DNA of 64,000 nt, from assembly GCF_014203795.1 (NCBI RefSeq), contig NZ_JACHJU010000005.1, positions 1 through 64,000 of the forward strand, in the 5' to 3' direction. This document shows positions 1 through 64,000 of this stretch, one piece after another; position 1 is the first letter of the stretch; the number at the start of each line of letters is the position of its first letter. The notes under the pieces are model-generated. The model ran no database searches. It had not been told where the DNA came from and saw only the letters and a list, made by a program, of their open reading frames with translations. This DNA is from Streptosporangium album (GTDB lineage Bacteria; Actinomycetota; Actinomycetes; Streptosporangiales; Streptosporangiaceae). Both the position numbers and the translations under genes were made by a program.

Positions 1-89
1 CGGCGTTCACGCCGGGGGTGAAGGCCCACGCGGGAGTGCCCCTTAGGTGCGGGCGTGCCCTGGCCTTCCGCGCCCGTGAGCAGGCCGGC

Positions 90-518
90 TCACACGGGTC
101 GTTTCTGCTGTTCGATGTACTGCCTGAGGACCGTGAGCGGTGCGCCGCCCACGCTTGCGGCGAAGTAGGAGCCGGACCAGAAATGCCCGCCCCACAGGTA
201 CTGGCGGACGTGAGCGCTGTATTCCTTGCCGAGCATCCGCGCCGAGACGCCCTTCAGTGAGTTGACGAGCTTGGACAAGGCGACCTTCGGCGGGTAATGG
301 ACCAGCAGGTGGACGTGGTCGTGTTCGCCGTTGAACTCGCGAAGTTCGGCCTCGAAGTCGGCGCAGACCTCGCGCATGAGTTCCTCGCAGCGGACCAGCA
401 TCGGGTCGGTGAACACCCCACGCCGGTACTTCGTCACGAACACCAAATGTACGTGGAGGTTGTAGACAACATGGCGACCAGTGCGTACATCGGGGTTTGG
501 ATTCCATCGCGGTGACAT
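90..518 (-). CDS. tnpA: IS200/IS605 family Y1 (HUH) transposase TnpA
   Basis: This 142-residue protein is full length for the family. It has the HUH motif (HVH, His68 and His70, within HDHVHLLV) and the catalytic tyrosine near residue 134 (LRQYIEQQ). Family knowledge: the protein acts as a dimer, cuts single-stranded element ends next to hairpins, and forms a 5-prime phosphotyrosine link. No frameshift or missing catalytic residue is visible, so this copy may be active. It is divergent from tnpB, with starts only about 20 bp apart. Confidence 0.92.
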   Translation of the reverse strand: MSPRWNPNPDVRTGRHVVYNLHVHLVFVTKYRRGVFTDPMLVRCEELMREVCADFEAELREFNGEHDHVHLLVHYPPKVALSKLVNSLKGVSARMLGKEYSAHVRQYLWGGHFWSGSYFAASVGGAPLTVLRQYIEQQKRPV

Positions 519-541
519 AAACCAAATGATACGATCACGGT

Positions 542-1680
542 GTGGAGTTGGCGAGGCAGGCTCGTGCGCACGTGGCGCGACTCGACCTCGGCGCGGCCCA
601 GGTGGCTGTGCTGGACGGCCAGGCGCACACCGCCCGCGCGCTGTGGAACCTGCTGCATGAGTACTTCACCTTCCGCCAGGGCCGGTTCGCGACGTTGAAG
701 GACTGCGACGAGGCGATCCGGGCAGCCCGCCGCGAGATCGACTGGATGGGACGGCGGTATCAAGCGGTGGAAGCAAGTTCGGAGAGCATCTCGACGAACA
801 CGGCGCGATCAATCTGCCCAAGGTCGGGCGGGTGCGGTTTCGGTGGACCAAGGACCTGCCCGGCCTCACCAGGGGCGGTGCTGCCGGGCGGATCACGGGA
901 GCGCGGCTGGTCAAGGATGCCCACGGCCGGCAGGTCGTGTTCCGCACCCAAACCCTGCTCGCGCCGGTCCCTGCCGTGCACCCGGGCCACACGGTGGGGA
1001 TCGACCGGGGGGTCACCGTCGCGCCGGCCCTGTCGGACGGCACGATGCGTGAGCACGCCCCCTGGCTCACGCCTGGGGAGAAAGAACACCTGCGCCGGCT
1101 GGAGAAGACGTCGGCCCGCCGGCGGCGCACCCGGCATCGTGGCGAGCCGACCTCGCATCGGCCGGCCCGCACCTACGACCGGATAGCCCGGCTCCGCGCG
1201 AGGGCCAAGCGCCGAGCCGTCGACTGGCAGCACCAGACCACCACCGAACTCGTCGCCGCCTTCAGCGTGGTCGTGGTGGAAGACCTGAAGATTACGAACA
1301 TGGTCCGTTCGGCCACGGGCACGGTCGGCAACCCCGGTGTGAACATCGCGCAGGAGGCCGGGCTGAACCGCTCGATCGCTGGGGAGGCGTGGGGCCGGAC
1401 GGCCGCCTTGCTGGAATACAAGACCTCCGACCGGGGCGGCCACGTCGTGAGGGTCCCGGCGCGGGGGACCTCGCAGACCTGTCACCGGTGCGGCCACCGT
1501 GACCCGGCGGCCCGGGACGGGATAAGGTACGCCTGCGCCAATCCCGCGTGCGGTTGGGTCGGGCATGCCGACACCAACGCCGCGATCAATATCAAGAACG
1601 CCGTCGGAATGCCGGTGTCAGGACGTGGAGACCTCGGGGTTACCCGGTCTGCGAAGCGTCAACCCCCGCACGCCGCTTAA
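542..1680 (+). pseudogene. tnpB: IS605 TnpB (RuvC-like RNA-guided nuclease), N-terminal region frameshifted
   Basis: The N-terminal part (VELARQARAHVARL...) reads in one frame from 542 to about 760. A short IKRWKQVR-like piece lies in a second frame near 759-785. From about 780 the protein continues in a third frame as DEHGAINLPKVGRVRF and runs to 1680. The C-terminal half is intact: RuvC-I Asp in VGIDRGVTV, RuvC-II Glu in VVVEDLKI, a CxxC zinc ribbon (CHRCG...CANPACGW) and RuvC-III Asp in HADTNAAI. The gene therefore seems to have lost sequence and frame around 760-800, and a full protein is unlikely. An internal GTG at 832 could still give a 282-residue RuvC/zinc fragment. Alternatively, sequencing error could explain part of the break. 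Confidence 0.8.
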
Positions 1681-1700
1681 CCGCGACACGACGGGAGAAA

Positions 1701-1725
1701 CTCCGGCCCTCAGGCCGGGGAGGAG
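1701..1725 (+). repeat. IS605 right-end hairpin (possible 3-prime part of a TnpB guide RNA)
   Basis: CTCCGGCC, a short CTCA loop and GGCCGGGGAGGAG form a strong stem-loop 20 bp after the tnpB stop. Right-end hairpins of this type are recognised by TnpA. In studied elements the omega RNA overlaps the tnpB 3-prime end and this hairpin, with the guide taken from the flank just downstream. Here that flank is the recQ remnant. Transcription of such an RNA is inference only. Confidence 0.6.
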
Positions 1726-1730
1726 TTCAA

Positions 1731-1965
1731 CAGGTGCCGGCCCTGATGCTGGATGGGCCGACGGTGGTCGTCTCGCCGTTGATCGCGCTCCAGCGCGACC
1801 AGGTGGCCGACCTGCGGGAGGCCGACGCGGGCGGGGCGGTCGCGGTCAACTCCGCGCAGTCCGGCGCCGCGGCCTCCTCTCGAATCGGTGCGGGCGGGGC
1901 TTCGACCGGCCCAACCTCGACCTGGAGGTCCGCCGCTCCGCACGCCAAGGTACGGCACAGCAGCC
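1731..1965 (+). pseudogene. RecQ-family helicase remnant
   Basis: Immediately after the IS right end, the frame starting at 1731 reads QVPALMLDGP then VVVSPLIALQRDQV and VNSAQSG. This is the RecQ motif Ia region (normally ..SPLIALQRDQV..AVNST). About 20 codons later a different frame (about 1888-1965) reads GFDRPNLDLEVRRSA, the RecQ segment that normally lies about 100 residues further on. Two RecQ landmarks with the middle missing and a frame change indicate a decayed gene. The Walker A part expected upstream is not visible, so the IS probably entered recQ or arrived beside the fragment. Confidence 0.65.
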
Positions 1966-1980
1966 GGGGCCGAGCTCGCC

Positions 1981-2799
1981 TCAACCGTCGGTCTTGCGGG
2001 CGACCCCGGCCACGCTCCACGCCTTCTCCGGGCGGTGGGAGGCGAGCGCGCTGTCGGGGCGCCACTGACGGACGTACACCAGGCCGGGTTCGACGAGCTC
2101 CAGCCCGTCGAAGAAGCGCAGCACCTGCCGGCGCGTGCGGGAGACGTCCTCGCTGCGGTTGAGGATCTTCCGGTAGATGTCGCCGAGGGGGCCCGCCGCC
2201 TCGGGACGGGTGTCGAAGACGACATGAGCGAGGGCGAGGTAGCTGCCGACCGGCAACGCGTCGCGCAGCAGGGCCACGTTCTTGAACGGGTCGTCCTCGT
2301 CCGGGATGAAATGGAGGGCGCTGGGGATCACGACGGCCACCGGCTGGTCCAGGTCGAGGAACCGCCGGAGCTCCGGCTCGGCGAGCAGGTCATCCGGGTG
2401 GAGCACGTCGCCCCTGACGACGATGGTGCGGGGATCCGTGGCGAGGATGGCCTGGGCGTGCGAGAGCACGACCGGGTCGTCGGCGACGTAGGCCACGCGG
2501 GCGGCGGGCTCGATGGCCTGGGCGACCTGGTGGACGTTGCGCTGGGTGGGAAGCCCCGGTTCGACGGCGAGGAACTGCGTGACGCCCTGATCGATGAGAT
2601 GGCGCACAGCCCGGCCAAGGAAGGCCTGGATCTCCTTGGAGATCGTCCTGATCTCCGGGGCGATGGCGAGCACCTCTTCGGCGGCCTGGCGGTCGGCCGC
2701 GAAGTTGTCCTTGCCACCCAGGAAGTAGTCGTTCATCCGGGCGACGTTCGGCACGCTCGTGTCCAGATGCACCGGTGGCCGCGGGGCCGCGTCGCTCAT
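1981..2799 (-). CDS. SAM-dependent methyltransferase, DUF574 family
   Basis: The 272-residue protein starts MSDAAPRPPVHLDTSVPNVA and shows the family marker ARMNDYFLGGKDNFAADR near residues 20-37. This family (S-adenosyl methyltransferase, DUF574) is heavily expanded in Streptomyces and Streptosporangiaceae; substrates are unknown. Further family-like blocks are FLAVEPGLPTQRNVHQVA and VAYVADDPVVLSHA, the latter resembling the acidic SAM-binding loop. Length is normal and no break is seen. It is a single gene; the 211 bp upstream are comparatively AT-rich, as expected for a promoter region. DUF574 genes often lie near DUF397/XRE sets, as here, but a functional link is only suggested. Confidence 0.85.
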   Translation of the reverse strand: MSDAAPRPPVHLDTSVPNVARMNDYFLGGKDNFAADRQAAEEVLAIAPEIRTISKEIQAFLGRAVRHLIDQGVTQFLAVEPGLPTQRNVHQVAQAIEPAARVAYVADDPVVLSHAQAILATDPRTIVVRGDVLHPDDLLAEPELRRFLDLDQPVAVVIPSALHFIPDEDDPFKNVALLRDALPVGSYLALAHVVFDTRPEAAGPLGDIYRKILNRSEDVSRTRRQVLRFFDGLELVEPGLVYVRQWRPDSALASHRPEKAWSVAGVARKTDG

Positions 2800-3010
2800 G
2801 TGTCACCTCTCCTTGGTTGCCTGCGAGACTAAAGAAGCGCGGCGTCCATGGGTAGGTGGCAAGCTGCGACCAATATGAGAAATGCGGCAATTATTCCGCG
2901 GGTGGCCGCTCTTTACGGTCAGCACGTGCCCAAATGGGACAACTTTCACTTTTATTCGAACATGAGACATCTTCGTATAAATAGCTACTTCTAGGCGGTA
3001 ATCCCGTCCG

Positions 3011-3514
3011 TCAGTGGCATGCCTCCAGATGGCGGGCCGTCCTGGAGGGAAGGGCGAACGCCGCCCACACGGCCTTGCCCCGGCTCTGCAGGGGGGCCCA
3101 GCCCCACGTCTGACTGACTCCCTGCACCAGCTGCAGCCCGCGGCCGCTCTCGGCCTCGTCGTCGGGCTCACGCAGGCTGGGCCCCTGGTCGCTGGGATCG
3201 GTGACCGCGCACAGCAGCGAGCTCCCGGTGTGGCAGAGGACGATCTTGATGTCCTGGACGGAGTGGAGGCCGCCTCCGCCGTGGATGCCGTGGCGCACGG
3301 CGTTGGTCACCAGCTCGGAGACGACCACGCCGGTGTCGTCGACCAGCGAGTCCAGCTCCCAGGTGCACAGCGCGGCGGAGGTGAAGTCGCGGGCGGTCCG
3401 CGCGGCGCGGGGGTCGTGGCGCAGGCTCCGTACGGTCAGCTGGAGATGTTCGACATGGCTGTCGCCGCTGCTCCAGGGCGGTAACCCTCCAGGTGGAAGC
3501 ACGTGATCGAGCAT
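3011..3514 (-). CDS. RsbW-like ATP-binding protein (GHKL ATPase, possible anti-sigma factor)
   Basis: The start at 3514 (MLDHVLPPGG) gives 167 residues; an upstream in-frame start at 3718 would add 68 residues with no family features. The fold shows an N box (VVSELVTNAVRHG), a G1-like motif (AVTDPSDQGP) and a G2-like motif (ESGRGLQLVQ). Stand-alone GHKL proteins of this type in actinomycetes resemble RsbW/SpoIIAB anti-sigma kinases and the AbaA-linked ATPases. It is divergent from the DUF397 and XRE genes, the usual partners in whiJ/abaA-type loci. Its binding partner cannot be read from sequence. Confidence 0.8.
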   Translation of the reverse strand: MLDHVLPPGGLPPWSSGDSHVEHLQLTVRSLRHDPRAARTARDFTSAALCTWELDSLVDDTGVVVSELVTNAVRHGIHGGGGLHSVQDIKIVLCHTGSSLLCAVTDPSDQGPSLREPDDEAESGRGLQLVQGVSQTWGWAPLQSRGKAVWAAFALPSRTARHLEACH

Positions 3515-3678
3515 TGACAGCCACCGTTCCCATCCGTCGATCTCTGTCCGGATGGGTGTGGCCCGGCTGTGATGGCTTTGGTGACCAGTCATCGGCGACC
3601 TTGGGGAGGCGGGGGTTATCGCACAACGAGGGCGATCCGTCCAGTCATCTTGCCTGGGGCGATGTGCATAAGCAAGTA

Positions 3679-3696
3679 CAGATGCACGTGCATCTG
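3679..3696. promoter_or_regulatory. Perfect 18-bp palindrome, candidate operator
   Basis: CAGATGCAC/GTGCATCTG is a perfect inverted repeat with no spacer. It lies 56 bp before the DUF397 start and about 165 bp before the divergent ATPase start, a suitable place for a dimeric repressor to control both directions. The XRE regulator encoded at 4107 is the obvious candidate ligand. That assignment is inference. Confidence 0.5.
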
Positions 3697-3752
3697 CACA
3701 AAGCTCTATGATGGCCATGGTGTTTCCCTCCCCAAATCAGTGAGAGGCGAGG

Positions 3753-3998
3753 ATGAATCCGCTGTACAACGGCATGCCGGCGACCCTGCTGGGCGGGATC
3801 GGCTGGCGCAAGAGCCATTTCAGCAATCCCAGCGGTAACTGCGTCGAACTGGCCGCGTTGCCGGGTGGCGAGGTCGCGATGCGTAACTCGCGGGACCCCG
3901 AGGGGCCCGTGCTGATCTACACCCGTCTCGAACTCGACGCCTTCGTCCGGGGCGTCAAAAGCGGTCAGTTCGACGATCTGGCCGCCCAAATTGATTGA
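3753..3998 (+). CDS. DUF397 domain-containing small protein
   Basis: This 81-residue protein has the DUF397 pattern: WRKSHFSNPSGNCVELA, then EVAMRNSRDPEGPVLIYT, then a C-terminal helix. Such proteins are small and accompany XRE regulators in whiJ-like loci, where they appear to modulate the paired DNA-binding protein. A GGCGAGG ribosome-binding site lies just upstream of the ATG. The XRE gene follows on the same strand after about 110 bp, and an RsbW-like gene diverges upstream. Confidence 0.9.
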   Translation: MNPLYNGMPATLLGGIGWRKSHFSNPSGNCVELAALPGGEVAMRNSRDPEGPVLIYTRLELDAFVRGVKSGQFDDLAAQID

Positions 3999-4106
3999 AG
4001 AATAAAATTCTATCTGGCCGTAAAGGCGTCACGGGGGTACCGTAAAGGCTCGCGACGGCCACAAAGAGTGGGCGGGGGCTCGCGTTCCGCGCTCGAAGGA
4101 CTGAAG

Positions 4107-5030
4107 ATGATCAAACCTCACACCGGAGGCGAGCCGGTCCTTCCGACCCCCCTGGCTCTGCCCCGAGGCAGCTCGACGGTGCTGAGGATCGTGCTGGGCG
4201 CGCAGCTCCGCCGGCTCCGCGAGCAGTGCCACATCACCCTGGAGGAGGCCGGGCACGCCATCCGCGCCTCGCACTCCAAGATCAGCCGTATGGAGCTCGG
4301 CAGGGTCGGCTTCCGGGTCAGGGACGTGGCCGACCTGCTCACGCTGTACGGCGTGACGGACGAGGACGACCGGCAGGCCCTGCTGGCCCTCGTCCAGCGG
4401 GCCAACGTCACCGGCTGGTGGCACAACTACAACGACATCCTGCCGAGCTGGTTCGAGACCTATGTGGGCCTGGAGGAGTCGGCCACCGGCATCCGTAACT
4501 ACGAGGTCCAGTTCGTGCCCGGCCTGCTCCAGAGCGAGGGCTACGCGCGGGCCGTCGTCCGGCTGGGGTTCCCCGCAGCCTCCGCCTCCGAGGAGGAGGT
4601 GGAGCGGCGGGTGCGGCTGCGGATGGCACGGCAACGGCTTCTGCGCGGTGAGGAGCCGCCCCATCTGTGGGCGGTTCTGGACGAGGCGGTGCTGCGCCGC
4701 CCGCTCGGCGGGGCCGAGGTGATGTGCGACCAGATCGACCACATCCTCCAGCAGCTCGACCTGCCCAACGTGACCGTCCAGATCGTGCCCTTCAGCGTCG
4801 GCGGGCACGCGGCGGCCGGTGGCCCCTTCAGCATCCTGAGGTTCTCCCAGCCCGACCTGCCCGACGTGGTCTACATGGAGCAGCTCACCAGCGCGGTCTA
4901 CCTTGACAAGCGCGACGACGTGGACCGCTACCTCGAGGTGATGGAACGCCTGTGCATCGAGGCCGAGCCGGTCTCGCGCACGCGGGAGATCCTCATCGGC
5001 ATCCGCGAGGAGCTGGCGGGCAGGGCGTAG
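4107..5030 (+). CDS. XRE-family (HTH_31) regulator with DUF5753 ligand-like domain
   Basis: The ATG at 4107 is preceded by GAAGGA at a good distance, giving 307 residues. Residues about 28-85 form the helix-turn-helix (LGAQLRRLREQCHITLEEA, then SHSKISRMELG). The rest is the DUF5753 domain, with landmarks WWHNYNDILPSWFETYVGLE and YEVQFVPGLLQSEGYARAV. This is the WhiJ-type regulator architecture of actinomycetes. With the DUF397 gene directly upstream, it forms the typical pair. The likely operator is the palindrome at 3679-3696. Confidence 0.9.
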   Translation: MIKPHTGGEPVLPTPLALPRGSSTVLRIVLGAQLRRLREQCHITLEEAGHAIRASHSKISRMELGRVGFRVRDVADLLTLYGVTDEDDRQALLALVQRANVTGWWHNYNDILPSWFETYVGLEESATGIRNYEVQFVPGLLQSEGYARAVVRLGFPAASASEEEVERRVRLRMARQRLLRGEEPPHLWAVLDEAVLRRPLGGAEVMCDQIDHILQQLDLPNVTVQIVPFSVGGHAAAGGPFSILRFSQPDLPDVVYMEQLTSAVYLDKRDDVDRYLEVMERLCIEAEPVSRTREILIGIREELAGRA

Positions 5031-5077
5031 GGCAGGGGGCGCGCAACTTTCTCGCGGTGCCGTACGAAGATAGATGA

Positions 5078-6363
5078 ATGAGATGCCTCGTTACCGGAGC
5101 GACGGGATACATCGGCGGGCGGCTGGTGCCGGAGCTGCTCGACGCCGGTCACGACGTGCGCTGCATGGTGCGCTCGGTGAGCCGCCTGCGTGATCAGCCG
5201 TGGGCCTCCAGGGTGGAGATCGCCCAGGCGGACGCCACCGACGCCGGTCAGACGAGGAAGGCGCTCGACGGCGTCGACGTGGCCTACTACCTCATCCACA
5301 CGATGGGAGGGGGAGCGGACTTCGCCGAGGCCGACCGGCGCGCGGCCCTGACGTTCGCCGCCGCGGCCAGGGACGCGGGGGTGCGCCGTGTCGTCTACCT
5401 CGGCGGTCTCGCGCCGCACGAGAAACTCTCGCCGCACATGCGCTCTCGCACGGAGGTGGAGGAGATCTTCCTGCGTGGCGAGGTGCCGGCCGTGGTGCTG
5501 CGGGCGGCCGCCATCATCGGATCGGGCTCGGTCTCCTTCGAGATGCTGCGCTATCTCACGGAGCGGCTGCCGGTGATGACGACGCCGCGATGGGTGCGCA
5601 CCAGGACGCAGCCCATCGCGATCCGCGACGTCCTGCGCTACCTCGTGGGCTGGGCGGCCATCAAGGGGGAGGTGAACCGCTCCTTCGACATCGGCGGCCC
5701 GGATGTGCTGACCTACGCCGACATGATGCGCGTCTAAGCCGAGGCGGCCGGGCGGCCGTCGTCCTTGCCCTGCAGCGGATCAAGGAGGCGAAGGTCGTCA
5801 CCCGCTGGTCCTCCGCCTCGACGCCCGGCGCGCCGAGCGATCCGCTGCCCACCGACCCCGACTGGGCGGGCGGCAGTCTCTACGTCGACAGGCGGGCCCG
5901 CCGCGTCGAGGCGTCCCCACAGGCAGTCTGGGCGGTGATCGAGTCGATCGGCGGCGAGAACGGCTGGTACTCCCTGCCCGTCGCCTGGCGCGCCCGGGGT
6001 GTCCTCGACCGCCTCGTCGGAGGGGTGGGCCTGCGCCGGGGCCGTCGCGACCCGCGGCGGCTCCGTGTGGGCGACTCGGTCGACTTCTGGCGGGTCGAGG
6101 AGGTCGAGCCCGGTCACCTGCTCCGGCTGCGCGCGGAGATGCGCCTGCCCGGCCTGGCCTGGCTGGAGCTGAGCGTGCGCCGCGACCGGGACGGGACGGT
6201 GTACCACCAGCGGGCGATCTTCCATCCCCGGGGGCTGGCCGGGCACCTCTACTGGTGGTCGATCTCGCCCTTCCACAGCCTGATCTTCGGCCGGATGCCG
6301 CGCAACGTGGCGGCGGCCGCCGCCCACGCGGCGGTGGCCTCGTGCGCGGCGGCCGCGCTGTAG
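5078..6363 (+). pseudogene. NAD(P)-binding epimerase/DUF2867 fusion with internal deletion
   Basis: The N-terminal half (5078-5737) is an atypical SDR: VTGATGYIGGRLVPELL forms the dinucleotide loop, followed by VRRVVYLGGLAP and FDIGGPDVLTYADMMRV, and then a stop. In another frame, from about 5755 to 6363, the C-terminal DUF2867 part follows: ALQRIKEAKVVTRWSS, DWAGGSLYVD, GGENGWYSLP, VGGVGLRRGRRDP and DFWRVEEVEPG. In intact family members these halves form one protein of about 480-500 residues. The roughly 60-70 residues between TYADMMR and ALQRIKEAKV are missing here, so this looks like a deletion of about 200 bp that also shifted frame. The first half might still fold as a Rossmann domain. 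Confidence 0.75.
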
Positions 6364-6543
6364 GCGGTCGCCAGGACCCCGGCGTTGACCTCACAGAACA
6401 TCCCAGCACGACCGGGACGCCCGCCTCGGTCAGCATCAGCCCGTGGAGGGCGGACTCGCGGGTGCCCGGGGTGGTCTCGGGGCGGGGAGGCGTCTCGTAT
6501 CGGTCGCGGCACTCCGCCGTCGCCCGGACAGGCGCGGGTGCGC

Positions 6544-6936
6544 TCAGTGGTCCGTGACGTACGGGTGCGTGAGGAACTCGATGGCGTGTCCGTCGGGGTC
6601 GTCGACGTACACGCCCCGGCCGTTGTGGCGATGGTTGATCTGCTGGGGCTCCCGATGGGCCGGATCGCCCCAGTAGGGCAGCCCGCGCTCGGTGATCCGG
6701 GCGTGGATCTCGTCGAACTCGTCCTCGGAGACCAGGAACGCCAGATGCTGCATGACGATCCGGTCCGGGGTGACGATGGAGTCCGCGTAGTCGACGGTCA
6801 CGCCGTTGGCGAGCGGGACGGCGGCGAACGGCCCGTAAGCCTTGGGCTCGGGCGCGCCGAGCAGGTCGGTGAGGAAACGGGCGGAGGCGAAACGGTCGCT
6901 GCTGTGCATGATCGTGTGGTTGAGCTGTGCGGGCAC
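6544..6936 (-). CDS. VOC-family (glyoxalase/bleomycin-resistance fold) protein
   Basis: The GTG at 6936 (VPAQLNHTIMHSSDR) has GGAGG four bases upstream and gives 130 residues; an ATG at 7002 is possible but adds a non-conserved leader. The protein has the paired beta-alpha-beta modules of the vicinal oxygen chelate fold. His at TIMH and Glu at GHAIEFLTHPY sit where metal ligands usually lie. The RGVYVDDPDGHAIEFL block is typical of dioxygenase-like or resistance-type members. The substrate is unknown. It is monocistronic, downstream of the deleted SDR gene on the opposite strand. Confidence 0.8.
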   Translation of the reverse strand: MPAQLNHTIMHSSDRFASARFLTDLLGAPEPKAYGPFAAVPLANGVTVDYADSIVTPDRIVMQHLAFLVSEDEFDEIHARITERGLPYWGDPAHREPQQINHRHNGRGVYVDDPDGHAIEFLTHPYVTDH

Positions 6937-7093
6937 GGGACCTCCAGGGTGGTCAGTCTCGAAGTGGCCTTGCACTTCTGACATTACGGCCGGAGCCCGC
7001 ATCCGGCATCGGGCCTTCGGCCTAAGCCTAGGTCCGACGCCGGATGCCTCACCGCCTCGCCCGCCGCCGCGCGTCAGATCGGTCTCGCCCCGG

Positions 7094-8347
7094 TCAGAAG
7101 TACTTCGAGGTGAGGTCGGTGGTCGGCCAGGTGGTGACCTTGCCGATCTGGGCGTTCATCAGAGGGCTGAGCACGTCGTAGTCGAGGGTGCCCTGCTCCT
7201 CCCGCCGGTTGAACAGGGCCGCGTAGGTGAAACCGTTCTGCAGCCGGGCGAGGTAGGTGTAGGTGCCCGGCATCCCGCCGGCGTGCCAGGTGTTGAGGTT
7301 CCCGGGAACCTGGCGCACGTACCAGCCGCCGCCGTACCACGAGCCGTCCGCGCTGATGCCGATCTCCGGCTTGGCGAGGATCTTCGTGATCGACGCCGCG
7401 TTGAGCACCGGGCCCGCGGCGTCGAAGACGCGGGAGAACCTGACGAGGTCGACGGCGGAGGCCAGCCAGCCGCCGTTCGCCCCCTGGTTGGGCATGTTGA
7501 AGCCGCCGTACTGGTAGGGCACCGTGCTGCCGGAGTCGTCCATGACCGACTTCTGGGTGTACTGCGAGGAGTAGACGACCTCGGTCGCCTCCGCCTCCGA
7601 CCTGAGGCTGTGGCCGATCCGCATCCGGGTGATGCCGACCGGCGCGAAGAGCTTCTGCTTGACATAGGACTCGTAGCTCATCCCCGAGACCTTCTCGATG
7701 ATCTTACCGAGGAGCATGTAACCGTAGTTGCTGTAGACCATCTTCGAGCCGGGGTCGTGGTCGAGCGGCCGGGCGGTGACGTAGCGGACGATGTCGTCCT
7801 GGCTGATCGGCAGCGGGACGTCCAGCGAGGCGGAGATCGTGTGGTCCAGCCAGAGCGGGTCCTTGGACTTGTCGCGGTCCCAGCCGCCCAGGTGGTGTAT
7901 CAGGCGGAGCACGGTCACCTGCTTCAGCCGGGGGTCGGCCGTCGCGGACAGCCCCAGCAGCGTGGTGACCGGCGTGGACAGGCTGAGCTTGCCGTCCTGG
8001 ACCAGACGCATGATCGCGGCGGCGGTGATGTGCTTGCTCAGGCTGGCGATGCGGAACAGCGAGGTCGGGGTCACCGAGGGGAGGGCCTGCGACCCGTCCG
8101 AATACCTGTACCCGCGGGCCAGGAGGATCTTGCCCTTCTTGGCGATCGCGAGCTGCGCGCAGGAGATGTTGCGTTCCGTCACGAAGGTCTTCATGACATT
8201 GTCGAATCCGGCCAGGGCCGCGGGAGCGGTCCCCGAGGTGGTCACAACCGGTGCGAGCACGGCCTGAGCGGGACGGGCGCCCAACGCGACGGCGGGTACG
8301 AGGCCGGCGCTTGCCCTGAGCAGATTCCGTCGGCTGAGCGTTGTCAC
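7094..8347 (-). CDS. Tat-exported serine hydrolase of the class C beta-lactamase/DD-peptidase family
   Basis: The GTG start at 8347 has a GGGGGAAAAGA site and gives 417 residues. A twin-arginine signal (LSRRNLLRASAG...GARPAQA) directs export. The beta-lactamase/transpeptidase-like domain shows SxxK in ASLSKHITAA and YxN in VYSNYGYMLLG, with a His-Ala-Gly block (TWHAGGMPG) near the third motif. Members are D-aminopeptidases, esterases or cell-wall hydrolases; the exact substrate cannot be told. The upstream frame extends further but lacks a better start. It is a single gene with a roughly 600-bp upstream region. Confidence 0.85.
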   Translation of the reverse strand: MTTLSRRNLLRASAGLVPAVALGARPAQAVLAPVVTTSGTAPAALAGFDNVMKTFVTERNISCAQLAIAKKGKILLARGYRYSDGSQALPSVTPTSLFRIASLSKHITAAAIMRLVQDGKLSLSTPVTTLLGLSATADPRLKQVTVLRLIHHLGGWDRDKSKDPLWLDHTISASLDVPLPISQDDIVRYVTARPLDHDPGSKMVYSNYGYMLLGKIIEKVSGMSYESYVKQKLFAPVGITRMRIGHSLRSEAEATEVVYSSQYTQKSVMDDSGSTVPYQYGGFNMPNQGANGGWLASAVDLVRFSRVFDAAGPVLNAASITKILAKPEIGISADGSWYGGGWYVRQVPGNLNTWHAGGMPGTYTYLARLQNGFTYAALFNRREEQGTLDYDVLSPLMNAQIGKVTTWPTTDLTSKYF

Positions 8348-8962
8348 TTCTTTTCCCCCAAGCCACGTGTTTATCAGGAAGCTCAGCATTTTAGGGGTGT
8401 TTCGGGCACTGTGGTGCCGGGTTCCGGTCCGGCGGCCACATGATCTTCGGTGGAGCCGGCACGGTACCGCCAAGGCCGGGCCGGCTCCGTCGGTGAGCTG
8501 ACGGCGACGGACCGCGGCGTGGGCGCGGGGGAGCGACGTCGGCCTCACCGCCGTAAAGGGATGCGTCGAACTTGCATATCAAGTAATTTTCCGGGCCTAA
8601 TGGTGCCGCCCACGGTAAATGGCTATTTAAATGGCACGCAAGCCGTTGCGGGTCGGCAAAAGTTGATAACTTTTAGATAACGCTTGACTATTGCCGGCCT
8701 GTGCCGCCTGTGGAAAGTTGTATGACGGTCACTGGAACAAATGGAGCACCGCCCGAGGCAATCCGGCCTGAGGGCGGTCGCCGATAATCGCCGAATCGAA
8801 TATCGGCGCCGATGAATCGCGTCCCGCACATCCTGACCGTCTCGTTGTTTCCGGTCGACCGCGGGGCTCTGTCCGGCTCCCGCCCATCAGGATTCTTGGC
8901 CTGGAGCCAGAGTGATGTCATCACCCAGTGGATCCCCGTGTCCTCAAGCCCTCGCGGGCGGC
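8348..8962. other. Intergenic stretch with an AT-rich island
   Basis: No convincing gene was found. Bases about 8570-8720 are clearly AT-richer than the surroundings. They hold a small inverted repeat at 8658-8674 (AAAAGTT-GAT-AACTTTT) and a TATTTAAAT core near 8622-8632. This could be promoter or nucleoid-protein DNA. No specific site is recognised. Confidence 0.4.
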
Positions 8963-9484
8963 ATGCGCGGAAGGCTGCGCCGTGCGGCCAGGGTGGCGCT
9001 GGCGGCCGCGGTGGCGCTGTCGCTGGTGGCCGCGGGGTCCGCCCGCTCCGGTCGAGACGGCTCCGCCGCCCGTGCGAGCACGCCCGTCTCCGAGGTGTCC
9101 CGGGCGGCGGAGCCGTCCGCACCGCCCGGTAAGGCGCGGTGCACGGGTGCTCCATCGGCCGATCACTGGTCGGCCGCGGCCTCCGGCGAGGAGCTCCGCG
9201 CTTTCGAGGACGTCTCTCCTGATGACGTGGACGGCCTTTCGGGTGCCGAGATACGCGGTTTCTCTCATCCGGCGCCGGATGCCACCGTCGCTTTCCATCC
9301 GCTCAGGCCATCTCAGACAAGTCCGAAAGCGGGCACGGCCCGTGGTCCGCCGATGCGTACCGAACGCCTTTTTTCCGGCGTTTCCCATCCGCACCGCCTC
9401 TGGCCGGATTCGGCCGGAGTGGACCATTCCAGCCCCTGTGAGGATCCCGCTGATGTCCGAACCGAGCGAACCGAACGCTTATGA
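8963..9484 (+). CDS. Hypothetical small secreted protein (uncertain)
   Basis: From the ATG at 8963 the frame gives 173 residues starting MRGRLRRAARVALAAA. This looks like a Sec signal: an Arg-rich n-region, an Ala/Val/Leu core to VALSLVAAG, then a small-residue cleavage region. The mature part has no recognised domain and is low in complexity. The ribosome-binding site is weak, and high-GC sequence easily yields open frames, so the gene may not be real. It precedes the dabA operon on the same strand by 200 bp. Confidence 0.3.
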   Translation: MRGRLRRAARVALAAAVALSLVAAGSARSGRDGSAARASTPVSEVSRAAEPSAPPGKARCTGAPSADHWSAAASGEELRAFEDVSPDDVDGLSGAEIRGFSHPAPDATVAFHPLRPSQTSPKAGTARGPPMRTERLFSGVSHPHRLWPDSAGVDHSSPCEDPADVRTERTERL

Positions 9485-9685
9485 CGGCTTATCGACCACA
9501 CGTTTCCGCGTTTTTCTGAAAGCCGATGTCACATCCGGATCCCCGGTCTGTCCGATCGCTCTCCCGCTCTGCCGGGGAACCGTGCCGGCCGGTGGATTCC
9601 AGCCGGCCGGCGGTGCCCAGACGGCGATCATCGGCGGCACGCCGGCCTCCCCCCACCCGCACGCCACCCGGCGGAGGGGGCGGGC

Positions 9686-12600
9686 ATGACCCCCGTGAAC
9701 ACGGTCGCGCGACGGCCGGACCAGGACCGGTGCGCGGATATACCCGACCTGGTGGAGCGGGCGGCGCGGCTGCTGCCCGAGCAGGCGCCCCTGCAGACGT
9801 TCGTCCACCACAACACCCTGCACGCGTTCGAACACCTCCCCTTCGACGACGCCGTCGTCGGCGCGGCGCGGCTGTTCGGTGCCGAGCCCTTCCCGAGCGA
9901 GGCCGCCTTCTCCGCCTTCCTCGACTCGGGGCGGATCCGGCCGGAGGATCTCGAGGCGGTCACCGAACCGGTGGGCGACGGCGGCGACGTCCCTCTCGTG
10001 CCGGGCGGCCCGACACTCCGCCGGTTCCACGCTCTCCGGCTCCAGCATCTGTTCGAGGTTCCACGAGGCCCCGCGCTGAGCTGGCTGCTCCACGAGACGG
10101 ACCAGCGGGCCCGGTTCGCCGCCCGCCTCGGCGCGCGGCGCCGTACCGAGCTGCTGGAGCAGGCGCGGCGCGACTGGGCCGGGCCGGTGTCGCCCGAACC
10201 GGATGCGCGGGCCCTCCAGGGGCAGTTGCTGGGCCGGCTCTGGGACAGGCTGCAGCGAGCGGTGCCGCGCGTCCGGGACACCGGGCACCCGCCGCCGCGC
10301 CCCCGTGACCGGATCCTCGCCGTCACCGCCGCCGACACCGACGAACTCGTCCACCCGCTGCTGATCCGGCTCTCGGCGGCGTTCCTGGACCAGGGGATCG
10401 CCTACTGGCCGATGCCGGAGCGGGAGAGAGGGTTCCTGCGCGCCTTCCGGCGGCTCTACGGCCGGGCCGGTGGCCCGCCTGACCGGTTCCTCCGCGGCCT
10501 GGCCCCCGAACTGAGGCGTCAGGAGGCCGAGTCCTGGACGGCCGAGCGGACCGTCGCGTGGGCCCTCACGGAGCTGGCCGTGCCCGGACGTGACCGGGCG
10601 GCCGCCATCCAGGCGACCCTGCTGTCGCTCCGCGGCTGGGCGGGCATGATGCGCCAGTTCGAGCAGCGGCCCGACCGCGCGCCGGTCGAGGCCCGTCCGG
10701 CCCGGCTGATCGACTACCTGGCCGTACAGCTCACCCTCGACCTGTACGCGGCCCGGTACACGGTGGCGGAGCACCTCGGCGGTCATGCCAAGGTCGCAGA
10801 CCTCGTCCGGCCCCTGTGCCCGGACGGGGAACCGGCCGCCCCGGCCCGGCCCGACCTGGAACTGGTGTACGAGGCGTTCGTCCTGGCCCAGGTGATGCCG
10901 GTCGACACAGCGGTGTTCGCCGACGCCGGGCACGCGACCGCCTGGCTGGCGGCGGTGATGTCCTGCGACGCCCTCGAACGGCGCCGCCTGCTGCACCTGG
11001 CCTACGAGCGGCGCCACCGGGTCGGGGTGCTCGACGCTCTCGCCGCGCACCAGCGGGTCGCACCGTGGCCGACCCCGCGCCCCCTGTTCCAGGCGGTGTT
11101 CTGCATCGACGAGCGGGAGGAGTCTCTCCGCCGGCACCTGGAGGAGCACGATCCGCGGGCCGAGACCTTCGGATGCGCCGGTTTCTTCGGAGTCGCCATG
11201 ACCTACCAGGGGCTGGACGAGGTACGCGCGCGTCCCCTGTGCCCGGTCGGCGTCACCCCCCGGCACCTGGTCGTGGAGGAGCCGGTGAGTACGGCCCGGC
11301 CCGGCCCGCGCACGGTGTCACACCGCAGGGGCGCCTGGAGCCGGCTGGTCGCGGTGGGCAGCAGGACCCTCGTGCGCGCAAGCGTGCTCACCCTGGGTCT
11401 GGGGCTCGCCTACGTCGTCGTCCTGGCCGGTCGATGTCTCCTGCCCCTGGCGTTCCACCGCTGGTCCCGGCGCTTCGGCCACGGCGCCGCCGCCCGCCCC
11501 GTCACCCGGCTGGCCATCGAACGGGTTCCGGCCGCGGAGCACGGTGACGGCCCGCTCCGGGGATACTCCGTACCGGAGATGGCCGACCTGGTGTCGGCCG
11601 TCCTGCGGACCGCGGGACTCGCCCGGAGCCTCTGCCCCCTGGTGCTGGTCGTCGGCCACGGTTCGTCCAGCCTCAACAACCCGCACGAGTCGGCGCACGA
11701 CTGCGGCGCCACCGGCGGTGGGCGCGGTGGCCCGAACGCGCGCGCCTTCGCCGCCATGGCCAACCACCCGGGGGTGCGCGCGAGCCTCCGCGGCCAGGGG
11801 GTCGACATCCCCGAAAACACCTGGTTCCTGGGCGCCTACCACGACACCTGCGACGACTCGATGACCTACTACGACGACGACCTGACACCCGAGCGGTGCC
11901 GTCCGGCGATGGAGCGGGCGAAAGCGGCCATGGCCGCCGCCTGTGTCCTGGCCGCGCACGAGCGGTGCCGCCGGTTCGAGGCCGCCCCCTCGGGCCTTCG
12001 GCCCGGTCGCGCTCTCACCCATGTCGCGACCCGTACCGTCGACCTCGGCCAGCCCCGGCCCGAGTACGGCCACGCCACGAACGCGGCGTGCGTGGTGGGA
12101 CGGCGCTCGCGGACCCGAGGGCTCTTCCTCGACCGGCGCGCCTTCCTCGTCTCCTACGATCCGGTCGGCGATCCCGAGGGCGACCTCCTGGCCGGTCTGC
12201 TCCTCGCGGTCGGACCGGTGTGCGCCGGCATCAACCTTGAGTACTACTTCAGCCACGTGGATCCGGTCGGCTACGGATGCGGGACGAAGCTCCCGCACAA
12301 CATCGCGGGACTCCTCGGCGTGATGGACGGGCACGCCTCCGATCTGCGGACCGGGCTGCCCTGGCAGATGGTCGAGATCCACGAGCCGGTGCGGCTGCTG
12401 CTGGTCGTCGAGGCGGAACCGGAGCGCCTGACGGCGATCCTGCGCGCGCATTCCGGTCTGAACCGGCTCGTGGTGAACGGCTGGATCCAGCTCGTGGCGT
12501 GGAACCCCGGCTCCGGCGCGATGCACCTGTTCCGCCACGACGCGTTCCGGCCCTACATCCCGGAGACCACCGGCTTCCCGGCCGTGGACCGCTCCGCGCA

Positions 12601-12697
12601 GTTCTACGCCGGCAGGCGTGGGCATCTGGGCTGCGCGCACGTGGTGGCCGCCTCCGAGACGGCGGCTCCCGCGGCGCGGATCCAGGGGCGGGCGTGA
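9686..12697 (+). CDS. dabA: DabA-type inorganic carbon transporter subunit (DUF2309/UPF0753)
   Basis: The 1003-residue protein opens with the family marker FVHHNTLHAFEHLPF (residues about 37-51). The zinc-site residues of characterised DabA are all present: Cys473 and Asp475 in FCIDERE, His658 in VVGHGSSSLNNP and Cys673 in AHDCGA. The His-to-Cys spacing of 15 equals that in Halothiobacillus DabA2 (His524, Cys539). DabA resembles a beta-carbonic anhydrase and, with the DabB membrane protein, accumulates bicarbonate using a cation gradient. A short hydrophobic stretch occurs near residues 560-585. The start has a GGAGGGGGCGG site. Its stop overlaps the next start by 4 bp (GTGA), implying translational coupling. 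Confidence 0.9.
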   Translation: MTPVNTVARRPDQDRCADIPDLVERAARLLPEQAPLQTFVHHNTLHAFEHLPFDDAVVGAARLFGAEPFPSEAAFSAFLDSGRIRPEDLEAVTEPVGDGGDVPLVPGGPTLRRFHALRLQHLFEVPRGPALSWLLHETDQRARFAARLGARRRTELLEQARRDWAGPVSPEPDARALQGQLLGRLWDRLQRAVPRVRDTGHPPPRPRDRILAVTAADTDELVHPLLIRLSAAFLDQGIAYWPMPERERGFLRAFRRLYGRAGGPPDRFLRGLAPELRRQEAESWTAERTVAWALTELAVPGRDRAAAIQATLLSLRGWAGMMRQFEQRPDRAPVEARPARLIDYLAVQLTLDLYAARYTVAEHLGGHAKVADLVRPLCPDGEPAAPARPDLELVYEAFVLAQVMPVDTAVFADAGHATAWLAAVMSCDALERRRLLHLAYERRHRVGVLDALAAHQRVAPWPTPRPLFQAVFCIDEREESLRRHLEEHDPRAETFGCAGFFGVAMTYQGLDEVRARPLCPVGVTPRHLVVEEPVSTARPGPRTVSHRRGAWSRLVAVGSRTLVRASVLTLGLGLAYVVVLAGRCLLPLAFHRWSRRFGHGAAARPVTRLAIERVPAAEHGDGPLRGYSVPEMADLVSAVLRTAGLARSLCPLVLVVGHGSSSLNNPHESAHDCGATGGGRGGPNARAFAAMANHPGVRASLRGQGVDIPENTWFLGAYHDTCDDSMTYYDDDLTPERCRPAMERAKAAMAAACVLAAHERCRRFEAAPSGLRPGRALTHVATRTVDLGQPRPEYGHATNAACVVGRRSRTRGLFLDRRAFLVSYDPVGDPEGDLLAGLLLAVGPVCAGINLEYYFSHVDPVGYGCGTKLPHNIAGLLGVMDGHASDLRTGLPWQMVEIHEPVRLLLVVEAEPERLTAILRAHSGLNRLVVNGWIQLVAWNPGSGAMHLFRHDAFRPYIPETTGFPAVDRSAQFYAGRRGHLGCAHVVAASETAAPAARIQGRA

Positions 12698-14118
12698 GCG
12701 ACGTGATGCAGCGATATCTGCTGATGTCGATCGCCGGGCTGCCCCTCGGCGCGTCCGCGGTCCTCGCGCTCCTCGCGTGGTGGGGCCGGAGACGGGCCGA
12801 GCGGATCATCTCGACGGTCGTCACGCTGGCCTTCGCGTCCGCGACGGTGTCCGCCCTCGTGCTCGCCGGGATCACCGCGGGCCACGGTGAGCGGGACCTG
12901 ACGGTGTCCCTGGGCACCTGGTTCGGCGCGGGGGAGTGCGCGTTTCCCCTGCTGCTCGTGGGTGACCGGCTCTCGCTGCCCTTCGCCGCCGTCACCGCTC
13001 TGCTGACGTGCCTCGTCGGAGTCTTCTCCCGGCGCTACCTGCACAGGGAACCGGGATACCTCCGGTTCTTCATGCTCCTGGCCCTGTTCGGCGCGGGCGT
13101 CGAGATCGTCACGCTGGCCGGTGCGCTGGAGCTCGCCTTCGCGGGATGGGAACTGGCCGGCCTGGCCTCGGCGCTGCTGATCGCGTTCTTCCACGAGCGG
13201 AGAAGACCCGTGGAGCACGCGTTGCGCGCGTTCCTGACCTACCGGGCATGCGACGTGGGGCTGCCGGTCGCCGTCGTGTGGCTGCACCACACCACCGGCG
13301 GCTCCACCGTCACCGGAGTCGCGGCCGGCGGCGGATGGGCGGGGTTCGCGGTGCCGGCCGCCGCCGGGGACGCGGTCCTTGCCGGGCTCGCACTGCTGTG
13401 GGCGTCGATGGGCAAGTCCGCGCAGGTGCCCCTCGGTGGATGGCTGCCCCGTGCCATGGAGGGGCCCACTCCGTCGAGCGCCGTCTTCTACGGGGCGATC
13501 TCCGTCAGCCTGGGGCCGTATCTGCTGCTGCGCACGGAGTCGGTCTGGGCGCAGGCGTCGACGGTGCGGATCGCGATCGTCGTCGTCGGCGCGCTGACCG
13601 CCCTCCACGCCACCCTGGTCGGACGCGTCCAGACGGACGCCAAGAGCGCGCTGGCCTACGCCTCGATGACCCAGATCGGCGTGATCATGGTCGAGGTCGG
13701 GCTCGGTCTGCGCTGTCTCGCGCTGGTCCACCTGGTCGCGCACGCCGTGTCGCGCAGCGCCCAGATCCTGCGGTCGCCGAGCCTGATCCACGATCACCGT
13801 CACCTGGAGCAGGTGACGCGCCGGCCGTTGCCTCCCACCGGGACGCACCTGGGCCGTCTGCTCCCCGGGCCGGCACAGGCGTGGCTGTACCGGTATGCCC
13901 TGGAACGGGGCTACCTCGACGCGTGGCTGAGTGATCACGCGGCAGGCGGGCTGGTACGCCTGATCCGGCGGGCGGACTCGCTGGACGACCACTGGGCGGG
14001 GTGGCTGAGCACCGGATGGGTTCCAGTGCGCCGTACCGGCGTCGCGGATCGGCGGGGGCCCGTGACCGCCGCGCGGGGGGGACCGCCGGCCACGGAGCGT
14101 GGAGGGCCGAAGCCATGA
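12694..14118 (+). CDS. dabB: DabB-type NuoL-like proton-conducting membrane subunit
   Basis: The GTG at 12694 overlaps the dabA stop (GTGA) and gives about 474 residues with some 12 hydrophobic segments. It belongs to the proton-translocating antiporter-like family: Glu in the TM5-like WELAGLASALLIAF, Lys in GKSAQVPLGGWLPRAMEG, and TDAKSALAYASMTQIG. The C-terminal YALERGYLDAWL block matches DabB/NuoL tails. The late lysine helix of NuoL is replaced by AHAVSRSAQILRSPS, as in DabB-like proteins. It should couple cation flow to DabA. The stop overlaps the next ATG (ATGA). Confidence 0.85.
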   Translation: MSDVMQRYLLMSIAGLPLGASAVLALLAWWGRRRAERIISTVVTLAFASATVSALVLAGITAGHGERDLTVSLGTWFGAGECAFPLLLVGDRLSLPFAAVTALLTCLVGVFSRRYLHREPGYLRFFMLLALFGAGVEIVTLAGALELAFAGWELAGLASALLIAFFHERRRPVEHALRAFLTYRACDVGLPVAVVWLHHTTGGSTVTGVAAGGGWAGFAVPAAAGDAVLAGLALLWASMGKSAQVPLGGWLPRAMEGPTPSSAVFYGAISVSLGPYLLLRTESVWAQASTVRIAIVVVGALTALHATLVGRVQTDAKSALAYASMTQIGVIMVEVGLGLRCLALVHLVAHAVSRSAQILRSPSLIHDHRHLEQVTRRPLPPTGTHLGRLLPGPAQAWLYRYALERGYLDAWLSDHAAGGLVRLIRRADSLDDHWAGWLSTGWVPVRRTGVADRRGPVTAARGGPPATERGGPKP

Positions 14119-15476
14119 TCGCACTGGTCCCCCTGCTGGTGGCGGGTCTTCTCCTGGCCGGGTCCTCCACCGTCACGCGGATCGCCGATGGGCGTCTCGC
14201 GCGCCGTGCCGCGGTGTCCTTCGCCGCGGCCGCCACGGCGCTGTCGATCGTGCTGCCTCTTGTCTGCAGATATGCCCCGTTCGCCGGGGCGCGGACGGCG
14301 GACCTGGTCATGGTGGCCCTACCGGACGGCGCCGCCCGGCCCGTGGCCACCGTGACCTGCGTGGTCGGCCTGCTGGTGGTCGCGATGAGCCCGATCGCCT
14401 CCCACCCACCGGCGACCCTGGCCGGGATATTACGGCTGCTGGCGATCTCGTCCGGGTCCGTGGTCGTCCGGGACGGGGGAGTGGCCGCGGTGCTGTGGGC
14501 GCTGTCCGCCTGGCTCGTCTGGGCCGAACTGCGCCGCCGCGACAGCGGCGACGGGCTCGATCGCCTGTTCGCCATGTATCACGTGCCCAGCGTCCTGTTC
14601 TTCGGCGTGGGTACCGCGCTGACGGCGGCCGGGTCACCGGAGACCGGAACGGCCCTCGTCGTCCTCGGGACCGTGATCCGGTCCGCGGTCATACCCGTGC
14701 ACGGCTGGTATCCCAGGTTCGTGGAGCGGGCTCCGCTGGGGGTGGTGGTCGCCTTCGGCGCCGCGCCCCTCGGCGTGCTCACCCAGCTTGAGCTGCTGTC
14801 GGCACGGTCACCGGGTGCGCTCGCGCACGAGGTCGCCCTGATCGGTGGTCTGACCGCCGTCGCGGCGGCGGTGTTCGGGGTCGTGCAGAACAGCGCCAGA
14901 CGGGCACTGGCCTTCCTGGCCATGAGCCAGAGCGGACTGATCGCGTTCGGGCTCGGCAACGGCTCGCCGGTCGCGGTGTCCGGGGCGGTGCTGACCTGGC
15001 AGGCGTCGGCGCTCGCCCTGTCGGGGACCGCCATGGCCCTCGCCGCGCTGGAGGCGCGGAGAGGCACGCTGTCCCTGGCGGCGCCCGGCGGGAACTTCGC
15101 CCGGACCCCGCGGCTGGCCGCTGCCTTCCTGCTGTGCGGGCTTGCCGCGGTCGGGTTCCCGCCGTCGCTCGGATTCGCCGGCGGGCATCTGCTCGTCCAC
15201 GGCTCGGCAGGCGAGTTCCCGCTGCTGTGGCCCGCGCTGATCGGGGCCGTCGGTGTCAACGGGATGACGGTGATGCGGTCCTTCTTCGCCCTGTTCACGG
15301 GGAGCCGCGTCCATCGCGGAGAGCGTGATCTCCGCCCTCTCGAAGCGTGCGCCCTCATGGTCGTCGTTACCGCGCTGCTGCTCGGCGCCGTTCTCCCGGT
15401 GATCCCCGTGCCCCACGTACCGGCGGCGGGTTCTGAGCGGTCGGATCGGAGAACGGCTCAACCGGTTGATCCGTGA
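14115..15476 (+). CDS. Second NuoM/NuoL-like membrane subunit of the dab operon (3-prime end altered)
   Basis: The ATG at 14115 overlaps the dabB stop by 4 bp. The product is about 453 residues with a dozen hydrophobic helices (MIALVPLLVAGLLLAGS at the start). It is divergent from the first subunit but keeps antiporter-like landmarks: VIPVHGWYPRFVERAPLG at the lysine/His helix and NSARRALAFLAMSQSGL. A dab operon usually has one such subunit, so this one may be a third component or an auxiliary ion path. From about 15431 the reading runs into IS605 sequence, so the last 15 or so residues (SERSDRRTAQPVDP) are probably not native. Confidence 0.75.
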   Translation: MIALVPLLVAGLLLAGSSTVTRIADGRLARRAAVSFAAAATALSIVLPLVCRYAPFAGARTADLVMVALPDGAARPVATVTCVVGLLVVAMSPIASHPPATLAGILRLLAISSGSVVVRDGGVAAVLWALSAWLVWAELRRRDSGDGLDRLFAMYHVPSVLFFGVGTALTAAGSPETGTALVVLGTVIRSAVIPVHGWYPRFVERAPLGVVVAFGAAPLGVLTQLELLSARSPGALAHEVALIGGLTAVAAAVFGVVQNSARRALAFLAMSQSGLIAFGLGNGSPVAVSGAVLTWQASALALSGTAMALAALEARRGTLSLAAPGGNFARTPRLAAAFLLCGLAAVGFPPSLGFAGGHLLVHGSAGEFPLLWPALIGAVGVNGMTVMRSFFALFTGSRVHRGERDLRPLEACALMVVVTALLLGAVLPVIPVPHVPAAGSERSDRRTAQPVDP

Positions 15477-16008
15477 GGCGATCGAGGAGAAGGGGGCGTA
15501 GCCGGCGGAGCTCGACGTCATGCCCGACCACGTTCACCCACTGGTCGAGGTGGACCCCCGGTTCGGGATCCACAAGCCGGTCAAGGCCACCGAAGGCCGT
15601 ACCGAACCGGTCCATCTTGGACAAGGGCTGGCACCGGATCGAGCTGGCCACCCGTAGCAGGGCCCGGTACACGGGCACCTGCGTGATCACTGTCAACCCG
15701 GCGTACGCGAGTCAGACGTGTAACGTGTGCAAGGTGGTGGATCGGAAGTCCCGCGAGAGCCAAGCGGTCTTCCGGTGCACCTCTTGCGGCCACACCGAAC
15801 ACGCCGACGTGAACGCCGCCAAGGACGTACTCACCGCCGGGAGGGCGGAGTTCGCACAGCCCAGACAGGGTGTGCGGGCTGGGGCGCGCAAACCACGCAA
15901 CCGCGTGGGCCGGAAGGCCAACCGCCAAGCAACAGCAGCGCAGACCACCGCAACAGTGGCGTCTGGGCTGGCTGGAATCCCCCGGCTTTAGCCGTGGGGA
16001 GCGCTTCA
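15431..16008 (+). mobile_element. IS200/IS605 relic: tnpA fragment joined to tnpB C-terminus
   Basis: In one frame, 15431-15590 reads GRIGERLNRLIREAIEEKGA, a TAG stop, then PAELDVMPDHVHPLVEVDP and FGIHKPVK. This is an IS200 TnpA piece with the HUH motif (DHVHPLV) but an internal stop. It runs directly into a TnpB C-terminus: DKGWHRIELATRSRA, CVITVNPAYASQTC, CNVCK, a CTSCG zinc ribbon and HADVNAAKD. The tnpB-frame stop is at 15989. The IS605-type right-end hairpin (TCCCCCGGC-TTTA-GCCGTGGGGA) follows at about 15977-16001. The middle of the element is lost. It replaces the end of the dab operon's last gene. Confidence 0.8.
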
Positions 16009-16045
16009 AGTGTTCATAGACATACCGTTGATCGTGGAGGTACCC

Positions 16046-16444
16046 GTGGGAAAACTGAACGAAGACGCCAAGGAACTGCTCAACCAGCCGGTTCACGCCT
16101 GGGTGACGACCGTCCGGCCTGACGGCTCGCTGCACAGCACCGTCGTCTGGGTGGACGTCGACGGAGACGACGTCGTCTTCAACACGGCCGTCGGCCGCGC
16201 CAAGGAGCGCCATCTGCGCAACGACCCCCGCGTGTCGGTGAGCGTCCTGGACCCCAAGGACGCCTTCCACCTGGTCAGCGTCTCCGGCACCGCGGAGTTG
16301 GAGCTGGAGGGCGCCGACACGGTCATCGACCGCCTCGCGCACAAATACCTCGGGGTGGACAGCTACCCCTACCGGCAGCCGGGCGAGCAGCGCATCACGG
16401 TGCGGATCCGCCCCGACCAGGTGATCTACAACGCGGGCGGCTGA
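16046..16444 (+). CDS. PPOX-class F420-dependent oxidoreductase-like split barrel protein
   Basis: GTG 16046 has GGAGG five bases upstream, giving 132 residues. The protein has the split beta-barrel pattern VHAWVTTVRPDGSLHSTVVW, then DVVFNTAVGRAKERHLRND and PRVSVSVLDPKD. Actinobacterial members bind F420 or FMN and reduce small molecules, or act on tetrapyrroles and biliverdin. The natural substrate is unknown. A hairpin follows the stop, so it may be transcribed alone. Confidence 0.85.
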   Translation: MGKLNEDAKELLNQPVHAWVTTVRPDGSLHSTVVWVDVDGDDVVFNTAVGRAKERHLRNDPRVSVSVLDPKDAFHLVSVSGTAELELEGADTVIDRLAHKYLGVDSYPYRQPGEQRITVRIRPDQVIYNAGG

Positions 16445-16461
16445 ACGACCGCCCGGCAGCG

Positions 16462-16495
16462 CGGATCCGGCGGAGGCGCCCCCTCGCCGGATCCG
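16462..16495. terminator. Hairpin after the split-barrel gene
   Basis: An 11-bp inverted repeat (CGGATCCGGCG and its complement) around a 12-nt loop lies 17 bp after the stop at 16444. There is no clear T-run, as is common in actinomycetes. A terminator role is probable but not shown. Confidence 0.45.
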
Positions 16496-16555
16496 GCGCA
16501 CGGCTACCATGTCGCCCGGTACCAGGCACGACAGGACATCGGGGGGACGCGAGCG

Positions 16556-16945
16556 GTGAAGGATCTCGGAGAAGGGTTCCACGCGTTCTGGCGGGAGCGC
16601 CACCTGGCCACGCTCACCACGGTGCGGGCCGACGGCACACCGCACGTCGTCCCGGTGGGGGTGACGCTGGACGCCGGCTCCGGGACCGCCCGGGTGATCA
16701 CCTCGGGCGGTTCGAACAAGGTGCGGCTGGTGCGCGCCGCCGGGCAGGAGGGCGCCGCGGTCGCCGTCTGCCAGGTGGACGGGCGACGCTGGTCGACCCT
16801 GGAGGGGCGCGCGGTGATCCGCGAGGACCCCGGGTCGGTCGCCGACGCCGAACGCCGCTATGCCGAGCGTTACCGGCAGCCCCGCGAGAACCCGGCCCGC
16901 GTCGTGATCGAGATCCGCGTCACCCGCGTGCTCGGCAATGTCTGA
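16556..16945 (+). CDS. Split-barrel PPOX/F420-binding family protein (second)
   Basis: The GTG start at 16556 gives 129 residues. The pattern is [29 protein letters not shown], then [17 protein letters not shown], the TIGR03618-like F420/FMN split barrel. It differs from the protein encoded at 16046, so this is not a recent duplicate. Its end overlaps cobL by 8 bp, which suggests cotranscription with the cobalamin genes. A role in corrin chemistry is unproven. The start has no strong Shine-Dalgarno sequence (GGGGGGACGCGAGCG is the best). Confidence 0.8.
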
Positions 16946-18167
16946 CCCCGTCACGGTCGTCGGCGTCGGAGCCGACGGCTGGGCGGGCCTGTCGGCGGCG
17001 GCGCGGCGTGAGCTGCGCGCCGCGCAGGTCCTGATGGGCAGCGCCCGGCAGCTCGCCCTGGTCCCCGAGCCGGCCGCCGAACGCGTGGTCTGGCCCTCTC
17101 CCCTGCTCGCCGCCCTTCCCGCGTTGATCGCCTCCCACGAGGGCCGCCGGGTGTGCGTGCTGGCCAGTGGCGACCCCATGTTCCACGGCATCGGCACGAC
17201 GCTGGTCCGGCTGCTCGGACCGGACCGGGTCAGGGTGCTGCCCCACCCGTCGTCGGTCTCGCTGGCCTGCGCCAGGCTCGGCTGGGCAGCCGACCAGGTC
17301 GAGGTGGTCAGCGTGGTGACCCGGCCGGTCGAGTCGGTGCACACCGCCGTCCACGACGGCCGCCGGGTGCTGGTCCTCAGCGCCGACGGCCGCACCCCCG
17401 CCCGGATCGCCGCCCTGCTCGCCCGGCGCGGATACGGCGCGAGCCCGATGACCGTGCTGGAGCGGCTCGGCGGAGCAGAGGAGCGCACGGTCTCCGGCAC
17501 GGCGGAAGACTGGTCCCTGCCGGTGGCCCACGACCTCAACGTCGTCGCGGTGGAGTGCCGCGCCACCGCCGGGACCGCCGGGCTGCCATGCCTGCCCGGC
17601 CTGCCCGACGAGGCGTTCGAGCACGACGGCCAGCTCACCAAGAGGGAGGTGCGCGCCGTGACCCTGTCCCGTCTCGCGCCCGTCCCCGGCGAGCTGTTGT
17701 GGGACGTCGGCGCGGGAGCGGGCAGCGTCGCGATCGAGTGGATGCGCGGCCACCGGGCCAACCGGGCGGTCGCGGTGGAGAGCCACCCCGAGCGGGCCGC
17801 CCGGATCTCCCGCAACGCCACGGACCTGGGCGTGCCCGGACTGAACGTCGTGGCCGGCACGGCACCGGCCGCGCTCGCCGGGCTCGAACCACCCGACGCC
17901 GTCTTCGCCGGCGGCGGAGCCACCGTCCCCGGCGTGCTGGAGGGTTGCTGGGAGGCACTGCGTCCCGGCGGCAGGCTGGTCGCCAACGCGGTGACGGTGG
18001 AGTCGGAGGCCGTACTGGCCTCCTGGTACGGCCGGCTCGGCGGCGACCTGGTCCGGCTGGCGGTCAGCAGGGCGGCGCCGGTCGGCGGCTTCACCGGCTG
18101 GCGGCCCATGATGCCGGTGACGATCTGGACGGCGACCAAGCCTGTTCCCGTGGAGAGTGGACGATGA
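16938..18167 (+). CDS. cobL: Precorrin-6Y C5,15-methyltransferase (decarboxylating), CobL/CbiET
   Basis: The 409-residue bifunctional protein methylates C5 and C15 and decarboxylates the C12 acetate. The N-terminal CbiE domain (about 1-200) has [11 protein letters not shown] and [15 protein letters not shown], the GDP loop of tetrapyrrole methylases. The C-terminal CbiT domain (about 210-400) has [16 protein letters not shown] and the SAM motif [16 protein letters not shown]. Length matches CobL fusions. It overlaps the preceding split-barrel gene by 8 bp and cobM by 4 bp (ATGA). Confidence 0.93.
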
Positions 18168-18907
18168 CGGTGCGTTTCATCGGGGCGGGGCCCGGCGCCG
18201 CCGACCTGATCACCCTGCGGGGGCAGCGGGCGGTCGCGTCCTCGCCGGTGTGCCTGTACGCCGGTTCCCTGGTCCCGGCCGAGCTGCTGGAGTGCTGCCC
18301 GCCGGAGGCGCGGCTGGTCGACACCGCCTCGATGGCGCTGGAGGAGATCGTGGCGGAGATGCTCGCCGCCCACAGGGCAGGTCACGACGTGGCCCGGCTG
18401 CACTCCGGCGACCCGTCGGTGTTCAGCGCGATGGCCGAGCAGATGCGGCGGCTGGACGCGGCCGGCGTGCCCTACGAGGTGATCCCCGGAGTGCCCGCGT
18501 TCGCCGCGGCCGCGGCGTCGCTGAAGCGCGAGCTCACTGTGCCGGGGGTGGGCCAGACGGTCGTGCTGACCCGGACCTCGGTGCGCGCCACCCCCATGCC
18601 CGAGGGGGAGGACCTGGACACGCTCGGCCGCAGCCGCGCCACGATGGTCCTCCATCTGGCCGTGCAGCGCGTCGAGGCGGTGGCCGGAGAGCTCGTCCCC
18701 AACTACGGCGCCGACTGCCCGGTCGCCGTGGTGGCCCGGGCCAGCCGGGACGACGAGGTGATCCTGCGCGGCACCTTGGCCGACATCGCCGACAAGGTCC
18801 GCGCCGCCGGGGTCGTCCGCACCGCGGTGATCGTGGTCGGCCGCGTGCTGACCGCCTCGGAGTTCCCCGACAGCCACCTGTACTCCGCCGCACGCTGCCG
18901 TGACTGA
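18164..18907 (+). CDS. cobM: Precorrin-4 C11-methyltransferase CobM/CbiF
   Basis: ATG 18164 overlaps the cobL stop, giving 247 residues. Tetrapyrrole methylase motifs: VRFIGAGPGAADLITLRGQR at the N-terminus, the CLYAGSLVPAELL block typical of CobM/CbiF, and RLHSGDPSVFSAMAEQM for SAM binding. It transfers a methyl group to C11 of precorrin-4. It forms a two-gene coupled unit with cobL and converges on cbiD. Confidence 0.93.
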   Translation: MTVRFIGAGPGAADLITLRGQRAVASSPVCLYAGSLVPAELLECCPPEARLVDTASMALEEIVAEMLAAHRAGHDVARLHSGDPSVFSAMAEQMRRLDAAGVPYEVIPGVPAFAAAAASLKRELTVPGVGQTVVLTRTSVRATPMPEGEDLDTLGRSRATMVLHLAVQRVEAVAGELVPNYGADCPVAVVARASRDDEVILRGTLADIADKVRAAGVVRTAVIVVGRVLTASEFPDSHLYSAARCRD

Positions 18908-18971
18908 ACCGGGTGTCCCCCGCGCCGGGGGCGCCCCGTCCCACCGCCCCCGGCCGCCGGTTCCGGCCGCG

Positions 18972-20045
18972 TCAGCCCGCGCGGCCGACGATCACGCCCG
19001 CCCGGTCGATGACCACCACGTCCACCGCCACGGGCGCCCCGCGCAGTACGCCGGCGGCCGTCAGGCGGGCACGCTCGGCGACCAGGTCGCCCAGCGGCAG
19101 GCCCGCCTCCTGGCAGAGCCGGAGCGCGTGCAGGGCGGTGTTGGCCGCCAGCACCCGCCCGGCCAGCGCCTCGTCCCCGCCCGCCGAGCGGACGAGCCCG
19201 GCGAGCATCTCCGGGTTGACCTGCGAGCGGCCCGAGTGAAGGTCCAGATGGCCGTCGGCGAGCTTGGAGAGCTTGCCGACGCCCCCGGCGACGGTCAGGC
19301 GGGGCACCGGGTGCCTGCGCAGATACTTCAGCACGGCTCCGGCGAAGTCGCCCATGTCCAGCAGCGCGTCCTGCGGCAGCCCGTACAGCTCGGCCGCGAC
19401 CTTCTCCGACGTGCTCCCGGTGCACCCGGCGACATGTCCGCGGCCCGCGGCCCTGGCCACGTCGATGCCGCGCCGGATGCTGTCGATCCAGGCCGAGCAG
19501 GAGTACGGCACCACGATGCCCGTCGTGCCGAGGATGGACAGGCCGCCCAGGATGCCCAGCCGGGGGTTCCAGGTCTTCCTCGCCAGCTCCTCGCCGTGCT
19601 CCACGGAGATCTCCACGGCCACGTCGCCGGTCCCGCCGTGCCGGGCGGCCACCTCGGCGACGTGCTCGCACATCATCCGCCGGGGGACCGGGTTGATCGC
19701 CGGCTCACCCACCTCCAGCGGGAGTCCCGGCTTGGTGACGGTGCCGACCCCGGGCCCGGCCGCGAAGGTCACGCCGGTGCCGGGGGCGCCGTGCCGTACC
19801 GTCGCGGAGATCAGCGCGCCGTGCGTCACGTCGGGGTCGTCACCGGCGTCCTTGACCACCGCGGCCATGGCCGCGCCGTCCGTGAGCTCCTCCATGGCCA
19901 GCGCGAAGGCGGGCCGCTGCCCCTTGGGCAGGACGATCTCCACCGGGTCGGGGAAGTCGCCGGTCAGCAGGGCGGTGTAGGCGGCCGCGGTCGCCGCGGT
20001 CGCGCACGCGCCGGTGGTCCAGCCATGGCGCAGGGGCGCGCTCAT
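18972..20045 (-). CDS. cbiD: Cobalt-precorrin-5B C1-methyltransferase CbiD
   Basis: Starting at the ATG at 20045 (MSAPLRHGWTTGACATAA) gives 357 residues; an ATG 9 codons upstream (20072) is possible. The N-terminal WTTGACATAA block and the GTTGIVVPYSCSAWIDSI region are CbiD signatures. CbiD methylates C1 and removes the C20 fragment in the cobalt-first (anaerobic) pathway. Here it occurs with cobG and cobN, which belong to the cobalt-late route, and no cobF is visible. The gene diverges from cobK with starts about 60 bp apart. Confidence 0.92.
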   Translation of the reverse strand: MSAPLRHGWTTGACATAATAAAYTALLTGDFPDPVEIVLPKGQRPAFALAMEELTDGAAMAAVVKDAGDDPDVTHGALISATVRHGAPGTGVTFAAGPGVGTVTKPGLPLEVGEPAINPVPRRMMCEHVAEVAARHGGTGDVAVEISVEHGEELARKTWNPRLGILGGLSILGTTGIVVPYSCSAWIDSIRRGIDVARAAGRGHVAGCTGSTSEKVAAELYGLPQDALLDMGDFAGAVLKYLRRHPVPRLTVAGGVGKLSKLADGHLDLHSGRSQVNPEMLAGLVRSAGGDEALAGRVLAANTALHALRLCQEAGLPLGDLVAERARLTAAGVLRGAPVAVDVVVIDRAGVIVGRAG

Positions 20046-20104
20046 GATCCGGGCATCGGCCGGTACGGCCATGCGATGTCCCACGACGGAGGAAAGGTGA
20101 CGAG

Positions 20105-20863
20105 GTGCTGAACATCCTGGTGCTGGGCGGCACGGACGAGGCCAGGCGGCTGGCCGCCGCGCTCGCCGGACGTGCGGGGACACACGTGGTGTCCTCCCTG
20201 GCGGGCCGGGTGCGCGATCCCAGGCTCCCGGTGGGGGAGGTGCGCGAGGGCGGCTTCGGTGGTCCCGCCGGGCTGCGGGCCTGGATCGGCGAGCACCGGA
20301 TCGACGTCGTCGTGGACGCCACGCACCCGTTCGCCGCCCGGATGACCGCCTCGGCGGTCGAGGCGACCGGCCGGGCCGGGGTGCCGCTGCTGATCCTGCG
20401 GCGGCCGGGCTGGCAGGCGGCCCCCGGCGACGACTGGCGCTGGGTGCCGTCGCTCGCGGCGGCCGCGGAGCTCCTGCCCGAGGTGGGGGAGCGGGTGTTC
20501 CTGACCACGGGACGCCGGAGCCTGCCGGTCTTCGCCGGTCTCGACGGCCTGTGGTTCCTCGCCCGTTCGGTCGATCCGCCGCAGCCGCCCGCCCCACGCC
20601 GTCTGGAGGTGCTGCTCAGCCGGGGCCCGTTCACCGTGGAGGGCGAGCTGGCCCTCATGCGCGACCACCGGGTCGACGTGCTGGTCACCAAGGACAGCGG
20701 TGGCCAGATGACCACCGCCAAGTTGCTCGCGGCCCGAGAGCTCGGGCTCCCGGTCGTGGTCGTACGGCGGCCGCCGCATCCCGCGGGCGTCCCCGCCGTG
20801 GGGACGGTCGAGGAGGCGCTCACCTGGCTGGAGACCACGGCGGGGCCCGCCTGGCAGGGCTGA
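20105..20863 (+). CDS. cobK: Precorrin-6A reductase CobK/CbiJ
   Basis: The 252-residue Rossmann-type reductase begins LNILVLGGTDEARRLAAAL. It has VVDATHPFAARMTASA near residues 78-92 and VTKDSGGQMTTAKLLAAREL near 190-210, both CobK signatures. It reduces the C18-C19 double bond of precorrin-6A with NADPH. A GGAGGAAAG site lies just before the GTG start. Its position between cbiD and cobIJ places it in the ring-contraction gene set. Confidence 0.93.
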   Translation: MLNILVLGGTDEARRLAAALAGRAGTHVVSSLAGRVRDPRLPVGEVREGGFGGPAGLRAWIGEHRIDVVVDATHPFAARMTASAVEATGRAGVPLLILRRPGWQAAPGDDWRWVPSLAAAAELLPEVGERVFLTTGRRSLPVFAGLDGLWFLARSVDPPQPPAPRRLEVLLSRGPFTVEGELALMRDHRVDVLVTKDSGGQMTTAKLLAARELGLPVVVVRRPPHPAGVPAVGTVEEALTWLETTAGPAWQG

Positions 20864-20893
20864 GCGGGCCGGCGGGCGCGGCCGGCCGGCGGC

Positions 20894-20917
20894 CCCGGTG
20901 AGAGCGGGGTCACCGGG
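20894..20917. terminator. Hairpin between convergent cobK and cobIJ
   Basis: CCCGGTGA and TCACCGGG, with an 8-nt loop, lie in the 74-bp gap between the two convergent stops. It could serve as a bidirectional terminator. No T-run is seen. Confidence 0.45.
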
Positions 20918-20937
20918 CCGGGTCCGCGCGAGGCCGG

Positions 20938-22470
20938 TCACGCGGGGTAGCGGCGGGGGGTGAACACCACCTGGCCGCCGTCGCCCCGCTTGACCGTCCG
21001 GGTGGTGGAGGAGCCCACAAGCAGCAGGCAGCGCATGTCGACCATGGCGGGGTCGAGCTCGGCGAGGGTGGTGACGGTCATGGTCTCCCCGGCCCCGCCG
21101 ACGTCCCGGCCGATCACCACGGGCGTCTGCGGCGCGCGGTGCTCCAGGAGCAGGTCCCGCGCGGCGGCCACCTGCCAGGTGCGGCTCTTCGACGCGGGGT
21201 TGTAGATCGCCAGGACCAGGTCGGCCCGCGCGGCGGCGCTGATCCGGTCCGCGACGACCTCCCAGGGTTTGAGCAGGTCCGACAGCGACAGCACGCAGTA
21301 GTCGTGCCCGAGCGGCGCGCCGGCCCGGCTCGCCACCGCGTGCGCGGCGGTCAGCCCCGGCAGCACCCGCACCGGCACGTCGGCGAACCGGGGCTCGCAC
21401 GCCACCTCCAGCACCGCGCTGGCCATCGCGAACACCCCCGGATCGCCCGAGGAGACCACGGCGACCCGGGACCCGGCCGCGGCCAGCTCCAACGCGTGCG
21501 CGGCCCGCTCGGCCTCGACCCGGTTGTCCGTGGCGTGGCGGCGCTGGCGCGGGTTCGGTGGGATCCGGTCCAGGTAGGGGCCGTAACCGATGAGCTCGTC
21601 GGCCGCGGCCAGCGCGTCCTGGGCCTCCGGGGTCAGCCACGGCCGCCCGGCGGGGCCGAGACCCACCACGACCACCTCGCCCGGGCCGCCGGTCACGGCC
21701 GCGGGCTCCGCCTCCCGCGCCGGTTCCGCCCGCGCGGCGTTGACCGGGCTCGGGATCAGCGCCAGCGAGAAGTACGGCACGCTGTCCGGGTCCACCTCCG
21801 CGAGCGGCGCCAGCCGCTGCCCGCCGGTGGTGGCCCGCTCCACGTACCAGGCCTCGTCGAGCCGCCCGGCCTCGGCCAGCGCGTCGCGCACCTTGGTGAA
21901 CGTCCGGCCGAGCTTGAGGATCGCCGCCGAGTCGGTGGCGGCCAGGCGTTCGGCCAGGACCTCGGCCGGAAGCGTCCCGGGCAGCACGGTCAGCGTCTCG
22001 TCCCGCTCGACCAGTGGCCGTCCGAGCACCGCCGCGGCGCCGCTCACGGAGGTCACGCCGGGAACCACCTCGGTGACGTAGCGGTGGGACAGGCGCTTGT
22101 GCATGTGCATGTACGAGCCGTAGAAGAGCGGGTCGCCCTCACACAGCACCACCACGTCGCGGCCGGCGTCCAGATGAGCGGCCAGCCGGGCCGCGCAGGC
22201 GGCGTAGAAGTCGTCGATGGCACCCTGGTAGCCGCCGGGATGGTCGGTGGTCTCCGTGGTGAGCGGGTAGATCAGGGCTTCCTCGATCTGGCCCTCACGC
22301 AGGTACGGCGCGGCGACCGAACGGGCGATGCTCCGGCCGTGACGGGCGCTGTGGAAGGCGATCACGTCCGCCTCGCCGACGAGCCGGGCGGCCTTGACGG
22401 TCACCAGCTCCGGGTCCCCGGGCCCCAGCCCCACTCCCCAGAGCCGTCCGGTCACCATGTCGTCATTCAT
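20938..22470 (-). CDS. cobIJ: Fused precorrin-2 C20-methyltransferase / precorrin-3B C17-methyltransferase (CobI-CobJ)
   Basis: The 510-residue fusion has a CobI domain (about 1-245: [38 protein letters not shown]) and a CobJ domain (about 265-510: [49 protein letters not shown]). CobI methylates C20; CobJ methylates C17 and contracts the ring. This fusion is common in actinobacteria. Its ATG overlaps the cobH stop (ATGA), making cobG-cobH-cobIJ a coupled three-gene operon on the minus strand. Confidence 0.95.
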
Positions 22471-23093
22471 TCGTCCTCATTCGCGATCGCGTTGACCGCG
22501 GCGGCGGCCATCGCACTTCCACCCCTGCGGCCGTGCACGACCAGGTGTTCCAGTCCCGCCGGGTGTCCGGCGAGGGCCTGCTTGGACTCGGCGGCGCCGA
22601 TGAAGCCGACCGGGACGCCCAGCACGGCGGCCGGGCGGCCCGCGCCCTCCTCGACCATCTCCAGCAGCCGGAACAGCGCGGTCGGCGCGTTGCCGATCGC
22701 GACCACCGAGCCCTCCAGCCGGTCGCGCCACAGCTCCAGCGCGGCGGCGCTGCGGGTGGTGCCCAGCCGTTCCGCAAGCTCCGGCACGCCCGGCTCGCCC
22801 AGCGTGCAGATCACCTCGTTGCCGGCGGGCAGGCGGCGGCGGGTCACCCCGGAGGCGACCATCATCGCGTCGCACAACACCGGCGCGCCCCCGCGCAGGG
22901 CCGCCCGCGCCGACGCCACGACGCCGGGCGACCACCCGAGGTCGGCGACCAGGTCGACCATCCCGCAGGCGTGGATCATGCGGACCGCCACCTGGGCGAG
23001 GTCCGGGGGCAGGCCGCTCAGATCGCTCTCGGCGCGGATGGTGGCGAAGGAACGGCGATAGATCTCCGCGCCGTCGCGGACGTAGTCGGTCAC
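22467..23093 (-). CDS. cobH: Precorrin-8X methylmutase CobH/CbiC
   Basis: GTG 23093 ([20 protein letters not shown]) overlaps the cobG stop by 4 bp, giving 208 residues. Conserved pieces: [14 protein letters not shown] with the catalytic His, [15 protein letters not shown], and [13 protein letters not shown]. The enzyme moves the C11 methyl to C12, forming hydrogenobyrinate. Length is normal for the family. It lies between cobG and cobIJ with both junctions overlapping. Confidence 0.94.
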
Positions 23094-24454
23094 GTTTCCC
23101 CTCTGGCGGCCGTCACCACGGCCGTGGTCTCTTCGATGTCCGCACAGGCCAGGCTCCGGCCGTCGAGGTCGACACGGTAGCCGTCGCCGGTGGCGACCAC
23201 GTCCGCGACCCGTCCCCTGGGACGGCCGCAGCGCCGCTCGCAGCCCGCCCAGTGCACGGGGAGCGTACCGGTGCGCGGGGAGTCCGCGACAGGCGGGGCG
23301 ATCCCGGGGCCCGAGACCGTGGCGCGGGCGGCGTCGGCCCGCACGTCGGCCAGGGACTTGGCGCAGCCGGGACGCCCGGTGCAGGCCGTCACGCCGATCC
23401 ACGGCGAGCCGGCATCGGTGACCAGGCCGGCGTCCGCCAGTCTGGTGAGCGTCCGCGCGAGCCCGGCACGGGCCAGGCCGGGCAGGACCACCCCCCGCCA
23501 CGGCGTCAGCCGTACCTCGCCGCCGGACGCCAGAGCGGCCAGCAGCTCCGCCTGGGCGGAGGTCAGCCGCCCCAGCGGCACCGCGACGCCGAGGGCCACC
23601 CGGCCGTCGGGCTGCTCGACCGCCCCGATCGGTCCGCCCGCCGCGGAGGGCGGACCGGCCCGCAACCGCTCCGCCGGTGGGCGTAGCCGTACCGGATCGG
23701 CGGCGCCGGTCTCCAGGGTGGCGCGGACCCGGGCCGCGACCCGTCCGGCACCGCCGGGCAGCTCGCCGATCCGCCAGGCGCGCCCTTCCCGCACGGCCGG
23801 TTCGGCCAGGAACGCCTCGGCGGCGGCGAGCAGGGCGGTGACCGCCGAGGTCACCGGAACGCGCAGGCCGCTGTCGGCGCCCGCGAGGATCAGGGCCGCT
23901 CCGTCCGCGCGGGTCGGGAGGATTCCCGCGTCGGGGCCGAGCCAGGCCACGTCGCCCCTGCCGTCGTCGAGGGCGAACAGGAAACGTCCCGGCAGCCCGG
24001 CGAGGGCGGCCCGGGCGCACAGCCGCCGGTCCAGCTCGGAGACCAGCGGGCCGGCGTCCAGGGTCCCTCCGGCGTCGCAGCCGGTCAGCGGCGAGGCGAG
24101 GACGTTACGGACCCGCTCGTGGGTGGGCGACGGCAGCAGCCCGGCCTCCGCCATGCGCGCGGCGAACCGGTCCGCCGCCCCGGTCCGCCCCGAGGTCTCC
24201 GCTGTTCCGTCCCGGCCCGCCGGTGCGCTCCCGGCGCCGAGCCCGCGCACCTGGACGTTCGCGCGGGAGGTCAGCTCGATGACGCCGGTCCCCCAAGCGG
24301 ACGCGGCGCCGGCGAGTCCGCGCAGCTGGGGGGCCGTCAGCCGGCCGCCGGGGACCCGGATCCGCGCCAGCCCGCCGTCGGCCGCGGCGTGCATCTGGAG
24401 CGCCCCGGGACAGGCATCGGGTCGCGATCGTCCAGAAAAGTCACTAATGACCAC
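23090..24454 (-). CDS. cobG: Precorrin-3B synthase CobG
   Basis: The 454-residue protein resembles sulfite/nitrite reductases: [20 protein letters not shown] at the N-terminus, [19 protein letters not shown], and Fe-S/siroheme cysteines in [13 protein letters not shown] and [11 protein letters not shown]. CobG hydroxylates precorrin-3A at C20 with O2 and is the marker of aerobic ring contraction. It begins the minus-strand cob operon. Its start at 24454 lies only about 35 bp from the divergent B12 riboswitch, so the promoters of both strands must share or overlap this DNA. Confidence 0.92.
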
Positions 24455-24487
24455 GCCGAGGATGCTAACGCCAGTTTCCTGCGGAGA

Positions 24488-24650
24488 ACGGGTGCCGTAG
24501 TCTCATCGGTGGCGACGGCAAGGGAGGAAGCCGGTGAGAATCCGGCGCGGTCCCGCCACTGTAACCGGGGAGCGAACCCCACCCAGGCCACGGTCCGGCG
24601 ACGGACGGGAAGGCCGGGGGGAGCACCGATCCGGGAGCCAGGAGACTCCA
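24488..24650 (+). promoter_or_regulatory. Cobalamin (B12) riboswitch upstream of cobN
   Basis: Landmarks in order: GGTGCCG (24491), AAGGGAGGAAGCCGGTGAGA (24520-24539) with ATCCGGC, the GCCACTGTAA core (24555-24564), a closing GAGCACC (24621-24627), and the GCCAGGAGAC B12-box end (24637-24646). These are the conserved parts of the adenosylcobalamin element. It reads toward the leader ORF and cobN and should lower their expression when cobalamin is plentiful. No second copy was found for the divergent cobG operon. Confidence 0.92.
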
Positions 24651-24702
24651 GCCGTCGTAGCCGACGACGACCCGGGGCGAGGACCCCGAGGGAGGAAGCT
24701 CC

Positions 24703-24827
24703 GTGCGTTCTTCGCCGTTCCCGCAGCAGCTCGTGGCACCGCCGTGCCCCGCCGCCGGGCCTCATCCGCCGTTCCCGCGCGGTCCCCTGTCACCGGCGAG
24801 CCCCATCGCCCGGCCGGAGCGTGGCGC

Positions 24828-24831
<4 letters not shown>
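24703..24831 (+). CDS. Candidate leader ORF coupled to cobN
   Basis: A GTG at 24703 follows a very strong GGAGGAAG site (24691-24697). It opens a 42-codon frame, VRSSPFPQQLVAPP..., rich in proline, whose TGA overlaps the cobN GTG (GTGA). It lies between the riboswitch and cobN. Ribosomes translating it would deliver to the cobN start, so the riboswitch could control cobN by masking this first site. No peptide family is recognised, and GC-rich DNA often gives proline-rich frames. The Shine-Dalgarno sequence and exact overlap are the only evidence. Confidence 0.45.
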
Positions 24832-28496
<3,665 letters not shown>

Positions 28497-28682
28497 CCCT
28501 AATCGCGCCTCCGCCAGGCGGCGGTCCTGCCACGTGCCAGACGGTCGGGTGCCCGAGGTCGAGCTCGCCTTCTCCTTCGAAGATCTGGCGAGACGTGGTC
28601 GGACTCGGCCGTGACATGACCGCGCTGGCGGAGCTCGCCGGCTCGCGGGGAGTGAGCGGGCGCCGACCTGACCGGCACAGAG

Positions 28683-28724
28683 AACGGGAGGCACCCCGGG
28701 CCCGTGCCCGGGGTGCCTCCCGTT
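28683..28724. terminator. Strong bidirectional terminator hairpin
   Basis: An 18-bp perfect inverted repeat (AACGGGAGGCACCCCGGG and its complement) with a 6-nt loop lies between the convergent cobN and hydroxylase genes. On the plus strand it is followed by TTGTC. It is the strongest hairpin noticed in the window. The 186 bp between the cobN stop and this hairpin hold nothing recognised. Confidence 0.8.
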
Positions 28725-28764
28725 GTCAGAAGCGGCTTGTCAGAAGCGGCTTGTCAGGAGCGGC
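28723..28764. repeat. Three tandem 14-bp repeats covering a stop codon
   Basis: TTGTCAGAAGCGGC occurs at 28723-28736 and 28737-28750, then with one change (GGAG for GAAG) at 28751-28764. On the minus strand each unit contains TGA in the context of the hydroxylase gene's final codons. The true stop (28754-28756) lies in the unit nearest the gene. Slippage duplication is the simplest origin. Confidence 0.85.
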
Positions 28765-29703
28765 GGCCGAACCAGCGGCGAGCCTTGGCGGGCGTGGCCG
28801 CCTCCCCGCCGGCCGCTGCCGTGGCCCTGGCGAAGCCCGCCTGCGGCTGGACGGTCGGCTCGCAGGCGTCCAGGGGGACCGGGTCACCCATGGTCACCAC
28901 GATCTTGCGGGGGCCCTTGAACGACTCGCGGGCGTGGGCGGAGAGGATGTTGTCGACGATCAGAATGTCACCCGGACGCCACGTTTCTCTCACCGTCGCC
29001 TGCCGGTAGGCCTCGTCGATGGCCTCGACGTCCTCCTTGGAGATCGGCTCGCCGTCGCCGTAGGCGGTGTTGAAGGGCAGATTCTCGTGACCGAGATCCT
29101 CCACGAACACCTCGCGGATCTCCTCATCGAGCGACCACTCGTTCCAGAAGACCGTGTGGTTGAACCAGACCTCCTCACCGGTACCGGGGTGGCGGATGGT
29201 CGCCGAGCGGCGCTGCACGGTGCGGAGCTGGTCAGCGCCCACCCACTCGTGGGCGATGTGGTTGGCCGCGCAGTAGGCGGCGACCTCTTGCGCATGTCGG
29301 TCACCGGGGTCGCGCCGCCCTCGTCGGGAGCGATCAGGCAGCCGAACATCAGCAGCCCGGGGAAGCTGAGCGCGTAACTGTTCTCGTTGTGCGGGCGGAT
29401 CGTCTGCGACGGCGGCAGGTCGGTGGACGAGTAGACGTCCTTGCCGAAGTGGCTGCGCGGAGTGGCTTTCTCGACGTATCCGGCGAGCTTGGAGATCAGG
29501 GCGTCGCGTACCTCGGCGAAGTCCTCCACGCCCTTCACGGGCAGCCCCCGGAGATAGAGGGCGCCGTGCTCGTCCAGACCCGCGCGGATGGCGTCGCGGT
29601 TCTCCCGCAGCCAGTCGCAGGTCTCGCCCAGATCCCCGCCCTGGGCGTCGGCCGCGGCGGGACGGCCGTCCCTGATCTCCCAGGCGATGGTGGCGGTGTT
29701 CAA
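28754..29703 (-). pseudogene. TauD/SyrP-like Fe(II)/2-oxoglutarate hydroxylase with single-base frameshift
   Basis: A TTG start at 29703 overlaps the NRPS stop (TTGA). The N-terminal frame reads [32 protein letters not shown] and the HxE iron motif in RPHNENSYALSFPG, to GGATPVTDMRK near 29300. The protein then continues in the next frame: VAAYCAANHIAHEWVGADQL, NHTVFWNEWSLDEEIR and DNILSAHARESFKGPRKI with the distal His, ending at 28754. Restoring one G in the AAGAGGTC run near 29290 rejoins the frames into about 316 residues. SyrP-type enzymes beta-hydroxylate amino acids bound to NRPS carriers. The break may be a real mutation or a sequence error. Confidence 0.8.
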
Positions 29704-32700
29704 GATGCGTGGGTCCTTTCCAGCGTTTCGATGCCGATGAGGTCGTCGGGCTTCGCGTCGGGCACCTCGTCGTCGAAGCGCGCCAGGGTCCGGATCCGGA
29801 GGCCGGCGAATACCAGCAGGGCCATGCCGAGGCCGCACAGCAGGTAGAGCAGTCCGATCCCGCGCCCCGGCCCGGTGCCGATGATCGCGCCGACGGTGCT
29901 CGCGAGCGGGCCGCCGGTGGCCAGCAACGGGTCCAGGAGCGGGCCGGCGAGCGGGGCGATGACGCCGAAGCCGATCGGGACGGTAGCAGCAGCGATCATG
30001 GTGTTGACCGCGATGATCCGGCCCTGGAAGCGCTGCGGCACCTTCACCAGGATGATCGTCATGATCGTGCCGTTGATCAGAGCCAGCGCGAAGGACATGC
30101 CGAAGGCGCCGACGCCGATCAGCCAGAGGTTGGCCTGCAGGCCGGTCAGCAGGCCCGCGACCGACATCAGCATCGTCGCGGCGATCGCGCCGCGCAGCCT
30201 GCGGTGGGTCGGGCCGCCCCACAGGCTCATGACGACACCGCCGGTGACCGCGCCCGCGCCGGCCGCGACCGCGACCGCCCCGGCCGCCTGGAGCGAGGCG
30301 AAGGAGAGGACGAGCGGCGAGATCATGACGAACATGGGCGCGAGGAAGAGGTTCACCCCGGCGAAGAAGAACAGCATGCTGCGGAAGCTCCGGTGCCCCA
30401 GCGAGAACCGGAAGCCGTTCGCGATCTCCACCGAGATCGGCTCGCGGCGGCGCAGCCCCAGCGTGGTGGGGAACTTGACGAGCAGGACCACGATGACGGC
30501 GAACGCGTAGGCGGCCACCTGGATGGTCAGGATGCCCTTCAGCCCGACCGCGGCGAGCAGGCCGACCGCGATGAGCGGTACCAGGAACTGGGCGGTGCCG
30601 ATCGCCAGCTGCACGATGCCGGTGGCGTGCCCGAGATAGCGTTTGGGCACCAACTGGGGGATCGACGCCTGGTAGGCGAGTCGCTGGAACGTCACGGAGA
30701 CCGAGACGAAAGCTATCAGCACGTAGAGCGGGCCGACCGAGAGCCGGTCGGTCAGCAGCAGGCCGAGCATCACCGCCTGCGTCACACCCGACACCAGGTC
30801 ACCGGCGATCATCACCCGCCGCCGGTCGTAGCGGTCGACCACGGCGCCCGCCAGCGGGGCCACGATGATGCCCGGGACCAGAGCGAGCAGGGCGATGAGC
30901 CCGAAGTGAGCCAGTGATCCGGTGATGGTGTAGATCCAGATCGGCACCGCGAACTCGGTGAGGGCCGACCCGGTGAGCGAGATCAGCTGCCCCAGCGCGA
31001 CGGGCAGGAACCGGCGCATGCTCGGCTCGCGCTCCTGGTGCACGGCCTGCCGCTCCACGCTGTCCTGGAGCCACCAGGTGCCACCCGCCTCGCGCGAGTG
31101 CTCCCGGCGCCAGGCCTCGTCGGCGGTGTGGGTGCCCGTGAGGATCGCCGCGAGCTCGTCGGCACGGTACTTGGGGAAGAAGTGGCCCGCTTCGTCGATG
31201 ACGACCAGCGACGACGAGCCGGACAGGAAGCACCACTCCTTGAAGCGCTCCTGGTAGAACTCGGTGCTCGGGTCGCGCTCGCCGACGACCGAGATGATCG
31301 GCGCCTTCAGCGGCCGCTGCTCGGTCGACAGGAGTCTGGTGAAGTGCTCCTCGGCCATCCGGCCGTCCTGGCGCATCAGCTCGACGGTGAAGGCCGCCTG
31401 CTCCTCGTCCAGCCCCGACATGTCGCCGCCGAGCGCGCGCAGCTCGGCCGCGATGGTGCGGGTGCCGTGCAGGCGGTCGTTGACCAGATCGCTGAGCGAG
31501 CCGAGGAAGCGGCCCTTGGGCTTGGCGAACGGGAAGATGCCACCCAGGTAGAGGGCGTCCAGCTCCCGTCCGGACGCCTCGATGCGCTGGGCCAGCTCCA
31601 CGGCCAGCGCGCTGCCGGGGGCGCAGTGCCCGTAGACCACGATCGGGCCTCTGATGTGTTCGGCGATCTCCTCGACGCAGCGCCTCGCCACCTCCGCGTA
31701 GGGAAGCTGCTCCTCGTCACCCGGCTCGCGCCCGGGGGCGGCGACCGCGTAGAGGGAGTATCCGGCGGGCATCGCGTCGGCGAGCGTCTGGTAGACGACC
31801 GCGTTGGCGCCGCCGTACGGCACGCAGATGATGGAGCCGACGCGGTCCTTGGCCTCGATCGGGCGGGTCAGCTCGGCCAGCATCCGGCGCTGCACGACCG
31901 TGTCGCCCCGGCGCTCGGTGACGAGCTCGGCGAGCTCGGCGAGCGTGGGATGCTTGAACATCTCCAGCACGCCGATCGGCGGCTTGCTCTCGGGGAAGGC
32001 CTTGCGCATCCTCGCCACGACCTGGGTGGCCAGGAGCGAGTGACCGCCCAGGTCGAAGAAGTTGTCGCCGGTGCCGACCCTTTCGAGGTCGAGGACACCC
32101 GCCCAGATGCCGGCGATGGCCTCCTCGATCGGACCGTCCGGCGCGATGTGACCGGGCCGTTGGTCCAGACGCTCGGGCTCGGGGTCCGGCAGCGCCTTCC
32201 GGTCGACCTTGCCGTGGGCCTGGAGCGGGAAACGGTCGAGCCAGGCGAACCGGCCGGGGACCATGTACTCGGGGAGCAACTCCAGCAGGTGCGCCCGCAG
32301 CTCCGCCACCGGGCTCTCCTCCGCGCCCGGCTCCTTCTCCAGCCAGGCGATGAGGCGGTCGTCGCGCAGGTCCACGACGCCCTGGACGACCCCGGGGAGC
32401 GTGCCGAGCGCCGCCTCGACCTCGCCGAGCTCCACCCGGTAGCCGCGGATCTTCACCTGGTGGTCGGTGCGGCCGAGAAACTCCAGCCGCCCGTCGTCGA
32501 GCCTGCGGACCAGGTCGCCCGTACGGTACATCCGCGTTCCCGGCGCGCCGTACGGGTCGGCGACGAAACGCTCGGCGGTCAACGCCGGACGGCCGAGGTA
32601 GCCGCGGGCCAGGGTGTCGCCGCCGATGTAGAGCTCTCCCGCGACGCCCGGCGGGACCAGACGGAGCGCCTGGTCCAGCACGTAGACGCGGACGTCGGGC

Positions 32701-35120
32701 AGCGGCCGGCCGATGGGCCAGGCCGTACCGGGCGCGGGCGCGGCGGGGTCCACCCGCTCGGTGGTCACCGCGACGACCGTCTCGGTCGGGCCGTAGCTGT
32801 TGAAGATCGCGCAGCCCGCACGGGAGGCCAGGTCACGGACCCAGGCGGTCGGCGACGCCTCGCCCGCCAGGACGAGCGCGCGGCGTGGCAGCAGCCGCTC
32901 GGGCTCCACCTCCGCGCCCAGCGCGGCGAGGTGGGAGGGGGGCATCTTCAGGTAGTCGAGGTCCTGCAGGGCCTCGGCCAGCTCGGGTCCCGAGCCGCGG
33001 CGGGGCAGCTGGTGAAGGGTGCCGCCCCCGGTGAGCGGCAGATAGAACATCAGCATGCTGAAGTCGAAGGCGAGCGACTGGAGCAACCCGAAGGCGGCAC
33101 CGGGCACGATGTCGTACTCCTCGCGGATGTACTCCAGGTAGGCCACGATGTGCCGGTGCTGCACACCGACGCCCTTGGGCCGCCCGGTGGTGCCGGAGGT
33201 GTAGATCACATAGGCGAGGTCACCGGGGCCCGCGAGCGGTTCCAGCGGCGTGTCGTCGCCCTCGTCCAGCCGGTCCAGCTCGACGGTCGGACCGGTGAAA
33301 CCCTCGGTCCGGTCCCGCAGCGCCGAGTCGGTGACCAGCACGACGGCCGACGAGTCGGCGAGCAGGAAGTCCAGCCGGTCACGGGGCTGCTCGGGGTCGA
33401 GCGGCAGGTAGGCGCCGCCCGCCTTGAGCACCGCGAGGATCGCGACGGCGGCGTCCACGGTCCCGTCCAGGCAGATCGCGACGCGCGAGTCGGGGCCGAC
33501 GCCGGAATCCCGTAGACGCCTGGCCAGCCGGTTCGCCCGGCGGTGCAGCTCGGCGAAGGTGAGCGACCGCTCCCCGGCGACGAGGGCGAGCGCGTCCGGG
33601 GTCCGTGCCGCCTGGGCCTCGGCCATCTCTCCGAGCGTGCGGTGCGCGGGCCGCCAGATGCGGGTGCCCGCCCAGGCGCCCAGCAGCGACTCGCGCTCCC
33701 CGTCGCCGAGCAGCGACACCTCCGACAGACGGCGGTCGCGGTCGGAGACGGCCTCCTGGAGGAACCGCAGCATCGAGCGTTCGATCCGCTCGATCGACGC
33801 GGGCTCGAACAGGTCGGTGCGGTAGGTGAAGAGGCCGTCCACCCCCTCGTCGGTCTCGGTGAGGTAGAGCGCGAGGTCGAACTGGGTGATCGCGAGCGGC
33901 GGATCGAACGGGCCGACGCCCAGCCCGCCGAGGAACTCCTCACGCTCCACCAGGTTGGTGAGCGTGAAGGTCGCCTGGAAGATCGCCGAGCGGCCGGGGT
34001 CCCGTTCCACACGCAGGTCGTTGACGAGCTGGTGGAAGGGATAGCCCTGGTGGGCGAGCGCGCCGAGCACGGTCTCCCTGGTGCGGAGCAGGTGCTCGGC
34101 GACGGTCGGGTCGTCACCGGTACGGCTGCGCAGGGTCACCATGTTGACGAAGGATCCGACCACGTCCTCCAGCTCGCGGTAGGGCCGTCCGGCCACCGGC
34201 GAGCCCACCGCGAAGTCGTCCTGGCCCGCGTGCCGGGCGAGCACCGCCTGGTAGGCCGAGAGCAGGGTCATGTAGAGGGTGGCGCCGTGCGCCCTGCCGA
34301 GCTCGCGCACGGCCTCGATCAGTTCGGCGTCCCAGGCGAAGGTGTGGACCGCGCCGTCGAAGCGCTGTTCGGCCGGGCGCGGATGGTCGGTCGGCAGCTC
34401 CAGGTCGGACAGCCCGGCCAGCTGCTCGCGCCAGAAGGCGACGTCGGGCTCGACGTCGGGTCCCGCCAGCCGTTCCCGCTCCCACACGGCGAAGTCGCCG
34501 AACTGGACGGTCTGCTCGGGCAGCGTCGCCGTCGTGCCCTCACGGAGCCCGCCGTACAGCCTGAGCAGCTCACCGAGCATGATCTCCAGGGACTGGCCGT
34601 CGCTCACGATGTGGTGGACGGCGAGCAGGAGCACGTGGTCGTCGGGTCCGACGCGGACCAGGACCGCCCGCAGCAGCGTGTCGGTCGCCAGGTCGAAGGG
34701 GCGGCTCAGCTCCTCGCCGACGAGCTCCGAGGCCCGCTCGGCGCCGTCCGCTTCGATGACCTTCAGCACGGCGGGCCCCGGCCCGTCGACGACGACCCTC
34801 GGCTGCCCGTCCTGGGTGGTGGGGAACCGCATCCGCAGGGCCTCATGCCTGGCGGTCAGCGCCGTCAGCGCCTCCTGCAGGAGGGCGGTGTCCAGCGGAC
34901 CCGTGAGGCGCACGGTCAGCGGGATCGTGTAGGCGGTGTTCCCTGGAGCCAGCTGCTCCATGAACCACAGCCGTTCCTGCCCGCTGGACGGCGGCGGATC
35001 GGTCCCCTCAGGGCGTTGCTGAACGGTGGCGCTCGCGGCCCGGCCACGCAGTCGCTGCGACAGGAGTGCGCGTTTGTCCGCCGGGAGGGCGACGGCCCGT
35101 TCTGACAGCTGCTCGGTCAT
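29700..35120 (-). CDS. NRPS module fused to a transporter: C-A-T-TE-MFS
   Basis: One intact frame encodes 1806 residues. C domain about 45-470 (HHIVSDG, His169-Gly175). A domain about 490-980 ([11 protein letters not shown] near 640, NSYGPTE near 775, [17 protein letters not shown] near 970). Carrier about 1000-1070 ([13 protein letters not shown], Ser1028). Thioesterase about 1090-1330 with GHCAPG (Cys1166 at the nucleophile site instead of Ser), GERDP (Asp1283) and EAGHFF (His1313). MFS transporter about 1370-1790 with roughly 12 helices, [12 protein letters not shown] as the loop 2-3 motif, and a short acidic tail. By hand alignment the A-domain code is D-F-L-K-V-A-S-V-A, unassigned. It should add the second residue, release the product, and perhaps export it. 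The hydroxylase gene overlaps its stop; the A-T gene lies 45 bp upstream. Confidence 0.9.
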
Positions 35121-35165
35121 CCGAGGCTTTTCCTTCCTAGGGGATTATCGGCTCTGCTCAGGAGG

Positions 35166-37003
35166 TCAGGAGGTCTGTTCTTCGATGTCCGCGATCAGCA
35201 GGGCCTCGACGGCGTCGGCCAGCCTTTCGACTGTGGGGTTGGTGAAGACCGCGTCCACCGGGATCTGCAGGTCCACGGCCGCTCTGATCCGGGAGACGAC
35301 CCTGATGGCCAGCAGTGAGTTGCCGCCGAGGGCGAAGAAGTCGTCGTGTACGCCGATCCGGTCCAGGCCGAGCACTTCGGTCCAGATCTCGGCGACCAGT
35401 TCCTCGGCTTCGGTGTGGGGCTCCTGTCGCGCGGTGGTGGGTTCCTGCCATGCGGGTGCGGGCAGGGCGCGCCGGTCGATCTTGCCGTTGTGGTTGAGGG
35501 GTAGTGCGTCCAGGACGACGAAGGCGGAGGGGACCATGTAGGCGGGCAGTGTCTCTTCGGCGAATCGTCGTAGCTGTGCGGTGAGGTCGGTGTTCGTGGT
35601 GGCGTCATCTGCGGGCCGGTGTGGGACCACATAGGTGACGAGGCGTTTGTCGCCGGGTTGGTCTTCTCTGACGAGGGTGGTGTTCTGGGCGAGGGCGGGG
35701 TGGCGGGCGAGGTTGGTGTCGATTTCGCCGAGTTCGATGCGGATGCCGCGGATTTTGACTTGGTCGTCGGCGCGGCCGAGGTAGTCGATGAGGCCGTTGG
35801 GGAGCCATCGGGCGAGGTCGCCGGTGCGGTACATGCGTGAGCCGGGTTCGTCGTAGGGGCAGGCGACGAAGCGTTCGGCGGTGAGGTCGGGGCGGCCGAG
35901 GTAGCCGCGGGCCAGATGGTCGCCGGCGATGTAGAGCTCGCCGGGGGCGCCTTGGGGGACGGGGCGGAGGTGTTGGTCGAGGATGTAGGCGCGGGTGTTG
36001 TCGAGGGGGCGGCCGATCGGGACGAGGGGTCCGGGTTCGGTGATGTGGTGGGCGGTGACGTAGATGGTGGTCTCGGTGGGGCCGTAGCCGTTGTGGATGT
36101 TGCCGCCCGCGAGCAGGACGCGTTCGACGGTGGCAGGAGAGGCGGCTTCGCCGGCGATCCACAGCTCCGGGATCTTCGCGAGTGCGGCGGGGGAGTCCTC
36201 CGCCAGGACGTTGAACAGGCCGGTGGTCAGGAAGATCGCGGTGACCTGTTCGTCTTTCAGTGCCCATTGGATGACGGAGGTGTCGACCACGCCGGGTGGG
36301 GCTACGACGATGGTTCCGCCGTTGAGGAGGGGGACCCATAGTTCGTACATGGAGACGTCGAAGGAGGGGCGGTGTGGAACAGGACGCGTTGCTGGTGGGG
36401 GCTGTTCCACAGGTGGTCGGCGGCGAAGGAGGCGACGTTGCGGTGGGTGACGGCGACGCCTTTGGGTTCTCCGGTGGAGCCGGAGGTGAACATCGTGTAT
36501 GCCAGCCGGTGTGGGTCGATGTCCAGGTTCAGGTTCTCGGGGTCGCTTTCGGTCCCGACGACCATGGTGTGGAGGTGGTGCATCAGGTCGTGGGTGGTGT
36601 GGGTGGTGTCGGTTCCCCCGGTCTCGGCCTGGAGGTGGTGCATCAGGTCGTGGGTGGTGTGGGTGGTGTCGGTGACGATGACGGGGGCGCCGGTCTTTTC
36701 GGCGATCCAGCGCATTCTGCTCAGGGGTAGGTCGGGGTGGAGGGGGACGTAGGTGCCGCCGGCTTTGATGACCGCGAGCAGGGTGACCATCACGTCGGCT
36801 GATCGTTGCAGGAGTGCCATGACCGGGGTTTCGGGTCCGACGCCGGCGGCTGTCAGTCTGCGGGCCAGGGCGTTGGCTCGTCCGTTCAGTTCGGCGGCGG
36901 TGAGTCGGGTCTGGCCGCTGACCACCGCTTCGGCGTCTGGAGCCGCCGCCACCCTCGCCTCGAACAGTTCGGCCAGGTTGTTTCTGAAGGAAAGCGGGTT
37001 CAC
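35166..37003 (-). pseudogene. Stand-alone NRPS A-T didomain, frameshifted
   Basis: GTG 37003 ([18 protein letters not shown]) follows GGAGATTCC. The first frame covers A1-A3 ([46 protein letters not shown]) to VLFHTAP. Near 36370 the reading must shift, then continues with [63 protein letters not shown], and a carrier with [15 protein letters not shown], ending at 35166. The lost bases equal one modulo three (probably a CCN-CAN codon region). Without the shift it would be a typical loading A-T protein of about 610 residues. An unusual in-frame 20-residue duplication lies near residues 115-150. There is no C domain, so it probably supplies the first amino acid to the downstream module. Confidence 0.85.
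36570..36673. repeat. 44-bp direct repeat with 60-bp period inside the A domain
   Basis: Bases 36570-36613 recur exactly at 36630-36673. In the coding frame this repeats [13 protein letters not shown], separated by QAETGGT, so the A domain has a 20-residue tandem insertion between motifs A2 and A3. The period is a multiple of three, so frame is kept. Confidence 0.9.
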
Positions 37004-37199
37004 GGAATCTCCAGATTCAGGGCACAACAATATGATAAAAGAACCGATGAAGGCCATTCTGCTCAGCCAGGCAGAAAAGCGACATGCTGTGAACGCGGCT
37101 CGCGAAGGAGGCGGCGTCTGCGCGTGCGGGGGGCTCCGGGGCCGTTCAGGGCATCGGGAGGCTGCGGGGACGCATGTCGGTCCAGTTCGCATTGAGACG
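37004..37199. promoter_or_regulatory. NRPS upstream region, cut by an IS
   Basis: About 200 bp lie between the A-T start and the IS left end. They should contain the promoter for the three-gene NRPS unit. An AT-rich patch (CAACAATATGATAAAAGAA) sits near 37026-37044. Any upstream regulator or MbtH gene would lie beyond the IS and is not seen. Confidence 0.35.
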
Positions 37200-38189
37200 T
37201 TGTCAGCAACGGTCGATGACCGTGTGTAGCCGATCACGGCGGGCGTGGGAGTGATCAAGTAGAGAAAAGCGTGAAGCCCCTGGTAGGGGTGGGTCTTGTC
37301 GAAGGATCCACCGCACCGCACACAAGGGCTTCACGTGACCTCCAGTATCACCTACACAGCCGAGTTGGACATGCCGCGCGAGGTTGTGCTGTTTCTGGCC
37401 GGGCTGTTGCGCGCCGAGCGGGTACGGCGCCGCACCCGCGCGGGCACTCGGGCGCTGGGCGAGTTCAAGCAGGCCGTTCTGATCATCCGCTGGCTGGTGG
37501 ACGGCGCTCGGATCGCCCGGCCGGCCGCCGATAACGCCATCTCGCACGCGACCTGTGATCGGTACGTCGAAGAAGGGGTCACCGTATTGAAGGCCCAGGC
37601 GCCGACGCTACAGGAGGCGCTCACGGCGGCGAAGGCCGCCGGCTACACCCACCTGCATCTGGATGGCACGCTGATCGAAACCGACCGCTGCCGCGCCCTG
37701 GGCCCGAACGGCGCCGACCTGTGGTGGAGTGGAAAACACAAGCAGCACGGCGGCAACATTCAGGTCCTGTCCAGCCCCGGCGGCGACCCGCTGTGGACTT
37801 CTGAGGTACGGCCCGGCCGTGAACACGATCTCACCTGTGCCCGCCTGCACGGCCTCCTCGACCCGCTGGCCAAGGCCGCCGAGGACGGGCTGATCACGTT
37901 GGCCGACCTCGGCTACGTCGATGCGGGTATGGGGTTTCGCCTGCCGTACAAGAGGTCTCGGGGTGGCACACTCACCGACGATCAGATCCAGTACAACAAG
38001 GTCCACGGTGCGCTCCGAGCCCTCGCCGAACGAGCGAACGCCCAGCTCAAGATGCGGTTCAAGGCACTGCGGAACGTCAGCAAGTGCCCTTGGAAGATCG
38101 GCGGTATCGTCGCCGCGGCGCTCGTCCTCTTCCACCGGGAGCAAGCTCACAAGCAGCTGTCACCCAGCGTGAACGCCGGTTGCTGACAA
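37200..38189 (+). mobile_element. IS5-group insertion sequence, copy 1
   Basis: Imperfect terminal repeats TTGTCAGCAAC (37200-37210) and GTTGCTGACAA (38179-38189) bracket one transposase gene of 284 residues. No clear target duplication is seen. It is related to, but clearly diverged from, the copy at 51677-52683, so these are two separate arrivals rather than a recent duplication. Confidence 0.8.
37335..38186 (+). CDS. IS5-family DDE transposase (DDE_Tnp_4 type)
   Basis: GTG 37335 (VTSSITYTAELD) is supported by the matching start of the second copy. The catalytic Asp pattern is visible in HLHLDGTLIETDRC and ITLADLGYVDAG; the late acidic residue lies in RALAERANAQLKMRFKALR. The NGADLWWSGKHKQHGGNIQV block is typical of the group. 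At 283 residues it looks intact, with no internal stop. The N-terminal region should carry the DNA-binding helices (FKQAVLIIRWLVDG). Confidence 0.88.
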   Translation: MTSSITYTAELDMPREVVLFLAGLLRAERVRRRTRAGTRALGEFKQAVLIIRWLVDGARIARPAADNAISHATCDRYVEEGVTVLKAQAPTLQEALTAAKAAGYTHLHLDGTLIETDRCRALGPNGADLWWSGKHKQHGGNIQVLSSPGGDPLWTSEVRPGREHDLTCARLHGLLDPLAKAAEDGLITLADLGYVDAGMGFRLPYKRSRGGTLTDDQIQYNKVHGALRALAERANAQLKMRFKALRNVSKCPWKIGGIVAAALVLFHREQAHKQLSPSVNAGC

Positions 38190-38299
38190 TGACTCAGCGT
38201 CAACCCTTGACAGGGAATGGGAAAGGCATCATGATCCACTGCTGCCGGGATACCTCCCGGAGGGGATGAGTGGTTCCCGATCGACAATCCGGGGGAATG

Positions 38300-38818
38300 A
38301 TGGCTGAGCGCGCACCGCTGCCCTACGACTACCTGCGCCAGGTTCCGGCGTTCACCGTCATAAGCGAGGATCTCGCCGACGGTGGCGTCCTGCCTGACGC
38401 GCACGTCTATGAAGCGGGCAACCTCTCCCCGCATCTGCGCTGGTCAGGTGCCCCGGAGGGGACGGAGGCCTACGCGGTCACCTGCTTCGACCCCGACGCG
38501 CCCACCGGCAGCGGCTGGTGGCACTGGTTGCTGGTCGACATCCCCGCCGAGGTGACCGAGCTGCCGCGCGGCGCCGGGAGCGGCACGATGGAGGGGCTCC
38601 CCAAGGGGGCGCTGCACGGCCGCAACGACTACGGCACCTTCGACTTCGGGGGGGCGGCGCCGCCTCCCGGGCCGCCCCACCGTTACGTCTTCGCCGTCCA
38701 CGCCCTCGGCGTCGGAAGCATCGAGGTCACCCCGGACCAGACGGCCGCGGTCTTCAGCGGGACGGTCAACTACCACGCGCTGGCCCGCGCGGTGCTCACG
38801 GTCGAGTACGGAGTGTGA
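38300..38818 (+). CDS. YbhB/YbcL family Raf-kinase-inhibitor-like (PEBP) protein
   Basis: Of adjacent ATGs at 38297 and 38300, the second is better spaced from GGGGG and gives 173 residues. PEBP landmarks: NLSPHLRWSGAPEGTEAYAV, FDPDAPTGSGWWHWLLVDIP and [20 protein letters not shown]. The DPDAP and GxHR loops form the phosphate/anion pocket. Bacterial function is unclear. It lies alone between an IS and lysA, converging on lysA. Confidence 0.9.
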   Translation: MAERAPLPYDYLRQVPAFTVISEDLADGGVLPDAHVYEAGNLSPHLRWSGAPEGTEAYAVTCFDPDAPTGSGWWHWLLVDIPAEVTELPRGAGSGTMEGLPKGALHGRNDYGTFDFGGAAPPPGPPHRYVFAVHALGVGSIEVTPDQTAAVFSGTVNYHALARAVLTVEYGV

Positions 38819-38902
38819 TTCTCCGCGCCGCGCCGCCGGGCAGGGCGGTGCGGCAGCCCGGAAGTTCTCTCGCGGGCCGCCTCCCCATGCCGGCCCGCGG
38901 CA

Positions 38903-38980
38903 CTCAGACGTAGAGCTCAGACGTAGAGCTCAGACGCAGAGCTCAGACGCAGAGCTCAGACGCAGAGCTCAGACGTAGAG
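38903..38980. repeat. Six tandem 13-bp repeats at the lysA 3-prime end
   Basis: CTCAGACG(T/C)AGAG is repeated six times without spacers. On the minus strand each unit reads CTCTRCGTCTGAG, that is the last codons and stop of lysA (L-Y/C-V-stop). The genuine stop at 38969-38971 lies in the unit nearest the gene; the other five lie downstream. There are no spacers, so it is not CRISPR. Confidence 0.95.
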
Positions 38981-40249
38981 ACGGAGCAGGTCCTCCTCGG
39001 TCTCCCTGCGTACGATCACGCGGGCCGATCCGTCGCGGACGGCGACCACCGGCGGCCGCGTCACATGGTTGTAGTTGCTCGCCATCGATCGCTGGTAGGC
39101 GCCTGAGGCGGGCACCGCCAGCAGGTCTCCGGGCCGTACGTCGGCGGGTAGCGGCAGGTCGCGGACGAGCACGTCACCACTCTCGCAGTGCCTGCCGACC
39201 ACGGTGACCTCACGGAGCGGGGCATCCGAGACGCGCGAGGCCAGAAGGCCCGTGTAGGCGGCGCCGTACATCGCGGGGCGCGGGTTGTCGCTCATCCCGC
39301 CGTCCACGCTGACGTAGGTGTTGACGCCGGGGATCTCCTTGACGGTGCCCACCTCGTAGAGGGCGACGGCGGTGGGCCCGGCGATCGAGCGGCCCGGTTC
39401 CACGGCGAGCCGCAGGCGGGCCGGCACGACCTCGCGCAGCGCCGCGACCACCTCGGCAGGGCTCGGCGGCACCGGGTCACCCGGCCGGTAGACGATGCCC
39501 AGGCCGCCGCCGAGGTCGAGTTTGGGGATCGTCACGCCGTGCTCGTGTTCGCAGGCCCGCAGGAACCCGGCCATCCGGCGGGCGGCCAGGGTGAAGCCGC
39601 CCAGGTCGGTGATCTGGGAGCCGATGTGGGAGTGCAGCCCGACCAGCTCCAGGGAAGCGGCCTCCAGGACCCGGCGGACCGCCTCGGCCGCCAGTCCGGC
39701 GGCGAGCGAGAACCCGAACTTCGAGTCGTCGCCCCCGGTGGCGATGAACTCGTGGGTGTGCGCCTCCACCCCGGGAGTCACCCGGACCATCACGCGCTGC
39801 CGTACCCCCGCCTCGGCCGCCACGGTGGTCAGGCGCTCGATCTCGGCGAAGGAGTCCACGACCACGCAGCCGACGCCCCAGGCGACGGCGCGGCGCAGCT
39901 CGGCGACCGACTTGTTGTTGCCGTGGAAGACCACCCGCCCCGGGTCCATGCCCCCGGCCATCGCCACGGCCAGCTCGCCCCCGGTGCACACGTCGAGGCA
40001 GAGCCCGGCCGCGTCCAGCCAGCGCACCACCTCGGAGCAGAGGAAGGCCTTCCCGCCGTAGTGCACCTCCCCGCCGGGAAGCGCGTCGCGCCACTCGGCG
40101 CAGCGGCTGTGGAACTCCTCCTCATCGAGCACGTAGGCGGGCGTACCGAATTCGGCGGCCAGCTCCCGCACGCCGACGCCGCCGATGCGCAGTTCCCCGC
40201 CGGTCCACGTCGTGGTGCGCGGCCAGCCGTTCTCGATCACCAGGTTCAT
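38969..40249 (-). CDS. lysA: Diaminopimelate decarboxylase LysA
   Basis: ATG 40249 (MNLVIENGWPRTTTW) gives 426 residues; an upstream in-frame start at 40324 is less like the family. PLP-lysine lies in VHYGGKAFLCSEV. Other motifs: VVFHGNNKSVAELRRAV, GLHSHIGSQITDLGGF (phosphate site), LDLGGGLGIVY, and VVGRHCESGDVLVRD with the active-site Cys-Glu. It converts meso-diaminopimelate to lysine. The gene diverges from an amino-acid ABC importer with about 140 bp between, and its 3-prime end bears the 13-bp repeats. Confidence 0.93.
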   Translation of the reverse strand: MNLVIENGWPRTTTWTGGELRIGGVGVRELAAEFGTPAYVLDEEEFHSRCAEWRDALPGGEVHYGGKAFLCSEVVRWLDAAGLCLDVCTGGELAVAMAGGMDPGRVVFHGNNKSVAELRRAVAWGVGCVVVDSFAEIERLTTVAAEAGVRQRVMVRVTPGVEAHTHEFIATGGDDSKFGFSLAAGLAAEAVRRVLEAASLELVGLHSHIGSQITDLGGFTLAARRMAGFLRACEHEHGVTIPKLDLGGGLGIVYRPGDPVPPSPAEVVAALREVVPARLRLAVEPGRSIAGPTAVALYEVGTVKEIPGVNTYVSVDGGMSDNPRPAMYGAAYTGLLASRVSDAPLREVTVVGRHCESGDVLVRDLPLPADVRPGDLLAVPASGAYQRSMASNYNHVTRPPVVAVRDGSARVIVRRETEEDLLRLYV

Positions 40250-40392
40250 GGGGTCGAAGGTAGAGCTTGATGGCTTTTGTCCAGTCTTAGCGTCAAAGTT
40301 TTCGAGGCTGAGACTCGCAAGCATTCACGTGCGTTGGGGCTGTTACCTCCTCCCGAAACCATGAGCTCATCATTCGCAAACCGGGAGGTTCT

Positions 40393-41277
40393 ATGACAAA
40401 GCGCCTGTATTCGGTCCTTGCTGTCGCGCTGGCGGTCTCGGCGTTCGCCGGTGGCTGCGGGCGCTCCTCGTCGGGAACCGACGCCGGCGCGGGCGCCGCC
40501 GCCGCGCAGGGCAAGTCCGCCAAGGACCTGGTGCCCGAGGCCGTACGGAAGACGGGCGAACTCCGGATGGCGACCTCGGAGGGCTACCCGCCCATGGAGA
40601 TGTACAAGCCGGGCACCCAGGACCTCACCGGCGTCGACCCGGACCTCGCCGCCGCCATCGCCGCCAAGCTCGGCCTGAAGGTGAAGATTACCAATGCGGC
40701 CTTCGACGGTCTGATCCCCGGCCTGCAGGCAGGCCGGTGGGACGTGGTGATGTCCTCGATGAGCGACACCGAGGAGCGCCGCGCGGCCGTCGACTTCGTC
40801 GACTACTTCAACGCCGGCGGCGCCATCATGGTCAAGAAGGGCAACCCCGAAGGCATCAAGACCCTCCAGGACCTGTGCGGCCGCGCCGTCGTGCTGGCCA
40901 AGGGCAGCTCGAACCTCGCGATCGGGCAGCGGCAGGACGAGAAGTGCGCCAAGAAGATGCAGATCATGCAGAGCGAGGACGCGCCGACCGGCCTGCTGAG
41001 CATCGACTCCGGACGCGCCGTCGCCACCATCGTCGACTCACCCGTCGCGGCGATGTACGCCAAGGACACCGGGAAATACGACGTGCTGCCCGAGCAGTAC
41101 GACGCCGGCCCCTGGGGCATCGCGGTCGACCGCCGCAATACCGCGCTGCGCGACGCCGTGGCCAAGGCCGTGCAGGAACTGGCGGCCGACGGCGGATACA
41201 AGGCGGTCCTGGAGAAGTACGGCGTGGCGAGCAACGCGGTGCCCGAGGTGACGGTGAACACCACGCCATGGAAGTGA
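40393..41277 (+). CDS. Amino-acid ABC transporter substrate-binding lipoprotein
   Basis: The 294-residue protein starts with a lipoprotein signal: [20 protein letters not shown] then the lipobox Cys. The mature part is a type 3 solute-binding protein ([59 protein letters not shown]). Such proteins bind amino acids or opines. GGGAGG before the ATG is strong. It leads a five-gene operon; the permease start lies inside its last codons. Confidence 0.9.
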
Positions 41278-42188
41278 CCAAGGACCCCGGGGCCGTCGAG
41301 GCCCCGGAGCTTCCCATCGACGCCGTCCGCCCGCCCCGGCCCGGCCGGTGGATCGTGGCCACGGCCGCCGGAGCCGTCCTCGTCTGGCTGGCGTACACGG
41401 TCATCGTCAACGAGAACCTGCACTGGGACGTCATCGCCGAATATCTGACGGACGGCAGAGTCCTCGGCGGCCTGTGGGTCACGATCCAGCTCACCGTGCT
41501 GTCGATGGTGATCGGCCTGGCACTGGGAGTCCTCGCCGCGGTGATGCAGCTGTCCGGAAGCCCCGTGCTGCGGGGCGCCTCCGGGCTCTACACCTGGTTC
41601 TTCCGCGGCACCCCGCTGCTGGTCCAGCTGATCTTCTGGTTCAACATCGGGCTGGTCTTCCCCACCTTCGGCATCGGCGTGCCGTTCGACGGCCCCAAGC
41701 TGGTCGAATGGCAGGCCAACGAGCTGATCACCCCCTTCACCGCGGCCCTGCTCGGCCTGGCGATCAACGAAGGCGCCTACATGGCCGAGATCGTCCGCGC
41801 CGGCATCCGCTCGGTGGACCCGGGCCAGCGCGAGGCGGCCGAGGCGATCGGCATGTCGCACCGGCAGGTGCTCCGCCGGGTGGTGCTGCCCCAGGCGATG
41901 CGGGTGATCATCCCACCCACCGGCAACCAGTTCATCTCGATGCTCAAGACCACCTCGATGGTCTCGGTCATCGCCGGAGCCGAGCTGCTGACCGTGTCCC
42001 AGCGCATCTATCTCGGCAACTTCGAAGTGATCGCGATGCTGATCGTCGCCTCCATCTGGTACATCGTGCTCACCACCGTCGCGAGCGTCGGCCAGCACTT
42101 CGTCGAGAAGCGGTTCGAGCGCGGACACCACGCGCTGCAGGTCAGGGTCCGCCGCAACCTGCGGCCGTTCAGCAGGGGGAACGTGTGA
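41268..42188 (+). CDS. Amino-acid ABC transporter permease (HisM/GlnP type)
   Basis: ATG 41268 overlaps the binding-protein gene by 10 bp; 306 residues. After a cytoplasmic leader, the polar amino-acid permease domain shows [38 protein letters not shown] and the EAA loop [20 protein letters not shown], with about five or six helices. It probably forms a homodimer because only one permease gene is present. The stop overlaps the ATPase start (TGATG). Confidence 0.92.
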
Positions 42189-42952
42189 TGGCCGAACCCA
42201 TGGTGAGGATCCGCTCGGTGCGCAAGTGCTTCGGCTCCGTCGAGGTGCTCAAGGGCATCAGCCTGGACGTGCCGGAAGGCGGCGTGATCTGCGTCGTCGG
42301 CCCGTCCGGGTCCGGTAAGTCGACGCTGCTGCGCTGCGTCAACCGGCTGGAGACCATCGACTCGGGCCGCATCTGGGTGGACGGTGACCTGATCGGCTAC
42401 GCCGAACAGGGAGACCGGCTCCACCACCTGAGCCCCGCCCGGCTCTGCCGCCAGCGGCAGGACATCGGCATGGTGTTCCAGCGCTTCAACCTCTTCCCGC
42501 ACCGCACCGCGCTGGAGAACGTCATGGAGGGCCCGGTCGTCGTCAAGGGCGTCTCCAGGGGCGAGGCCAGGAAGAGGGCGCTGCGCCTGCTGGAGCGCGT
42601 GGGCCTGGCGGACCGCGCCGGCCACTATCCCGCCCAGCTCTCCGGAGGCCAGCAGCAGCGTGTCGCGATCGCCCGCAGCCTGGCGATGGACCCCAAGCTG
42701 ATGCTCTTCGACGAGCCGACCAGCGCGCTCGACCCCGAGCTGGTCCAGGAGGTGCTCGCCGTCATGCGGGACCTCGCCGCCAGCGGCATGACGATGATGG
42801 TGGTGACTCACGAGATGGGCTTCGCACGCGAGGTCGGCGACCACCTGGTCTTCATCGACGGCGGGGTGATCGTCGAGCAGGGACACCCCCGTGACGTGCT
42901 CGCCAACCCGCGCCACGGACGCTTCCGCGCCTTCCTCGGGCAGGTCCTGTGA
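42188..42952 (+). CDS. Amino-acid ABC transporter ATP-binding protein (GlnQ/HisP type)
   Basis: The 254-residue ATPase has Walker [13 protein letters not shown], the Q-loop in [12 protein letters not shown], signature [16 protein letters not shown], Walker [15 protein letters not shown] and H-loop [23 protein letters not shown] is typical of polar amino-acid importers. It starts within the permease stop and ends overlapping the deacylase start, so all members are translationally coupled. Confidence 0.94.
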
Positions 42953-44553
42953 CCCACTTCGACCTGCTGCTCCGGGGCGGCCTGGTGGTCGACGGCACCG
43001 CGGGCCCCGGCGCTTCCCGCCACGCCGACGTCGGCGTCCTCGCCGGCCGTCTCACCCTCCTGTCCCCGGGAGCCCCCGCCGTCGCGCGCGAGACCGCCGA
43101 CCTGGCCGGCCTCGCCGTCACCCCCGGCTTCATCGACGTGCACACCCACTCCGACGGTGTCACCCTGATCGACGGCGAACGGGGCGGAGACCTGGTCCGG
43201 GCCGCCGTCCTGCAGGGGGTCACCACGGAGATCTGCGGGAACTGCGGTTCCAGCCTCTTCCCCGCGCAGCCGGAACGGCTGGCCGAGATGCGCGCGGAGA
43301 GCCGGATCTCCTTCGGCGGAGACGTCGGAATGTACGAGGGCTTCGCCGAGTTCGCCGCCGCGCACGCCGCCGTGCCCCGCGCCAACCACCTCACCTCCCT
43401 GGTCGGGCACGGCACGCTCCGCGCCGGGGTGATCGGCCCCGTCGACCGCGCCGCCACCCCCGGCGAGCTGGACACCATGTGCGCGCTGCTGGACCGGGCG
43501 CTGTCGGCGGGCGCGGCAGGGCTCTCGACCGGGCTCATCTACACCCCCGGCACCTACGCGGGCACCGACGAGGTCGTCGCGCTGGCGGCCGTCGCGGCCC
43601 GGCACGGCAAGCCGTACGTCACCCACCTGCGTGACGAGATGTCCCGCGTGCAGGAGGCGCTGGAGGAGGCCGTGGAGATCGCACGCAGGAGCGGCGCCCC
43701 GCTGCACGTCTCCCACCACAAGACGGCGGGCAAGTACGCCTGGGGGCGCACCGAGCGCACCCTGCCCAGGATCGCCGCCCTACGCGCCGAGGGCATGGAC
43801 GTGACCTGTGACGTCTACCCCTACACCGCCGGAAGCACGGCGCTGGGCGCGATGCTCCCGCCCTGGGCCTCGGACGGCGGGGTCTCGGCGCTGACGGCGC
43901 GGCTGGCCGACCCGGACCAGCGCGATCGGATGCGCAGGGCCATCGCCGAAGGCGTCCCCGGCTGGGAGAACACCGTCGGCAACGGCGGCTGGGACCGCAT
44001 CTCCATCGCCTGCGCGCCACGTCACCCCGAGACGGAGGGGCGCACGGTCGCCGAGCTGGCCGCCGAGCGCGGGCAGGACCCCCTCGACGTGGCCGCGGCC
44101 CTGCTCGTCGCCGAGCGTGGTGAGGTGACGATCATCAGCCACTCCATGATCGAGGACGATGTGCGGCGGGTACTGGCCGCGCCCTACTCGATGATCGGCT
44201 CCGACGGCGTGCCCAAGCCCGGCGGCCGTCCCCACCCCCGTTGGGCGGGGACGTTCCCCCGTGTCCTCGGGCGCTACGTCAGGGAGCTGGGCCTGCTGAG
44301 CCTGGAGACGGCGGTGCACAAGATGACCGGCATGGCCGCGGCCAGGTTCGGGCTCGCCGGACGGGGTGTGATCAGGGACGGCGCCCACGCCGACCTGGTC
44401 GTCTTCGACCCCGGCTCGATCACCGACGGCGCGACCTTCGCCGACCCGCTGGTCCCCCCGTCGGGGATCCACTCGGTGATCGTCGCCGGCGAGACCGTGG
44501 TCAGGGACGGAGCCGCGACCGGCGCCCGGCCGGGGACGGTGCTGCGCACGTGA
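42949..44553 (+). CDS. N-acyl-D-amino-acid deacylase (D-aminoacylase), amidohydrolase family
   Basis: The GTG at 42949 overlaps the ATPase stop. The 534-residue protein has [18 protein letters not shown], the metal motif FIDVHTHSD, the metal Cys in [12 protein letters not shown], and [15 protein letters not shown] with later HVSHHK ligands. The Ser-Asp block [20 protein letters not shown] is the hallmark of D-aminoacylases and dihydroorotase-like enzymes. It removes acyl groups from N-acyl-D-amino acids. Being coupled to the importer, it probably acts on the imported compound. Confidence 0.9.
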
Positions 44554-45404
44554 ACGACGATCCCGCGATCGGCCGTGATCGCGGCCTCTGGGAGGATGCG
44601 GCGATGACAGAACTCAACGCGCGAGGCGAGGGCGGCGCGTGCACGGTGGCCGTTTCGGTGCCGGGGCTGATCTCTCTCCACGAAGACGTCGAGCTGACCC
44701 TGGCGAGCACCGGCAAGCTGCTGCTGCTCGCCGTGGTGGCGCGGGAGATCGCCGCGGGGACGCTCGATCCCGCCGAGACCGTGGAGCTGCTGCAGGACGA
44801 CCGCTGCGGTGGTTCCGGCCTCCTCGGCATCCTTTCCGGCCGCCACTGGGCCATCGGGGACCTCGCCGTGCTCACTGCGTCGGTGAGCGACAACACCGCC
44901 ACCAACGCGCTGCTCCGCCGGCTCGGCCTGGACCGGGTGGCCGAGGGAGCCGCCGAACTCGGGTTCGTACGCACACGCATCCTCGACCGGATCCGCGAGC
45001 CGCGCCTGCCCGCGCACCCGCCCACGTTCGCCGTCGGTACGGCGGGCGAGCTCGCACGGTTCGCGGCGGGGCTCGACGGCCGCCGGGAGTGGGAGCGGCT
45101 CCTGCTCGGCTGGATGGCGCACAACACCGACCGGAGCCTGGTCCCCGCCCTGCTGCCGCACGAGCCGGAGGAGCGGCAGGTGCCCCTCTCCGTTCCCGCC
45201 GGGACGGTCTGGACGGCCAACAAGACCGGCACCGACACCGGGGTGCGGGCCGACGTGGGGGTGATGGTCGGCGCCGGCCGCCGGATCGGGTACGCCGTGC
45301 TGGCCAACGGCCCCGCCGGGGCCGAGCACACCCTGGTGGAGAGGGTACGGCAGGCCGGCCTGGCCATCGGCCGCCTGGCGGGCCTGCCCGACGGCCCCCG
45401 CTGA
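44550..45404 (+). CDS. Class A beta-lactamase-like serine hydrolase without a signal peptide
   Basis: GTG 44550 overlaps the deacylase stop; 284 residues (an ATG at 44604 is possible). Motifs of class A enzymes: SxxK in LASTGKLLLL, SDN in SVSDNTATNALL, a Glu in RIREPRLPA at the omega-loop position, and KTG in ANKTGTDTGVRAD. No export signal precedes them, unlike true beta-lactamases, so it should be cytoplasmic. In this operon it may open or deacylate an imported lactam or peptide. Activity is not predictable from motifs alone. Confidence 0.85.
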   Translation: MNDDPAIGRDRGLWEDAAMTELNARGEGGACTVAVSVPGLISLHEDVELTLASTGKLLLLAVVAREIAAGTLDPAETVELLQDDRCGGSGLLGILSGRHWAIGDLAVLTASVSDNTATNALLRRLGLDRVAEGAAELGFVRTRILDRIREPRLPAHPPTFAVGTAGELARFAAGLDGRREWERLLLGWMAHNTDRSLVPALLPHEPEERQVPLSVPAGTVWTANKTGTDTGVRADVGVMVGAGRRIGYAVLANGPAGAEHTLVERVRQAGLAIGRLAGLPDGPR

Positions 45405-45417
45405 GGGCGCCGAGGCC

Positions 45418-46329
45418 TCAGCGAAGGGCGTTGCGGAGCTGGGCCGAGGCGTCGCGCAGGTAGTCGATGAAGGAGCGCAGCGCCGGGTTGGGGTTGGTCG
45501 GGCGGGTGGCGGCGCCGATCCTGCGGTAGAGGCGGGGCCCGTCCAACCGGCACACCTGGATGCCCGAGGCGCCCTGCGCGCCGAGGCTGGGCACCAGGGC
45601 CACCCCCAGCCCGGCCCTGACCAGGCCGAGCGTGACCTCGTAGTGGTCGCTGCGGCACCGGATCGTCGGGCTGAACCCCTCCAGCGCGCTGGCCCGTTCC
45701 AGCACCGAGACCGGCGTGTCGGTGCCGTAGGTGGTGATCCACGGTTCGTCGGCCAGGTCGGAGAGCTGTACGCGCCGCTGCTGCCCCGCCGGATGGCCCG
45801 GCGGCACGACGAGAAGCTGCGGCTCGTCGAACAGATGGGTGACCTCGACCCCCTCCGGCGGCTTCCAGGGATCGAGTGCGTGCTCGAAGACCACCAGGAT
45901 GTCGAGCGCGCCGCGCTCCAGGTCCGGCAGGAGCTCGTGTGGCTGGCCGAGCACCAGGTCGAGCTCCACGGCGGGGTGCCGGGCGGTGAAGGTCGACAGC
46001 GCCAGCGGCAGCAGCCGATACCCCGCCGAGGCGAAGAACCCGATCCGCAGCTGCCCGGCGTCGGCCCTGGCCTGTGCCAGCAGATCCTTCTCCGCGGCCT
46101 CGATGATGTCGAGGACCTCCTGCGCCCTGGTCGCGAGCCGCCGCCCGGCGGCGGTCAGCCGCAGGCTCTGCGCCCCCCGCTCGACCAGGCCCACGCCGGC
46201 CTCCTCTTCCAGTCTGGAGAGCTGGTGGGACACGGCGGACGGTGAGAGCCGCAGGCTACGGGCGGCTCCCGCGATGCTCCCTGTCCTGAAGACCTCCAGG
46301 AGAACCCGGAGGCGGTGACTGCTCAACAC
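45418..46329 (-). CDS. LysR-family transcriptional regulator
   Basis: The GTG start gives 303 residues. The N-terminal winged helix is clear (LRVLLEVFRTGSIAGAARSL, SPSAVSHQLSRLEEEAG), followed by a PBP2-like effector domain (LRIGFFASAGYRLLP, GHPAGQQRRVQLSDL). It converges on the D-aminoacylase operon with a 13-bp gap and could control it, although LysR regulators usually diverge from their targets. Confidence 0.92.
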   Translation of the reverse strand: MLSSHRLRVLLEVFRTGSIAGAARSLRLSPSAVSHQLSRLEEEAGVGLVERGAQSLRLTAAGRRLATRAQEVLDIIEAAEKDLLAQARADAGQLRIGFFASAGYRLLPLALSTFTARHPAVELDLVLGQPHELLPDLERGALDILVVFEHALDPWKPPEGVEVTHLFDEPQLLVVPPGHPAGQQRRVQLSDLADEPWITTYGTDTPVSVLERASALEGFSPTIRCRSDHYEVTLGLVRAGLGVALVPSLGAQGASGIQVCRLDGPRLYRRIGAATRPTNPNPALRSFIDYLRDASAQLRNALR

Positions 46330-46404
46330 CGTTCCAGTATCGGCGCGGGGGAGGAGCCCGAGGACCGCCGGGGGGCACGGATCCGCTCCGGCCCGCCGCG
46401 GAGA

Positions 46405-47211
46405 TCACGCCCCCTGGCCGTGGCGGGCCTTCGGGGCCGGCAGCGCGCAGTCCCCGCACATGCCGCCGCCGGGCAGCCGATAGTAGAGGCAGCAACTGCG
46501 CCGGACGAAGGAGTGGTGGCCCGGGGCCGCCTCGGCGAGGTCGCCGGTCCCCTCCAGCACCCCGAGAGCCAGCAGCTCGCGGATGAGCGAGGCGGCCCGT
46601 GGGACGATGTCCGGCCTCTCGCACGCGATGGCCGGCAGGGTCCCGGCCAGGGCCGAGGCCGCGTTGCCCCACAGCAGCCGTGGCGCGATCTTGGTGACCT
46701 CCTGTACGGCCAGCGCCAGCGGTTCGAGTAGCCCGGTCATCACGGTGCGGTAGGCCGGCGCGGCGGCCCGGTCCGGTCCGGCGACCTCCCAGCCGGTCGG
46801 GCGGGCCGTCCACAGGGGGACCGGGCCGCTCTCGACGGGTCGCCAGTGGAGGTCCGCCGGAGCCAGGTCCACGAGCAGTCCGCGGGCGGCGACCGCGCCG
46901 ACGACCGGCGACCAGAGCCGGGCGGCCAGCCCCTGGAACAGGATCGAGGCGGCGACCCGGGTCTCGCCGGTGCCCAGCCGCCGTCCGACGTGGCCGGTCC
47001 AGGCGCGCAGGGCGCCGACGTCGGTATGGAGTTCGGTGAGCGGGCGCCAGACCGGGCCGGCCCTCTCCGCGGTCTCCGTCGAGATGGCGAAGTACGGCCC
47101 GATGGCCGACACCTCGGCCATCACCCCGGTGACCTCGTCGCCCTCCGCCGGGCGGAGCGCCGGGACGCGCCCGTACTCCTCAGGAGACCCCTGGGCCGGG
47201 GGAGGGGTCAT
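46405..47211 (-). CDS. FhuF-like ferric-siderophore reductase, C-terminal 2Fe-2S protein
   Basis: The 268-residue protein has a variable N-terminal region and ends with the FhuF-type cluster site: RRSCCLYYRLPGGGMCGDC (four Cys in a CC-x10-CxxC arrangement). Such proteins reduce Fe(III) from imported siderophores in the cytoplasm. Its ATG overlaps the stop of the decayed BrkB gene (ATGA), so it was once the second gene of that operon. The gene itself looks whole. Confidence 0.88.
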   Translation of the reverse strand: MTPPPAQGSPEEYGRVPALRPAEGDEVTGVMAEVSAIGPYFAISTETAERAGPVWRPLTELHTDVGALRAWTGHVGRRLGTGETRVAASILFQGLAARLWSPVVGAVAARGLLVDLAPADLHWRPVESGPVPLWTARPTGWEVAGPDRAAAPAYRTVMTGLLEPLALAVQEVTKIAPRLLWGNAASALAGTLPAIACERPDIVPRAASLIRELLALGVLEGTGDLAEAAPGHHSFVRRSCCLYYRLPGGGMCGDCALPAPKARHGQGA

Positions 47212-47851
47212 ATCAGTGCCGCCGGAGAGGACGGCGTACGGCGTACGGCCAGGTCGACGATGTCACCGGTGGTGCCGGTGGCGGTGAGCGCGGCGGCGAA
47301 CAGGATGAGCTGGTTGAGGATCTTGAGGAAGACGAGGAGCGCGACGGCGCCGGCCACGACCTGGTAGGCGGGATTGGACGCGGTGAGTTCGAGGTAGAAC
47401 TGACCGAGTGATTTGAGGATCTCCAGGCCGACCGGAGCAGGAAGCGGCCCGGATACTCCTCGATCCGCCAGATCGCCCTGATCGCCGACCGCAGGGTGTC
47501 CATCCAGAACAGGCCGGTGATCGGCAGACCGATGAAGGCGATCACCCCTGCCGTGCTCCTGGCGTCAAGCAGGGCCCGTACGTCGAGACGGGGGAAGTTG
47601 TCGGTCAGATACAGCTGCACGGTGCTTATCACCTGCGGTCTGTTCAGGATGTGTCCGATGATCGAGAAGCCCAGCAGTCCAAGTGCGAACAGCGCGAAGA
47701 ACGCATAATAGGTGAGGGCCGCCGACAGCCGTCCACCGCCCACCTGGTCGTAGCTCAGACAGGCGCGGACCAGATGGTCCAGCCAGCCGTGGCGGTGGCG
47801 GGCCCGGGTCCAGAACTCCGCGACCCGCCCGGTGAATCCCCTGACCGTCAT
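47208..47851 (-). pseudogene. YihY/BrkB-family membrane protein with internal deletion
   Basis: From ATG 47851 the first frame reads VRACLSYDQVGGGRLSAALT, YYAFFALFALGLLGFSIIG and SAIRAIWRIEEYPGRFLLR, as in BrkB-type proteins (ex-ribonuclease BN). Then the frame changes and the C-terminal segment follows: VGLEILKSLGQFYLELTASN, PAYQVVAGAVALLVFLKILN and QLILFAAALTATGTTGDIVD, ending at 47208. The middle helices (roughly 80 residues) are absent. The correct-frame stop overlaps the next gene's ATG, supporting this reading. It is a deletion scar with frameshift near 47432-47450. Confidence 0.8.
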
Positions 47852-47959
47852 ACATCGGTCACTACCCGGAGCCGGCCGGGCTAGCGCCCGCACCGGCCGG
47901 TTAAGGAAAGTCCGTGTGACCGCCCGTCCGGGGACCTGCGACCCCAGCGAGGGTTTTGA

Positions 47960-48115
47960 CGTGGTGATACGTGACCGGCTGTCCCTGAAGAACGGCGTGT
48001 TCTCCAGGGACAGCCGGTTCGCGGCGACGTCGAACTCCAGCGTCACCTTCGGGACTGACCAGGACAGCGGTCGCGGCGTTCCAGTTCACGCCCCAGTCGT
48101 TGCGGTTGGTGTTCC
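47960..48115 (-). pseudogene. YceI-like protein remnant
   Basis: One frame reads NTNRNDWGVNWNAATAVLVS. After one extra base it continues PKVTLEFDVAANRLSLENTP. YceI lipocalin-like proteins end with a similar NRxDWGLxWN...GGVLVSxxVxLEFDVSA block. The start of the gene and a few internal residues are missing. An imperfect 19-bp inverted repeat (47975-47993 and 47999-48017) overlaps it. Confidence 0.5.
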
Positions 48116-48312
48116 GTGCTGAATCAGGCGGCGCGGCCGGCCTTGAATGAGGCCTACCGGCTGCTGGGCTCCCTGGCCGATGCCGAGGATGTCGTACAGG
48201 AGACCTACGCCCGCTGGTACGCCATGTCCCGACAGCAGCAGGAAGGCATCGAATCCCCGTCTTCCGCTACTCCTTCGCCGAAGTGGCCGAGATCGTCGGC
48301 CGTACGCCGGCG
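48116..48312 (+). pseudogene. SigJ-like ECF sigma factor remnant
   Basis: LNEAYRLLGSLADAEDVVQE then TYARWYAM is region 2 of an ECF41/SigJ-type factor, read from 48116 to about 48250. Shortly after, another frame reads FRYSFAEVAEIVGRTPAA, the region 4 helix-turn-helix (normally more than 100 residues later). The middle and the C-terminal SnoaL-like domain are missing. Confidence 0.7.
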
Positions 48313-48666
48313 GCCGGGTCGCGCAGATCGCGGAGGCTGCCGCCCAGGCCAGGGCGTTGGTCTGCTGCGGGTCCCCGTCCTGGCCATCGAGATCGAACTG
48401 GTCGACGAAACCGACCACCTGACCGACCGACACGAACCCGGCCACATCCGAAGGAGGAGGCCGAGCAAGCCCACACCGATTTCGCTGCCCTGCACTCAAC
48501 CTGACGACACGCGCCACGCCGAAACAACCCAGGCAGAACATGGCGGAAGTGATCTCACAGTCCGGCTGCGACCCCCGCATCACCGCAGCTCAGGTGTATA
48601 TCTGTTGGATTTTTCGCCGGGACTGCCGGCACCCCTGATCGGTGGCGCGGCCTGGTCGGCTAAGAG
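48313..48666. other. No recognisable gene
   Basis: Open frames here are short and lack family features. They probably include eroded sequence from the sigma-factor gene. A short AT-rich patch lies at about 48593-48615. Confidence 0.4.
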
Positions 48667-49200
48667 TCACCGAAAGTGCCGCCTGTTGTTGGCGAGCGAG
48701 CCGCGCCTGCCTAGCCGCCATCCGGCCGTTGCCCAGCACATCCCCCAGAGCAGGAAGAACGGCGACCACAGCAGCAGATCCCAGCGCGCCAAGGTGCGAG
48801 CCAGCGCGGCGTGCTCGACCGGCGCCGGGCGGACCCCGGTCAGCAGCAGTGCGTCGCCGACGAAGCCGAACCCCAGCCCCCCGATCGACCGGGCGATCAT
48901 GAAGACCCCCAGCGTCCAGGCGATCGCGAGCAGCAGCCGGCGCGGGACGGTCACACCCCAGGGCCGCACGGTGGCCAACGCGACGATGACACCGACCACC
49001 GCGGCACCGGCCAGCAACCAGTGGCTCGCCACGAACAAGGGATCACGTGCGAGCAACATTTCGCGCAGCTGTGGAGGCAACGGGTCCTTGTCGGCCAGCG
49101 CATTGGCCCCCAGCGCCTGGGCGAGCTTCATCGATCCGTAGGCCGCGGCGCACGCCGCCGCCCCATACGCGCCCACCCGCGCCCGATCAGCCCGCGACAC
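48667..49200 (-). CDS. Membrane protein of unknown function (DUF3995-like)
   Basis: The 177-residue protein has about four hydrophobic segments (HWLLAGAAVVGVIVALATV, LLLAIAWTLGVFMIARSIGG, WDLLLWSPFFLLWGMCW). The pattern GDALLLTGVRP and ARWDLLLWSPFFLLWG recalls DUF3995 proteins, by memory only. Its ATG lies 14 bp inside the upstream membrane gene, so the two are cotranslated and may form one complex. Confidence 0.7.
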   Translation of the reverse strand: MSRADRARVGAYGAAACAAAYGSMKLAQALGANALADKDPLPPQLREMLLARDPLFVASHWLLAGAAVVGVIVALATVRPWGVTVPRRLLLAIAWTLGVFMIARSIGGLGFGFVGDALLLTGVRPAPVEHAALARTLARWDLLLWSPFFLLWGMCWATAGWRLGRRGSLANNRRHFR

Positions 49201-49639
49201 GTCTCGTCGCCGCCGCGTAGGACCGGATCATCTCCAGGAACAGCCCGATCACAAGGATCCCGAGGACGCCGTGGTACCACTGCCAGCCCACACCGATGCC
49301 GACGAACCCGTCCGCGATCATGATCCCCGCGCCGCCGCCGACGGCCAGTAGCATCCCGACCAGCACGAGCAGCATCAACGTTCTCGGCACCCTGCGCCCC
49401 AGCGCCGTGACCGTGGCGATGGCGACGCACGCACCCAACACGCCGGACGCGGTTGCGAGCCACTGTGCGGTGGCCGCGTCCATGAAGTAGCTTCCGGTAT
49501 CGGCAGCCGACACGGGCGGGCCGCCCGGGAACCCGAGCCGGGCCTGCAGGGCGAAGGCGGCCTTCCCCGCGGCGTACCCGAGGAACAGGACCGCCAGCGC
49601 GTAAGCCGGCCAGCGTCGTGGGCGATCAGAATCAACCAT
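49187..49639 (-). CDS. Four-helix membrane protein of unknown function
   Basis: ATG 49639 (MVDSDRPRRWPAYALAV) gives 150 residues and four hydrophobic helices (ALAVLFLGYAAGKAAFAL, WLATASGVLGACVAIATVTA, TLMLLVLVGMLLAVGGGAGI, WYHGVLGILVIGLFLEMI). No family is recognised. It overlaps the following membrane gene by 14 bp. A dyad at 49696-49713 lies 57 bp upstream and may be its operator. Confidence 0.7.
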   Translation of the reverse strand: MVDSDRPRRWPAYALAVLFLGYAAGKAAFALQARLGFPGGPPVSAADTGSYFMDAATAQWLATASGVLGACVAIATVTALGRRVPRTLMLLVLVGMLLAVGGGAGIMIADGFVGIGVGWQWYHGVLGILVIGLFLEMIRSYAAATRRVAG

Positions 49640-49686
49640 GACTGCGACAGTAGAGGCCGCACACCGGGCATTACTCCCCATAGCGA

Positions 49687-49713
49687 GGGAGGCGCCTCCC
49701 CTGCAAGGGGGAG
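49687..49713. promoter_or_regulatory. Palindrome and dyad upstream of the membrane gene pair
   Basis: A perfect 14-bp palindrome GGGAGGCGCCTCCC (49687-49700) adjoins CTCCCC-N6-GGGGAG (49696-49713). MerR-family regulators bind similar dyads inside promoters with long spacers. No MerR gene is in the window. The rest of 49640-49948 shows no gene. Confidence 0.4.
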
Positions 49714-49948
49714 CGCCAGGAGCTCCCCTTGGATCGAGTCGGCGCTCGCCACAGCACCGCAGCAAGATCACTCGCGGGCGGGTCCTTGAAGGGGCCGGTT
49801 GCCTCGTGGAAGGGCCGCAATCGTGCGCGCGGGCAAGAGCACACCGATGCTTCCACCGCAAGACAGCTGCCCCCTTGGGGTCAGGTGTTGCGACCACCTT
49901 TAGAACCCAAGCGTTCAACTGGGGCCACGTTCATAGCCACTCAGTGGT

Positions 49949-50398
49949 CTATTCCGGGACGGTGTACTCGACCGCCGGCGCCTCGATGTATTTGTCGAGC
50001 TCAGGGAGGTTGACAACGATCGGGTCCACGCCGGACCGCACAACTGCCCAGACCGTCTCGTACTCGGCGGAGGCATTGATCTCCTGGTGAATGACATGGG
50101 CGGGGACGAACACGAAGTCACCGCGTCCCGCTTCCGCCACGTTCTCCAGCCGGTCCCCCCACCGGTACCGGGCCGTGCCGCTGATGACGTACAGGACGGT
50201 TTCCTGCTCCCCGTGATGGTGCGCTCCGGTTGCCGCGCCGGGCTTGACCGTGCTCAGGAACGCCGAAAGATGTGCTGCGTCCGGGTTCCGGGCATCGAAG
50301 GCTACTTCGCGGATCAGCCCAGGAGTCTGCGTCGTGTTTCTGTCGAGGGCTTCGCGGTGGACGACCCTGACCTGCTTGCTGAGGGGAATGTCACTCAT
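49949..50398 (-). CDS. Cupin-domain protein
   Basis: This 149-residue single-cupin protein has motif 1 GAATGAHHHGEQETVLYVIS and motif 2 GDFVFVPAHVIHQEINAS, with His-His-His and Glu metal ligands. Function is unknown; similar proteins are dioxygenases, isomerases or sugar-binding domains. The start overlaps the stop of the upstream Dyp-peroxidase remnant (ATGA), a sign of a former operon. Confidence 0.85.
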   Translation of the reverse strand: MSDIPLSKQVRVVHREALDRNTTQTPGLIREVAFDARNPDAAHLSAFLSTVKPGAATGAHHHGEQETVLYVISGTARYRWGDRLENVAEAGRGDFVFVPAHVIHQEINASAEYETVWAVVRSGVDPIVVNLPELDKYIEAPAVEYTVPE

Positions 50399-50652
50399 GG
50401 TTGCCCTTTCTCTAGCGCCAAGAAGCGATCACCCATATGGAAGACCACCCCGTCCACCCGGCCGCCGCGGGCCCGGATGCGGAACAGCAGGTCACCTGGT
50501 GTGGCCACGGCACGGTGGACGCGTCCGGCCAGTTCGCGGAAGGGGGTAGTTCGACGGGGCGCGGCCCGGCGAACAGCCGGTCCCAGGCCCGCGAACCGAT
50601 TCCGGTGACGCAGCTCAATCTGCCTTCCTGCACCCGGAAACCGGCAGCCCTC
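50395..50652 (-). pseudogene. Dyp-type (YfeX-like) peroxidase remnant
   Basis: One frame reads LSCVTGIGSRAWDRLFAGPR, very like the N-terminal LxCVVGIGSDAWDRLF block of YfeX-type Dyp peroxidases. After a frame change it continues FRELAGRVHRAVATPGDLLF and RIRAR, the next block (ATPGDLLFHIRA). The heme-binding C-terminal two-thirds are missing. The frame then runs to a stop that overlaps the cupin start. Confidence 0.6.
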
Positions 50653-50654
50653 TG

Positions 50655-51094
50655 CAGGCCCGATGATGCCCAGATGCCCGGTCGGGTTGACCAGCCGGGC
50701 GCCAGGCCACCAGCCCGCCGAACACCGCGACCGTCGCGCCCGCGGTCACCTGCGCCAACTCGGTCGCATGCCACCCGGTCACGAACGCGTCGGCCAGCAA
50801 CACCAGATCGTCTTCACGATCGTCGCCCGGTTCCCCGGGCACCGGGATGCAGTTGGCGTCGGCGAAGGGCACCCTCAGCAGCTCGGCCTGCGCGCCGCGG
50901 TAAGGCCCCATGCCCGCGTAACCGTACGCCGCGCCGAAGCCACCCGGGCGCACCCGCAGGCAGGCGGCCGACAGTCCCCGCGCGCAGTTGACGCACACTC
51001 CGCAGTACACGTGGGTCGGGATCACCACCCGGTCCCCGGGTTTGACCATCTCGACCGCGACCGAGCGGGTGCCGGCGAAGACGACGGCCTTCAT
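50655..51094 (-). pseudogene. Zinc alcohol/formaldehyde dehydrogenase-like remnant with deletions
   Basis: The frame from 51094 begins MKAVVFAGTRSVAVE and jumps straight to VKPGDRVVIPTHVYCGVCVN, missing about 65 residues with the catalytic GSDLH/GHE region. It then matches the family well (CARGLSAACLRVRPGGFGAA, PFADANCIPVPGEPGDD, LADAFVTGWHATELA) until TVAVFGG. After that only NPTGHLGIIG remains in another frame. The structural zinc Cys set (CGVCVNC...C) survives, but the enzyme cannot. Confidence 0.75.
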
Positions 51095-51676
51095 ACCGGC
51101 CGCCCATCGCTAGTGCTCATCCGTCACCCCCGTCTCTCATCCGGTGGTCGGCGGCCGCACTACACGCACCGCCCCCGCCATACGTCCAGTTTTAACCTAA
51201 GCCGACATAAATCAACACAAACGTACCCACTCGCTGACCGCCCACGCGTACTCCGGCGTAATTAGCGGGGAGATCCTGCACCTCTCCCGCGACGGACAAT
51301 GGACGCCGGCCGATTCCAATGCTGCTCGCCGGGCTCGTTTCGGTCTGGTACGGGATGGCGCCTGCCGTCCGGCGCGGTGATTGTTGGACCGCGCGACGAG
51401 GTAGGGCAACTCGTGGAGGCTCGCATCAGGGGCGACCGCCCGAGCATGTTGCGCATCGTGGGACCGGCGAGCACGGCACGCCCACGACGGCCGGCTCGAC
51501 TTCGGGATGACGAGCATAACGTTCCCGTTGAACGTGCCGTCAGGATTCCACCGAGGCCCGGGGGCGCGTACATGGTGCGCAAAGCCGTTCCCCAAGATGG
51601 CCACGGTCACGGCCTCGACCTGGGTCTCCAGGACCGATATGCATGCGTAGCGGATCCCCTGGCAGGTGTCGATACA
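51095..51676. other. Gene-poor stretch before the second IS5 element
   Basis: Open frames of up to about 130 codons exist on both strands, but none shows a family motif, good start site and normal composition together. A minus-strand frame reads TVAILGNGFAHHVRAPGPRW and may be an eroded gene. I cannot name it. Confidence 0.4.
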
Positions 51677-52683
51677 GTGAACCTTTCCCGGTGATCGTCG
51701 ATCACGCTGCGTAGCCCCTGGATCGTTCTCGCCTCCTGGCCCCGGACATGGGTGAAGCCCCTGCTAGAACTGGTCTTTGCGAAGAGATCAAGTTCACAGC
51801 GAGAGGCTTCACTTGCCGTCCAGTATCACCTATACCGCCGTGCTCGACGTCCGCCGGGAGACCGCGCTACACCTGTCGCACCTGCTCCAGCAGCACCGAC
51901 AGATGATCGGCACGCGCAGGAACCGGCGAGCGCTGAGTTGCTTCAAGCAGGCCGTGATGGTGCTCCGGTGGTTTCTCAATGGCACCCGCATCAAGCAGCT
52001 GACCTGTGACAACCACATCGGTAGATCGACGGCCTACCGGCTGCTGCACGAGGGCATCGATGTCCTGGCGGCGCAGGCCCCGGACCTGAAGACCGCGTTG
52101 GAGAGCGCAGCCAAGGCCGGGCTGACGCATCTCAACCTGGACGGCACGCTGATCTACACCGACCGAATCTCCACCTCCGGGCCCAACGGCGCCGACCTGT
52201 ACTGGTCGGGCAAGCACAAGCACCACGGCGGCAACGTTCAAGTCGTCTCCACGCCGGACGGCTGGCCGATCTGGGTGTCGGCGGTCCGGCCGGGCCGGGA
52301 GCACGACATGACCTGCGCCCGCACCCACGGCCTGCTGGAGGACCTGTCGCTCACCGCGACCGAGACCGGCCTGATCACGCTCACCGACCTGGGCTACGAG
52401 GGGGCCAGGGAGGTGTTCAGGATGCCGTTCAAGAAGCCTAAGGACGGCGAACTCACCGAGGCTCAGCGCGCTTTCAACCAGCTCATACGGGGCATCCATG
52501 GGATCGGCGAACGGGCAAACACCCTGCTCAAGACCACGTTCAAAGCCTTGCGGCGAGTCAGCCTCGACCCGAGCCGGATCACCCAAATCGCCGCCGCAGC
52601 CCTCGTCCTGCTCCAGCTGGAGCACGGACGGATCGTGTAAGGCGATCACGAACCGCAACCAGCGGTTACACGGAAAGGTTCAG
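51677..52683 (+). mobile_element. IS5-group insertion sequence, copy 2
   Basis: Terminal repeats TGAACCTTTCC (51678-51688) and GGAAAGGTTCA (52672-52682) flank one transposase gene. The termini differ from those of the first copy while the proteins are clearly homologous, so these are two different IS species of one group. No clear target duplication is visible. It separates the graveyard from the Nramp/oxalate pair. Confidence 0.8.
51813..52640 (+). CDS. IS5-family DDE transposase, second species
   Basis: The TTG at 51813 (LPSSITYTAVLD) matches the start of the first copy, giving 275 residues. Blocks shared with copy 1: NLDGTLIYTDRI, NGADLYWSGKHKHHGGN, VRPGREHDMTCARTHGLL, ITLTDLGYEG and GERANTLLKTTFKALRRVS. 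By eye the two proteins are about 55-60% identical. It appears intact. Confidence 0.88.
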   Translation: MPSSITYTAVLDVRRETALHLSHLLQQHRQMIGTRRNRRALSCFKQAVMVLRWFLNGTRIKQLTCDNHIGRSTAYRLLHEGIDVLAAQAPDLKTALESAAKAGLTHLNLDGTLIYTDRISTSGPNGADLYWSGKHKHHGGNVQVVSTPDGWPIWVSAVRPGREHDMTCARTHGLLEDLSLTATETGLITLTDLGYEGAREVFRMPFKKPKDGELTEAQRAFNQLIRGIHGIGERANTLLKTTFKALRRVSLDPSRITQIAAAALVLLQLEHGRIV

Positions 52684-52936
52684 TACGACAGCTTTTGCGG
52701 TAATTGTGCAGCCTCATTCGTGCTCATTTCTCAGGATGCGCAGATGATAAATTCGGATTTGTGAGAGAATTTGCCGTTTCTGGTTACGCTGCCTTCTATT
52801 TGCTCACTTGTGGGATGGCTTTCCGTGTCGGTATCCGAAGGCGCGGGTATTCGTGCCTCGAACCCTCTGGCTCTCATCTCTGGCGTACGAGCCGAATTGC
52901 AGGTTTATCGGATATCGACCTGGACGGGAAAAGCGA

Positions 52937-54238
52937 GTGATCGTTCGTAATACCATCGACCATGACGCCATCTCGGGCGCCTCGGCCGTTTCGGCGGACT
53001 TCAGCGCCTCGGGGGGTGAGGGCCGTCGTTCGCGGATTGCGCCGATATTGGGTCCGGCGTTCGTGGCGGCCATCGCCTACGTCGACCCAGGCAACGTCGC
53101 CACCAATCTCACGGCCGGCGCCACGCACGGATATTTGCTCGTGTGGGTGGTCGTGGTCGCCAGCCTCGTGGCCATCCTCGTCCAGTTCCAGGCCGCCAAG
53201 CTGGGGATGGCGACCGGCCAGAGTCTGCCGCGACTGTGCCGCGAGCGACTCCCGCGGTGGGGGACCCGACTCCTGTGGGCCCAGGCCGAGATCGTCGTGC
53301 TCGCGACTGACTTGGCCGAGTTCGTCGGCGCGGCGATCGGTATGCGGCTGCTGTTCGGGATGCCCGCAGCTCTCTCCGCCGCGGTGACGGCCGCGGTGTC
53401 GCTCCTGCTGCTACAACTGCGGCGGCAGGGCCGTACCCGCCGGTTCGAGTTGATGAGCGCGGCCGCACTCGTGCTGGTGGGCGCGGGCGTCGGCTATGAC
53501 ATCGTCGCGGTGGGCCACCAGTCGGCCGCCGGGCTCGCGGCCGGGCTCGTCCCGGGCTTTGACGGCCCGGGCTCGCTGGTCCTCGCGATGGGAATCGTCG
53601 GCGCCACGGTCATGCCGCATGCGGTCTATCTGCACTCCGCGCTGGTCCAGGGCCGCGGGATGTCGGCCGACGCCGCCCGCAGGCAGCCCGGGCTCGTACG
53701 TCGCGCACTGCGCCTCGACTGCGTGCTCGCCCTAGGCATCGCCACCGGCGTCAACGTGTCGATGATCGCCTTGGGTGCCGGGTTCGGTGCCGTGACGGGC
53801 GGGACGTGGACCGGCGACCTTATCGATGCACACTCCGAGCTGGCCGGCCGGGTCGGCGGCTTCGCCGCTCTGGCGTTCGCCGTGGCACTACTGTCTTCCG
53901 GGATCTCGTCGGCCGGGGTCGGCACGCTGGCGGGAGATGTGGTCATGCACGGATTCCTCGGCTGGCGGGTGTCCCCCCACGTGCGCAGGATCGTGACGAT
54001 GGCGCCGTCCGTGCTGGCGTTGAGCATCGGCGTGCCCCTCACCGGCTTGTTGATCGCGAGCCAGGTGGTGATCTCGCTGGGGGTACCGGTGGCGTTGTTC
54101 CTCCTCGTCTGGTTCTGCCGGGACCGGGCGTTGATGGGCCCGCTCGTCAACGCCCCGCTCACCACGCGGATTGCCGGGGTGACGGGCGCGATTGTGGCCG
54201 CGCTCGGCGCCTGCCTGCCGTTCACGCTCCTTTTCTGA
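52937..54238 (+). CDS. mntH: Nramp-family divalent metal (Mn2+/Fe2+) transporter
   Basis: GTG 52937 (VIVRNTIDHDAISG) with GGGAAAAG upstream gives 433 residues and about 11 helices. The metal-site motifs are present: DPGN in the first helix (AAIAYVDPGNVATNL) and MPH in the sixth (GATVMPHAVYLHSALVQG), giving the Asp, Asn and Met ligands of Nramp proteins. It imports Mn2+ or Fe2+ with protons. The oxalate decarboxylase gene follows 104 bp downstream on the same strand, which suggests manganese as the cargo. Confidence 0.9.
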   Translation: MIVRNTIDHDAISGASAVSADFSASGGEGRRSRIAPILGPAFVAAIAYVDPGNVATNLTAGATHGYLLVWVVVVASLVAILVQFQAAKLGMATGQSLPRLCRERLPRWGTRLLWAQAEIVVLATDLAEFVGAAIGMRLLFGMPAALSAAVTAAVSLLLLQLRRQGRTRRFELMSAAALVLVGAGVGYDIVAVGHQSAAGLAAGLVPGFDGPGSLVLAMGIVGATVMPHAVYLHSALVQGRGMSADAARRQPGLVRRALRLDCVLALGIATGVNVSMIALGAGFGAVTGGTWTGDLIDAHSELAGRVGGFAALAFAVALLSSGISSAGVGTLAGDVVMHGFLGWRVSPHVRRIVTMAPSVLALSIGVPLTGLLIASQVVISLGVPVALFLLVWFCRDRALMGPLVNAPLTTRIAGVTGAIVAALGACLPFTLLF

Positions 54239-54342
54239 AGCCCCCGTTCACTTCCGAAACAGCACGGAAGTCGCTGCCAGTCGCCCCTATGCCATTCACC
54301 CGCGTCATTTGTCCATCGCACCGATACAAAGGATGAGCTCGC

Positions 54343-55491
54343 ATGCGCGATCGTACGTACAAGAACATTCCGCAGCCCCAACGAAACGGCCAGGGAGGCG
54401 TCGACACGGGCCCCCGGAACATCGAGTTGGACATTCAGAATCCGGACCTGCTCACGCCGCCGGTCACCGACCGCGGCACCGTGCCCAACCTGAAATTCTC
54501 CTTCTCCATGGCGCACACCCGGATCGAGGAGGGCGGATGGACCAGGGAGGTCACCGCGCGCGAATTGCCGATCGCCACCACGCTGGCCGGCGTCGACATG
54601 CACCTCAACCCGGGCGCCTACCGTGAACTGCACTGGCACAAGGAGGCGGAGTGGGCCTACGTCCTGGAGGGCGGTTGCCGGATCGGCGCCGTCGACCAGG
54701 AGGGCTGCAACTTCCTCGACGACGTGCAGAAGGGCGACCTGTGGTTCTTCCCCAAGGGTGTGCCGCACTACATCCAGGCACTCGAGGAGGGTGTGGAGTT
54801 CCTGCTGGTCTTCGATGACGGATCGTTCTCCGAGAACTCCACATTTATGATCAGTGACTTCTTCGCGCACACGCCGAAGAGCGTCCTGGCGAAGAATTTT
54901 GGCTGGACGCTCGAGCAGATGGAGAACATGCCGGAGAAGGAGAAGTACATTTTCCAGGGCCAGGTGCCGCCTCCCCTGGAGTCCGACCGGGTGGTCAGCC
55001 CCACGGGTGACGTGCCGCGGACGTTCAAGCACCGGATGCACGCACAGGAGCCGATCCGGTTCGACGGCGGCACGGTGCGGATCGTCGACTCGAGGACCTT
55101 CGCGGCGGCCACCACCATCTCGGCCGCTCTCGTGGAGGTGGAGCCGGGCGGTCTGCGTGAGCTGCACTGGCACCCGACCGACGACGAGTGGCAGTACTGG
55201 ATCTCCGGGTTCGGCCGGATGGGCGTGTTCGCCAGCTCGGGCCTGGCGCGGACGTTCAACTTCCAGGCCGGTGACGTCGGCTATGTGCCGTTCGCTTACG
55301 GGCACTACATCGAGAACCTCGGGAACGAGCCACTGGTCTTCCTCGAGATGTTCCGCAATCCGCTCTTCGAGGACATTTCAGCGATGCAGTGGATGGCCAA
55401 CACTCCGCCGCAAGTCAGCGCCGATACGCTCAACGTCCCGAGGTCGATGATCGAGGCACTCCCGAAGACCAAGCGTAGCGTCGTCAGATGA
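54343..55491 (+). CDS. oxdC: Bicupin oxalate decarboxylase (Mn-dependent)
   Basis: The 382-residue protein has two cupins. Cupin 1: HWHKEAEW (His97, His99, Glu103) and GVPHYIQ (His142). Cupin 2: HWHPTDDEW (His275, His277, Glu282) and YGHYIENLG (His321). The active-site lid is SENST (Glu164 in GSFSENSTF), the decarboxylase form rather than the oxidase DASN form. The enzyme splits oxalate to formate and CO2 and needs Mn in its N-terminal site. No signal peptide is seen, so it is probably cytoplasmic. The Nramp gene directly upstream may supply its metal. A terminator hairpin follows. Confidence 0.93.
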   Translation: MRDRTYKNIPQPQRNGQGGVDTGPRNIELDIQNPDLLTPPVTDRGTVPNLKFSFSMAHTRIEEGGWTREVTARELPIATTLAGVDMHLNPGAYRELHWHKEAEWAYVLEGGCRIGAVDQEGCNFLDDVQKGDLWFFPKGVPHYIQALEEGVEFLLVFDDGSFSENSTFMISDFFAHTPKSVLAKNFGWTLEQMENMPEKEKYIFQGQVPPPLESDRVVSPTGDVPRTFKHRMHAQEPIRFDGGTVRIVDSRTFAAATTISAALVEVEPGGLRELHWHPTDDEWQYWISGFGRMGVFASSGLARTFNFQAGDVGYVPFAYGHYIENLGNEPLVFLEMFRNPLFEDISAMQWMANTPPQVSADTLNVPRSMIEALPKTKRSVVR

Positions 55492-55520
55492 TCTCGTTAC
55501 ATCGGATGTCTCTGCTGGGG

Positions 55521-55549
55521 CCGGGACGGCGCCAGTCGCGCCGTCCCGG
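55521..55549 (+). terminator. Terminator hairpin after oxdC
   Basis: A 12-bp perfect stem (CCGGGACGGCGC and its complement) with a 5-nt CAGTC loop lies 29 bp after the oxdC stop. It is followed by TGGGTTTGG. Confidence 0.75.
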
Positions 55550-55902
55550 TGGGTTTGGCTGAGGTCAGAACTGGGGCGGCGGCTGGTCCACCCCGGCGGC
55601 TGGTGCGGCGCCGAACTCTGGGACTTCCTGCCCGGTCTGCCCAAGCCGCCAGGTCGCAAAGAGGGTTTTGTGGTCACCAGGCGCCCTCTTGGTTGAGACG
55701 GTCGAAGCACCACAGCAGTCGAAGCACCGCAGCACGGCCTCCTCCTCCCGAACGTGTCCTCAGCCGCCAACTACTGATCTTGAAATGCTTAGTACGGCAG
55801 CCGCCATTCGCCTTGTGAGCTGGCCAGATACCCGCCTGGGTCGATGTGATCTTGTGATGGGAATCCGGTCCAACGAGAGCAGCCGCTCGTGATCATGTCT
55901 GT
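55550..55902. other. No clear gene; probable debris before an IS701 fragment
   Basis: A frame reading GAELWDFLPGLPKPPGRKEG at about 55603-55663 looks protein-like but has no start or partner, so it may be a gene remnant. The end of this stretch should contain the left end of the IS701-type element. No terminal repeat could be confirmed, because the right end is missing. Confidence 0.35.
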
Positions 55903-56440
55903 ATGAGAAGAACAAGATCGGGAGCGGCTGCTGCGCTCATCGTAGAGGCAGAGCGCGTCCAGCGGAGCATGAACGAACTGATGACCGCGCCGGCACCCGT
56001 GTTCGCACGGGTGGAGCCGCGCCTGCAGGCCGTCAAGTACGTCCGCGCGGTCATGTCCGACCTGCCCAAACGCAATGGTTGGAGCATCGCCGAGTGGGTG
56101 GGAGACCGCAGGCCCGATGCCACCCGGCGGCTGCTCGATCGGGCCGGCTGGGACACCATGGGTGCGATGAGCGTCATCCGCCGGTTCGCCATCACCGGCC
56201 TGGACGCCGCAGCCCGGCCTGGCAGCATGACCGTCGGCGCTCTGGGCGAGTCCGGGCAGGAAAAGAAGGGCCAGGCCACAGCGGGCGTTAAGCGCCGGCA
56301 CATGGGCTGCGCGGGTGGCATCGACAACGGCATCAACACCGTCCACCTGGCCTACATCCGCAGCGGGGCCGGGCACGCGCTGTTCGGCTCACGGCAGTGG
56401 ATCCCCGCCGAGCAGATCGACGACCCGGTCATCGCGATCA
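55903..56440 (+). mobile_element. Truncated IS701-family transposase (N-terminal half)
   Basis: After the first residues the frame reads RVEPRLQAVKYVRAVMSDLP, GDRRPDATRRLLDRAGWDT, AGVKRRHMGCAGGIDNGINT and GSRQWIPAEQIDDPV, in the order of IS701-group transposases. The match stops at about 56440; the second half with the later catalytic residues is gone. The motif expected as V-DETG is GALGESGQ here, so the first catalytic Asp may also be lost. Confidence 0.75.
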
Positions 56441-56604
56441 CCACGACACTTTCACCTTCACTCCGGAAGGATGCAAGCGCCGCCCCGGCGCTGGATGACC
56501 CACGGCCAGAACTCCGTCGACAGCTACATTCGGTGATGTCGGCAGTCCTCACGGCATCGAATACACGACAGTCGATTACGCGAGGTCGCCAGTGTGGCAC
56601 CCGC

Positions 56605-57534
56605 TCAGCAGTCCTCCGGACGTCCCAGCCGCCAGTAGCCCATGAACGCCACCGACGAGCGGTCGATCCCCACCTCCTGCACGAGATGGCGGCGGAGCCG
56701 CTTGACCATCCCGGCCTCGCCGGCAAGCCAGGCGTAGAGACCGTCGCCGTCCGTGACCCGCGGGATCTCCCACAGGATCTCGGTGTCGACGTCGACGTCC
56801 TCCAGCGGGCCGGCGGAGCCGGCGCCCGCCGGGGTGATCTCGCCGAGGACGTCGCGCACGGCCGGGACGAGCAGCTCGCCGTGCCGGGCGCTCCCGCGGG
56901 GCAGCCAGGCGACCTCCACACCCGGCCGTACGCGCAGGGGCAGGGCGTCGGCGGCCTCCGGCACCTCCAGCAGCACCCTGGCCCGCACGTCCCCGGAGAG
57001 GCTTTCGGCGATGGCGGTGACGGCGGGAACGGCGGTCTCGTCACCGGCCAGCAGCAGGTGCGTCGTCTGGGCCGGCGGAGCCCACTCCTGGCCGCCGATC
57101 GGCCCGGGGTGAGCGGCGTTGGGGCCGATGACCACGGCCCGATGGCCGGGGGTGACGGCGGATGCCCACCGGGAGGCGGGGCCGGTGTCACCGTGCAGCA
57201 CGAAGTCGACGTCGAGCTCGTGCTGCCACGGCCGTACGGCGCGCACGGTGTAGGTGCGGATCGGGTTGCGCAGTTCCGGCGGCAGCGCCCGCCACCGCCG
57301 GTACCAGTCGGCCCCGTCCCCGACCGGGGTGAAGCCGCCGTCGGGCAGCGGGAGGACCAGCTTGATCCGCTGGTCGAACCCGTTGTCGGCGAAACCGGAC
57401 AGTTCCTCGCCGCCGAAGGTGACCCGGACGAAGCTCGGGCTGAGCCGCGCGGTCCGCAGGACCTGTACCTGGAAGGCGCGGTAGGCCGGAATCTCCTCGG
57501 TGAGCTCCGGGGACCGCTCGCTGACGGCTGTCAT
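56605..57534 (-). CDS. Siderophore-interacting protein (FAD/NAD(P)H ferric-siderophore reductase)
   Basis: The 309-residue protein has an FAD-binding barrel with RTYTVRAVRP and a following GPASRWASAV phosphate loop. A NAD(P)H-binding SIP domain follows (LLLAGDETAVPAVTAIAESL), and the C-terminal AFMGYWRLGRPE is typical of ViuB-like proteins. It releases iron from imported ferric siderophores. An IdeR/DmdR-like iron box lies about 40 bp upstream of its start, suggesting iron repression. Confidence 0.92.
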   Translation of the reverse strand: MTAVSERSPELTEEIPAYRAFQVQVLRTARLSPSFVRVTFGGEELSGFADNGFDQRIKLVLPLPDGGFTPVGDGADWYRRWRALPPELRNPIRTYTVRAVRPWQHELDVDFVLHGDTGPASRWASAVTPGHRAVVIGPNAAHPGPIGGQEWAPPAQTTHLLLAGDETAVPAVTAIAESLSGDVRARVLLEVPEAADALPLRVRPGVEVAWLPRGSARHGELLVPAVRDVLGEITPAGAGSAGPLEDVDVDTEILWEIPRVTDGDGLYAWLAGEAGMVKRLRRHLVQEVGIDRSSVAFMGYWRLGRPEDC

Positions 57535-57572
57535 CGTGCTGCCTTTGTTCGGGAATGTCGTCGCAAGGCAAC

Positions 57573-57591
57573 TTAGCTTTGCCTAACCTAA
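57573..57591 (-). promoter_or_regulatory. IdeR/DmdR1-like iron box
   Basis: TTAGCTTTGCCTAACCTAA matches 16 of 19 positions of the consensus TTAGGTTAGGCTAACCTAA. It is located just upstream of the siderophore-interacting gene, in the gap after the CHAP gene. Fe-bound IdeR/DmdR1 would be expected to block transcription here. Confidence 0.75.
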
Positions 57592-57595
57592 TTAA

Positions 57596-58690
57596 TCAAG
57601 TCGGCGCCATGTGCCCGGCCGGGCCTTCCACGCGTTCTCCCGGATCGGACGAGTACGGTCGCCGGCCCGCCCTGGCTCTGCCGGGAGGCACGCCCTCACC
57701 GGTGAACCGCAGGCGCCGGTGGTGGTACGGCTCCGGCGCCGCTCCATCGCGGAGGGCGTGTTCCCCCCCGTCCCCACGCGGCCGTCCGGCTGCCGCCGTG
57801 GGCGTCCGCCGGCGCATGTGCCGCACCGCCTGTCTGGGCGCGGGCCGCCAGGTGGGGACGGCCGGCAGGTCGTCGCCGTCCGGCACGGGGGCCGCCGCCA
57901 CGTCCGCCTCTACGCCGGAGTCCTGCCTGCGGTGCCGGCCTGCCGCCGGGACGCGGGGCCGTTCTGCCGCCGGAACGGGGGATCGCTCATCCGGTGAGAG
58001 ATGGGACCGTCCTGCCGCCGAGGCGCGGGACCGGTGTCTGGCCAGGACGGACGTCACGCAGAGAATGCAGAGAACGAGGAGAAGCAGTGCCGCGGCCGGC
58101 GCGGCCTCCAGTACGGCCGTCTCCGGGCGGCCGGCCGAGGGGCCGGGGGCGGGGGCCGGCCGGATCTCGCTCAGCCCGGTCGTCCGCGCGACGGCCGAGT
58201 CCTTGGCGGAGGAGGCGCCTTCCAGATGCTGCTTGACCTTGCGCGGCAGCCCGTAGCCGACGACCTTGCTCTCGTCGCGCGTCTTGCGTTTCAGCCAGAT
58301 CCCGTCGACGTTGCCCTCGATGGTGTGGAGCGTTCCACCGTCGACTCTCTCTACGAGGCCGACATGGTCGATGCCTTTGATGTCCTTGCCGCCCGACCAG
58401 TCGAAGAAGACCAGGGCCCCGGGTTCCGGCTTCTGTGACCACGCGTCCTGTGTCTCGAACCAGCGGGCGTGGGAGGGGGTCCAGGCGAACTGCCCGACGA
58501 AGTCCTCGACCCCCGCCTTTCCCGCCGCCCAGGCGATGACCATGTCACACCAGGGGGCCGTCCTGTACTGGGGGTCCTTCACCACGTTGGTCGCGTACCA
58601 CTGGCCGAATGTGGTGTGCTGACCGGACTGCTCCTTGTAGCCGAGTTGCGGCTCCATGACTCTGAGGAGATCGTCACCGATCGGATCCAT
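57596..58690 (-). CDS. CHAP-domain amidase-like protein with internal membrane segment
   Basis: The 364-residue protein has an N-terminal CHAP domain: Cys48 in APWCDMVIAWAA, His109 in KGIDHVGLVERV, and IEGN at about 124-127. Then comes a linker, one hydrophobic segment (about 196-216, APAAALLLLVLCILCVTSVL) and an Arg/Pro/Ala-rich tail of about 145 residues. There is no N-terminal signal. If the CHAP domain is outside, the single helix must insert with the N-terminus out. CHAP domains cleave peptidoglycan amides. The low-complexity tail may be unstructured, or the stop may lie further than in the original gene. Confidence 0.8.
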   Translation of the reverse strand: MDPIGDDLLRVMEPQLGYKEQSGQHTTFGQWYATNVVKDPQYRTAPWCDMVIAWAAGKAGVEDFVGQFAWTPSHARWFETQDAWSQKPEPGALVFFDWSGGKDIKGIDHVGLVERVDGGTLHTIEGNVDGIWLKRKTRDESKVVGYGLPRKVKQHLEGASSAKDSAVARTTGLSEIRPAPAPGPSAGRPETAVLEAAPAAALLLLVLCILCVTSVLARHRSRASAAGRSHLSPDERSPVPAAERPRVPAAGRHRRQDSGVEADVAAAPVPDGDDLPAVPTWRPAPRQAVRHMRRRTPTAAAGRPRGDGGEHALRDGAAPEPYHHRRLRFTGEGVPPGRARAGRRPYSSDPGERVEGPAGHMAPT

Positions 58691-58869
58691 GGCCGTCAGC
58701 CACCCCGTCCACTCTCTCCCGCCCTTCCAGGAAGGGTGGTAGCCGCCCGATAATGACGGACTTTATTCAGTGGAAAGGTGAAAAGTCGGTCATTTTGATT
58801 AAATGACCACTCCGCAAGGTGGTTGAATACCGGATTCGGCAATGACGGGGACCCGGCGTATCCGATCCT

Positions 58870-59394
58870 TTATGATTGATCGGCTGTTTTCCCAGAGAGC
58901 CCGCGGGTGGTGCGCCGTGTGTCCGCGGAGCCGGAGGCCAGGCGGGCCGCCTGCTCGGCGCCCACCGCGGAGGTCCGGTGGAGATAGTCGCCGATGACGG
59001 CGAGCTGCTCGTCCGTGAAGTCGTCCAGGACCGAGACGAAGGCGTCGCCGGGAGTGTCCCAGGCGTCGTCCACCTCCGACACGCGCTCGGGGGCCAGTGA
59101 GACCAGAGTCTTCCTGCGGTCACCGGGGTCGCTGAGGCGGACCACCAGGCCTGCCCTGTCCAGCCGGTCCACCAGCCGGGTGGCGGATCCCGAGGTCAGA
59201 CCGGTCAGCTTGGCGATCTCTCCCGTGGTCAGGGGCTCCGCCTCCAGCGAGAGCAGGCTGAGGCACTGCAGGTCGGTGGGGTGGAGCCCCAGATGGTCGG
59301 CGAGGGCCTGGTTGAACAGCGTGTAGGCGGCGTAATGCCTCCGACTCTCGGTCACCACCTGCTGGACCAGCCGTTCGCGACCCTCGTTCGGCAT
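58870..59394 (-). CDS. MarR-family transcriptional regulator
   Basis: The 174-residue protein has the MarR winged helix: LGLHPTDLQCLSLLSLEAEP, TTGEIAKLTGLTSGSATRLV and the wing DRLDRAGLVVRLSDPGDRRK. Its ligand is unknown. It probably regulates itself or a neighbour. The 180-bp gap to the CHAP gene downstream contains an AT-rich patch (58752-58825). Confidence 0.93.
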   Translation of the reverse strand: MPNEGRERLVQQVVTESRRHYAAYTLFNQALADHLGLHPTDLQCLSLLSLEAEPLTTGEIAKLTGLTSGSATRLVDRLDRAGLVVRLSDPGDRRKTLVSLAPERVSEVDDAWDTPGDAFVSVLDDFTDEQLAVIGDYLHRTSAVGAEQAARLASGSADTRRTTRGLSGKTADQS

Positions 59395-59566
59395 GTGGCG
59401 GTCACCCTTCCGTCATAACCTGTATGGCGCAGACAGTGTGTTGCGCATAATATGTGTTGCAACTTCATCCTATGCCGTGATCGTCACCGCGATCCTCGTG
59501 GCCGCGCCTTCCACACACGCCAAGCCGGCCGGGTCCAACCCGCGTAAGCCGGATCGTGACGCTCCA

Positions 59567-59608
59567 GCCGGGCCCGTTTCGCCGCGTACGCCGTGAAACG
59601 GGCCCGGC
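59567..59608. terminator. 14-bp stem-loop between MarR and a hypothetical gene
   Basis: GCCGGGCCCGTTTC and its exact complement enclose a 14-nt loop that itself contains the palindrome GCGTACGC. It lies about 60 bp before the start at 59669, so it could be a terminator from upstream or an operator. Confidence 0.5.
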
Positions 59609-59668
59609 CTGGTCGAATAGCATGTGATCGCACGTTTACGGCATACGCGAGGGGTGGGACGGGTTTCC

Positions 59669-60118
59669 ATGTTCGACGACAGGACACAGGAGACTCTCCG
59701 CCGCCTTCTGGATCTCGCGGAGCACCCCTCGACCCCGCAGCCCGAGCGGACTCTGGCCGTCACCCGGATCCGTGCGCTCATCATGGTCCCCGAGGGAGAC
59801 GCGCGCCGGGCCCCGGTCACCCCGGCCATGGACGCCGACATCCTCAAGAAGATCAGGCCGCTGACCCGGCGCGTCGACGAGGACCTGGTGAACGAGGTCC
59901 ACGGCGACCTCTACGCCTTCAGCACCCGTTACCGAGTGATCGGCGAGGTCGCCGACGAGATGGCCCGCCTGCTCGAACGCTGGAGCGCCGTCGTCCCCGA
60001 GAAACGGCACCGGCACGAGGAGACGGTCCGGATCGCGGCCTCGAAACTCGCCTACCTTCTGGAACGCCGCGACCTGTTCCGCAAGCCGAAGTGGAGCAAC
60101 CGCCCGAGGGGGAAGTAG
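59669..60118 (+). CDS. Conserved-looking hypothetical protein
   Basis: ATG 59669 (MFDDRTQETLRRLLDLAEHP) gives 149 residues; a start at 59624 is possible. The protein is helical and charged, with KKIRPLTRRVDEDLVNEVHG and a basic C-terminal tail (KPKWSNRPRGK). No signal or membrane segment is seen, and no family is recognised. It converges on pgi with a 49-bp gap. Confidence 0.65.
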   Translation: MFDDRTQETLRRLLDLAEHPSTPQPERTLAVTRIRALIMVPEGDARRAPVTPAMDADILKKIRPLTRRVDEDLVNEVHGDLYAFSTRYRVIGEVADEMARLLERWSAVVPEKRHRHEETVRIAASKLAYLLERRDLFRKPKWSNRPRGK

Positions 60119-60167
60119 GCCCCTTCACGCGGCGGCGCCGGTGGAGCGGCACGCCCGCCGTGGACCG

Positions 60168-61799
<1,632 letters not shown>

Positions 61800-62046
61800 G
61801 TGTCCTCCTCGCGCTGTCAAACCGATCACATCATCTCGTGACGCACTACCCGATCGAGACGATCCCGCGCACTGCATGGGCCGAATCTTTGCCCTGCGGC
61901 GGTGGCGGTTCGCGGTTGTGGATCGTCATGCCGAGCGTGCCGGTGACCGGCGTCGCGGTCTGGCCGGCACCGACGACGATGCCCGGCGCGCGCGAGCCGT
62001 ACGAAGGCATGCCGGAACCCCGGTGGCGACCAGCACTGTCGCTCTA

Positions 62047-62072
62047 TGACCGATTATGATCGAGTGAGATCA
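62047..62072. promoter_or_regulatory. Candidate DeoR operator, site 1
   Basis: TGACCGATTATGATCGAGTG followed by AGATCA matches the site at 62915-62940 in 21 of 26 positions. It lies about 27 bp before the deoR GTG. The repeated TGATCGA/TGATCA core suggests binding of the adjacent DeoR protein and autoregulation. Confidence 0.6.
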
Positions 62073-62098
62073 CTTGGTCCAGGGCAAATGAGGTTGAT

Positions 62099-62914
62099 GT
62101 GAAAAGTGGGGGAGAGACTTCGGGCCCGGCGGAGTATCGTCGTCCCGTGTTCGCCGCCGAGCGCCGTCAGCGCATCCTCGAGCTGGTCCGCGCCAACGGC
62201 GCCGTCTCCCTGCGCGAGCTGGCCCAGTCGGTGCAGTCGTCGGAGGTGACGGTCAGGCGCGACCTGCGCGCGCTGGAGGCGGAGGGGCTGCTCAACCGGC
62301 ACCACGGCGGGGCCACGCTCCCCGGAGAGCTGTCACGCGAACCCACCTACTCGCAGAAGACGCAGATGGCCGCCGCCGAGAAGCGGGCCATCGCGGACCT
62401 GGCGGTCTCCCTCGTCGAGGACGGCGACGCGATCGTGGTCGGCGCGGGCACGACCACACAGGACTTCGCCCGGCGGCTGTCGCGGGTGACCGAGCTGGCC
62501 GTGGTGACCAACTCCCTCCTGGTCGCCCAGGCGCTCGCCGACTCCCCCCGGGTCGAGGTCGTCATGACCGGCGGCACGCTGCGGGGACCCATCCACGCCC
62601 TGGTCGGCAGCGCCGCCGAGCGTTCCCTGGCGGGCCTGCGGGTGCGAAGGGCCTTCATCTCGGGTAACGGGCTGACCGCCGAGCGGGGGCTGTCCACCCC
62701 CAACATGCAGGTGGCGAGCGTGGACCGGGCGCTGGCGGCGGCCGCGGAGGAGGTGGTCGTGCTGGTCGACCACACCAAGGTCGGCCTGGACACGATGGTG
62801 CAGACGGTGCCGACCGAGGAGATCACGCACCTGGTCACCGACGACGAGGCGCCGCGTGAAGTGCTGGACGATCTCGCCGGCCGGGGTGTGCGGATCCACG
62901 TCGCCCGGATCTAG
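62099..62914 (+). CDS. DeoR/GlpR-family sugar-responsive repressor
   Basis: The GTG at 62099 gives 271 residues; a GTG at 62147 (VFAAERRQRILELVRANG) fits the family start better. The helix-turn-helix reads VSLRELAQSVQSSEVTVRRD then LRALEAEGLLNRHHGGA. The effector domain has IVVGAGTTTQDFARRL and VTNSLLVAQAL, typical of phosphosugar-binding DeoR proteins. It is followed directly by a sugar-binding lipoprotein gene and probably controls that transporter. Confidence 0.93.
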   Translation: MKSGGETSGPAEYRRPVFAAERRQRILELVRANGAVSLRELAQSVQSSEVTVRRDLRALEAEGLLNRHHGGATLPGELSREPTYSQKTQMAAAEKRAIADLAVSLVEDGDAIVVGAGTTTQDFARRLSRVTELAVVTNSLLVAQALADSPRVEVVMTGGTLRGPIHALVGSAAERSLAGLRVRRAFISGNGLTAERGLSTPNMQVASVDRALAAAAEEVVVLVDHTKVGLDTMVQTVPTEEITHLVTDDEAPREVLDDLAGRGVRIHVARI

Positions 62915-62940
62915 TGACCGAATCTGATCGAATCTGATCA
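62915..62940. promoter_or_regulatory. Candidate DeoR operator, site 2
   Basis: TGACCGAATCTGATCGAATC followed by TGATCA starts right after the deoR stop. It contains two direct copies of GAATCTGATC, and a third partial copy (AATCGTGACC) follows at 62941. It lies about 100 bp before the sugar-binding protein start. The match with site 1 supports a common regulator. Confidence 0.65.
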
Positions 62941-63038
62941 ATCGTGACCTACTGATGTCCTTTTCTTTACGATTTTGTTTCCTGGCGGGATGACCATCGA
63001 GCCCATCGACGTTCCATCGTCTTGCCCAGGAGGGCACC

Positions 63039-64000
63039 ATGACCCTGCTCACGAGCCGTTCGGGGAGAGTCGCCGCGCTGCTGGCCGTCGCCGTCCTCGT
63101 CGCGTCCGGCTGCGCCAAGTCCGAGGAGTCCACGGCCGCGCCGACCGGCGCGAGCACCCAGGGCGGACAGGTCGTCCAGACCCCGACCGCTCCGGCGGGA
63201 GCCGGATGCACCATCGACGCCTTCGGAGCCCAGAAGTTCGACCTGAAGACGGCCGTGGTCGGCTTCTCCCAGTCGGAGAAGGAGGCCAACCCCTTCCGGA
63301 TCGCCGAGACCAAGTCGATCAAGGATGAGGCGGCCAAGCTCGGCATCGCCAACCTGAAGGTCACCAACGCCCAGTCGCAGTTCTCCAAGCAGATCAGCGA
63401 CGTCCAGCAGCTCATCGCGCAGGGTGCGCAGCTACTCGTGATCGCCCCGCTCAACTCCGACGGGTGGGAGCCGGTCCTGCAGCAGGCCGCCGCCAAGAAG
63501 ATCCCGATCATCACGATCGACCGCAAGATCAACGCCACCGCCTGCAAGGACTACCTGACCTTCATCGGGTCGGACTTCACCGAGCAGGGCAAGCGGGCGG
63601 CCGACCAGATGATCAAAGCGCTCGGCGGCAAGGGCAAGGTGGCCATCCTGCTGGGCGCACCCGGCAACAACGTCACCACCGAGCGGACCAACGGCTTCAA
63701 GGACCAGATCAAGGCCGCCGCCCCGGACATCGAGATCACCTTCGAGCAGACCGGCGAGTTCGCCCGTGAGAAGGGCCAGCAGGTCACCGAGCAGCTGATC
63801 CAGTCCAACCCCGACATCAACGGCCTCTACGCCGAGAACGACGAGATGGCGCTGGGCGCCGTCACCGCGCTCAAGGGGGCGGGCAAGAAGCCGGGCGAGG
63901 TGCGGATCGTCTCCATCGACGGCACCCGTGGCGCCGTCCAGGGCATCGCCGACGGCTGGCTGTACGCGGTGGTGGAGTCCAACCCGCGCTTCGGGGCGCT
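63039..64000 (+). CDS. Sugar ABC transporter substrate-binding lipoprotein (RbsB type), cut by the window end
   Basis: ATG 63039 is preceded by AGGAGGG. The lipoprotein signal MTLLTSRSGRVAALLAVAVL ends in VASGC. The periplasmic-binding fold follows: VVGFSQSEKEANPFRIAETK, DVQQLIAQGAQLLVIAPLNS, PIITIDRKINATACKDYLTF, VAILLGAPGNNVTTERTNGF and LYAENDEMALGAVTAL. This is the ribose/galactose-type family. About 320 residues are seen, with the last 20 or so missing. ATPase and permease genes are expected downstream. Likely under DeoR control. Confidence 0.93.
   Translation, partial: MTLLTSRSGRVAALLAVAVLVASGCAKSEESTAAPTGASTQGGQVVQTPTAPAGAGCTIDAFGAQKFDLKTAVVGFSQSEKEANPFRIAETKSIKDEAAKLGIANLKVTNAQSQFSKQISDVQQLIAQGAQLLVIAPLNSDGWEPVLQQAAAKKIPIITIDRKINATACKDYLTFIGSDFTEQGKRAADQMIKALGGKGKVAILLGAPGNNVTTERTNGFKDQIKAAAPDIEITFEQTGEFAREKGQQVTEQLIQSNPDINGLYAENDEMALGAVTALKGAGKKPGEVRIVSIDGTRGAVQGIADGWLYAVVESNPRFGA

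What the first reader, a model, noticed from the sequence alone, without database searches (positions are those of the whole stretch)
28754..37003. Cys-type thioesterase plus amino-acid hydroxylase: a possible beta-lactone-forming dipeptide pathway
The terminal thioesterase has GHCAPG (Cys1166) where most have Ser, with Asp1283 and His1313 in place. Established: the obafluorin NRPS ObiF uses a Cys thioesterase to close a beta-lactone from a beta-hydroxy residue. Here a SyrP-like Fe/2OG hydroxylase overlaps the NRPS gene and could make that hydroxyl. Inference: A-T loads residue 1, C-A-T adds a hydroxylated residue 2 (code D-F-L-K-V-A-S-V-A, unassigned), and TE releases a lactone or small peptide for the fused exporter. 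The frameshifts in two partners may mean the pathway is dying in this strain.
Basis: partly seen in the sequence, partly recalled or inferred. Interest (0 to 1): 0.72.

Follow-up and report, generated by a model that had tools for sequence, protein, structure and literature searches.

The report
Ring-closing peptide synthetase fused to exporter
A soil actinomycete carries a damaged gene cluster whose main enzyme builds a short peptide, probably closes its end into a small reactive ring, and has its own export pump attached; many related bacteria carry similar machines.

Summary

In relatives the operon is MbtH, A-T-C-A-T, C-A-T-TE-MFS, hydroxylase. This suggests a tripeptide, not a dipeptide. 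The terminal A domain alone has an Asp/Asn-like Lys278 code. Best reading: a peptide ending in a hydroxylated Asp-like residue is closed to a beta-lactone and exported. Ring closure is inferred, not shown.

Limits: the Cys-TE-MFS fusion is widespread, yet the hydroxylase sits beside only 7 of 80 copies. In this strain MbtH is missing, and the A-T gene and the hydroxylase are frame-broken, recently or by sequence error.

The parts
29700..35120 (-). C-A-T-TE-MFS gene, 1806 aa, intact
   Evidence: Pfam; no stop inside
33681..34988 (-). Condensation domain (aa 45-480)
32190..33620 (-). Adenylation domain (aa 501-977), code DFLKVASVA
31920..32120 (-). Carrier domain (aa 1001-1067)
31086..31868 (-). 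Thioesterase domain (aa 1085-1345), ObiF1/SulM-like, Cys nucleophile
31623..31625 (-). Cys1166 codon, nucleophile in GHCAPG
31272..31274 (-). Asp1283 codon, catalytic Asp at the shifted 'position II'
   Evidence: position named in PMC11298585
31182..31184 (-). His1313 codon, catalytic His
29703..31028 (-). MFS exporter domain (query aa 1366-1806; Pfam MFS_1 1375-1712)
28763..29305 (-). TauD-type hydroxylase, C-terminal piece (matches aa 177-354 of the S. subroseum protein)
29230..29697 (-). TauD-type hydroxylase, N-terminal piece in another frame (matches aa 4-161)
35166..36410 (-). Upstream A-T: C-terminal part of A (code DVYFWAGIY) and T; 80% to the second A-T of relatives
36302..37321 (-). 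Upstream A-T: N-terminal part of A in another frame
37296..38186 (+). Transposase (DDE_Tnp_4), lying where relatives have the MbtH gene

Best explanation
It is the terminal synthetase of a small nonribosomal peptide pathway whose release domain is an ObiF1/SulM-type, ring-closing Cys thioesterase, with the exporter fused to its end. In intact relatives the operon is MbtH, A-T-C-A-T, C-A-T-TE-MFS and a TauD-type hydroxylase. Two residues with hydrophobic-looking codes are joined to a third, Asp- or Asn-like residue on the terminal carrier. The Fe/2OG hydroxylase puts a beta-hydroxyl on that residue (inferred). The peptide passes to Cys1166, the beta-hydroxyl attacks the thioester and leaves as a beta-lactone (inferred), and the attached MFS domain exports it (inferred). 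In this strain the pathway is probably not working: MbtH is missing next to the cluster, A-T-C-A-T is reduced to one frame-broken A-T, and the hydroxylase is frame-broken. Shown here: architecture, synteny, TE class features, lesions. Not shown: any substrate, any ring, any export.
Against: The AU test does not reject a tree that puts the family with the type II TEs apart from ObiF1 and SulM (p 0.436). In a tree without SulM and three other long rows, ObiF1 paired weakly with L010 (71/43) and its side was unresolved (85/0). By sequence, type II BorB and RifR score above SulM, and by Foldseek TM-score RifR (0.71) lies above SulM (0.64-0.67). The elbow is one residue longer than GXCXG (80 of 83 rows). 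34 rows with an Asp-like code have no TauD within the stretch fetched, so either they close no beta-lactone or the hydroxyl comes from elsewhere. In L009 the hydroxylase pairs with a terminal Ser code; in three of the ten paralogue regions it sits by A(DIWQSTADD)-T-TE. DFLKxASVA has no known substrate.
Confidence: 0.45

Rival explanations
1. The Cys TE only hydrolyses, and the MFS exports a linear peptide ending in beta-hydroxy-Asp, a metal chelator: a small siderophore-like metallophore.
For: Beta-hydroxy-Asp is a known chelating group made by PF02668 enzymes, and the eLife survey reports unexplored clades of such hydroxylases (PMC12971057, passages). MFS export fits.
Against: Gene lists around the eight relatives and the window showed no obvious siderophore uptake set, but no family search was made for it. 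One hydroxy-Asp in a tripeptide is a weak chelator (general knowledge). The Cys nucleophile and shifted Asp are kept in 77 and 83 of 83 rows, which plain hydrolysis does not need.
Confidence: 0.2
2. The TE makes another ring or bond (larger lactone or lactam, diketopiperazine, ester to another molecule), and the ObiF1 likeness reflects shared descent only.
For: The family spans Ser-, Cys-, Asp- and DTED-type terminal residues with nearly one active site; a single four-membered-ring chemistry may not fit all. The longer elbow changes the oxyanion region.
Against: In the Ser-code, Cys-code and (if hydroxylated) window-type rows, 41 of 82 readable, the terminal side chain does offer a beta-nucleophile. 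ObiF1 remains the closest fold by Z, 26.1 against 21.6 for the best type II.
Confidence: 0.25
3. The hydroxylase acts on another residue, or the cluster is an inert relic whose intact-looking NRPS gene is next to go.
For: Three of four operon genes are missing or broken here. L009 shows the hydroxylase with an upstream Asn-like code.
Against: The other A codes in the window-type relatives are hydrophobic-looking. dN/dS of the NRPS gene against five relatives is 0.29-0.35. Relatives keep the set.
Confidence: 0.1

Closest known systems
ObiF/ObiF1, obafluorin synthetase (PDB 6n8e; PMC6668435, passages)
   Same: C-A-T-TE order, Cys nucleophile preceded by His, Asp at the shifted position, Gly where other TEs hold Asp, best sequence and fold match.
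   Different: ObiF1 continues into an MbtH-like domain; here an MFS exporter follows. Elbow GXCXXG instead of GXCXG. ObiF takes a preformed beta-hydroxy amino acid; here a TauD-type enzyme is the likely source of the hydroxyl.
SulM TE, sulfazecin synthetase (PDB 8w2c; PMC11298585, passages and section 9)
   Same: Cys nucleophile, position II Asp, Gly at position I, DPxxxxYxxR[FY]x[DE]W stretch that forms the helix after beta7.
   Different: SulM has Gln-Cys-Asn and makes a beta-lactam from N-sulfonated diaminopropionate; the window has His-Cys-Ala and no sign of a diaminopropionate code.
Type II thioesterases BorB, RifR, RedJ
   Same: Shifted Asp and overall fold.
   Different: Stand-alone proofreading enzymes with Ser in GHSxG; lack the Y..R..[DE]W stretch and position I Gly pattern (RedJ known here only from the fold search).
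SyrP-type / IBH_Asp / TBH_Asp beta-hydroxylases of carrier-bound Asp
   Same: PF02668 fold family, encoded beside an NRPS with an Asp-like A code.
   Different: No SyrP sequence could be fetched; nearest solved proteins are At3g21360 and 9yut. Membership untested.

Membership tests
ObiF1/SulM-type ring-closing TE | Cys nucleophile | tested here: met
   Cys1166; Cys in 77 of 83 rows, Ser in 6
ObiF1/SulM-type ring-closing TE | GXCXG elbow as given for ObiF (PMC6668435) | tested here: not met
   Window has GHCAPG, one residue longer; 80 of 83 rows have the longer elbow (74 Cys, 6 Ser), 3 the standard one
ObiF1/SulM-type ring-closing TE | Catalytic Asp at position II and no Asp at position I | tested here: met
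   Asp1283 and Gly1193 aligned; 83 of 83 rows each
ObiF1/SulM-type ring-closing TE | alpha-3/10 composite helix after beta7 (PMC11298585) | tested here: met
   Sequence Y1289, R1292, E1295, W1296 and predicted helix 205-215 after strand 191-196 of the model; 3/10 detail not resolved
ObiF1/SulM-type ring-closing TE | Common descent apart from type II TEs | tested here: inconclusive
   99/89 and 96/86 support but AU p 0.436 for a rival grouping and unresolved
ObiF1/SulM-type ring-closing TE | Forms a four-membered ring in vitro | not testable with these tools
   No biochemistry
ObiF-type synthetase | MbtH-like domain at the C-terminus | tested here: not met
   MFS follows the TE; a separate MbtH gene precedes the operon in 7 of 8 relatives, none matched in the window
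SyrP-type Asp beta-hydroxylase | TauD/TfdA (PF02668) fold family | tested here: met
   Both pieces match PF02668 (1.2e-18, 9.3e-18)
SyrP-type Asp beta-hydroxylase | Groups with characterised Asp hydroxylases | not tested
   No reference sequence was fetched
SyrP-type Asp beta-hydroxylase | Partner A domain specific for Asp | tested here: inconclusive
   DFLK[VI]ASVA shares Lys278 with recalled Asp/Asn codes but matches none; not found in papers
NRP metallophore cluster | Recognised chelator genes and metal transporters | not tested
   Only gene lists inspected

The most novel reading that the evidence does not exclude
Actinomycetes, above all Streptosporangiaceae, hold a large family of one-piece 'load, ring-close and export' synthetases (C-A-T-TE-MFS) that release peptides with strained four-membered rings: beta-lactones from Ser or hydroxylated Asp, perhaps beta-thiolactones from Cys, each passed to the exporter on the same chain. 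The window type would make a 3-peptidylamino-4-oxo-oxetane-2-carboxylate warhead.
Probability: 0.28. Interest if true: 0.87.

Novelty: new variant of a known kind. Interest (0 to 1): 0.68.

Why it matters
Few NRPS release domains are known to close four-membered rings; the two with structures are ObiF1 and SulM (PMC11298585). If this family does the same, beta-lactone formation by NRPSs is far more common in actinomycetes than known, and terminal A codes allow product prediction. The TE nucleophile switches from Cys to Ser in the six rows with the DTED code, one clade, which gives a natural test of what the Cys is for. A release domain and exporter on one chain would also make direct hand-over of a reactive product testable. 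Five paper searches did not find the fusion described (by architecture, 74 by code); the library lacks most subscription journals.

Tried and rejected
Ordinary Ser or type II TE: not favoured by residues, scores and trees, although the AU test leaves a rival grouping open. Detoxin/rimosamide cluster: considered because those have TauD and NRPS genes; papers seen as a listing only and not followed. Naming the pathway from NCBIfam: only general NRPS and ligase models below their cut-offs, apart from the general amino-acid adenylation model. Literature on a beta-lactone/SyrP link and on TE-MFS fusions: nothing on this family seen in the listings. Plasmid records with relatives had no annotation to read. 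A phylum sample gave no second TE-MFS genome at E <= 1e-120 (395 others; one MFS-only match), although named Streptomyces, Micromonospora and others do hold it, so this sample says little. Sequence errors as the cause of the frame breaks cannot be excluded. My notebook entry read as keeping ObiF1 with the family; that was too strong, and searches were run to mend it.

Full report
What is there. The window comes from a 9.0-Mb actinomycete genome of 14 contigs; its nearest named relatives by this gene are Streptosporangium minutum and S. canum. The gene at 29700-35120 (-) is one open frame of 1806 aa with Condensation, AMP-binding, carrier, thioesterase and MFS_1 domains. Downstream lies a TauD-type hydroxylase in two pieces of different frame (28763-29305, 29230-29697). 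Upstream is an A-T gene, also in two frames (35166-36410, 36302-37321), then a DDE_Tnp_4 transposase (37296-38186).

The intact form. Eight relatives hold TE-MFS orthologues at 81-91% identity. Their stretches show the hydroxylase as one open frame of 350-364 aa in 8 of 8. Upstream there is A-T-C-A-T domain content in 7 of 8; in one of these (L042, S. canum) the gene is broken in frame and in one (L041) it is cut by the contig end. L045 (S. subroseum) has a single A-T. An MbtH gene lies further upstream in 7 of 8 (L041 ends before it), and no MbtH match is found in the 64-kb window; Pfam confirms MbtH for L044. The window's A-T C-terminal part is 80-81% identical to the second A-T of S. minutum and L044 against 61-64% to the first, while its N-terminal part fits both about equally (61-63% in L044). 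A deletion joining the two is an inference. So here MbtH is missing beside the cluster, the A-T-C-A-T gene is shortened and frame-broken, and the hydroxylase is frame-broken. The pieces still look constrained: dN/dS against five relatives is 0.15-0.34 and 0.14-0.31 for the two hydroxylase pieces, 0.23-0.59 for the A-T piece, 0.29-0.35 for the intact gene (one further slice was in the wrong frame and gave no result). The breaks are therefore recent, or partly sequence error.

Trees. With 83 family rows and 13 references, family, ObiF1 and SulM form one group (99/89), with warnings about long branches. Without SulM, family plus ObiF1 holds (96/86). Without SulM and three other long rows, with one distant outgroup row, ObiF1 pairs weakly with L010 (71/43) and its side is unresolved (85/0). 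An AU test does not reject the family grouping with the type II TEs instead (p 0.436). Descent is therefore likely but not proved; the shared residues and fold carry most of the weight. One feature departs from ObiF1 and SulM: the nucleophile elbow has an extra residue in 80 of 83 rows.

The family. A scan of named genomes found 570 stretches encoding relatives (list limit reached), of which the best 80 were kept, from Streptosporangiaceae, Streptomyces, Micromonosporaceae, Pseudonocardiaceae and others. In the GTDB family sample, 109 of 250 genomes match the TE-MFS query at E <= 1e-60; some of the weaker ones may be MFS only. Terminal A codes in 83 rows: 25 Ser-like, 8 Cys-like, 34 DFTKxGHVG, 8 DFLKxASVA, 1 DLTKIAHVS, 6 DTEDIGTxI, 1 not read. 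The residue names are recalled, not looked up. The TE nucleophile is Ser in exactly the 6 DTED rows, which form one clade, so this is one event; a further Ser-type locus (L039) also has Asp at the Lys278 place as far as its code could be read. The hydroxylase is found in 7 of 80 loci, all of the DFLK type.

The hydroxylase. In relatives it overlaps or abuts the NRPS gene. Its nearest solved proteins are At3g21360 (1.6e-26) and 9yut (2e-24). TauD relatives elsewhere in the genus were fetched in ten regions. In five of them, and in L009, they adjoin a C-A-T-TE-MFS gene with a terminal Ser code; an upstream DLTKVGEVG module is visible in L009, L176, L177, L180 and L181, while L178 is cut. In L179 the neighbour is A(DMTKVGEVG)-T, in L172, L174 and L175 A(DIWQSTADD)-T-TE. 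In L173 my gene picker showed no TauD, although one search had placed one there. So the link to Lys278 codes is suggestive, not general.

Mechanism, and what is inferred. Peptide assembly follows from the domains. Beta-hydroxylation of the terminal residue, ring closure on Cys1166 and export by the fused MFS are inferences. The DFTK rows, without a TauD gene in the fetched stretch (DUF4246 in 3 of 34), warn that the TE may not always make beta-lactones.

Verdict.

Noticed in passing
window 24475-24667 (+): Cobalamin riboswitch (Rfam 87.3 bits) before the large gene 24534-28496, which looks like a cobalt chelatase (recalled likeness, not searched).
   Followed up: no
window 37296-38186 and 51777-52640: Two DDE_Tnp_4 transposases, 54% identical over 272 aa.
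   Followed up: partly
window 36573-36598 and 36633-36658 (-): A 26-base stretch repeated 60 bases apart inside the broken A domain, each with one mismatch to my pattern; Tandem Repeats Finder did not report it.
   Followed up: partly
L104:3528-6749 and others: Genes for a 2-oxoacid dehydrogenase (E1 alpha, E1 beta, E2) lie in 24, 23 and 27 of 80 TE-MFS loci, perhaps supplying an acyl starter.
   Followed up: partly
L091, L105, L108: DUF4246 genes beside DFTK-type synthetases; possibly another oxygenase.
   Followed up: partly
L009:6236-19901 (own genome): Second TE-MFS cluster in the same genome: PKS, C-A-T, C-A-T-TE-MFS, TauD; a third copy is L010:7298-12751 with the standard-length elbow and transposase-like genes nearby.
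   Followed up: partly
L149 (Streptomyces clavuligerus giant plasmid): A TE-MFS synthetase on the ATCC 27064 plasmid pCLA1; a 4HBT_2 protein follows about 14.5 kb downstream.
   Followed up: partly
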